Source: Bacteroidia bacterium
GTDB taxonomy: Bacteria; Bacteroidota; Bacteroidia; JANWVE01
Length of the DNA: 34,350 nucleotides
NCBI GenBank assembly: GCA_025057675.1
Contig: JANWVE010000010.1
Coordinates: 1 to 34,350 of the forward strand
Direction of reading: 5' to 3'
A program made the position numbers and the translations under genes. Of the stretch, positions 1 through 34,350 are shown one piece after another. Position 1 is the stretch's first letter. The number at the start of each line of letters is the position of its first letter. The notes under the pieces were generated by a model, which made no database searches, was not told where the DNA came from, and saw nothing but the letters and a program-made list of their open reading frames with translations.

Positions 1-117
1 GTGAGGGATATGCAGCATGCCGTTAGGCAGTGCGGAGCGTGAGCGCAGCACCGAAGCGATAGCGTAGTGCGGAGTAGCCCGACCCGAGCGCAAGCGAAGG
101 GACACGCCCAAAAAATG
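1..117 (-). repeat. G+C-rich repeat arm, truncated by window start
   Basis: This arm of the window-wide repeat family is read in the reverse sense, beginning GTGAGGGATATGCAG and ending CACGCCCAAAAAA. It matches the arms at 5196-5312 and 24808-24921 in the GGGATATGC/GCATATCCC variant. It contains the small hairpin TGCC-GTTA-GGCA at about 18-29. A partner arm probably lies outside the window. Confidence 0.85.
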
Positions 118-129
118 TTACTCATATTG

Positions 130-257
130 GAACATTGAATGAACTAGATTGTCGCTCTGCACAAAGTGACAGCAAAACAAAAAAAAGATGCAAGTCAAGT
201 TTTTGTCAGAAAAATTTTGAACAAACGAGATATTTTGCTGAAAAACAATGATTTATT
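130..257. repeat. Left copy of ~130-bp direct repeat flanking the TA/lipoprotein block
   Basis: This stretch matches 3102-3233 in the same orientation, with about 88% identity by eye. Shared blocks include GATGCAAGTCAAGTTTTTGT and GCTGAAAAACAATGATTTAT. It ends at the stop codon of the PIN toxin gene (256-258). Both copies carry a small inverted repeat around TCGCTctgc..aaAGyGA. The two copies enclose 2.9 kb containing five minus-strand genes. Confidence 0.85.
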
Positions 258-663
258 ATATTGTTTCCAAAAATCTGTCAGGTGTCAGAACATTCAAACG
301 GCTTTTCTTATAATCTTTTGTATTACGTGTAATAATAGTTTGTATCAAATGACAATCCGCTGTACAATTCTGTATAGCATCTTCAAAATCTTTAAAGCCT
401 GATTTTAGAGCGCGTTCAATACATAACTTATCCGTAACAGGAATGTCAACAATTAGGAGGAGTTTTTCTATGGCGGTAAGTATATCTTTATGTGAAGTAC
501 TTTTTCTTAAAATGTAATATAGGTTGTTTATGGTAACCGCAGTAACAAAACCCTGTATTTTATTTTTTTCACAAAGACTTAAAACTTTTGCCGCATTTTC
601 GGAAAAAGGTTTTCTGTCCAACAGCAAGTCAAGTAAAACGTCCGTATCAATAAGGATTTTCAC
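256..663 (-). CDS. PIN-domain toxin (VapC-like ribonuclease)
   Basis: This 135-residue protein is a PIN-domain protein of the PIN_3 type, expected to be a metal-dependent ribonuclease toxin. The N-terminal strand MKILIDTDVLLDLLLDRKPF carries the first metal-binding Asp (D6). The later DFEDAIQN segment supplies further acidic residues, and the ITRNTKDY...LTPDRFL tail is typical of the family. Its GTG start overlaps the stop of the upstream gene by four bases (GTGA), as expected for a translationally coupled toxin-antitoxin operon. The usual acidic residue of the central helix is not obvious (TINNLYYIL), so full activity is not certain. The RNA target cannot be read from the sequence. Confidence 0.88.
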   Translation of the reverse strand: MKILIDTDVLLDLLLDRKPFSENAAKVLSLCEKNKIQGFVTAVTINNLYYILRKSTSHKDILTAIEKLLLIVDIPVTDKLCIERALKSGFKDFEDAIQNCTADCHLIQTIITRNTKDYKKSRLNVLTPDRFLETI

Positions 664-920
664 AGGTATTTTTTGGTTAATTCCAGACTTAATTCTTTAC
701 CGTCATCTTTGCATTCAGAATATGAAAATGCTCCTTTCAGGGATTTGACGATAGGGGTTATTTCTACCTCAGTTTTTTCTTCAGTACTGTTTTTATCCTG
801 TTCTATAAGCATTTTAAGATAGTTTTCTATCAGAAATGATATAGTGGTTTGTTTTTTTCGCGCATACTCCTTTGCCTTTTTGGCTAATTCGTCTGTTAAA
901 GCTATACTTATTTTACTCAT
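660..920 (-). CDS. Antitoxin partner of the PIN toxin (DUF6364-like)
   Basis: This 86-residue protein begins MSKISIALTDELAKKAKEYA and continues with a second helix, TTISFLIENYLKMLI. That strand-helix-helix pattern resembles ribbon-helix-helix antitoxins and the DUF6364 family often found before PIN_3 toxins. The rest is acidic and polar and probably wraps the toxin. It should bind both its toxin and its own operator. A TAnnTTTG promoter box on the minus strand (TATCTTTG, 945-952) lies 24 nt before the ATG. The four-base overlap with the toxin gene fixes the order antitoxin then toxin. Confidence 0.82.
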   Translation of the reverse strand: MSKISIALTDELAKKAKEYARKKQTTISFLIENYLKMLIEQDKNSTEEKTEVEITPIVKSLKGAFSYSECKDDGKELSLELTKKYL

Positions 921-944
921 AGCATGTTATGTATTTTGCACCCG

Positions 945-952
945 CAAAGATA
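945..952 (-). promoter_or_regulatory. -7 box of the toxin-antitoxin promoter
   Basis: The minus strand reads TATCTTTG, matching the Bacteroidota TAnnTTTG consensus, 24 nt before the antitoxin ATG. No clear TTTG -33 box is visible at the right distance. Confidence 0.5.
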
Positions 953-968
953 CAAAAAACAGTGCATT

Positions 969-1421
969 TTATTTAATTCTGTTTTCCAGCAAAGCAAACT
1001 GTTTTTCCAATTCCTGCGCAGAAAGACATTCTACTTTTTCTACTCTACCCTGTGAAAGCAGTATAATTCCTGACGAACCGCACAGCTTTAACTCCCGGAA
1101 CGTGCCTATATTCTGCTCTACAAATACATTTCTGTATTTTACGTTCAGGTACGGGGATATATCTATGTGCGCCCCCGTAGCCGTAACCAGTACCCATATC
1201 TTTTCATGGTTAAGGGCTTTTTTCTGTATCCAGTTGGATAAACTGACATTACACCCCTTGCACCCCACTTCGTCCAATACTACAAGCGTGTGTACCTGCG
1301 CAGATAACTCAACCCTGAATTCTTCCCTGAAATAGCTTTGCAGGTCTTTTTTAGCTTGTTTTTGCCAGCATGAAATGAGGTAAAACATGCCTGATACCAA
1401 TAAAATAAGACATTTTTTCAT
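969..1421 (-). CDS. Small lipoprotein with CxxC motif, possible thioredoxin-like fold
   Basis: Not assigned to a named family. Starting at the ATG at 1421, the product is 150 residues. It has a hydrophobic leader ending in a lipobox-like LISC, so it is probably a lipoprotein. The segment VVLDEVGCKGCNVSLSNW puts a CxxC motif after a strand, which is suggestive of a thioredoxin-like fold. The 1421 ATG overlaps the stop of the preceding gene (TAATG), so translation is probably coupled; an upstream in-frame ATG at 1433 is less likely. It is the third gene of a three-gene lipoprotein run. Function unknown; a redox or peptide-handling role is only a guess. Confidence 0.65.
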   Translation of the reverse strand: MKKCLILLVSGMFYLISCWQKQAKKDLQSYFREEFRVELSAQVHTLVVLDEVGCKGCNVSLSNWIQKKALNHEKIWVLVTATGAHIDISPYLNVKYRNVFVEQNIGTFRELKLCGSSGIILLSQGRVEKVECLSAQELEKQFALLENRIK

Positions 1422-2593
1422 TATTCCGTCCATTGATAAAAGTTAAGTGTAATATTACGGGGATTTTTGGTTTTGGACTGGGTAATAAAACTACCATCTT
1501 CCAAAAAAAAGACATTTTTTTCAGTGTCAGGTATCATATACTCTGCTGTTTTTTTCCATTTTTTATCAAAAACCAAAACTGAACCTTTTTTTTCGTTTGT
1601 GTTAGCAAACTCTTTATACTCTGCATAATCGTTATATTGTGAGTGCTGATGAGAAACATATACATAAAAACAGTTCTTTTTTGAATTCAGTCCTATACTG
1701 ACAATACTTCCCAAACGACTTATCTTAAAACCTGTGTTTTGGAATACCTTATTGACATTTGCTTCTGTAATAACAGGTACAGTATAGTCTAATTTTGTAT
1801 GCTCTGAGTGAATTTGTATTTCATCGGTATATTGTAGTTCGTTAAGATTATATCTTACAATTTTACCATAAAAAGTAGCGTAGAAATATAGAGTATCGTT
1901 AAGTACAGAGTGATTTACAAGTATCGGAAAGTATTCATTTTCTTTCATGAATTTACTCATTAGTGTAGGATTTTCTACCATAACTTTTGTATTATTGCCT
2001 AGAACGTCACAAATATATGCAAATGAAGGTAATGAGATATTGTTTTGATTATACTGAATTTGATTCTTAAATATACTGTCACTCTCTTTTATCGGTTTAT
2101 CATGTGCTATTCTGAGCATGAGACCACCTCTATATAAAATTTGTTGACGGGTATATCCATACATTCTAAATGGATAAGTGAGGGAGAGATGTTTTTTAAG
2201 TAAACTATCCAAGCGAATTTTCTTTTTCACCTCATTTTTATAGTTTATCAGATACAAAACATTTGTTTCTGTTGCAAGAACATAAATACTGTCATGTTTA
2301 TTTATGGACACAAACTGCAAACCATACGGTAAAAACAAGTGCTTTAAATTAATTTCAAATATCTGTCTGCCTTGTTCATTATATATGTTTAACTGTTTGT
2401 AGGTGTTGTAGTTATAGGTGTATAGATACACACTGTCCCTGTGAATATAAATGTTGTATCCCTCTGGGGCGTATGGAAGAGTAATGGACAGACTTTTTAT
2501 TTTCTTAAAGGGTGCTGATGAAAGTTTGCACCCCGTCAGATGCATTGACAGGGTGCATAAAATCAGCATGATGATGTATATGTGCTTATTCAC
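1421..2593 (-). CDS. Lipoprotein, DUF4221 / 6-bladed beta-propeller-like
   Basis: This 390-residue protein has a signal peptide ending in LTGC, a lipobox, so it should be membrane-anchored on the periplasmic or outer-membrane side. The rest is strand-rich with recurrent short aromatic strands such as DSVYLYTYN, DSIYVLATET and DTLYFYATF, like Bacteroidota beta-propeller lipoproteins of the DUF4221 or 6-bladed type. The start is GTG, overlapping the stop of the upstream gene (TAGTG), so the two are translationally coupled. No catalytic motif is seen. A binding or sensing role is inferred only from the fold type. Confidence 0.65.
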   Translation of the reverse strand: MNKHIYIIMLILCTLSMHLTGCKLSSAPFKKIKSLSITLPYAPEGYNIYIHRDSVYLYTYNYNTYKQLNIYNEQGRQIFEINLKHLFLPYGLQFVSINKHDSIYVLATETNVLYLINYKNEVKKKIRLDSLLKKHLSLTYPFRMYGYTRQQILYRGGLMLRIAHDKPIKESDSIFKNQIQYNQNNISLPSFAYICDVLGNNTKVMVENPTLMSKFMKENEYFPILVNHSVLNDTLYFYATFYGKIVRYNLNELQYTDEIQIHSEHTKLDYTVPVITEANVNKVFQNTGFKISRLGSIVSIGLNSKKNCFYVYVSHQHSQYNDYAEYKEFANTNEKKGSVLVFDKKWKKTAEYMIPDTEKNVFFLEDGSFITQSKTKNPRNITLNFYQWTE

Positions 2594-3087
2594 TATGAAG
2601 GCAGTACAAGTGGATAAATTGCGATAGTTTCTTGATTTTGCTTAAATCTTAAATAGTGAGCATTGCTGTAGAACGAATAACTTGGCGTATAAGTTCTGTC
2701 AATGACACCATCTATGTACTCTTTATGATAGTATTCAGATAGAACCTCGCGATATAAAACAAATATTCCGACAATTTCTGTGGTGTTGCCGTTTTCCACG
2801 ACATGGAAAACTTCTTCTAACACAGGAATATGAGAAGTACAATTACCGCAGATTTCTATAGGAGGCCAGAAGCAGTTTTGTCCATTATTGGGGCAGCCAA
2901 TAAACTCATTATTGCTGTATGTCTCTTGTCTGATAAATCCCCCGGTGTGTCTCATATTATTTTTCACCTCATTTTTCACCGTTTTAGGTGCGGTTTCTAC
3001 GTTGGTTTTTTGGCAAGCCACAAAGGCTGTGCCCATAGCCAGCAGCATTACAGCTATACTGAACGAAATAAGTTTTCTCATTGTCAT
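2593..3087 (-). CDS. Cys-rich small lipoprotein, first gene of the coupled trio
   Basis: I do not recognise a named family. The 164-residue product has a hydrophobic leader ending FVACQK, a lipobox. A Cys cluster follows: GCPNNGQNC, then EICGNC. That supports a small disulfide-bonded exported protein. A second in-frame ATG (MRKLIS, at 3081) may be the true start. The gene heads a three-gene run in which each start overlaps the previous stop. The direct-repeat copy at 3102-3233 lies just upstream, so its transcription may start in or beyond that repeat. Confidence 0.6.
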   Translation of the reverse strand: MTMRKLISFSIAVMLLAMGTAFVACQKTNVETAPKTVKNEVKNNMRHTGGFIRQETYSNNEFIGCPNNGQNCFWPPIEICGNCTSHIPVLEEVFHVVENGNTTEIVGIFVLYREVLSEYYHKEYIDGVIDRTYTPSYSFYSNAHYLRFKQNQETIAIYPLVLPS

Positions 3088-3101
3088 TTGAAATTAAAGT
3101 T

Positions 3102-3233
3102 GAACACTGAATGAATTAAATTATCGCTCTGCGCAAAGCGACAGTAAAACAAGAAAAAAAAAGATGCAAGTCAAGTTTTTGTCAGAAAAAGTTTGAATGA
3201 ATGAGGTATTTTGCTGAAAAACAATGATTTATT
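3102..3233. repeat. Right copy of ~130-bp direct repeat
   Basis: Second copy of the sequence at 130-257, in the same orientation, 2972 bp away. It lies directly upstream of the first lipoprotein gene. The perfect stem TCGCT/AGCGA at 3122-3141 corresponds to GTCGCT/AGTGAC in the left copy. The 100 nt that follow show nothing recognisable before the repeat arm at 3336. Confidence 0.85.
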
Positions 3234-3335
3234 TTTTACAATATGGAAAAACCCAGACGAAAGACTTGCTGTTGTAGCATAAAAATATGTTTGAGGTGTT
3301 TTTTGAAATGTATTTTGGACACTATGAAGTGGTTT

Positions 3336-3453
3336 GCGTGAGGGGCATGGAGCAAGGGCGTAAGCCCTGTGCGTAACGAAGTGAAGCACCGTAGCGACAG
3401 CGCAGTGCGCAATGCACCGACCCGAGCGCAAGCGAAGGGACACGCCCAAAAAA
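3336..3453 (-). repeat. Solitary G+C-rich repeat arm (reverse sense)
   Basis: The arm runs from GCGTGAGGGGCATGGAG to CACGCCCAAAAAA. It carries a variant stem, AGGGC-GTAA-GCCCT, where other copies have TGCC-GTTA-GGCA. No forward partner arm is found to its left, so it is either a solo arm or a remnant. Confidence 0.85.
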
Positions 3454-3526
3454 GTAAAATTATTTTTTAGACCTATATAAAATCCTAAAAATCAATTTTA
3501 TTTCTCTACAAAGACTTTTTACATCG

Positions 3527-3556
3527 TTGCACTTGCTTTATAAAATTTTACCTTTG
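3527..3556 (+). promoter_or_regulatory. purD promoter, leaderless type
   Basis: TTG at 3527-3529 is followed by a 19-nt spacer and TACCTTTG at 3549-3556, matching the Bacteroidota consensus. Only 4 nt separate the -7 box from the purD ATG, so transcription should begin at or next to the start codon. Confidence 0.7.
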
Positions 3557-3560
3557 CAAG

Positions 3561-4829
3561 ATGAAAGTAGCAGTCTTAGGTTCCGGAGCGAGAGAACATG
3601 CTCTGGCACATGCTATTGAGAAAAGCCCAAAATGCGAAAAAGTTTATGCCATTCCAGGTAACCCAGGCATGTCAATAATGAAAATAGAGTGTGTTTCTGA
3701 TATTTCAGCTAATGACTTTGAATGTATAAAATCTTTTTGTAGAGAAAAAAACATTGACTTTTTGATAGTAGGTCCCGAAGCGCCCTTAGTACAAGGAATA
3801 GCAGATATTTTTGAAGGAGAAAACACTTTTGTCATAGGTCCTAATGCCCGCGCAGCACGGCTAGAAGCGAGTAAATCTTTTACTAAATTTTTTTTAACAA
3901 AATACCAAATTCCTACGGCATCGTACAAAGTATTTCATAAAACAGAAATACAAGAAGCTTTGGAACACATTAAAACCCATACCTTGCCTGTTGTTCTCAA
4001 AGCAGATGGCTTAGCAGCAGGTAAAGGCGTAATTATCGCACAAACACGTTCAGATGCCAAAGAAGCTCTTTTATCCATGATGCAACAGGATAAATTTGGC
4101 AAAGCTGGGCATACTGTAGTTATAGAAGAGTTTATGCAAGGTATTGAGCTTTCAACGTTTGTATTATGTGATGGAAAACACTATGCTATTTTGCCCGAAG
4201 CCAAAGACTATAAACGAATTGGAGAGAAAGATAAAGGTTTGAATACAGGTGGAATGGGCGCGATAAGTCCTGTACCTTTTGCAAATGAAGCGTTCATGAA
4301 AAAAGTAGAAACAGAAATTGTACAACCTACTATACAAGGTTTAATACAGGAAGGTATTGAGTATGTAGGGGTTTTGTTTATAGGTTTAATGAACGTCAAT
4401 GGTCGTCCTAAGGTGGTGGAATTTAACTGCCGTTTTGGCGATCCTGAAGCACAAGTTATTTTGCAACGTATAGAAAATGATTGGATAGAAATTTTTGAAC
4501 ATATCCGTAAGCAAAATTTACATGAATGTAGGATAAAAATAAAAAAAGTACATGCGGTAAGCATAGTATTAGCCAGTCAAGGCTATCCTGAACAGTTTGA
4601 AACGGGCAAAATTATTACAGACTATCCTTCTACGGAAGAGTATGTAGTATATCATGCAGGGACAAAGTGGCAAGATGGGCAATTAGTAAGTGCAGGAGGG
4701 CGAGTTATGAGTATAGTAGCTCAAGCAGATAGTTTAAGTGAAGCAAAATCTAAGGCTCTAAAAGGCGCAGCTAGAGTTCAATTTGAAAATAAGTATTACC
4801 GAAAAGACATAGGTTTTGAGTTTAATTGA
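3561..4829 (+). CDS. purD: Phosphoribosylamine--glycine ligase (GAR synthetase)
   Basis: PurD ligates glycine to 5-phosphoribosylamine with ATP in the second step of de novo purine synthesis, in the cytoplasm. The 422-residue length is normal. The N-terminal domain opens MKVAVLGSGAREHALAHAI, and the substrate loop IVGPEAPLVQGIAD follows. The central ATP-grasp domain contains VLKADGLAAGKGVI, the IEEFMQGIELSTF block and LNTGGMGAISPVPF. EFNCRFGDPEAQV is the metal/ATP-binding region near the end of the grasp fold, and a GGRVMSIVA domain closes the protein. It is a single-gene unit: the promoter box ends 4 nt before the ATG and a repeat element follows about 95 nt after the stop. Confidence 0.97.
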   Translation: MKVAVLGSGAREHALAHAIEKSPKCEKVYAIPGNPGMSIMKIECVSDISANDFECIKSFCREKNIDFLIVGPEAPLVQGIADIFEGENTFVIGPNARAARLEASKSFTKFFLTKYQIPTASYKVFHKTEIQEALEHIKTHTLPVVLKADGLAAGKGVIIAQTRSDAKEALLSMMQQDKFGKAGHTVVIEEFMQGIELSTFVLCDGKHYAILPEAKDYKRIGEKDKGLNTGGMGAISPVPFANEAFMKKVETEIVQPTIQGLIQEGIEYVGVLFIGLMNVNGRPKVVEFNCRFGDPEAQVILQRIENDWIEIFEHIRKQNLHECRIKIKKVHAVSIVLASQGYPEQFETGKIITDYPSTEEYVVYHAGTKWQDGQLVSAGGRVMSIVAQADSLSEAKSKALKGAARVQFENKYYRKDIGFEFN

Positions 4830-4924
4830 CTCTGTAGAAACAGGTATAGTATAAATGTAAAAAAGAGTTATGTGTGTTTATTGAGTTCAGTAAAGGATTT
4901 TTTACGAATGCGATAGGATTTTAT

Positions 4925-5312
4925 TTTGGGCGTGTCCCTCGCTGCGCTCGGGTCGGCGTGCTACGGGCTACGCTATCGCTTCGGTGCTTCGCACTGCTCA
5001 CGCACCCTCCGCATGCCTCACGCGAAGAACACTGCAAATAGCTAAACTCACCTACTACAAGTTTTAACCTTGTAAATAATTGATGATAAGTCAAAAATAA
5101 AGTAAAAATGTCTTGTTTTTTACCTCATTTTAGAAATAAGGTAAAGTAAAACATTGTATAAAAAAAAGTAAAAACTCAAAATACAGGGTTAAACTGCGTG
5201 AGGGATATGCAGCATGCCGTTAGGCAGTGCGGAGCGTGAGCGCAGCACCGAAGCGATAGCGTAGTGCGGAGTAGTCCGACCCGAGCGCAAGCGAAGGGAC
5301 ACGCCCAAAAAA
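4925..5312. repeat. Composite inverted-repeat element between purD and his leader
   Basis: A forward arm (4925-5023, TTTTGGGCGTGTCCC to CTCACGC) and a reverse arm (5196-5312, GCGTGAGGG to CACGCCCAAAAAA) enclose a 172-nt A+T-rich spacer. The spacer holds degenerate AAGGTTAAA/ACCTTGT-like blocks, including TTTTAACCTTGTAAAT. The reverse arm is nearly identical to 1-117. The element ends about 60 nt before the his promoter. Confidence 0.9.
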
Positions 5313-5376
5313 ACAAAATTGTTTTGCAATTTATTCTATCTCAGAGGTTACTTTTCCAAAATTTTGTGAAATACAT

Positions 5377-5407
5377 TTTGCTGATTAAAAAAATGTTTCT
5401 ATGTTTG
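5377..5407 (+). promoter_or_regulatory. Histidine operon promoter
   Basis: TTTG at 5377-5380, a 19-nt spacer and TATGTTTG at 5400-5407 form a near-ideal Bacteroidota housekeeping promoter. The predicted transcription start is around 5412, giving a leader of about 160 nt before hisG that contains the His-rich peptide ORF and the attenuator. Confidence 0.8.
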
Positions 5408-5427
5408 TGGCCAAATAAGATAAAAGT

Positions 5428-5490
5428 ATGCTACGTGCTTATACTCATGTACACATACATCATCACTCCGTGAAAATGCGGTGTGCGTGA
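5428..5490 (+). CDS. hisL: His operon leader peptide (20 residues, His-rich)
   Basis: An ATG at 5428 opens a 20-codon ORF ending in TGA at 5488-5490. Codons 7-13 read His-Val-His-Ile-His-His-His, so five of seven consecutive codons are His (CAT/CAC, 5446-5466). The peptide begins MLRAYT and ends SVKMRCA. It lies just after the promoter and ahead of an RNA region with mutually exclusive folds. A run of the regulatory amino acid's codons in a short ORF before a biosynthetic operon is the hallmark of ribosome-mediated attenuation, as in enterobacterial hisL. The peptide itself need have no function. I use hisL by analogy, not homology. Confidence 0.85.
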   Translation: MLRAYTHVHIHHHSVKMRCA

Positions 5491-5547
5491 GTGTATTTAC
5501 TATGCATATTTTTATCCGCACCCGCTATGAAGATAACTTTGTAGCGG
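5464..5547 (+). promoter_or_regulatory. His attenuator: alternative pause and antiterminator stems
   Basis: Three overlapping pairings can be read. Stem 1:2 pairs CACTCCG (5464-5470) with CGGTGTG (5479-5485), with one T-T mismatch. Stem 2:3 pairs GCGGTGTGCG (5478-5487) with CGCACCCGC (5517-5525): nine pairs and one bulged T. Stem 3:4 is the terminator, whose left arm begins at 5522. Stem 2:3 occupies the first four bases of that arm (CCGC, 5522-5525), so antiterminator and terminator exclude each other. Ribosomes stalled on the His codons would cover segment 1 and free segment 2. Confidence 0.8.
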
Positions 5548-5558
5548 TTTTTTATTTT
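5522..5558 (+). terminator. His attenuator terminator upstream of hisG
   Basis: CCGCTATGAAG (5522-5532) pairs with CTTTGTAGCGG (5537-5547) across an ATAA loop: 11 pairs, two of them G-U type. A T tract follows (5548-5558, TTTTTTATTTT). It is a good intrinsic terminator 14 nt before the hisG start. Confidence 0.85.
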
Positions 5559-5572
5559 GATAAGATGAAGCT

Positions 5573-6430
5573 ATGCAGGTACTCAAACTAGCCGTTCAAA
5601 AAAGTGGGCGATTGAGTGAAAGGTCTTTTCAATTGCTCAAAGAATGTGGCATTAAAATACCAAACGAGGATAGAAAACTCTACTCCTCTGCAAGTAATTT
5701 TCCATTAGAAATACTATACTTACGTGATGATGATATTCCTCAGTACGTAGAACAGGGCGTAGCAGATATTGGGATTGTAGGTTGGAATGAAGTCGTAGAG
5801 CAAGATAAAAATGTAGAAGTCGTAGAATATCTTGGTTTTGCCCAGTGCAGACTTTGCTTAGCTATCCCTAAAGACGCAGACTATACGGGATTAGCCTATT
5901 TTGAGCATAAACGTATAGCTACCAGCTATCCGAATACATTAAAAAATTTTTTTGATTCCCAAGGGATACCCGTTGAAATTGAGAAAATTGGCGGAAGTGT
6001 AGAAATAGCGCCTCGAATGGGATTAGCAGATGCCATTTTTGATATTGTCAGTACAGGTAGTACTCTATTGATGAATGGCTTAAAGGAAGTGTATACTGTA
6101 CTTAAAAGTGAAGCGGTTTTAGTCAAAAATACATATTTAGCCACAGATAAGCAAAATATCCTAGATAAATTTGTATTTCGAATTAAAGCAGTAAAAAATG
6201 CTTCTGAAAATAAATATATTTTGCTCAATGCGCCTAATGAAGCTCTGCCTAATATCATTAAAATTTTACCAGGGATTAAAAGCCCTACTATCCTGCCTTT
6301 AGCTGAAACTGGTTGGAGTAGCTTACACTCTGTGGTCAAAGAAGATCAATTTTGGGATATTATTGACCAACTAAAAGCCTTAGGCGCACAAGGGATTTTA
6401 GTGTGTTCTATTGAAAAAATGGTAATTTAA
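5573..6430 (+). CDS. hisG: ATP phosphoribosyltransferase, long form
   Basis: HisG joins PRPP and ATP in the first, committed step of histidine synthesis. At 285 residues it is the long form with its own C-terminal regulatory domain, which normally mediates histidine feedback inhibition and makes a separate HisZ unnecessary. Visible landmarks are the opening LKLAVQKSGRLSERSF, the ADIGIVGWNEV segment, and GGSVEIAPRMGLADAIFDIV followed by STGSTL, the PRPP-binding region. The C-terminal ACT-like part covers roughly residues 210-285. It is the first structural gene after the attenuator and is followed one base later by hisD. Control is probably double: feedback inhibition plus attenuation. Confidence 0.97.
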   Translation: MQVLKLAVQKSGRLSERSFQLLKECGIKIPNEDRKLYSSASNFPLEILYLRDDDIPQYVEQGVADIGIVGWNEVVEQDKNVEVVEYLGFAQCRLCLAIPKDADYTGLAYFEHKRIATSYPNTLKNFFDSQGIPVEIEKIGGSVEIAPRMGLADAIFDIVSTGSTLLMNGLKEVYTVLKSEAVLVKNTYLATDKQNILDKFVFRIKAVKNASENKYILLNAPNEALPNIIKILPGIKSPTILPLAETGWSSLHSVVKEDQFWDIIDQLKALGAQGILVCSIEKMVI

Positions 6431-6431
6431 T

Positions 6432-7733
6432 ATGAACAAAATAAAATTTTTTATTGAACCGAAACGAAACGAATGGAATTTTCTTATTCAAAGACCTCAA
6501 ATAGGGGCACAATCTCTTCAGTCGTTGGTACAGGAGGTATTTTTATCTGTACAAAATGAAGGTGATGTAGCCATTGAGCGGTATACCCACCAATTTGATG
6601 GTGCTTCTCTGTCTAATTTTCAAGTGAGTGAAGAGGAGATAAAAAGTGCCTTTGAACAGATACCTACTACTCTTAAAAAAGCTATTGAACAAGCTTATGA
6701 GAACATATACACTTTTCATTTTTCTCAAAAGGAAAGAAAAAAAGTAATTGAAACGGTCAAAGGAGTAGAGTGTTGGCGTGAAAGCCGCCCTATTCAAAAA
6801 GTAGGAATATACATTCCAGGTGGCAGCGCGCCACTTTTTTCAACCGTTTTAATGTTAGGTATCCCTGCTCAAATTGCAGGTTGTCAAGAAATTATACTTT
6901 GCTCACCTCCAAATAAAAGTGGAAAAATTGACTCTGCTATTCTATACAGCGCAGCTCGTACAGGAATAACCCGCATATACAAAATAGGTGGTATCCAAGC
7001 TATTGCTGCTATGTCCGTAGGCACAGAAACCGTACCTAAAGTGTATAAAATATTCGGACCTGGCAACCAGTACGTTACTGCGGCTAAAAAATATGCTCAA
7101 GAGCAAGGTACAGCTATTGATATGCCCGCAGGACCAAGTGAAGTACTAATCATAGCCGATAAATATGCTCAAGCTGAATTTGTAGCCGCTGATTTACTCT
7201 CCCAAGCTGAACACGGTACTGATAGCCAAGTTGTTCTACTGACTAACCACTTACCTTTACTGGATAAAGTTCAACAGCATATACAAAAACAATTGCAATA
7301 TTTGCCCCGCTATGCTATAACCGAACAAGCTCTCAATAACAGTTTTTTTATTTATTTCAATACCTTAGAAACCTGCTTTGAATTTGCTAATGAATATGCA
7401 CCTGAACACCTTATTCTCAATCTTAAAAACTACAAAAAATGGATTGCTCATGTTCATAATGCAGGTTCAGTATTTTTAGGTCAATATAGTTGTGAAACCG
7501 CAGGGGATTATGCCAGTGGCACTAATCATACTTTGCCTACTGCAGGTTTTGCCAAAGCATATAGCGGCGTATCTTTGGATAGCTTTGTTAAAAAAATTAC
7601 CTTTCAGCGTATATCTAAAAAAGGCTTACTCAAATTAGGAACTACTTTGGAAGTAATGGCTGAACATGAATCCCTATTAGCCCATAAAAATGCTGTAACT
7701 TTAAGATTGAATCATACCCCAAAAAAATCATGA
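6432..7733 (+). CDS. hisD: Histidinol dehydrogenase
   Basis: HisD oxidises L-histidinol to L-histidine in two NAD-dependent steps, the last reactions of the pathway, and uses zinc. The 433-residue length is normal. The family core is clear: VGIYIPGGSAPLFSTVLMLG, then KIFGPGNQYVTAAK, then MPAGPSEVLIIAD, and the Zn-site region LSQAEHGTDSQ. The catalytic pair is in YAPEHLIL (E325, H326), followed by NAGSVFLGQYSCETAGDYASG. It begins one base after the hisG stop and overlaps hisC by four bases, so it is embedded in the operon. Confidence 0.97.
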   Translation: MNKIKFFIEPKRNEWNFLIQRPQIGAQSLQSLVQEVFLSVQNEGDVAIERYTHQFDGASLSNFQVSEEEIKSAFEQIPTTLKKAIEQAYENIYTFHFSQKERKKVIETVKGVECWRESRPIQKVGIYIPGGSAPLFSTVLMLGIPAQIAGCQEIILCSPPNKSGKIDSAILYSAARTGITRIYKIGGIQAIAAMSVGTETVPKVYKIFGPGNQYVTAAKKYAQEQGTAIDMPAGPSEVLIIADKYAQAEFVAADLLSQAEHGTDSQVVLLTNHLPLLDKVQQHIQKQLQYLPRYAITEQALNNSFFIYFNTLETCFEFANEYAPEHLILNLKNYKKWIAHVHNAGSVFLGQYSCETAGDYASGTNHTLPTAGFAKAYSGVSLDSFVKKITFQRISKKGLLKLGTTLEVMAEHESLLAHKNAVTLRLNHTPKKS

Positions 7734-8767
7734 ACATAGAAGATTTTATCCGACCGAATATCAAAAATTTAGTCGCATATTCTAGTGCAAGGAGTGAGTT
7801 CTATGCACGAAATGCTATATTTTTAGATGCTAATGAAAGTCCGTATGGCAAGTACAATCGTTATCCTGATCCTTACCAAGTTGAACTCAAAAAATGTTTA
7901 TCCGAATACAAAAAGGTTCCACTACCACAAATTTTTATTGGAAACGGTAGTGATGAGGTATTGGATGTATTGATGCGCGTATTTTTAGAACCACAACAAG
8001 ATAGCATATTGATATTCCCACCTACGTACGGGATATACGAAGTATTGGCTAACATACATCACGTAGAAACGCACAAAATTCCGCTTACGCAGCACTTTGA
8101 TTTGGACATAACTGCAATTGAAGCTTTTCTACAAGAAAAAAATCCTAAAATGGCAATTATTTGCAGTCCCAATAATCCCACAGGTAATATCATTGAGCGT
8201 ATTGACCAATTTTTACAGATATTCAAAGGTATAGTTGTGATAGATGAAGCATACATTGATTTTACAGTTCAAGAGCATTCTAATATAAGGTACATTGATT
8301 CGCATCCTAATTTAGTCATCACTCAAACGTTAAGTAAAGCGTGGGGCTTGGCAGGGTTAAGGATAGGTATGGCATTTGCGCATCCTGTTGCCATTCAATA
8401 CATGAACAAAGTGAAATATCCTTACAATGTGAGCAGTCTTAATCAAAAGGTGGCTATTAAAGCTCTCTCTAATCCTGATAAGGTTCATAGACGTATTGAA
8501 AAAATTCGCAAGCGCAGGGCGTATTTATCTCAAAAGCTTCGTAAGTTTAAGTTTGTAGAGCGTATATTTCCTTCGGAAGCTAATTTCGTATTAGTGCAGG
8601 TTTCAGATGCGCATAAAATATATGAGCGTTTGTTATCTGTTCCGATAGTAGTCAGAAATAGGCACAGTCAAGTACCTAATACATTGCGTATCACGGTAGG
8701 TACAAAAAAGGAGATAGAATTACTTTTGTATCAACTTAGCCAAATAGAAAATGAGGATAAAGGATAA
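7730..8767 (+). CDS. hisC: Histidinol-phosphate aminotransferase
   Basis: HisC is a PLP enzyme that transfers an amino group from glutamate to imidazole acetol phosphate. The 345 residues form a fold-type I aminotransferase. It opens with the HisC-like LDANESPYGKYNRYPDPY, then FIGNGSDEVLDVL, CSPNNPTGN and VIDEAYIDF. The PLP-binding lysine is K203 in TLSKAWGLAGLRIGMAFA. The start overlaps the end of hisD (ATGA). The gene ends 13 nt before a repeat element that separates it from hisB, the only large gap in the operon. Confidence 0.96.
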   Translation: MNIEDFIRPNIKNLVAYSSARSEFYARNAIFLDANESPYGKYNRYPDPYQVELKKCLSEYKKVPLPQIFIGNGSDEVLDVLMRVFLEPQQDSILIFPPTYGIYEVLANIHHVETHKIPLTQHFDLDITAIEAFLQEKNPKMAIICSPNNPTGNIIERIDQFLQIFKGIVVIDEAYIDFTVQEHSNIRYIDSHPNLVITQTLSKAWGLAGLRIGMAFAHPVAIQYMNKVKYPYNVSSLNQKVAIKALSNPDKVHRRIEKIRKRRAYLSQKLRKFKFVERIFPSEANFVLVQVSDAHKIYERLLSVPIVVRNRHSQVPNTLRITVGTKKEIELLLYQLSQIENEDKG

Positions 8768-8778
8768 TTTTTTATTTA

Positions 8779-9152
8779 TTTTGGGCGTGTCCTTGTGGGC
8801 GTTCCGCTGCGCTCATGCCCACAAGGTCGGCGTGCTACGGGCTACGCTTTCGCTTCGGTGCTACGCTTCGCTCCGCACTGGGCTAACGCCCACCCTCCGC
8901 ATGCCTCACGCAAATAATGCTGCTTGTGCACTTAGCCCACCTATTCAAGGTTTAATCTTGTAAATATCTGATAATGAATACTAAACGAATTAAAGCAAAA
9001 CGATGTATATAAACCATGTAAAACATCAAAAAGCAGCTGCGTGAGGGGCATGGAGCATGCCGTCAGGCAGTGCGTAACGAAGTGAAGCACCGCAGCACAA
9101 GCGAAGTGCGGAATGCACCGACCCGAAGCGCAGCGAGGGGCACGCCCAAAAA
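8779..9152. repeat. Composite inverted-repeat element inside the his operon
   Basis: A forward arm (8779-8911) and a reverse arm (9039-9152) enclose a 127-nt spacer. The forward arm has a perfect 10-bp stem, CCTTGTGGGC (8791-8800) with GCCCACAAGG (8817-8826), and a second stem TGGGC-TAAC-GCCCA. The spacer closely resembles the 126-nt spacer of the element at 23453-23857, including AAGGTTTAATCTTGTAA and GTAAAACATCAAAA. This 430-base hisC-hisB gap shows no protein-coding gene and no clear promoter of its own. Confidence 0.9.
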
Positions 9153-9197
9153 CAAAATTATGAACTTAACATAAAAAACATGCAAATCATTAAAAAT

Positions 9198-10292
9198 ATG
9201 AAAAAGAAAGTTCTTTTTATAGACCGTGACGGTACATTGATTGTTGAACCTCTGCCCGATAGACAAGTGGATAGCTTGGAAAAATTAGAGTTTTATCCAG
9301 GGGTGTTCCAGTATTTATCAAAAATTGCCCAAGAAATGGATTATGAATTAGTAATCGTAACTAATCAAGATGGATTGGGAACAGAAAGTTTTCCCGAAGC
9401 CAACTTTTGGCTACCTCATAATAAAATGCTCAAAGCTTTTGAGAATGAGGGTATTCACTTTGCTTCTGTACATATAGATAGAACTTTTGAACACGAAAAT
9501 GCCCCCACGCGTAAACCAGGTACAGGCATGCTCACCTCCTATTTTTCCCAAGAGTATGATTTAGCAAATTCTTTCGTTATCGGCGATAGACTGACCGATG
9601 TTCAATTAGCTAAAAATTTAGGTGCTAAAGCCATTTTACTCAACACTATGGAATGCCCTGATGCAGTGTTAGTTACTACTTCTTGGCGAGAAATTTATTA
9701 TTTTTTACGCGCTGTGCAGCGCAGCGCTCAAGTTCGTCGTACTACCCAAGAAACAGATGTGTTCGTAGAAATTGCGTTAGAAGGTACAGGAAAGACAAAT
9801 ATAAACACAGGTATTGGCTTTTTTGACCACCTTTTATCTCAAATACCTCGCCACGGATTAGTAGACCTAACTATTCAAGCCAAAGGAGATTTACACATAG
9901 ATGAACACCACACTATTGAGGATGTAGCAATTACCTTAGGACAAGCAATCAATAAAGCATTAGGTAATAAAAAAGGGATTGAAAGGTACGGTTTTACTCT
10001 ACCTATGGATGATTGTATTGCGTCTGTGTCGATAGACTTTGGAGGGCGAGCAGAATTGGTATGGAAAGCAAAATTCAAAAGAGAAAAAATAGGCGATATG
10101 CCTACGGAAATGTTCAACCATTTTTTTAAGTCTTTTTGTCTGCATGCACAATGCAATCTGTATGTAAAAGCTAAAGGTAAAAACGAACACCATAAAATAG
10201 AGAGCATTTTCAAGGCATTTGCCAAAGCACTTAGTAAAGCTATTCAAATCAATGAACACCAATCTTTACCTAGTACCAAAGGAGCATTATGA
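9198..10292 (+). CDS. hisB: Bifunctional histidinol-phosphatase / imidazoleglycerol-phosphate dehydratase
   Basis: This fused enzyme catalyses two steps: dehydration of imidazole glycerol phosphate (C-terminal domain) and hydrolysis of histidinol phosphate (N-terminal HAD domain). I prefer the ATG at 9198 ([18 protein letters not shown]) over an in-frame ATG at 9180, because it places the HAD nucleophile motif DRDGT at residues 9-13, as is usual; the product is then 364 residues. The HAD domain covers about residues 1-165, with a Cys/His zinc loop largely absent. The dehydratase shows [29 protein letters not shown] and the C-terminal [15 protein letters not shown]. It overlaps hisH by four bases. 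Confidence 0.95.
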
Positions 10293-10867
10293 TAGGTATC
10301 TTAGACTACGGAGCAGGGAATATTACTTCAGTAGCATACATGCTACAAGCTCTAAATGTGCAATTTTTTATTTCTCATGAAAAAAAAGTGCTTGAAAAAG
10401 CGGACAAAATCATATTCCCAGGCGTAGGAAATGCTTCTTATGCTATGCAAAAAATTAAAGAATATGATTTGACAGACTTTATTTTGCGGTATTCTAAACC
10501 TTTCTTAGGTATTTGCTTGGGAATGCAGCTCCTTTGCGAACATACCGAAGAAGGTAATACCTTAGGTTTAGGTATTATTCCTGCCAAAGTAAAAAAATTC
10601 CCCCCAAAAGGTATCATTCCTCATACAGGTTGGAACAGTGTACATTATCAAGAACAGATTATTTTTAAGGGCATACCTCAAGATGCAGATTTTTACTTTG
10701 TGCATAGCTATTACGTAGAAAGCAACCCTTATACCATTGCTACCTGTATGTATATCATTCCTTTTTGTTGTGCGGTTCAAAAGGATAATTTTTGGGGCGT
10801 ACAGTTTCATCCTGAAAAATCTGCAGAATACGGTAAAAAACTTCTTCAAAACTTCGTAAATCTATGA
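10289..10867 (+). CDS. hisH: Imidazole glycerol phosphate synthase, glutaminase subunit
   Basis: HisH is the class I glutamine amidotransferase that feeds ammonia to HisF. The 192-residue length is normal. It opens [18 protein letters not shown]. The nucleophile is C76 in GICLGMQLL. The catalytic His and Glu are H174 and E176 in [10 protein letters not shown]. It overlaps hisB and hisA by four bases each, consistent with tight translational coupling to its partner enzymes. Confidence 0.96.
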
Positions 10868-11580
10868 AAATTATACCTGCTATAGATATTATCGAGGGCA
10901 AATGTGTGCGTTTAACCCAAGGCGATTATAGCCAAAAAAAAATTTATCATCAAAACCCTGTTGAAGTAGCTAAAATGTTTGAGGGTTATGGATTAAAGCA
11001 TCTTCATTTAGTAGATTTAGACGGAGCTAAAGCCAATCAAGTAGTCAATTACAAAGTTTTGGAAGAAATTTGCACACAAACTACTTTACAAGTAGAGTTT
11101 AGTGGAGGCATAAAATCTTATCAGGATTTGAAAAAAGTATTAGAAAGCGGAGCAAGTCAAGTATCTATAGGTTCAGTAGCGGTTAAGCATCCAGAGCTGT
11201 TTTTAGAATGGTTGAGTATGTTTGGGAATGAAAAAATTATATTGAGTGCAGATGTTAAAAACGGCTATGTAGCTATTCAAGGTTGGCAGGAGCAGAGTCA
11301 AGTTTCCATATTTGATTTTTTGGCATACTACCAAGAAAAAGGAGTGAAGTATGTCATTTGCACGGATATTAGCAAAGATGGTATGTTACAAGGTGCATCC
11401 ATAGGTTTGTATCAAAGTTTAATGGAGCAATTCTCTCAACTTAATTTTATCGCAAGTGGGGGAATTAGCAGTGAAAAAGATTTAGAAACCTTGCGGCAAA
11501 TAGGCTGCACAGGGGCAATTATAGGCAAAGCCCTATACGAAGGAAAAATTAACTTGAAAATTTTACAGTCTTATGCTTAA
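10864..11580 (+). CDS. hisA: ProFAR isomerase (phosphoribosylformimino-AICAR-P isomerase)
   Basis: HisA performs the Amadori-type isomerisation of ProFAR to PRFAR. The 238 residues form a (beta/alpha)8 barrel. Catalytic D8 is in [20 protein letters not shown] and the second catalytic Asp (D130) is in ILSADVKNG. Two phosphate-binding motifs characteristic of HisA/HisF are visible: VEFSGGIKS and FIASGGISS, the latter followed by [11 protein letters not shown]. It overlaps hisF by eight bases. Confidence 0.96.
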
Positions 11581-12337
11581 AAAAAGAATTATACCTTGCT
11601 TAGATGTCAAAGCGGGGCGAGTAGTGAAAGGAGTACATTTTGAGCAACTCAAAGATAGCGGTGACCCTGTAGAGTTGGGCTATCAATATGCCGAGCAAGG
11701 TGCAGATGAATTAGTTTTTTTAGATATTACGGCTACCCAGGATAATCGTAAAACGCAATTAGAATGGGTCAAAAAAGTAGCACAAAAGATTCATATTCCT
11801 TTCACAGTAGGTGGAGGAATTAGTACATTGTCTGATGCGGCTGCTATTATAGAAAGCGGCGCAGATAAAATTAGCATCAATTCTGCTGCGGTCAAAAATC
11901 CTGATTTAATTACAGAAATTGCCAAGCGTTTTGGTAGCCAATGTGTGGTAGTAGCCATTGATACTCAAAGGGTAGACAAACTTAATAAAGTCTTTATTGC
12001 AGGGGGTAAAGTGGAAACTTCATATCTGACCGAAGATTGGTGTAAAAAAGTTCAAGATTTAGGTGCAGGAGAAATTTTACTTACTTCTATTGATCACGAT
12101 GGTGTTAAAAAGGGGTTTGCTATTGAGCTGCTTACCGATGTTGCTAAGAAAGTAAGTATTCCTGTTATTGCTTCAGGAGGGGCAGGTGTAAAAGAACATT
12201 TTTTAGAAGTATTTCAAAAAACAAATGTTTCTGCAGCTTTGGCAGCCAGTGTTTTTCATTATCAAACCATTTCAATTCCCGAATTAAAGTTATATTTACT
12301 ACAACATTCTATTCCTGTGCGTTATGTCCAATTTTAA
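11573..12337 (+). CDS. hisF: Imidazole glycerol phosphate synthase, cyclase subunit
   Basis: HisF uses ammonia from HisH to convert PRFAR into imidazole glycerol phosphate and AICAR. The 254-residue barrel opens [20 protein letters not shown] with catalytic D11; the second catalytic Asp is D130 in [10 protein letters not shown]. Phosphate-binding loops are [10 protein letters not shown] and [13 protein letters not shown]. It overlaps hisA upstream and hisIE downstream (14 bases), so the synthase subunits are produced from one coupled message. AICAR re-enters purine synthesis, a metabolic link with purD nearby, although the two transcription units are separate. Confidence 0.97.
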
Positions 12338-12929
12338 TTTTGAAAAGGCAAACGGACTTATTCCTGCTATTGTGCAGCATGCCTTTACTCAACAAGTGCT
12401 TATGCTTGGATATATGAATGCAGAAGCCTATCAAAAAACGTTAGAAACAAGGAAAGTTACTTTTTTTAGTAGAAGTAAAAACCGTCTATGGACTAAGGGT
12501 GAAACGTCAGGACATTTTTTGATTATGCAAGAAATGTATATTGATTGCGACCAGGATACTTTGTTAGTTAAAGCTCTTCCGCAGGGACCTACTTGCCACA
12601 AAGGAACTGTCAGTTGTTTTGAGGAGGACTATAGAGCAGGATTTTTGTATCAATTGCAAACTGTTATTGACCAGCGCATAAGCACGCAGGATAAGGATTC
12701 TTATACCTACAAACTGTATCAAAAAGGGATACATAAAGTTGCTCAAAAAGTGGGCGAGGAAGCTGTGGAATTGATTTTAGAAGCCAATGGAAAGGATACT
12801 CTACTATTCCAAAATGAAGCTGCGGATTTGCTTTATCATTTTTTAGTTTTATTGCGGGCTAAGGGGCTTACTTTACAGGATATTGAGCAAGTTTTAAGAG
12901 AAAGACACGAAGGTAAGAATAAAAAATAA
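12324..12929 (+). CDS. hisIE: Bifunctional PR-AMP cyclohydrolase / PR-ATP pyrophosphohydrolase
   Basis: This fusion performs steps two and three of the pathway. The N-terminal HisI part (about residues 1-110) shows [40 protein letters not shown] and the zinc-binding Cys/Asp region CDQDTLL...[12 protein letters not shown]. The C-terminal HisE part (about 112-201) shows [20 protein letters not shown] followed by EAVELILEA and [11 protein letters not shown]. The 201-residue length is typical. It ends the operon; a repeat arm begins within 10 nt of the stop and no ordinary terminator is visible. Confidence 0.96.
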
Positions 12930-12934
12930 AATAA

Positions 12935-13540
12935 TTTTTTGGGCGTGCCCCTCGCTAATGCTCGGGTCGGCGTGCTACGGGCTACGCTATCGCTTCGGTG
13001 CTTCGCACTGCTCACGCACCCTCCGCATGCCTCACGCAAGCTGCGTTTGGATTTTTTATCTTGTTTGTATACATACCTTTGTTTTATTTTGTTTAATGTT
13101 CATTATCAATTACTTACAAGGTTAAAATTTTTTGCTTTATTTGAATTATGTTCGTTTTATCTTGTTTTGGCTTGATTTTCAAGCGTGTACAAGGTTAAAC
13201 CTTGAATATATGGACTTTTTACAACCCCTTAACCTTGAATATGCAAGTTTTATCTTGTTTAGTACTCATTTTGAAGTACTTGCAATGTTAAAACATGTTT
13301 TTACTTTGTTTAGTATTCATTTTCAAGTACTTACAAAGTTACGTTTCAAATAAATGGGATTAGTGTACTTGCCGCTTGCGTGAGGCATGCGGAGGGCGTG
13401 CGTCAGCACGGTGCGAAGCCCCTCAAAAACTCTTTCACTCTTGCCCAGGGGGTGGGCGGGGCGTAGCACCGTCAGCCCGCAGCACGCCGACCTTGCCCAC
13501 CTGCGCGCAGCGCAACGTGGGCAAGGACACGCCCAAAAAA
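12935..13540. repeat. Composite inverted-repeat element after the his operon (long-spacer class)
   Basis: A forward arm (to 13037) and a long reverse arm (13378-13540) enclose a 340-nt spacer of degenerate ~60-bp units. Each unit has inverted ends of the type TTTTAyCTTGTTT ... TTACAAGGTTAAA. The spacer has the same length and order as those at 24922-25261 and 28602-28942. The reverse arm carries a perfect stem, CCTTGCCCAC (13491-13500) with GTGGGCAAGG (13517-13526). Short open frames across it read as arginine-rich repeat translation and are not believable genes. Confidence 0.9.
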
Positions 13541-13617
13541 TTGAAAATAAATATGAAATTAGATGGATTATACCTATACCATAAAAAATAAAAAATATAT
13601 CAGATGTTTACCTAAGT

Positions 13618-13631
13618 CGGGTCAAAACCCG
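13618..13631. other. Small inverted repeat upstream of C25 protease gene
   Basis: CGGGT (13618-13622), loop CAAA and ACCCG (13627-13631) form a compact hairpin just before the promoter. No T tract follows on the plus strand. Its role is unknown. Confidence 0.4.
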
Positions 13632-13640
13632 TACAAAAAC

Positions 13641-13671
13641 TTGCATTTGTCATACAACGTTCTTAATTTTG
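13641..13671 (+). promoter_or_regulatory. Promoter of the C25 protease gene
   Basis: TTG at 13641, a 20-nt spacer and TAATTTTG at 13664-13671 fit the Bacteroidota consensus. The ATG at 13693 is 21 nt further on. Confidence 0.6.
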
Positions 13672-13692
13672 TGTAATTGCCGCATAGTATTT

Positions 13693-16600
13693 ATGAAAAA
13701 ACATTATTTTGTTGTTCTTGTAATTGTTTTCTTTGTTATTTCTTTAAATGTTGAAGCACAAAATCGCATAGAACTAGTCTCCTCTACTATAAATGAAACT
13801 GTACTGACCTTGTACAATTCTGATTTTACTCAAAAACCTGTCATCACATACAAAGGAAATGCTGTGATTATCCAAGCAGACCAAGCTACCCCCATTTTGA
13901 AACAAGGTGCACCAGATTTGCCAAAATATACTACGTCAATCATCATCCCAGACCAAGCAGAAATGCAGGCAGAAGTTATTCATTCACAATATACCGACTA
14001 TCTAAATATAGACGTTGCACCCTCCAAAGGAAATTTTACAAGAGATATCTCACCCAATAGCGTTCCGTACTTTTACGGAGAGGTATATAACAAAAATACT
14101 TTCTACCCAGGCAAATTAACCGATTTACGTTCACCACATATTTTAAGGGACTATCGGGGACAAACTGTTGTCTTATATCCTTTTCAGTATAATCCTGTTA
14201 CGCGTGTATTGCGTGTATACACTCAAATGACCGTTAAAATTAGCGTCAAATCCTTGATTGGAGGAGAAAACCCACTCATCAATAAACCCAACCACCGACT
14301 AGACCAAAGTTTTGAACTTACTTACCAAAGACACTTTTTGAATTACAATTTATTAAATACAGGCAAAACCACTTATACTCCTGTCAATGATTATGGGAAA
14401 ATGCTAATTATATGCCACGATGCTTTTGTAAGTGCCGCTCAGCCCTTAGTGCAATGGAAAAAACAAAAAGGTATTCCCACAGAATTAGTTTTATCTTCTA
14501 CTGTAGGAACAACTCCCACAGCTATCAAAACCTATATTCAAAACTACTACAACCTGAACGGTCTAACCTTTGTACTTTTGGTAGGCGACCATACTCAAAT
14601 CCCTGCTTACAACATGCCAATAGGTGCATCCGATAATGCTTATACGTACGTAGTAGGTACAGACCACTACCCTGACTTATTTATCGGTAGGCTATCTGCT
14701 AATACCATTAGCGAAGTACAAGTGCAAGTGAATAAAATCATTACTTACGAGAAAACCCCCATGACAGGAGCAAATTGGTATAAAAATGCGGTAGGTATAG
14801 CGTCTGATGAAGGACCAGGTGATGATGGCGAATATGACTATCAACACTTGCGTAATATTCGTACCAAGCTCTTAGGTTTCACTTATACTAACGTAGCAGA
14901 ATTATATGATGGCTCACAAGGCGGCGCAGATGCAGCAGGTAACCCCACCGCATCTGACTTAGCTACTATAGTTAATGCAGGAGTAAGCTTAATAAATTAC
15001 ACAGGACACGGAAGCTCTACATCCTTCGCCACCACAGGATATTCTAATACTGATGTGAATGCTAGTACTAATGGTAATAAACTTCCTATCATTTTCTCTG
15101 TGGCATGCGTAAATGGAGATTTTACCTCGGGTACTTGCTTCGCAGAAGCATGGCTACGCAAGGCTAATGGTGGTGCCGTAGCCACTTTAATGTCCACAGT
15201 TAATCAAAGCTGGAACCCTCCAATGGAAGGACAAGACGAAATGAACGATATTCTCTCTCAACAATATCTAACTAATAAAAAATTCACTTTTGCAGGCGTT
15301 GCTATGAACGGATGTATGAAAATGAACGACTCCTATGGCACGGCAGGAGAAGATATGACCGACACATGGACAGTATTTGGCGACCCTTCTCTAATGTACT
15401 ACACAGACAGTCCTTCACCCCTAACTGCAACCCATATCTCTACTACTCCCGTAGGCACAAATAATTTAGTGGTCAATTGTCCTGTTAACGGTGCATTAGT
15501 AGGTTTAATATACCAAGGTGATTTAATTGCAAGTGGATTTATTAGCGGTGGAACAGTAAACCTAACTTTCTCACCCGTGAATATACCCGATACTATTTTT
15601 GTTACCGTTACTGCTTTTAATAAAACTCCTTACTTTGGTTTTGTAAAAGTACAGCCTGCATCAGGACCTTATGTAATCCGTTTGGCTTCTAGCATCAACG
15701 ATGCTGTTACAGGGAATAACAATGGAAACGCAGATTTTGCAGAGAACATTCAACTTAACATGACCCTCAAAAATGTAGGCATCGCTACTGCAAATAATGT
15801 TAATACAATCCTTTCTACTACAAGTCCTTATGCTACGGTTACTGTACCTAATCAAAACTTTGGGGATGTACTCCCAGGCGCAACCGCTACGCAAAATGGA
15901 GTATATGGAATTACTATTGCCAATAATGTTCCTGACCAAACTGCTATAAACTTTAACCTTAACATTACTGATGACGCTAGTAACGTATGGAACAGCCCTT
16001 TTGTAATTATTGCAAATGCTCCTAAATTTAATGCACATCACTTGATTACGATTAACGACATTACAGGAAACAACAACCACCGATTAGACGCAGGAGAAAA
16101 CAACGTACAACTCATCATCCCCTCGTATAACATAGGACATGCCACTAGTACCCTTGCCACAGGTACTTTGACTACCACCAGCCCATATTTGACTGTCGTA
16201 GCAGGGACTTCTACTTTGGGTATAATGAACACTACGGGAACGTATAACGCTAATTTTGTGGTGAATGTATCCGCAGCTACTCCCAGAAACACGCTTGCTA
16301 CCCTTCATTACACTATTACTGCGGGTGCTTACACTTTTACCAAAACTTACACTGTACGCATGAACGTAGAAATAGAGGACTTTGAAACAAACACCTTAAC
16401 TTCATATCCTTGGAGTACATCAGGAGCGGCTAATTGGTTTGTAACTAATCAAGACCCATATCAAGGGGATTATTGCGTAGAATCTGGAGATATTGATGAT
16501 AACGAAAATTCTATTTTAGAGATTTTTGCTAATGTACAAACACCCGACAGCTTATCTTTTTATTACAAAGTATCCTCGGAGCAGTACTTCGACTTCTTGC

Positions 16601-17073
16601 AGTTTTATATGGATGGTGTTAAGAAAAATGAGTGGTCAGGTGTAATACCTTGGCAAAGAAAGAGTTACTATGTATCAACCTCGGGAATACACAACTTTAA
16701 ATGGGTATACATGAAGGACTATATTATTTCTGCGCATGAAGATTGTGCATGGGTAGATGAGATAACTTTCCCTCCTTTGAGCGTATCCAATAGCATCGAG
16801 TCACCAGCGTATAGTACGGATATTAAACTCTATCCTAATCCCATGAAAGATTTAAGTTTCATTGATTATACGCTCAATCAAAACACCAAAGTATCTATTT
16901 ACATAATAGATATGCAGGGCAAAAGACTGCTGACCCTCAAAGAAAACGAAGAGCAAGTAAAAGGTAGATACACAGTTGGGTTGCATAAGAGCATGTTGCC
17001 CTCGGGTATGTACGTCGTTGAGGTTGTTGCAAATGGTTCAGTTAATATACACAAGTTAGTGATTAGTGAATAA
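13693..17073 (+). CDS. Gingipain-like C25 cysteine peptidase with T9SS sorting domain
   Basis: This secreted protease of 1126 residues starts at the ATG at 13693; an in-frame codon 24 nt upstream would spoil the signal peptide. Residues 1-23 are a signal peptide ending VEAQ. A prodomain-like region follows to about residue 230, then the C25 catalytic domain. The catalytic dyad is H439 (NYTGHGSST) and C472 (SVACVNGDF), 33 residues apart, the spacing I recall for RgpB. Strand-rich Ig/jellyroll-like regions follow. The last ~80 residues are a T9SS type A sorting domain (LYPNPMKDLS ... LPSGMYVVEVV). It is expected on the cell surface or released. PorSS machinery is not in this window. Confidence 0.93.
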   Translation: MKKHYFVVLVIVFFVISLNVEAQNRIELVSSTINETVLTLYNSDFTQKPVITYKGNAVIIQADQATPILKQGAPDLPKYTTSIIIPDQAEMQAEVIHSQYTDYLNIDVAPSKGNFTRDISPNSVPYFYGEVYNKNTFYPGKLTDLRSPHILRDYRGQTVVLYPFQYNPVTRVLRVYTQMTVKISVKSLIGGENPLINKPNHRLDQSFELTYQRHFLNYNLLNTGKTTYTPVNDYGKMLIICHDAFVSAAQPLVQWKKQKGIPTELVLSSTVGTTPTAIKTYIQNYYNLNGLTFVLLVGDHTQIPAYNMPIGASDNAYTYVVGTDHYPDLFIGRLSANTISEVQVQVNKIITYEKTPMTGANWYKNAVGIASDEGPGDDGEYDYQHLRNIRTKLLGFTYTNVAELYDGSQGGADAAGNPTASDLATIVNAGVSLINYTGHGSSTSFATTGYSNTDVNASTNGNKLPIIFSVACVNGDFTSGTCFAEAWLRKANGGAVATLMSTVNQSWNPPMEGQDEMNDILSQQYLTNKKFTFAGVAMNGCMKMNDSYGTAGEDMTDTWTVFGDPSLMYYTDSPSPLTATHISTTPVGTNNLVVNCPVNGALVGLIYQGDLIASGFISGGTVNLTFSPVNIPDTIFVTVTAFNKTPYFGFVKVQPASGPYVIRLASSINDAVTGNNNGNADFAENIQLNMTLKNVGIATANNVNTILSTTSPYATVTVPNQNFGDVLPGATATQNGVYGITIANNVPDQTAINFNLNITDDASNVWNSPFVIIANAPKFNAHHLITINDITGNNNHRLDAGENNVQLIIPSYNIGHATSTLATGTLTTTSPYLTVVAGTSTLGIMNTTGTYNANFVVNVSAATPRNTLATLHYTITAGAYTFTKTYTVRMNVEIEDFETNTLTSYPWSTSGAANWFVTNQDPYQGDYCVESGDIDDNENSILEIFANVQTPDSLSFYYKVSSEQYFDFLQFYMDGVKKNEWSGVIPWQRKSYYVSTSGIHNFKWVYMKDYIISAHEDCAWVDEITFPPLSVSNSIESPAYSTDIKLYPNPMKDLSFIDYTLNQNTKVSIYIIDMQGKRLLTLKENEEQVKGRYTVGLHKSMLPSGMYVVEVVANGSVNIHKLVISE

Positions 17074-17116
17074 TTCCCTTATCAGAATAGTGTAGTTTTG
17101 TTGATATAATTTTTAG

Positions 17117-17464
17117 TTTTGGGCGTGTCCCTCGCTTGCGCTCGGGTCGGGCTACTCTGCACTACGCTATCGCTTCGGTGCTACGCTGCGCTACGCACTG
17201 CCTGACGGCATGCTGCGTATCCCTCACGCAGATGACCTGTGTAATTATGTCTTTACCTTGTTTAAGATTGAAGCACAATCACTTAAAAAACTAAAACTTT
17301 GCATAAAATACAGAGAAATGGTTTTTTCAGAGTTCTCTTGCGTGAGGCATGCGAAGGGCGTGCGTCAGCACGGTGCGCAGCACCGAAGCGATAGCGCAGC
17401 CCGCAGCACGCCGACCTTGCTTGCATGAGCGCAGCGAAACGCAAGCAAGGACACGCCCAAAAAA
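17117..17464. repeat. Composite inverted-repeat element between convergent C25 and psd genes
   Basis: A forward arm (17117-17229) and a reverse arm (17340-17464) enclose a 110-nt spacer, the shortest of the set, containing TTTACCTTGTTTAAGATTG. The reverse arm has the perfect stem CCTTGCTTGC (17415-17424) with GCAAGCAAGG (17441-17450), around the 16-nt loop length common to this arm type. It sits between two genes that converge, next to both 3' ends. Confidence 0.9.
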
Positions 17465-17494
17465 TTATATTTATATCCTACTTCATCAAAAACC

Positions 17495-18139
17495 TCAATC
17501 GTAAGTAGCTAATATACTTTCTCCTGCTATTACGTGCGTGTCAAGAGTTACTTGTACTTGCGCTTGTGGAGGGATAAGAACATCTACACGCGAACCAAAC
17601 TTAATAAAACCAATCTCCTGACCTGCATCTAAAACATCATTTTGTTTGAGATAACACACAATTCTGCGTGCCATAGCACCCGCAATTTGCTTGACAGCAA
17701 TCTCAATCTGCTTATTTTGGATTTCTATATACGTGCGCTCATTTTCTAATGAAGCCTTAGGTTTCCATGCAGGAATATGCCTGCCTGCGAAATACTCCAC
17801 TTTTTTAACTATCCCCTTGATAGGACTGCGATTTACATGTACATCCAACGGACTCATGAAAATAGAAATTTGTATCCACACCTTGCTTTGGTGCGATATT
17901 CTTTCTATCACTACCACTTTTCCATTAGCAGGAGATAAAATGATATTACCTTGCTTGGGAATATTTACTCTCGGATTTCTAAAAAACTGAATAATAAAAA
18001 ACCAAACGGCAGTACTTACTACGGCTAAACTTACAGATACGATACTTTGAACTGAATATAATACATAAGCTCCTACGTAAAACAGTAATAATACCACCGT
18101 GGCTATCAAAATAGTTTTGTATCCTTCTTTGTGTATCAT
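17495..18139 (-). CDS. psd: Phosphatidylserine decarboxylase proenzyme
   Basis: Psd decarboxylates phosphatidylserine to phosphatidylethanolamine at the inner membrane, using a pyruvoyl group made by self-cleavage. The 214-residue length fits the short Psd type common in Bacteroidota and archaea. Two hydrophobic segments lie in residues 8-50. The core shows ILSPANGKVVVIE, SIFMSPLDVHVNRSPIKG and, near the end, FIKFGSRVDVLIPP. S183 in FGS is the predicted cleavage and pyruvoyl residue. The gene begins 6 nt after the OmpA-like gene and is probably co-transcribed with it. Confidence 0.93.
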   Translation of the reverse strand: MIHKEGYKTILIATVVLLLFYVGAYVLYSVQSIVSVSLAVVSTAVWFFIIQFFRNPRVNIPKQGNIILSPANGKVVVIERISHQSKVWIQISIFMSPLDVHVNRSPIKGIVKKVEYFAGRHIPAWKPKASLENERTYIEIQNKQIEIAVKQIAGAMARRIVCYLKQNDVLDAGQEIGFIKFGSRVDVLIPPQAQVQVTLDTHVIAGESILATYD

Positions 18140-18145
18140 ACAAGT

Positions 18146-19294
18146 TTATTTTTCAATGAATTTGAACAGTTCATCTAACTTAGGCGTGAGAATAATTTCT
18201 GTTCTACGGTTTTTTGCTCTGCCTTCGGGGGTAGAGTTATCCGCACGGGGCATAAACTCTGCCCTACCCGCTGCCGTTAAACGCTTTTCAGGTACTTTAT
18301 ACTCCTCGCTCAATATCCGTACGATGCTGTTTGCACGGGCTGTACTTAAGTCCCAATTATCTTTATACAACGCATTTTTAATTGGGAGATTATCTGTATG
18401 ACCTTCTACCATAATATCAATATCAGGATTTTTGAGCAGCACCGTAGAAAGCTTTTTGAGGGCTTCTTTTCCTTTTGCTTCTACCGTGGCACTACCCGAT
18501 TTGAATAGTAATTTATCATTCATCAAGACGTACACACGCCCATTCTTCATTTCTACAGAAAGTTCATCTTTATTAAAACCTAACAAAGCATTTTTTACAA
18601 CAGTATTCAGGGCTTTGAGTACAGAGTCCTGCCGATTTAGAATAGATTGCAGCTCTATTACCTTTTGCTCTTTTTCTTTAAGTAAACGTTCTCTTTCGGC
18701 TAACTCTTTATCTTTCTCTTGCAGCTTTTTATCTCGCTCTGCAATAGACTGCTGTGCATTTTTAGAAAGCATTTCATTTTTTTCTTTCTCTGCTTTGAGT
18801 TTTTTTTCCAAAGCTTTGATAACCGAGTCTTGTTCTTTACCTTTATTTTGTAGATAAGCAATTTCTGTATCTTTATCTAGAATGGTCTTGCCTTTTTTAT
18901 TCAGTTCATTTTTTTGGGCATCAATCATATTTTGAAGATTTTGCTTTTCATTTTGATACTGTTCATTGAGCTTTTGATAAGCTTGTTTTTGAAGTGCTAA
19001 TTGCGTTTCACAGTCTTTATTTTTTTGTACCAAGTTTTGATTTTCTTGCTGTGCATTTTTTATTTCGTTCTGTAAAGAACGTATTTTTTTACCTTTTTGA
19101 GCCGTATCTGTTTTTAAGGCATTTGTTTCATTACAAAGGGCATCTCGCTCTTTGAGCAGACTTTTGAATCGCTTACCATCGGTAAGATAGGTTTTTGTTT
19201 TTCCGCCCTCATTACACTTTTTAGGCATGGCACAATGAGAGAAGTAAAACAAACTAAAAAATAGAAAAATAAATACGCTAAGCCTTACCAACAT
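18146..19294 (-). CDS. OmpA-family lipoprotein with long coiled coil
   Basis: The 382-residue product starts with a signal peptide ending FSHCAMPKK, a probable lipobox, so it should be lipid-anchored. Residues ~40-225 are a charged, heptad-like coiled coil rich in Lys, Glu and Gln (for example ERDKKLQEKDKELAERERLL). The C-terminal ~115 residues are an OmpA domain that should grip peptidoglycan: IMVEGHTDNLPIKN, WDLSTARANSIVRIL and the closing GRAKNRRTEIIL. The layout resembles envelope-tethering proteins. Its promoter box TATTTTTG (minus strand, 19300-19307) ends 5 nt before the ATG. Divergent from the next gene. Confidence 0.9.
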   Translation of the reverse strand: MLVRLSVFIFLFFSLFYFSHCAMPKKCNEGGKTKTYLTDGKRFKSLLKERDALCNETNALKTDTAQKGKKIRSLQNEIKNAQQENQNLVQKNKDCETQLALQKQAYQKLNEQYQNEKQNLQNMIDAQKNELNKKGKTILDKDTEIAYLQNKGKEQDSVIKALEKKLKAEKEKNEMLSKNAQQSIAERDKKLQEKDKELAERERLLKEKEQKVIELQSILNRQDSVLKALNTVVKNALLGFNKDELSVEMKNGRVYVLMNDKLLFKSGSATVEAKGKEALKKLSTVLLKNPDIDIMVEGHTDNLPIKNALYKDNWDLSTARANSIVRILSEEYKVPEKRLTAAGRAEFMPRADNSTPEGRAKNRRTEIILTPKLDELFKFIEK

Positions 19295-19299
19295 GCGAA

Positions 19300-19348
19300 C
19301 AAAAATACAAGTAAAAGCATAAGTAGTAACTCAATTTTCGTAAATTTG
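19300..19348. promoter_or_regulatory. Divergent promoter pair, both leaderless type
   Basis: The minus strand has TATTTTTG at 19300-19307, 5 nt before the OmpA-like ATG. The plus strand has TAAATTTG at 19341-19348, 7 nt before the ATG at 19356. Both match TAnnTTTG. The two genes share a 61-nt intergenic region. Confidence 0.6.
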
Positions 19349-19355
19349 CTTAGTA

Positions 19356-20600
19356 ATGAATAAAGTAATACTTATCTACAGTTTACTTTTTACGTTGGCT
19401 TATGCTCAAAATATAAGCTTGCAATGGGAAAAACGTTTAATTCAACCCGACCGTACAGAAACTACACGGGGTATAACCCTGACGCCCGATGGCGGAGCCG
19501 TTATAGTTACTACATGTAAATCTAAAACTAGTCCCACAGGTAAAGAAGGTAGCAATATATCAGTTATCAAGGTGGATGGACAAGGTAAAAAACAATGGGA
19601 ACAGATATACGGTAGTCCTAATGAGGATATCGCCAACGTCATTGTTAGCATAGAAAATGGTTTTTTAATAGGGGGTACGACCAGCAAAAATACAGGGGGT
19701 GATAAAAAACAAGAAGGTTTTGGCGACAAGGATTTTTGGCTAATTAAAATTGATATGCAGGGTAAATTATTATGGGAAAGAGCCTACGGTGGAAGTGGTA
19801 TAGATGAATTAAGAGATATTGAGGTAGTTTCAGATGGTTATCTTTTGGGAGGGCGTACACAATCCGATAAAAGTGGACTTGTATCTCAGGAAACTTATGG
19901 AGATTTTGACTATTGGTTAGTAAAAGTGAATAAAGAAGGAGAAAAAATATGGGATAAACGCTATGGCGGCCTTACAGGTGATATTTTTGACTCTATTGTA
20001 CCTTGTAAAGATGGTAATTTTTTACTCATTGGCGATTCAGGTTCGGATGAAAATGAGGTAAAAAAATCTCCTAACTACGGAGATATGGACTATTGGATTG
20101 TCAAAATTACTGCAAATGGAGATAAAATATGGGATGTTTCTTATGGCGGTTCAGTGGGCGATGCACTCAATGATGGGATTCCGCTCAATGAGGGAGGATA
20201 TTTAGTAGGTGGATTCTCGTATTCAGGTGCGGGCGGAAGTAAAGCTACGGTCAGTCTTGGCGACGCAGATTATTGGATAGTTTGTATTGATGAAAAAGGA
20301 GAGAAAAACTACGAAAGGGCTTATGGTGCTATGAATGGAGAATACTTATACAGTATGGCACAAATACAAGATAAGATTTTTGTTGCAGGTGGAAGTCAAG
20401 TTAAAATGCAGAATACTATGTACTACTGGCTTTTATTGATTGATGATGAGGGTAAAAAACTTTGGGAAAAGGAATATCCTAACATGGCAAGTGAAAAAGC
20501 GTGTTATGTCCAAACTGATAAAAAATATATTTGGGTAGCAGGTACAGGCACTTCTGATAGTGGTAATTATATTTGGTTAGCTAAATTTCAAATAAAATAG
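19356..20600 (+). CDS. Secreted protein with six or seven beta-propeller-like repeats
   Basis: No enzyme function recognised. The 414-residue protein has a signal peptide (MNKVILIYSLLFTLAYAQ) and then a repeat of about 60 residues. Each unit reads roughly D-x-D-[YF]-W-[LI]-V-K-[IV]-x-x-x-G-[DE]-K-x-W-[ED], then YGG and, after a gap, DGYLLGG. Examples are DFDYWLVKVNKEGEKIWDKR, DMDYWIVKITANGDKIWDVS and DADYWIVCIDEKGEKNYERA. The pattern suggests a beta-propeller. No T9SS C-terminal domain is present, so it may stay periplasmic. A promoter box ends 7 nt before the start. Confidence 0.7.
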   Translation: MNKVILIYSLLFTLAYAQNISLQWEKRLIQPDRTETTRGITLTPDGGAVIVTTCKSKTSPTGKEGSNISVIKVDGQGKKQWEQIYGSPNEDIANVIVSIENGFLIGGTTSKNTGGDKKQEGFGDKDFWLIKIDMQGKLLWERAYGGSGIDELRDIEVVSDGYLLGGRTQSDKSGLVSQETYGDFDYWLVKVNKEGEKIWDKRYGGLTGDIFDSIVPCKDGNFLLIGDSGSDENEVKKSPNYGDMDYWIVKITANGDKIWDVSYGGSVGDALNDGIPLNEGGYLVGGFSYSGAGGSKATVSLGDADYWIVCIDEKGEKNYERAYGAMNGEYLYSMAQIQDKIFVAGGSQVKMQNTMYYWLLLIDDEGKKLWEKEYPNMASEKACYVQTDKKYIWVAGTGTSDSGNYIWLAKFQIK

Positions 20601-20660
20601 GTATTTATGCGTGAAGCATACAGAGAAAAAGATATTTAGAGTTTTACGGTTTTTTGTTCT

Positions 20661-20835
20661 TTTTGGGCGTGCCCTTGCTTGCGTTTCGCTGCACTCATGC
20701 AAGCAAGGTCGGCGTGCTGCGGGCTGCGCTATCGCTTCGGTGCTGCGCCCCACCCGCCCACCCTCTGGGTAAGGGTGAGGGTGTGGGCGAGGAGCTTCGC
20801 ACCGTGCTGACGCACGCCCTCCGCATGCCTCACGC
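20661..20835 (+). repeat. Solitary long G+C-rich repeat arm
   Basis: This forward arm of about 175 bp belongs to the long type. It has the perfect stem CCTTGCTTGC (20673-20682) with GCAAGCAAGG (20699-20708), then the variable CCCACCCGCCCACCC block and the stem CGTGC-TGAC-GCACG. No partner arm or conserved spacer follows; the next sequence is an unrelated A+T-rich stretch. Confidence 0.85.
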
Positions 20836-20845
20836 GAAATAAAAA

Positions 20846-20874
20846 CCTAATTTTCATTTCTAGTCAAAATTAGG
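20846..20874. other. Perfect 9-bp inverted repeat upstream of the R-M genes
   Basis: CCTAATTTT (20846-20854) and AAAATTAGG (20866-20874) are separated by 11 nt. It follows the repeat arm directly and lies about 100 nt before the methyltransferase promoter box. It could be a protein-binding site or a weak terminator; there is no T tract. Confidence 0.45.
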
Positions 20875-20971
20875 CTAAAATTTTCTCTTGCATCGCATTG
20901 AATTATACCTCATACAAAATCTTTTTTATCACAAAAGACCTCAATTACTTACTAATTTAGATCAAAAATCA

Positions 20972-20979
20972 TAACTTTG
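20972..20979 (+). promoter_or_regulatory. -7 box of the restriction-modification promoter
   Basis: TAACTTTG matches TAnnTTTG and lies 18 nt before the methyltransferase ATG at 20998. The box overlaps an in-frame TTG at 20977, which argues against that codon as the true start. Confidence 0.6.
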
Positions 20980-20997
20980 GCAGTTAGTATTTCAAAA

Positions 20998-22581
20998 ATG
21001 GCAGAAAAAAACTTACTCACTTTGAAGGAAGCTGCAGTTTTTGCCAGCCAGTATATTCATAAAAATGTAACAACCTCTAACATCTCCTATTTGATAAACT
21101 ACGGTAAAATTACTAAAACAGAAAATAATGGTACGACTTTAATTGATAAGCAAGAACTTATCAAGTATTATCAAGAATACTATCAACGCAGAGAAGTACA
21201 GTGGAAAAAAGAATTAGGGGAAGACTTAATTTGGGCGCTAAGTTTTGAGCACCTCAAAGAGTCAGACACAACTAAACATGTGCATCGTTTGCATCCATAC
21301 AAAGGTAAGTTTATTCCACAACTCGTTGAATATTTTTTAGACCAGCATACCGATAGTTTCAAGACAAAGGTTTTTTTCAAAAAAGGAGACATTGTACTTG
21401 ACCCTTTTTGTGGTAGTGGTACTACCTTAGTACAAGCTAATGAATTAGAGATTCATGCTATTGGCATAGATATTTCAGAATTTAATACCCTCATTAGTAA
21501 TGTAAAAGTTCAAAAAGTAGACGTAACTAAGCTGTATCAAGAAGCGACAAAAATAACCTCATCATTAAAAAAATTCACGCAAAGTTTTTCTTATGTGGAA
21601 TTTGAAAATGAATTTACGACATTTTTAGAGGAGTATAACAAAAATTATTTTCCTTCACCAGACTTTAGGATAAAAGTAAGCAAAAAAGAGATAGATGAAA
21701 AAAGTTATGCAGCATTACATCAAGAAATTGTTATACAAAAGTTTAACGAACTAGTCCAAAAATACCAACTAAAACTCAAGCAAGATACGGAGAAAAACTT
21801 TTTAGAAAAGTGGTATTTGTATCCTATTCGCAAAGAAATGGATTTTGTTTTAGAGCAAATAAATAAAATAGAAGATATACAAATTAGGCAAGTGCTTATG
21901 ATAATTTTAAGTCGGACTATTCGCAGTTGCCGATCTACTACTCACGCCGATTTAGCTACTTTGATAGAACCTGTAACTACTCCATACTATTGTGCCAAGC
22001 ATGGAAAAATTTGCAAACCTTTGTTTTCTATTTTGTCTTGGTGGGAAAGGTACTACAAAGATACCATCCAACGTCTGTTAGAATTTTCGAAAATAAGAAC
22101 AGAAACGTTTCAAATTTGTATAAGTGGAAATTCAGAGAGTATAGATATTCTTGCAGAGTTAAAAAAAGTGCATATTCCTTTGTACGAGTTAGTCTCAAAA
22201 CAAAAAATTAGAGGTATATTTTCAAGCCCGCCTTACGTAGGTCTAATTGATTACCATGAGCAACATGCTTATGCTTACGATTTATTTGGCTTTGAAAGAA
22301 AAGATCAACAGGAAATTGGTGCTATGTTCAAGAAGCAATCTAAGCAAGCCCAGCAGGAGTATATTACAGGGATTGTAAATGTACTTAATAACTGTAAAAA
22401 ATTTATGGTTGATGATTATGATGTGTTTTTGGTTGCTAATGACAAGTATAATTTATATCCACAAATTGCAGAAAAAGCGAATATGCAAATTGTTAAACAG
22501 TATAAGCGCCCTGTTTTAAACCGCACTGAAAAAGATAAAAACGCTTATGCAGAAATTATTTTTCATCTTAAACAAAAGTAA
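20998..22581 (+). CDS. Type II DNA methyltransferase (amino-MTase, SPPY type)
   Basis: This is the modification half of a restriction-modification pair. From the ATG at 20998 it has 527 residues. The N-terminal ~60 residues look like a helix-turn-helix DNA reader (LTLKEAAVFASQ ... SNISYLINYGKI). SAM-binding motif I is DPFCGSGTTL (D135), and catalytic motif IV is SSPPYVGLIDYHEQ (residues 409-413 for SSPPY). Motif I preceding motif IV, with a ~270-residue middle, suggests the alpha-type order. SPPY methylases act on N4 of cytosine or N6 of adenine; N4-cytosine is likelier if the partner cuts GGNCC, as known TdeIII-family enzymes do. The endonuclease gene starts 13 nt downstream. Confidence 0.9.
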   Translation: MAEKNLLTLKEAAVFASQYIHKNVTTSNISYLINYGKITKTENNGTTLIDKQELIKYYQEYYQRREVQWKKELGEDLIWALSFEHLKESDTTKHVHRLHPYKGKFIPQLVEYFLDQHTDSFKTKVFFKKGDIVLDPFCGSGTTLVQANELEIHAIGIDISEFNTLISNVKVQKVDVTKLYQEATKITSSLKKFTQSFSYVEFENEFTTFLEEYNKNYFPSPDFRIKVSKKEIDEKSYAALHQEIVIQKFNELVQKYQLKLKQDTEKNFLEKWYLYPIRKEMDFVLEQINKIEDIQIRQVLMIILSRTIRSCRSTTHADLATLIEPVTTPYYCAKHGKICKPLFSILSWWERYYKDTIQRLLEFSKIRTETFQICISGNSESIDILAELKKVHIPLYELVSKQKIRGIFSSPPYVGLIDYHEQHAYAYDLFGFERKDQQEIGAMFKKQSKQAQQEYITGIVNVLNNCKKFMVDDYDVFLVANDKYNLYPQIAEKANMQIVKQYKRPVLNRTEKDKNAYAEIIFHLKQK

Positions 22582-22594
22582 AAAAACAAGCAAT

Positions 22595-23368
22595 ATGGGA
22601 TTATCTGATACTCAAAAAACTCATATTCAAGAAGTAATAAAAAAATGCCTACGAGACAAGTTTAGAAATTATCAACCTGAAAGTAATTATATGCCTTTTC
22701 ATTATGCTTTATTGGGCAGGGATAGAATGGCTTTATTTTCGTTTATTCAATCCTTAAATACAACTTTCGGAAGTGCTATTTATGAACCTGTTGCGGTAGC
22801 ATTAGCAGAGTCTCATTTTAAGGTTGCCAAAGCACAGTATTCAGTAGGAAATCAAATTAGTGTAGATGCACAGAGAGAAATTCAAACGATTATTAACGAA
22901 CTCTCCATAGGAGGTAATCCTGATAAAATTAAAGAAATAGAGAGGATTCGGCAAGTTTGCTGTAAAGGAGAGAAATGCAAAGTAAAAACTGTCAAAGCGG
23001 ATTTGTACTTAGAAACTCATCAAGGGGAAGTATACTTATTTGACTTAAAAACGGCTAAACCCAATATAAGTAATTTCAAGGATTTCAAAAGGACATTACT
23101 AGAATGGGTAGCAATAATTTTAGAAAAAAAACCAGATGCAAAAGTTTTTTCTTGCATTGCTATACCATATAATCCCTATCACCCTGAACCATACCATCGT
23201 TGGACAATCAAAGGTATGTTAGACTTATCTTATGAAATTAAAGTGGCAGAAGAGTTTTGGGATTTTTTAAGTGGCAAAGATACATTTGAAGACCTACTAA
23301 TCTGCTTTGAAGCAGCGGGAGTAGAGTTAAAACCCGAGATAGATGCCTACTTTAAGCAATTCAAGTAG
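22595..23368 (+). CDS. TdeIII-family type II restriction endonuclease
   Basis: The 257-residue product starts at the ATG at 22595 (MGLSDTQKTHIQEVI). The frame is open upstream to 22547 but would overlap the methyltransferase. It resembles the TdeIII/MjaII family, whose characterised members recognise GGNCC as I recall. The PD-(D/E)xK nuclease core is visible as VKADLYLET then YLFDLKTAKPN: D136, D150, K152. The family-like block NPYHPEPYHRWTIKGMLDL follows, then AEEFWDFLSGKDTFEDLL. A CCKGEKCK cluster at ~128 may bind metal. No controller protein gene is present. Specificity is inferred from family membership only. Confidence 0.85.
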   Translation: MGLSDTQKTHIQEVIKKCLRDKFRNYQPESNYMPFHYALLGRDRMALFSFIQSLNTTFGSAIYEPVAVALAESHFKVAKAQYSVGNQISVDAQREIQTIINELSIGGNPDKIKEIERIRQVCCKGEKCKVKTVKADLYLETHQGEVYLFDLKTAKPNISNFKDFKRTLLEWVAIILEKKPDAKVFSCIAIPYNPYHPEPYHRWTIKGMLDLSYEIKVAEEFWDFLSGKDTFEDLLICFEAAGVELKPEIDAYFKQFK

Positions 23369-23452
23369 TGGGCAGAGTTTTACGCAAGTATGCGAGTTAG
23401 AAAAAATTTCTTCGGATTTTTGAATTGCTGTGAGGGTTGTTTTATCAAAAAT

Positions 23453-23857
23453 TTTTTGGGCGTGTCCTTGCTTGCGTTTCGCTGCGCTCATGCAAGCAAG
23501 GTCGGCGTGCTACGGGCTAACGGTGCTGCGCCCCACCCGCCCACCCCTGGGCAAGGGTGAAAGTGTGGGCGAGGGGCTTCGCACCGTGCTGACGCACGCC
23601 CTCCGCATGCCTCACGCAGAAACGCTGCAAGTACAATAAGCCCACCTATTTAAGGTTTAATCTTGTAAGTATCTGAAAATAAATATCAAACAAGGCAAAG
23701 CAAAAAGATGCATAAAAACCAGGTAAAACATCAAAATGCAGCTGCGTGAGGTGCATGGAGCATGCCGTTAGGCAGTGCGGAGCGTCAGCGTAGCACCGCA
23801 GCGATAGCGGAGTGCGGAATGCACCGACCCGAGCGTTAGCGAGGGGCACGCCCAAAA
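23453..23857. repeat. Composite inverted-repeat element after the R-M genes (short-spacer class)
   Basis: A long forward arm (23453-23617) and a short reverse arm (23744-23857) enclose a 126-nt spacer. The forward arm has the perfect stem CCTTGCTTGC (23466-23475) with GCAAGCAAGG (23492-23501). Spacer length and sequence match the element inside the his operon, showing that arm-spacer-arm travels or evolves as one unit. It lies between the 3' ends of the convergent endonuclease and ubiA genes. Confidence 0.9.
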
Positions 23858-23890
23858 CAATAATATGCTTTTCAAAAAAAATATCTAAAC

Positions 23891-24742
23891 CTACACATAC
23901 ACCGATAAACACGTAAAAATACCATATACTACGCTGCCTATACCATTAGCCGTAAAAAAAGCAATATTTACTTTACTGATATCCTTCGGAGTAACCAAAG
24001 TATGCTGATAAAACAGAATTCCTAAAAATAAGCCTGCCCCCGACCAATATGTAATATCCTCTAAATAATGTATACCTATCCAAATAACAAAAAAAGCCGT
24101 AATTAAATGTACAAATATGGACAATAAGATAGCATTTTTTCGTCCTATCCATGCGGGAATGCTGTTCAATTTATGGGCTTTATCAAACTCTTCATCTTGT
24201 AGTGCATAAATAATATCAAACCCAGCTACCCAAGATAAAACCATAAACGAAAAATACAAAGGAAGCCACTCAAATTTGCCTACCACGGCAAGATACGCGC
24301 CTATCGGTGCGAGCGACAACCCTATACCCAAAATAAAATGACATAAAACCGTGAATCGTTTTGTTAAAGAATACCCTAAAATCACTAATAAAGCCACAGG
24401 TGAGAGATAAAAACACAACCGATTGATGAAAAATGTAGTTACAATAAACGCTACACAGTTCAATATCACAAAGATTAAAGCATTTTTCGGTGTGATTACA
24501 CCTGCGGGAATTTCTCTATTTGCTGTACGAGGGTTGTTTTTATCTATCTCTCTATCCGCATAACGGTTAAACGCCATAGCCGCATTACGCGCAAAAACCA
24601 TACACAGTACCACTAATATCAGTTTTTGCCACTCAACAAAACCCTGTGCTTGAGAACCTAATACAAAACCTACTATGGCAAAGGGCATAGCAAAAATAGT
24701 GTGTGAAAACTTCACTAAAGAAAGATATTTTTGTATCACCAT
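23891..24742 (-). CDS. UbiA-family polyprenyltransferase, candidate MqnP
   Basis: This 283-residue integral membrane protein has about eight or nine hydrophobic segments and is expected to prenylate an aromatic acid for quinone synthesis. It opens YLSLVKFSHTIFAMPFAIVG. The first Asp-rich motif is FNRYADREIDKNNPRTANRE and the second is IIYALQDEEFDKAHKLNSIP, both in UbiA positions for Mg-diphosphate binding. The first motif and the opening resemble the 4-hydroxybenzoate-prenyltransferase-like enzymes assigned to the futalosine menaquinone pathway (MqnP). No other menaquinone gene is nearby, so the substrate is inferred. A TAGTTTTG box ends only 2 nt before the ATG. Confidence 0.85.
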   Translation of the reverse strand: MVIQKYLSLVKFSHTIFAMPFAIVGFVLGSQAQGFVEWQKLILVVLCMVFARNAAMAFNRYADREIDKNNPRTANREIPAGVITPKNALIFVILNCVAFIVTTFFINRLCFYLSPVALLVILGYSLTKRFTVLCHFILGIGLSLAPIGAYLAVVGKFEWLPLYFSFMVLSWVAGFDIIYALQDEEFDKAHKLNSIPAWIGRKNAILLSIFVHLITAFFVIWIGIHYLEDITYWSGAGLFLGILFYQHTLVTPKDISKVNIAFFTANGIGSVVYGIFTCLSVYV

Positions 24743-24744
24743 AG

Positions 24745-24752
24745 CAAAACTA
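24745..24752 (-). promoter_or_regulatory. -7 box of the ubiA-family gene, leaderless type
   Basis: The minus strand reads TAGTTTTG, ending 2 nt before the ATG. Either the message starts at the ATG or translation begins slightly downstream. Confidence 0.45.
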
Positions 24753-24807
24753 CATTATACCCTACAAATAAACATATTTTACATTAAATCTGATAAATAA
24801 CTTTACT

Positions 24808-25429
24808 TTTTTGGGCGTGTCCCTCGCTGCGCTTCGGGTCGGGCTACTACGCACTACGCGTTCGCTTCGGTGCTACGCTGCGCTCCGCACTGCCTAACGG
24901 CATGCTCCGTATCCCTCACGCAAAGCCGTATTTTGATGTTTTACCTGATTTGTAGATATACCCTTGCTTTACCTTGTTTAAGGGTCATTATCAAGTACCT
25001 ACAAAGTTAAAATTTTTTACCTTATTTGAACTGCGTGCATTTTATCTTGTTTTGTGTTCATTTTCAATTATGTACAAGATTAAACCTTGAGTACATCGAC
25101 TTTTGATAACCCTCTACCCCTGAATATTCAAGTTTTACCTTGTTTTGAATTGGTTTTGAATGAGTTACAAGGTTAAGATTGTGTTTTACCTTGTTTAACA
25201 TTGACTTTCAGTTACTTACAAAGTTATATTTGTATAAATGGGATTAGTTTACTTGCTGCTTGCGTGAGGCATGCGGAGGGCAAGCCATCAGGCTTGGTGC
25301 GAAGCCCCTCGCCTACGCTTTCACTCTTGCCCAGGGGGTGGGCGGGTGGGGCGTAGCACCGTTAGCCCGTAGCACGCCGACCTTGTGGGCATGAGCGCAG
25401 CGAAACGCCTACAAGGACACGCCCAAAAA
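24808..25429. repeat. Composite inverted-repeat element (long-spacer class) between ubiA and DUF4440 genes
   Basis: A short forward arm (24808-24921) and a long reverse arm (25262-25429) enclose a 340-nt spacer with about four degenerate units bounded by TTTTACCTTGTTT and TTACAAGGTTAA. The reverse arm carries CCTTGTGGGC (25381-25390) pairing with GCCTACAAGG (25407-25416), with one non-Watson-Crick position. Its second stem is AAGCC-ATCA-GGCTT, where other copies have GTGC/GCAC. This whole gap has no gene. Confidence 0.9.
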
Positions 25430-25469
25430 TACAACTTATTTATTCTCTCAAGTGAATTAGCTAAATAGA

Positions 25470-25943
25470 TTAGATAGAATGATCATACACAATGACCCAT
25501 TTTTTGTCAATATACTCAAAGATAAGAGAAAAAAAACCTTGCAAATTGCCAACGCTTCGGGTAAGTATCCATTTTCCAGTAACTACAGCCGCATGCGAGC
25601 ATATCCCTTGTATATTCAGAATTTCAAACTTAAGCACTCCCATAGCATTCTTGTCGGGATAGTTTTTTTTGTAACGGTCAAGCGCAGCTTGCCAGCCCTT
25701 AGTTAGTCCATTTCTACCAATGAATTTAAGCGAGTCTGATTTCCAATAAGCTTCCATAAAACCTTCAATATCTTGCCTGTTCCAAGCCTCTACCTGCTTT
25801 TCTAATACCTCCATAATAGCTTTTTTATCTTTATGTCTCAAATCTTGGGCTTGTGCTAAATATAAGCCAACGAACCAACTCAACAACATACATAACAAAA
25901 ATATCAAATCAGAAGCACAAAGTAAACATGTTCTACAAATCAT
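25470..25943 (-). CDS. DUF4440 / SnoaL-like (NTF2-fold) exported protein
   Basis: The 157-residue product has a hydrophobic N-terminus (LIFLLCMLLSWFVGLYLAQAQ) that looks like a signal peptide or anchor. An internal Met at residue 19 (25889) could be the true start. The mature part fits the NTF2-like DUF4440 fold: VLEKQVEAWNRQDIEGFMEA, then YWKSDSLKFIGRNGLTKGW and the final sheet VVTGKWILTRS ... FSLIFEYIDKKWVIVYDHS. Family members have diverse or unknown roles, so no reaction is assigned. It starts 37 nt after the M1 aminopeptidase stop and is probably co-transcribed. Confidence 0.8.
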   Translation of the reverse strand: MICRTCLLCASDLIFLLCMLLSWFVGLYLAQAQDLRHKDKKAIMEVLEKQVEAWNRQDIEGFMEAYWKSDSLKFIGRNGLTKGWQAALDRYKKNYPDKNAMGVLKFEILNIQGICSHAAVVTGKWILTRSVGNLQGFFSLIFEYIDKKWVIVYDHSI

Positions 25944-25980
25944 AATAAAAAATTAAACTTTTCTTTACATGAAGGTATGG

Positions 25981-28407
25981 CTAGCGAATCAATAATTTGC
26001 CTGTACAAAATTGCTTGTTTGTCACAACGTGTATGATATACATTCCTTTCGGTAACTCTTTGGTTGAAATTTGTAGATCTTGTTGAGTAAAAGTAAGATT
26101 GAGTAGCGTTTTACCTTGTGTGTCTATCACGTACAATTGGGCATTTGCGGGTACGATGAAATCAGGTAAACGAACGGTGCATGTTTCTGCCGCAGGATTA
26201 GGATATATTTGCAGTTGGTCTGTAAAAGTGTGAAATTCATTTATACTGCTGGATATAGGTACGACCTTTTTTCCCAAAGCATACTCACCAGGTTTTAAGC
26301 TGTCTACCCTAAAGCTACCACGTTTATCAAATTTGTTTGTACCAGGCAGTAAGGTGGCATTAGTGAGCGTGCGCCAGGGTTCTGTGGCGTCTTTTCTATA
26401 CATCATAACTAGGCTATCCTCTGTGCCATCAATAAATGTGTTGTCAATATAACCGTTTGAAGTTAAGCTGCCATCATATCTAAAATTACCTTGTGTAACA
26501 AATCCTGTGGGAAAATGTCCTGAAACTGTCCAATAATGATAATCCGATAGAATAATGTTATTATGAGCAATTTTACCTTCGGGAGCTACCCAATCGTGAG
26601 TAATACGCACGCGTGCAGTACCATCCCCAATATGACTAGTATTTAGTGTTACATTCGTTTCTTTCATTACAAAATTACCAGTGGTAGTAATAGCGGCTTC
26701 AAAATCAGATATAGCATCGGATACCTTTTCCCATCGGTCAATAGCGAACCATGTAGGTTGAAATGGAATATTAGTTAGCGTTACGGCTTGCTTAGCTTGA
26801 TTGATAACAAAAGTTTGTGTATAGTGTTGTGTAGGTCCATTACATGCGGATATAGGGACTTTCATACTAAATATATTCGGTGCGCCTTTAAGCCGTTGTC
26901 GTACATAAATAATTGCATCGAATAATCCTCCTCCTTTATCAATTACCTTCGTTGAGTCTATGGAGAAGTGAGGAAATCCAGGATTAAAAACCCAGTTATT
27001 AAAAAAGTCTGTAAGGTCTATTCCACTGTGGGCGGATAGAGCATCTCTTAGCTGTGTAGAATTAGCGTTATTAAATCCATAGCTATTGAGATAGTGTTTT
27101 ACTGCGGGGAAGAACTTATCATCGCCCATATAAAAACGAAGGGTATGTACTACATCAGCACCTTTGTCGTAGACGGTTGAGCCGTAAGTCAAGTGATGAG
27201 GGACGCCTGAAAGGGCATAATAACCGGTGTCTTTCAAAGGGGTATGAGTAAGTTGCAATACTTGTCGGTGGTTAGTACGGACGTAATCTTTGTATTTTAT
27301 GGTATCATAAGCTACTTCCATGAACATTGCTTCGTTATAAGCAGCCCAACCCTCATTAAGCCACATATCTCCTTCTGTTTCGCACGTTACATAATCACCA
27401 AACCAGTGATGTGCTAATTCATGTGCATATAAAAATTCATAAGTTGTACCAATAGCTAAGCTGCTCATGTGAATAGATGTAGCATGCTCCATAGCACCCC
27501 CCAGAAAGGGTACGCAAATGAACCCAATTTTATCCCATACATGAGGACCCCAGCGTTGAATATCGTATTTGACCGCACTGTCTAAACGTACGTACATGTT
27601 CTTGACAGAAGTAGTATCTGAGGGTCTTGCGGCAAACTGTACAGGGATACCTTGTGAAACTCTGTTTAAGGTAGCATAATCGGCAACGGCAACAGCCGCT
27701 AAATAAGCAGGTATCGTTTGATGTAATTTCCAATGCCAGGTTTTAGTCCCGTTAGTATTAGTAGTTACTCCTTGTAGAAGTCCGTTACAAAAAGCTTTGT
27801 GAGTGGGAATGGTTGTGATAAAAAACTCAAAATAAGCACGGTCAGTAAATTCATCAATACAAGGAAACCATACGCGCCCAAAGCTGTGAGGATTTGCCTT
27901 AAATCCTACTCCTATGTTGTAAATATATGGACTTTGAAAATAAAAACCGCCAAATTTAGGGTCTTGTTGAGGTTTACCTTTGTAGAATACTTGTATATTA
28001 ACCGTATCCGTGGTATTAAGGGGCGCAGTATTGATGCGGATTAAGGTATTATCATAATTATACGTAGCAAGAGTGTTGTTAATTTTAATAGAGTCAATAG
28101 TCAGTTTGAGAAGCATAAGGGTAATTTTGTTGATTCCGTTTATTTTGGGTTTTAATTGTACAAGCGTGTTACCTCGTATAGTCCTTGCGGCAAGGGTAGG
28201 GTGTCCTAAACTATCAAAATTGAGGTTAATCGTGTATTTGAGAACGTCTAATGTGTCAGAAAGTTTGTAGATAGAACTTTGTATTTTTGAGGTTAAGTAT
28301 TCTTGTAATGTAACTTGTTTTTTAGCTTGACAAGTGATATGACTACTTTGTGCTACTCCAAATTGTATCTTTAACAAAAGTAAGAAAACTAATACTTCTC
28401 TTTTCAT
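25981..28407 (-). CDS. Secreted M1-family aminopeptidase with T9SS sorting domain
   Basis: This 808-residue zinc aminopeptidase has a signal peptide (MKREVLVFLLLLKIQFGVAQ). An N-terminal beta domain is followed by the GAMEN-like motif GGAMEH (E307). The gluzincin zinc site HELAHHW has H329 and H333, with the third ligand E352 in WLNEGWA, exactly 18 residues after H333. A C-terminal region rich in strands precedes the T9SS sorting domain (IYPNPAAETCTV ... LPKGMYIIHVV). It should trim N-terminal residues from peptides outside the cell and may act with the C25 protease. The promoter is unclear; TAATTTCA ends 5 nt before the ATG. Confidence 0.94.
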   Translation of the reverse strand: MKREVLVFLLLLKIQFGVAQSSHITCQAKKQVTLQEYLTSKIQSSIYKLSDTLDVLKYTINLNFDSLGHPTLAARTIRGNTLVQLKPKINGINKITLMLLKLTIDSIKINNTLATYNYDNTLIRINTAPLNTTDTVNIQVFYKGKPQQDPKFGGFYFQSPYIYNIGVGFKANPHSFGRVWFPCIDEFTDRAYFEFFITTIPTHKAFCNGLLQGVTTNTNGTKTWHWKLHQTIPAYLAAVAVADYATLNRVSQGIPVQFAARPSDTTSVKNMYVRLDSAVKYDIQRWGPHVWDKIGFICVPFLGGAMEHATSIHMSSLAIGTTYEFLYAHELAHHWFGDYVTCETEGDMWLNEGWAAYNEAMFMEVAYDTIKYKDYVRTNHRQVLQLTHTPLKDTGYYALSGVPHHLTYGSTVYDKGADVVHTLRFYMGDDKFFPAVKHYLNSYGFNNANSTQLRDALSAHSGIDLTDFFNNWVFNPGFPHFSIDSTKVIDKGGGLFDAIIYVRQRLKGAPNIFSMKVPISACNGPTQHYTQTFVINQAKQAVTLTNIPFQPTWFAIDRWEKVSDAISDFEAAITTTGNFVMKETNVTLNTSHIGDGTARVRITHDWVAPEGKIAHNNIILSDYHYWTVSGHFPTGFVTQGNFRYDGSLTSNGYIDNTFIDGTEDSLVMMYRKDATEPWRTLTNATLLPGTNKFDKRGSFRVDSLKPGEYALGKKVVPISSSINEFHTFTDQLQIYPNPAAETCTVRLPDFIVPANAQLYVIDTQGKTLLNLTFTQQDLQISTKELPKGMYIIHVVTNKQFCTGKLLIR

Positions 28408-28500
28408 TGCGTGAAATTATAACATTTTGAATAACAAAACAAGTTTTAGAATGGAAATTTTCCTTTTTAATTGCTTTACTCATCGTTTTTTAGGATATAT

Positions 28501-29110
28501 TTTTGGGCGTGTCCCTCGCTGCGCTTCGGGTCGGCGTGCTGCGGGCTACGCTATCGCTTCGGTGCTGCGCACTGCTGACGCACCCTCCGCATGCCTCACG
28601 CAGCAGCTTTGGGATGTTTTACCTTGTTTTTAGATATATCTTTGCTTTATCTCGTTTGATGTTCATTATCAGTTACTTACAAAGTTAAAATTTTTTATCT
28701 TACTTGAACTGTATTCGTTTTACCTTGTTTTGCTTTCATTTTCAATCATTTACAAGATTAAACCTTGAATATGTGGACTTTTTTACACCACTTTAACCCT
28801 GATTAAATAATTTTTACCTTGTTTGATGCTCATTTTCAATTGTTTACAAGGTTAAAATGTATTTTTACCTTGTTTTAGTATTCATTCTCAAATACTTACA
28901 GGATTATATTTTGTATTAGTGGGTTTAGTGTGCATACTGCGTGCGTGAGGCATGCAGAGGGCAAGCCGTTAGGCTTGGTGCGAAGCCCCTCGCCCACTCT
29001 TTCCCTCTTGCCCAGGGGGTGGGCGGGTGGGGCGTAGCACCGTTAGCCCGTAGCACGCCGACCTTGTGGGCATGAGCCAAGCGAAATGCCCACAAGGACA
29101 CGCCCTAAAA
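28501..29110. repeat. Composite inverted-repeat element (long-spacer class) upstream of M1 gene
   Basis: A short forward arm (28501-28601) and a long reverse arm (28943-29110) enclose a 341-nt spacer, colinear with those at 13038-13377 and 24922-25261. The reverse arm has the perfect stem CCTTGTGGGC (29062-29071) with GCCCACAAGG (29088-29097) and the stem AAGCC-GTTA-GGCTT. The element lies between divergent 5' ends, unlike most copies. Confidence 0.9.
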
Positions 29111-29155
29111 GATTAAAAGGTAACGTTTGAGGATTGCTTTTCATATAAAGGAAAG

Positions 29156-29181
29156 ATAGACCGAATACATACTCGGTCTAT
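29156..29181. terminator. Hairpin with weak T tract between divergent genes
   Basis: ATAGACCGA (29156-29164) and TCGGTCTAT (29173-29181) form a perfect 9-bp stem with an 8-nt loop, followed by TTTTG. No plus-strand gene ends here, so if it is a terminator it serves an unseen RNA or blocks read-through from the repeat element. Confidence 0.45.
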
Positions 29182-29296
29182 TTTGAAAAGTCTATTTTGA
29201 GAATTAAAAGATTGATTTTGAGTATTTTGTATTATGTGATTTGTGAGTTTGTTTATTAGGATTAGATAGCCTGAAATAAAAAGTCTTATTTTTTTA

Positions 29297-29328
29297 TTTG
29301 CAACTTTGTTGCAATTTAGTTATGTTTG
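29297..29328 (+). promoter_or_regulatory. Promoter with embedded palindromic operator
   Basis: TTTG at 29297-29300, a 20-nt spacer and TATGTTTG at 29321-29328 form the promoter, with the ATG 4 nt later. A perfect palindrome, TTGCAAC-TTT-GTTGCAA (29298-29314), overlaps the -33 box and the spacer. A repressor bound there would block RNA polymerase. The 7-3-7 symmetry recalls Fur-superfamily sites, but the regulator is not identified. Confidence 0.7.
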
Positions 29329-29332
29329 CGGC

Positions 29333-29935
29333 ATGAATACCATAAAACATTACAGAAACATCGTTGTATCATTTGCACTAGTAACCTGGGTTATCAGTAT
29401 GGTTGTGCTTCTTAACAGTTGTAAGAAAAAAGACGACCCCAAACCACCCGAGAATGAAGAGGAACTAATTACTACCGTCAAATTGAAAGTAAAAAACACA
29501 TTATTCAGTTCAGATAGTACAGAGGTTGTGTGGAAAGACCTTGATGGAAATGGCGGAAATCCACCAAGTATAGGCACACTTACTTTAAGAGCCAACTCAT
29601 TCTACTCTGCTCAATTAGCATTATTAGATGAAAGCCACGCAGGACATACTCATAACATCAATGATGAAATCAATAATGAGAAAGCAGAGCATCAGTTTTT
29701 TTATCAAGCTACGGGGAATTTGAGCAATTTTGCTTACGTTGATTTTGATGCTAACGGCAAACCTGTCGGTTTGAGATTTTCTTTTCAAACTGGTGCAGCA
29801 GGTTCTGCTACACTCAAAATCACACTGAGGCACAAGCCTAACAAATCTGCCCCAGGAGTATCATCAGGCGATATTACTAACGCAGGCGGAAGTACAGATA
29901 TAGAAGTTACCTTCCCTGTAACTATACAACCTTAG
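29333..29935 (+). CDS. Lipoprotein with His-rich segment, possible metal-related protein
   Basis: From the ATG at 29333 the product has 200 residues; in-frame TTG codons upstream overlap the promoter. The signal peptide ends LLNSCKKKDD, a lipobox followed by charged residues, so it is a lipoprotein. A strand-rich domain follows, with TTVKLKVKN, IGTLTLRANSFYSAQLALLD, VGLRFSFQTGAAGSATLKIT and TDIEVTFPVTIQP. Between them lies DESHAGHTHNIND with three His and further EKAEHQFF. Similar Bacteroidota lipoproteins are often near TonB-dependent receptors. Together with the operator this suggests metal handling, but that is inference. A good terminator follows. Confidence 0.75.
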   Translation: MNTIKHYRNIVVSFALVTWVISMVVLLNSCKKKDDPKPPENEEELITTVKLKVKNTLFSSDSTEVVWKDLDGNGGNPPSIGTLTLRANSFYSAQLALLDESHAGHTHNINDEINNEKAEHQFFYQATGNLSNFAYVDFDANGKPVGLRFSFQTGAAGSATLKITLRHKPNKSAPGVSSGDITNAGGSTDIEVTFPVTIQP

Positions 29936-29983
29936 TACTTTTGGAATACAAGACCAACGGTTTCCAATTCATATATCAACTTC

Positions 29984-30018
29984 ACTACGCTCTTTTGGGA
30001 GCGTGGTTTTTTATTTTT
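29984..30018 (+). terminator. Intrinsic terminator after the 29333 lipoprotein gene
   Basis: CTACGCTC (29984-29991) pairs with GAGCGTGG (29999-30006), eight pairs including one T-G, and is followed by a T-rich run (30007-30018). Confidence 0.8.
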
Positions 30019-30119
30019 AGGTGTACATTTGATGTACTTAGATTGTGTAACCCCTCTTACTATCCTAAATTTGGGATATTCTACAATCTGCTCTATAACT
30101 TTTACGTAGCTTAACCCCA

Positions 30120-30343
30120 AATTGAGATGCTTAACCTTGTTTTTGTATACAATCTTGTCTTACATTTTTGTTCTTCATTTTGAATTACTTGCAAAGTTAA
30201 AGCTTGTATAAACAGGCTTAATTTACATACAGTGTTCCTTGCGTGAGGCATGCGGAGGGCGTGCGTCAGCACGGTGCGCAGCACCGAAGCGAAGCGCAGC
30301 CCGCAGCACGCCGACCCGAGCGCAGCGAGGGACACGCCCAAAA
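30120..30343 (-). repeat. Truncated repeat element: partial spacer plus reverse arm
   Basis: A reverse arm (30241-30343, GCGTGAGGCATGCGG to CACGCCCAAAA) is preceded by about 120 nt resembling the end of the spacer (AACCTTGTTTTTGTATAC, TTGAATTACTTGCAAAG, then TAAACAGGCTTAATTTACAT). The opposite arm is missing. The arm has the stem CGTGC-GTCA-GCACG. Confidence 0.8.
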
Positions 30344-30446
30344 GTAAAATTATTTTTTAGATAATTAAAATTTTATGCCCATTCTATGACCACTCATGCA
30401 CTACTTTTTACAAATCATGTATAAATTTTGACAGTTCAAGTTACTT

Positions 30447-30480
30447 TTTGATAGTGTAGGACAAAAGCATTATATTTTTG
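30447..30480 (+). promoter_or_regulatory. Promoter of candidate small RNA upstream of lnt
   Basis: TTTG at 30447-30450 and TATTTTTG at 30473-30480 are separated by 22 nt, slightly long for the consensus. The predicted start is near 30485, just before the candidate RNA. Confidence 0.5.
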
Positions 30481-30484
30481 TACC

Positions 30485-30568
30485 CGCAATGTCGAGAAGA
30501 CATCGCAACAGTAATTGAGCAGGCGTAAGGTTGATTCCCCATAATGGGTTGAGTCCCTTACGTTTTTT
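30485..30568 (+). ncRNA. Candidate ~85-nt small RNA or attenuated leader with 9-codon ORF
   Basis: The predicted transcript contains a 5' hairpin (GCAATGTC 30486-30493 with GACATCGC 30499-30506, one mismatch). It ends in an extended terminator: CGTAAGG (30524-30530) with CCTTACG (30556-30562), inner GATTC/GAGTC and CCC-ATAAT-GGG, then six T. An ATG at 30489 opens a nine-codon ORF, M-S-R-R-H-R-N-S-N, stop at 30516-30518, overlapping the 5' hairpin. It could be a free RNA or a leader. lnt has its own -7 box right after the terminator. No known RNA family is recognised. Confidence 0.55.
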
Positions 30569-30577
30569 ATTTTTATG

Positions 30578-30585
30578 TACTTTTG
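30578..30585 (+). promoter_or_regulatory. -7 box of lnt, leaderless type
   Basis: TACTTTTG matches TAnnTTTG and ends 6 nt before the ATG at 30592. It immediately follows the T tract of the upstream terminator. Confidence 0.5.
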
Positions 30586-30591
30586 CGAGTA

Positions 30592-32334
30592 ATGTCTATC
30601 CGAAATTGGCTTAAAAATCCACTGTTAAGTGCTTATTTGACAGGTATCTTAGGTGTTTTAGCCTTTCCCCCTTCACCTTTATTTATCTTAGCTTTTATCT
30701 TGTTTGTACCTCTGTTATACGCTTTACTACATCATGATTTTAGCTGTTCTTCTATTCAAAAACCGCATTTTATCAAATATGCGTCAGGGTATTTGTGGTT
30801 AAGTATTTTGACAGGTTTAATTTTAGGTGGCATATTAGAAAGCCAGGGCGTTGAGAATACCTTAGCTTGGATAGTTGGAGTTCTTCCTGCTATTATTTTA
30901 ACCTCATATACGGCTCAATATCATAGATTTAGTGCTATTTATTTAGCGTTACTACTATGGAACACAGGAACTTGCTATTGGTTATGTTACGCTAGTGTAG
31001 CGGGGGGATTAGGGGCTATCTTAGTTAATCCTCTTTTACAGAGCTTACCGATTTTGCTGTTTTTAAGGATATACTCTAAAACTACCAATAGAATAGCTTA
31101 TGCCGTACTAATAGCCGCATGGATTAGTTTTGAGTACTTACATTTTCGTTGGGATTTATCCTGGTCTTGGATAACCTTAGGACACACACTTTCTACCTTT
31201 ACTTTTGGTATGCAATTTTATGAATGGACGGGTGCGTTAGGAGGTTCATTATGGATTTGGATAGTTAATATCCTAATACTATCCATTTTTTTGCATCATA
31301 ATAACCGATTGAGAAAGTTTTTAAGCGTAGCAATAGCGTTGCCTTTATTAGCAGACTTTATTTTTTGGTTCCATGTACCCCAGCCTACTCAAAATTTGAC
31401 TGTTTCTATCGTTCAGCCTAATATTGACCCTTATCACAAATTTGATGAAAATACTGTACAGAAGCAACTACAAACTTTTATTTCTCTTATTCGCCAAGCA
31501 CAAAAAGATAAACCTGACTGGATTATTTTACCTGAAACAGCCATTCCGTATAGCATCTGGGAAGAGCGGCTTTATCAAGACACTTTTATTAAAATGCTTC
31601 AAGCCGAGTTAATCCATGAAAAACAAGCGATTTTACTAGGAATTACCTCCGTTCGTAGGTATATTAACGGACAAAATAAAACTGTAAGCGCTGCAAGGTT
31701 AGAGGGTACTTCAGACTGGTACGACATGTATAATGCGGCTACTATTATCACAAAAAACGGTGAAGTTCAATTTCACAGGAAGTCCAAATTGGTACCTTTG
31801 GTAGAGCGAATGCCTTTTTTGAGTGTATTAGGTTTTTTAGAGAAATATACCATGATACATTTAGGGGGAGGGTCTAATAGCTTAGGTAAAGCAGATAAGG
31901 TACAGACCTTACATCATCAAAAGATGCGTGTGGCGCCTATTGTTTGTTATGAGTCAGTTTATGGTAATTATGTTGCAGATTTTTCTAAGCAGGGAGCGGA
32001 TTTTTTTGCTATCATTACTAATGACGGTTGGTGGAGGAATACATCAGGGTATATTCAGCATGCGTATTATGCTAAAATGAGGGCTATTGAAAACCGCAAG
32101 TACATTGCTCGGTGTGCGAATACAGGTCGTTCTATGTTTATTGACGCTAGAGGGGGGGTTCATCAACCTACGCAGTGGTGGAAGGAAGCCGTTATCACTC
32201 AAACTATCGGAATAATGAACTATACTACGCTCTATACTCGTATAGGGGACGTTTTAGGGTGGATAGGTTTATTAGGTTTAACCTTTTTAATGCTAAAAAT
32301 AAGAGTAAGAGTAAAACGAAATCAGTATGCTTAA
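30592..32334 (+). CDS. lnt: Apolipoprotein N-acyltransferase
   Basis: Lnt transfers the third acyl chain onto the N-terminal Cys of lipoproteins in the inner membrane. From the ATG at 30592 it has 580 residues; an in-frame TTG at 30583 lies in the promoter box. The N-terminal ~270 residues are multiple membrane helices with the SWITLGHTLSTF region. The C-terminal carbon-nitrogen hydrolase domain contains the catalytic triad: E315 (LPETAIP), K399 (FHRKSKLVPLVERMPF) and C452 (APIVCYESVYG). The ITNDGWW segment and the RAIENRKYIARCANTGRS block are classic. The window encodes several lipoproteins that would be substrates. Confidence 0.95.
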   Translation: MSIRNWLKNPLLSAYLTGILGVLAFPPSPLFILAFILFVPLLYALLHHDFSCSSIQKPHFIKYASGYLWLSILTGLILGGILESQGVENTLAWIVGVLPAIILTSYTAQYHRFSAIYLALLLWNTGTCYWLCYASVAGGLGAILVNPLLQSLPILLFLRIYSKTTNRIAYAVLIAAWISFEYLHFRWDLSWSWITLGHTLSTFTFGMQFYEWTGALGGSLWIWIVNILILSIFLHHNNRLRKFLSVAIALPLLADFIFWFHVPQPTQNLTVSIVQPNIDPYHKFDENTVQKQLQTFISLIRQAQKDKPDWIILPETAIPYSIWEERLYQDTFIKMLQAELIHEKQAILLGITSVRRYINGQNKTVSAARLEGTSDWYDMYNAATIITKNGEVQFHRKSKLVPLVERMPFLSVLGFLEKYTMIHLGGGSNSLGKADKVQTLHHQKMRVAPIVCYESVYGNYVADFSKQGADFFAIITNDGWWRNTSGYIQHAYYAKMRAIENRKYIARCANTGRSMFIDARGGVHQPTQWWKEAVITQTIGIMNYTTLYTRIGDVLGWIGLLGLTFLMLKIRVRVKRNQYA

Positions 32335-32346
32335 TTTTATGTTTAA

Positions 32347-32532
32347 TTTTTGGGCGTGTCCCTCGCTGCGCTCGGGTCGGGCTACTACGCACTACGCGTT
32401 CGCTTCGGTGCTACGCTACGCTTCGCACTGCCTAACGGCATGCTCCGTATCCCTCACGCAAGCAGCTTTTTAACGTTTTACTTCATTTGTACGTGTAGGT
32501 TTAGTTTATCTTGTTTTTTGTTCATTATCAAT
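32347..32532 (+). repeat. Truncated repeat element: forward arm plus start of spacer
   Basis: A forward arm (32347-32459, ending ATCCCTCACGC) is followed by ~70 nt matching the start of the long spacer (AGCAGCTTTTTAACGTTTTA ... GTTCATTATCAAT). The match stops near 32532, where sequence leading to a decayed transposase begins. The opposite arm is absent. Confidence 0.75.
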
Positions 32533-32570
32533 ATGAGTGATGTTTTTCAGATACAAAAAACTGTACTTTT

Positions 32571-32596
32571 TACAGTATGAATGTACAGTATGAATA
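32571..32596. repeat. 13-bp tandem duplication
   Basis: TACAGTATGAATG (32571-32583) is followed directly by TACAGTATGAATA (32584-32596). It is short and lies between the truncated repeat element and the transposase relic; it may be replication slippage or a scar. Confidence 0.6.
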
Positions 32597-32611
32597 AAAT
32601 AATAAATATGG

Positions 32612-32635
32612 GTCTCTTTCACTGTTGAAAGAGAC
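32612..32635. other. Perfect 10-bp hairpin before the transposase relic
   Basis: GTCTCTTTCA (32612-32621) and TGAAAGAGAC (32626-32635) are separated by CTGT. It sits just upstream of the decayed transposase frame and may be part of that element's end or a block to read-through transcription. Confidence 0.55.
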
Positions 32636-32654
32636 ATTAAGTAAGGCAAACATA

Positions 32655-33072
32655 CAGATTTTTTAACACTGATAGAAAGTTTTTTAAGAAATAAAAGAAA
32701 AATTACGGTCAGAAGTTTGTCCAGATACTGTGGTGAATATAGTTTGCGTCAGTTATTTCATTTTTTTGGGACATTTCATCAATGGATAGAAATTAAGCAT
32801 ATTGATGTTTAAGTAATTCTTGTATCAAGAAGGATGAAAGTATATTATAGCGATAGATGAAACGGTGGTAAAAAAGTGGTAGTGGTATGTATAGAAAGTA
32901 TTGTTTTTATAGTTCTGTATATCAGCAAGTAGTATCAGGGATAGCGTTTATGGCATTAAGTCTGATAGATGTAGAGAAACGGAAGTCGTACAGTATGCGA
33001 TCATAGACAGTGCCTATGCAGTGGCAGGATATGTACGTACTTTACAACAATATGGCTTGGCTGTGATTTGAG
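32655..33072 (+). pseudogene. Decayed DDE transposase (IS4-like) remnant
   Basis: Translated in shifting frames, the region gives a recognisable transposase. First comes FLTLIESFLRNKRKITVRSL followed by SRYCGEYSLRQLFHFF. After an in-frame stop and shift it gives KYIIAIDETVVKK, with the first catalytic Asp. Another shift gives YCFYSSVYQQVVSGIAFMAL followed by SLIDVEKRKSYS. A last shift gives VVQYAIIDSAYAVAGYVRTL, with the second Asp. The C-terminal part with the catalytic Glu is not found. At least three frame disruptions mean no active enzyme. The exact IS family is not certain. Confidence 0.75.
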
Positions 33073-33257
33073 TATCACAGATATGAAAGCTTTTTGTATC
33101 ATGCCCATTTTCATTATGCTTATTTATCAAAATATATCTCTCAACAAACAGAAAACCGTTTCTATTGCCCGATACTCACACCATTACCCTCAAAATATCT
33201 TCATATTAGCCAAAATGTCAACCATATCACAAAGTGAAAGAATTACAAAGTTTTTTG

Positions 33258-33265
33258 TAGTTTTG
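33258..33265 (+). promoter_or_regulatory. -7 box of the M23 peptidase gene
   Basis: TAGTTTTG matches TAnnTTTG, 18 nt before the ATG at 33284. It supports that start and shows that the longer open frame back to 33068 is not the gene. Confidence 0.55.
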
Positions 33266-33283
33266 TGCCGCATCACAATTCTT

Positions 33284-34249
33284 ATGGCAAAAATTAAGTA
33301 TTATTACGATACGGAAACCTGTCAATATGAGCGAATCACGCCTACCTTTAAGAGCTTGTTAATACGCTTTTCATGGCACTTACTTTCAGGAGCGGTATTA
33401 GCAGGTTTATTTTTGTTTATTGTATATACTTTTTACAGTTCGCCTAAGGAGCGCATGTTAGAATCTGAAAATAAAGCCTTACTGCTTAACCTTGAGCTAC
33501 AACTCAAACGGATTAAAGAGCTAGAATTAGCTACATCTATTTTACAAGAAAGGGCAGACAATTTACATAGAATGGTTTATAACACAGAACCTACGAACAC
33601 ACCTGATAGACTTTATCGTGTAGCCAGTTATCAAAGGTACAAACAATTAGAGGGGTACACTAATAGTCAATTGATGATAGAAACTGCTAAACGTATAGAT
33701 AATTTGTATTACACTTTTTATGCTCAAATTAAGACCTATCAAGATTTATTTGAATACGCCAAGAAACATGCTGATGAATTGCGTCATATTCCTGCTATCA
33801 AGCCTGTTAAAGGCACAATGAACAAGGTAAATGGGTTTGGATGGCGTTTGCATCCTATTCTCAAAATTCCGCACAAGCATGAAGGAATAGACATGGGTGC
33901 ACCTGCGGGTACACCTATCTATGCCACTGCTGATGGTATTGTAACCAATAATTCAGACAAAGGGAATGGTTTTGGAATTTATGTAGAAATCAATCATCAG
34001 TATGGGTATGTTACTACGTATGCGCACATGTCCAGGGCGGCAGTTAAAGTAGGGCAGCCAGTAAAACGAGGAGATATTATTGGTTATGTAGGTTCTACGG
34101 GTATTTCTACTTCGCCGCATTTGCATTATGAAGTCAAAAAAGACGGGGTAAAGGTTGATCCTGTGCATTACTTTTTCTCTGATATTACGCCAGAGGAGTT
34201 TAAGAAGTTAAAAGACGAAGCCTCCGAATACGGTCAATCCTTTGATTAA
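33284..34249 (+). CDS. M23-family (LytM-type) metallopeptidase, membrane-anchored
   Basis: This is a cell-wall peptidase of 321 residues, starting at MAKIKYYYDTETCQYERI as in other Bacteroidota members. One membrane helix lies near residues 30-50 (LLSGAVLAGLFLFIVYTFY). A coiled-coil stretch follows (MLESENKALLLNLELQLKRI). The M23 domain comprises about residues 170-290. Zinc ligands are H199 and D203 (HKHEGIDMG) and H281 of HLHYE, with H279 as the catalytic His of the HxH pair. It probably cleaves peptidoglycan cross-links or binds as part of an envelope complex. The open frame extends upstream to 33068, but that part derives from the transposase relic and flanking DNA. Confidence 0.92.
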   Translation: MAKIKYYYDTETCQYERITPTFKSLLIRFSWHLLSGAVLAGLFLFIVYTFYSSPKERMLESENKALLLNLELQLKRIKELELATSILQERADNLHRMVYNTEPTNTPDRLYRVASYQRYKQLEGYTNSQLMIETAKRIDNLYYTFYAQIKTYQDLFEYAKKHADELRHIPAIKPVKGTMNKVNGFGWRLHPILKIPHKHEGIDMGAPAGTPIYATADGIVTNNSDKGNGFGIYVEINHQYGYVTTYAHMSRAAVKVGQPVKRGDIIGYVGSTGISTSPHLHYEVKKDGVKVDPVHYFFSDITPEEFKKLKDEASEYGQSFD

Positions 34250-34262
34250 GGTTTAATTTTTA

Positions 34263-34350
34263 TTTTGGGCGTGCCTTGTGGGCGTTTCGCTGCGCTCATG
34301 CCCACAAGGTCGGCGTGCTACGGGCTAACGGTGCTACGCCCCACCCCCTG
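34263..34350 (+). repeat. G+C-rich repeat arm, truncated by window end
   Basis: A forward arm of the long type begins 14 nt after the M23 gene stop. It has the perfect stem CCTTGTGGGC (34274-34283) with GCCCACAAGG (34300-34309) around a 16-nt loop. The rest is outside the window. Confidence 0.85.

Follow-up and report, generated by a model that had tools for sequence, protein, structure and literature searches.

The region at positions 5377-5558, directly upstream of hisG in a Bacteroidia genome, in all likelihood acts as a ribosome-mediated transcription attenuator, matching expression of the his operon to the amount of charged tRNA-His available, judging from its sequence and from folding models. 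The stretch analysed here, referred to as the window, comprises 34,350 nucleotides (contig JANWVE010000010.1, forward strand) of a 2.89-Mb draft genome (elsewhere given as 2.9 Mb) that is 91% complete. The sequence-only reading of this DNA had proposed an attenuation layout like that of enterobacterial hisL, and the anatomy described below fits it at every testable point. Since the same arrangement is found throughout most of the phylum, Bacteroidota that carry it would very probably detect a lack of histidine by ribosome stalling, in much the same way as Escherichia coli.

The leader and the his operon in the window

According to NCBIfam matches, the his operon is complete at window positions 5573-12929, in the order hisGDC(NB)HAF(IE) (Table 1). 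The leader region ends 15 nt upstream of it, hisG is the first gene controlled, and the operon makes the same amino acid, histidine, that the leader codons specify.

Table 1. Features of the leader and of the his operon, in window coordinates
Feature	Position	Strand	Remarks
Bacteroidota-type promoter-like pair	TTTG 5377-5380; TATGTTTG 5400-5407	+	19 bp between the boxes; fits TTTG-N19-TAnnTTTG
Long leader hairpin	5419-5516	+	5' part and His codons pair with 5477-5515 (predicted fold)
Leader peptide ORF	5428-5490	+	20 codons, MLRAYTHVHIHHHSVKMRCA and stop; regulatory His codons 5446-5466
Antiterminator 5' arm	5478-5490	+	overlaps leader ORF end and stop codon; predicted fold
Antiterminator 3' arm	5515-5525	+	5522-5525 common with terminator left arm; predicted fold
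Intrinsic terminator	5522-5532/5537-5547	+	loop 5533-5536; T-rich tract 5548-5558
hisG	5573-6430	+	long form with C-terminal regulatory domain; TIGR00070 (E 2.4e-59) and TIGR03455
hisD	6432-7733	+	NCBIfam match
hisC	7730-8767	+	NCBIfam match
hisB, bifunctional (NB)	9180-10292	+	NCBIfam match
hisH	10289-10867	+	NCBIfam match
hisA	10864-11580	+	NCBIfam match
hisF	11573-12337	+	NCBIfam match
hisIE	12324-12929	+	NCBIfam match

The consensus promoter that had been reported, TTTG followed after 19 bp by TATGTTTG, can be read directly at 5377-5407. Downstream of it lies the expected short leader ORF, rich in codons for the amino acid of the operon: the run His-Val-His-Ile-His-His-His occupies codons 7-13, as had been described, so that His stands at codons 7, 9, 11, 12 and 13, five of seven codons. 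The ORF was said to be out of frame with a longer open frame, which proved to be one of 69 codons at 5264-5473. No Shine-Dalgarno sequence is evident upstream of the leader ORF. When the 350 bases preceding hisG were shuffled with their dinucleotide composition preserved, such a His-rich ORF arose in 0/5000 trials. Elsewhere in the genome, the exact His-codon pattern was found in three places only (one of them counted twice by overlap), and none of these is a mini-ORF before a biosynthetic operon. One is the gene of an ArgR-like repressor with the His-rich C-terminal tail HNHVHHHHHEH (C244:17213-17239, L118), located, as judged by eye, directly upstream of an apparent shikimate dehydrogenase gene.

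Between the leader ORF and hisG lies an intrinsic terminator, whose stem and T tract had been placed correctly by the sequence-only reading. Its stem has 11 pairs without a mismatch, counting G-U as a pair, and leads into TTTTTTATTTT; the minimum free energy (MFE) is -14.4 kcal/mol (z -5.0). Only five terminator-like sites lie in 11 kb, and this one clearly surpasses the other four; an equally good one appeared in 1/400 dinucleotide shuffles of the 350 bases preceding hisG. The antiterminator, claimed to cover bases 5522-5525 of the terminator left arm, is recovered in the predicted fold of 5475-5535 (MFE -19.5 kcal/mol, z -3.7), with pairs 5478-5481:5522-5525, 5483-5487:5517-5521 and 5489-5490:5515-5516. 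The first of the three stems originally described (5464-5470:5479-5485) exists, although it contains a U-U mismatch and is weak alone (z -1.9). Its sequestering role is taken over, in the predicted fold, by one long leader hairpin that pairs most of the ORF with 5477-5515 and that together with the terminator dominates the ribosome-free leader (5406-5553, MFE -58.6 kcal/mol, z -8.1).

The competition between these structures was modelled by masking the ribosome footprint and ending the RNA just before the terminator right arm. With the modelled A-site at His 11, 12 or 13, the antiterminator had a probability of 0.99-1.00; the value was 0.81 at His 7, 0.37 at His 9 and 0.00 without a ribosome or with the ribosome at the stop codon. 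Once the RNA is full-length, equilibrium favours the terminator in all of the modelled ribosome states because it shares only 4 nt with the antiterminator, and antitermination must therefore be kinetic. In these models, the antiterminator would thus exclude the terminator kinetically, and its 5' arm could be masked by a ribosome at the stop codon.

His leaders across Bacteroidota

The survey covered 111 Bacteroidota hisG loci, two duplicates removed. They represent the class of the source genome, further classes of the phylum and a number of named species (Flavobacterium rivuli, Flavobacterium sp. Sd200, five Kaistella species, Myroides phaeus and Frigoriflavimonas). We searched upstream of hisG for mini-ORFs starting with ATG and containing at least four His in eight codons. 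Such a His-rich mini-ORF was detected in 75/111 loci, against 1/2220 shuffles (0.05%) and 0/111 reverse strands, and in 58/111 loci it was followed by a terminator, a combination seen in 0/2220 shuffles. The leader peptides resemble each other in little but the His run, as exemplified by MKNTIALFHHHHLI, MNLTIHHHHHNNTCQ and MKINLHIHHHTSYLAG. In the cultured carrier Flavobacterium rivuli DSM 21788, the leader is located at L036:4827-4953. Among 20 out-of-class loci checked, hisD adjoined hisG in all 8 loci with a leader and in 5 of the 12 without one; the leaders track an operonic hisG-hisD arrangement. They form a large family of mini-genes that is likely missed by gene finders.

Seventy leaders could be dissected. 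Their stop-codon region pairs with the terminator left arm with a mean z of -2.9, at p<0.05 in 73% of them, the antiterminator pairing alone not being significant in the other 27%; counted from the ORF end, the antiterminator arm spans -12 to +8 in the median. The pairing is specific to each leader: arms pair with their own terminators at a mean of -15.1 kcal/mol compared with -10.1 kcal/mol for swapped ones (0/5000 permutations), and the same test among 21 dissimilar terminators gave 0/20000 permutations. Likewise, the His-run region paired with its own downstream segment at -12.8 kcal/mol and with swapped segments at -10.0 kcal/mol, the best of 5000 permutations reaching -11.4 kcal/mol. The promoter box TAnnTTTG was present upstream of 48/70 leaders (4.7% in shuffles), and in 33/70 it was accompanied by TTG at a spacing of 16-21 bp (0.5% in shuffles).

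Compensatory changes in the stems, seen in the genus mate and in two independent alignments, point in the same direction. In the genus mate (L030), the peptide at the same place, MQSVHTCVHHVHHHLKKRCA, has diverged and is nevertheless His-rich, and the promoter TTTG-N19-TAAGTTTG keeps its position and spacing. All 11 terminator pairs are retained, with G-C replaced by C-G at 5532-5537 and G-U by A-U at 5529-5540, and the antiterminator pair 5487-5517 is G-C in the window and A-U in the genus mate. The long hairpin also folds there, but 10 of the 42 aligned pairs are broken. Across 20 flavobacterial-type leaders, three terminator pairs covary (16 cells changed on both sides), a score reached by 0/500 shuffles, a control that sequence relatedness can inflate; antiterminator covariation is weak in this alignment, with one pair showing a both-sided change. 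Among 14 leaders from out-of-class families, four of seven antiterminator pairs covary (11 cells), again with 0/500 shuffles reaching the score and with the same possible inflation of the control by relatedness, and terminator covariation in this set was not above shuffles. The sequence-only reading had proposed looking in relatives for His runs together with competing, covarying stems, and the mini-ORFs, the swap tests and the covariation clearly bear this out.

Where hisG is 79% identical to that of the window (L015/L031), the terminator is kept, the His run, judged by eye, has shrunk (MLVHHIKYFVFIEH), and an antiterminator is not clearly recognisable; this leader is possibly decaying. In L033, L034 and L046, GTTTACTCAG, which lies just 3' of the terminator, could pair with its complement CTGAGTAAAC inside the terminator, and a further alternative pairing in read-through transcripts is possible.

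Proposed mechanism and alternative explanations

From the ORF, the stems, their conservation and covariation and the geometry of the leader, all of which are read in the DNA itself, we infer the following course of transcription start, leader translation, ribosome stalling and altered read-through. Transcription would start a few bases past 5407, and the 20-codon leader would be translated at once. When histidine is plentiful, the ribosome would reach the stop codon at 5488-5490 and cover the antiterminator arm 5478-5490, so that the terminator 5522-5547 forms and transcription halts near 5550. When charged tRNA-His is short, the ribosome would stall at codons 7-13 and open the long leader hairpin; the freed arm 5478-5490 would then pair with 5515-5525 before the terminator right arm is made, and the polymerase would enter hisG. 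Without a ribosome, the long hairpin would sequester the arm and the terminator would form by default. A phylum-wide attenuator of this kind implies that the leading ribosome follows RNA polymerase closely enough to steer the nascent RNA, which opens transcription-translation coupling in Bacteroidota to direct tests in cultured species, Flavobacterium for example.

The His-rich peptide might instead control translation, with the leader ribosome altering access to the hisG start or reinitiating there and the terminator being secondary. Such a role would suit those relatives in which the leader is His-rich and no T-tract terminator lies upstream of hisG (L048-L053, L058, L060 and L101 type). Against it, a strong terminator separates the ORF from hisG in the window and in 57 other loci, the stop-codon region pairs with the left arm of the terminator and not with the hisG start, and 82 nt lie between the ORF end and the hisG start; we therefore regard translational control as improbable. 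The terminator-less leaders may be a variant of the His leader that works through Rho or at the level of translation. Their stretch of 57-81 nt between the ORF and hisG is G-poor and pyrimidine-rich (G 3-9%, C 19-31%, compared with G 18% and C 16% in terminator-type leaders) and resembles Rho-loading sites, a likeness that we take as a lead only. In one out-of-class family and similar loci (L048-L053, L058, L060, L063, L066, L071 and L101), the peptides are longer and richer in His, ending in DVHHAHRGHHHIHVH; an in-ORF hairpin (GATGTCC/GGACATC) was observed, and the stop codon lies in the loop of a small hairpin. These loci, too, lack a T-tract terminator and have a pyrimidine-rich stretch poor in G ahead of hisG.

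T-boxes and riboswitches control similar operons in other phyla, and the terminator could accordingly respond to a ligand or a protein (through a riboswitch, a T-box or an RNA-binding protein), the His codons being incidental. This explanation is very improbable: at gathering score, the leaders of the window and of 20 relatives match no Rfam family, and between families, where the RNA sequence differs, only the His run is conserved. Coincidence, that is, a spurious His-rich frame beside the terminator of something upstream, is scarcely credible: short ORFs are common in AT-rich DNA and six overlap the leader region, but the ORF did not appear in any of 5000 shuffles of the DNA upstream of hisG in the window, the ORF and terminator occur together in dozens of families, and the promoter motif lies directly upstream of most leaders, so that the 111-locus survey, the arm-terminator swap test and the shuffles refute it.

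Relation to known systems and origin of the leader

Ribosome-mediated attenuation is itself a classical, textbook mechanism. Lopatovskaya's work of 2010 reportedly may list attenuator candidates from Bacteroidetes/Chlorobi. Outside a comparison with that work, what is apparently new is the phylum-wide occurrence of such leaders where ribosomes ignore Shine-Dalgarno sequences, of which we found no description. Regulation of his genes in Bacteroidota is essentially undescribed in the literature that we found: a 2021 study of his genes in this superphylum mentions attenuation for enterobacteria only (PMC8305728). In Bacteroides thetaiotaomicron, a transcriptome study described long 5' UTRs containing short ORFs 'reminiscent of leader peptides' (PMC7366714), and ribosomes of Bacteroidota do not recognise Shine-Dalgarno sequences (PMC9976891).

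The closest parallel is enterobacterial hisL (RF00514, His_leader), which shares with the window leader a short peptide that includes a His run, a set of competing stems (sequester, antiterminator and terminator) and a position directly before hisG in an operon of the order hisGDC(NB)HAF(IE). The window leader differs in its interspersed His codons (HVHIHHH), its stem sequences, its Bacteroidota promoter, the lack of an evident Shine-Dalgarno sequence and the single long hairpin that would sequester the antiterminator arm. The window leader was not matched by the RF00514 model at E up to 10, nor were the leaders of 20 relatives at gathering, and no model of Rfam 15 matches these Bacteroidota His leaders.

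Within the same phylum, Bacteroid-trp RNA is an upstream element found before trp genes and, since its upstream ORF contains Trp codons, is presumed to be an attenuator. Described as a cis-regulatory motif of Bacteroidetes (RF01692; Weinberg et al. 2010, PMC2864571), it concerns another amino acid and operon, and its model had no match in the genome of the window or in 39 relatives. In bacilli, His leader peptides were reported before hisS and hisZ (Naville and Gautheret 2010, PMC2965389), with the remark that leader-peptide systems had until then been demonstrated in Proteobacteria and Actinobacteria only. These leaders also combine a short ORF carrying a His stretch with a premature terminator, although they belong to Firmicutes and stand before genes for an aminoacyl-tRNA synthetase or HisZ instead of a his biosynthetic operon. 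Amino-acid attenuators known from comparative genomics of Proteobacteria and Actinobacteria (Vitreschak 2004; Seliverstov 2005, PMC1262725; Lopatovskaya 2010) are of the same mechanistic class in other phyla.

The order and gene fusions of the window operon equal those of gammaproteobacteria exactly, a type of arrangement that has been discussed in terms of horizontal transfer (PMC8305728), and the leader may therefore have come with a transferred operon. No similarity between the Bacteroidota leaders and the enterobacterial leader was detected by sequence or Rfam comparison, and repeated independent origins were also considered by Naville and Gautheret (PMC2965389). Common ancestry and repeated invention are both compatible with these data. 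A broader scenario, which we offer tentatively and hold to be possible but somewhat unlikely, is that His attenuation is old and general in Bacteroidota, arose separately from the enterobacterial form, operates without recognition of Shine-Dalgarno sequences, and shifted to Rho-dependent termination in one lineage that kept the His-rich leader. The leader would also offer a ready-made histidine-responsive switch.

As to the source genome, only one trpE-like match, below cut-off, and one weak match to the aspartokinase family were identified. Neither leuA nor ilvB was matched, although the genome is 91% complete and has a full his operon, which suggests that the source organism is a branched-chain amino-acid auxotroph. 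No second leader was found within the his operon in the 412-bp gap between hisC and hisB, which holds repeat-like sequence: by eye, 8790-9150 is similar to a 111-bp dispersed repeat that lies at window positions 5196-5306, 1-109 and 17121-17229 and has at least 41 matches in the genome, mostly 91-94% identical.
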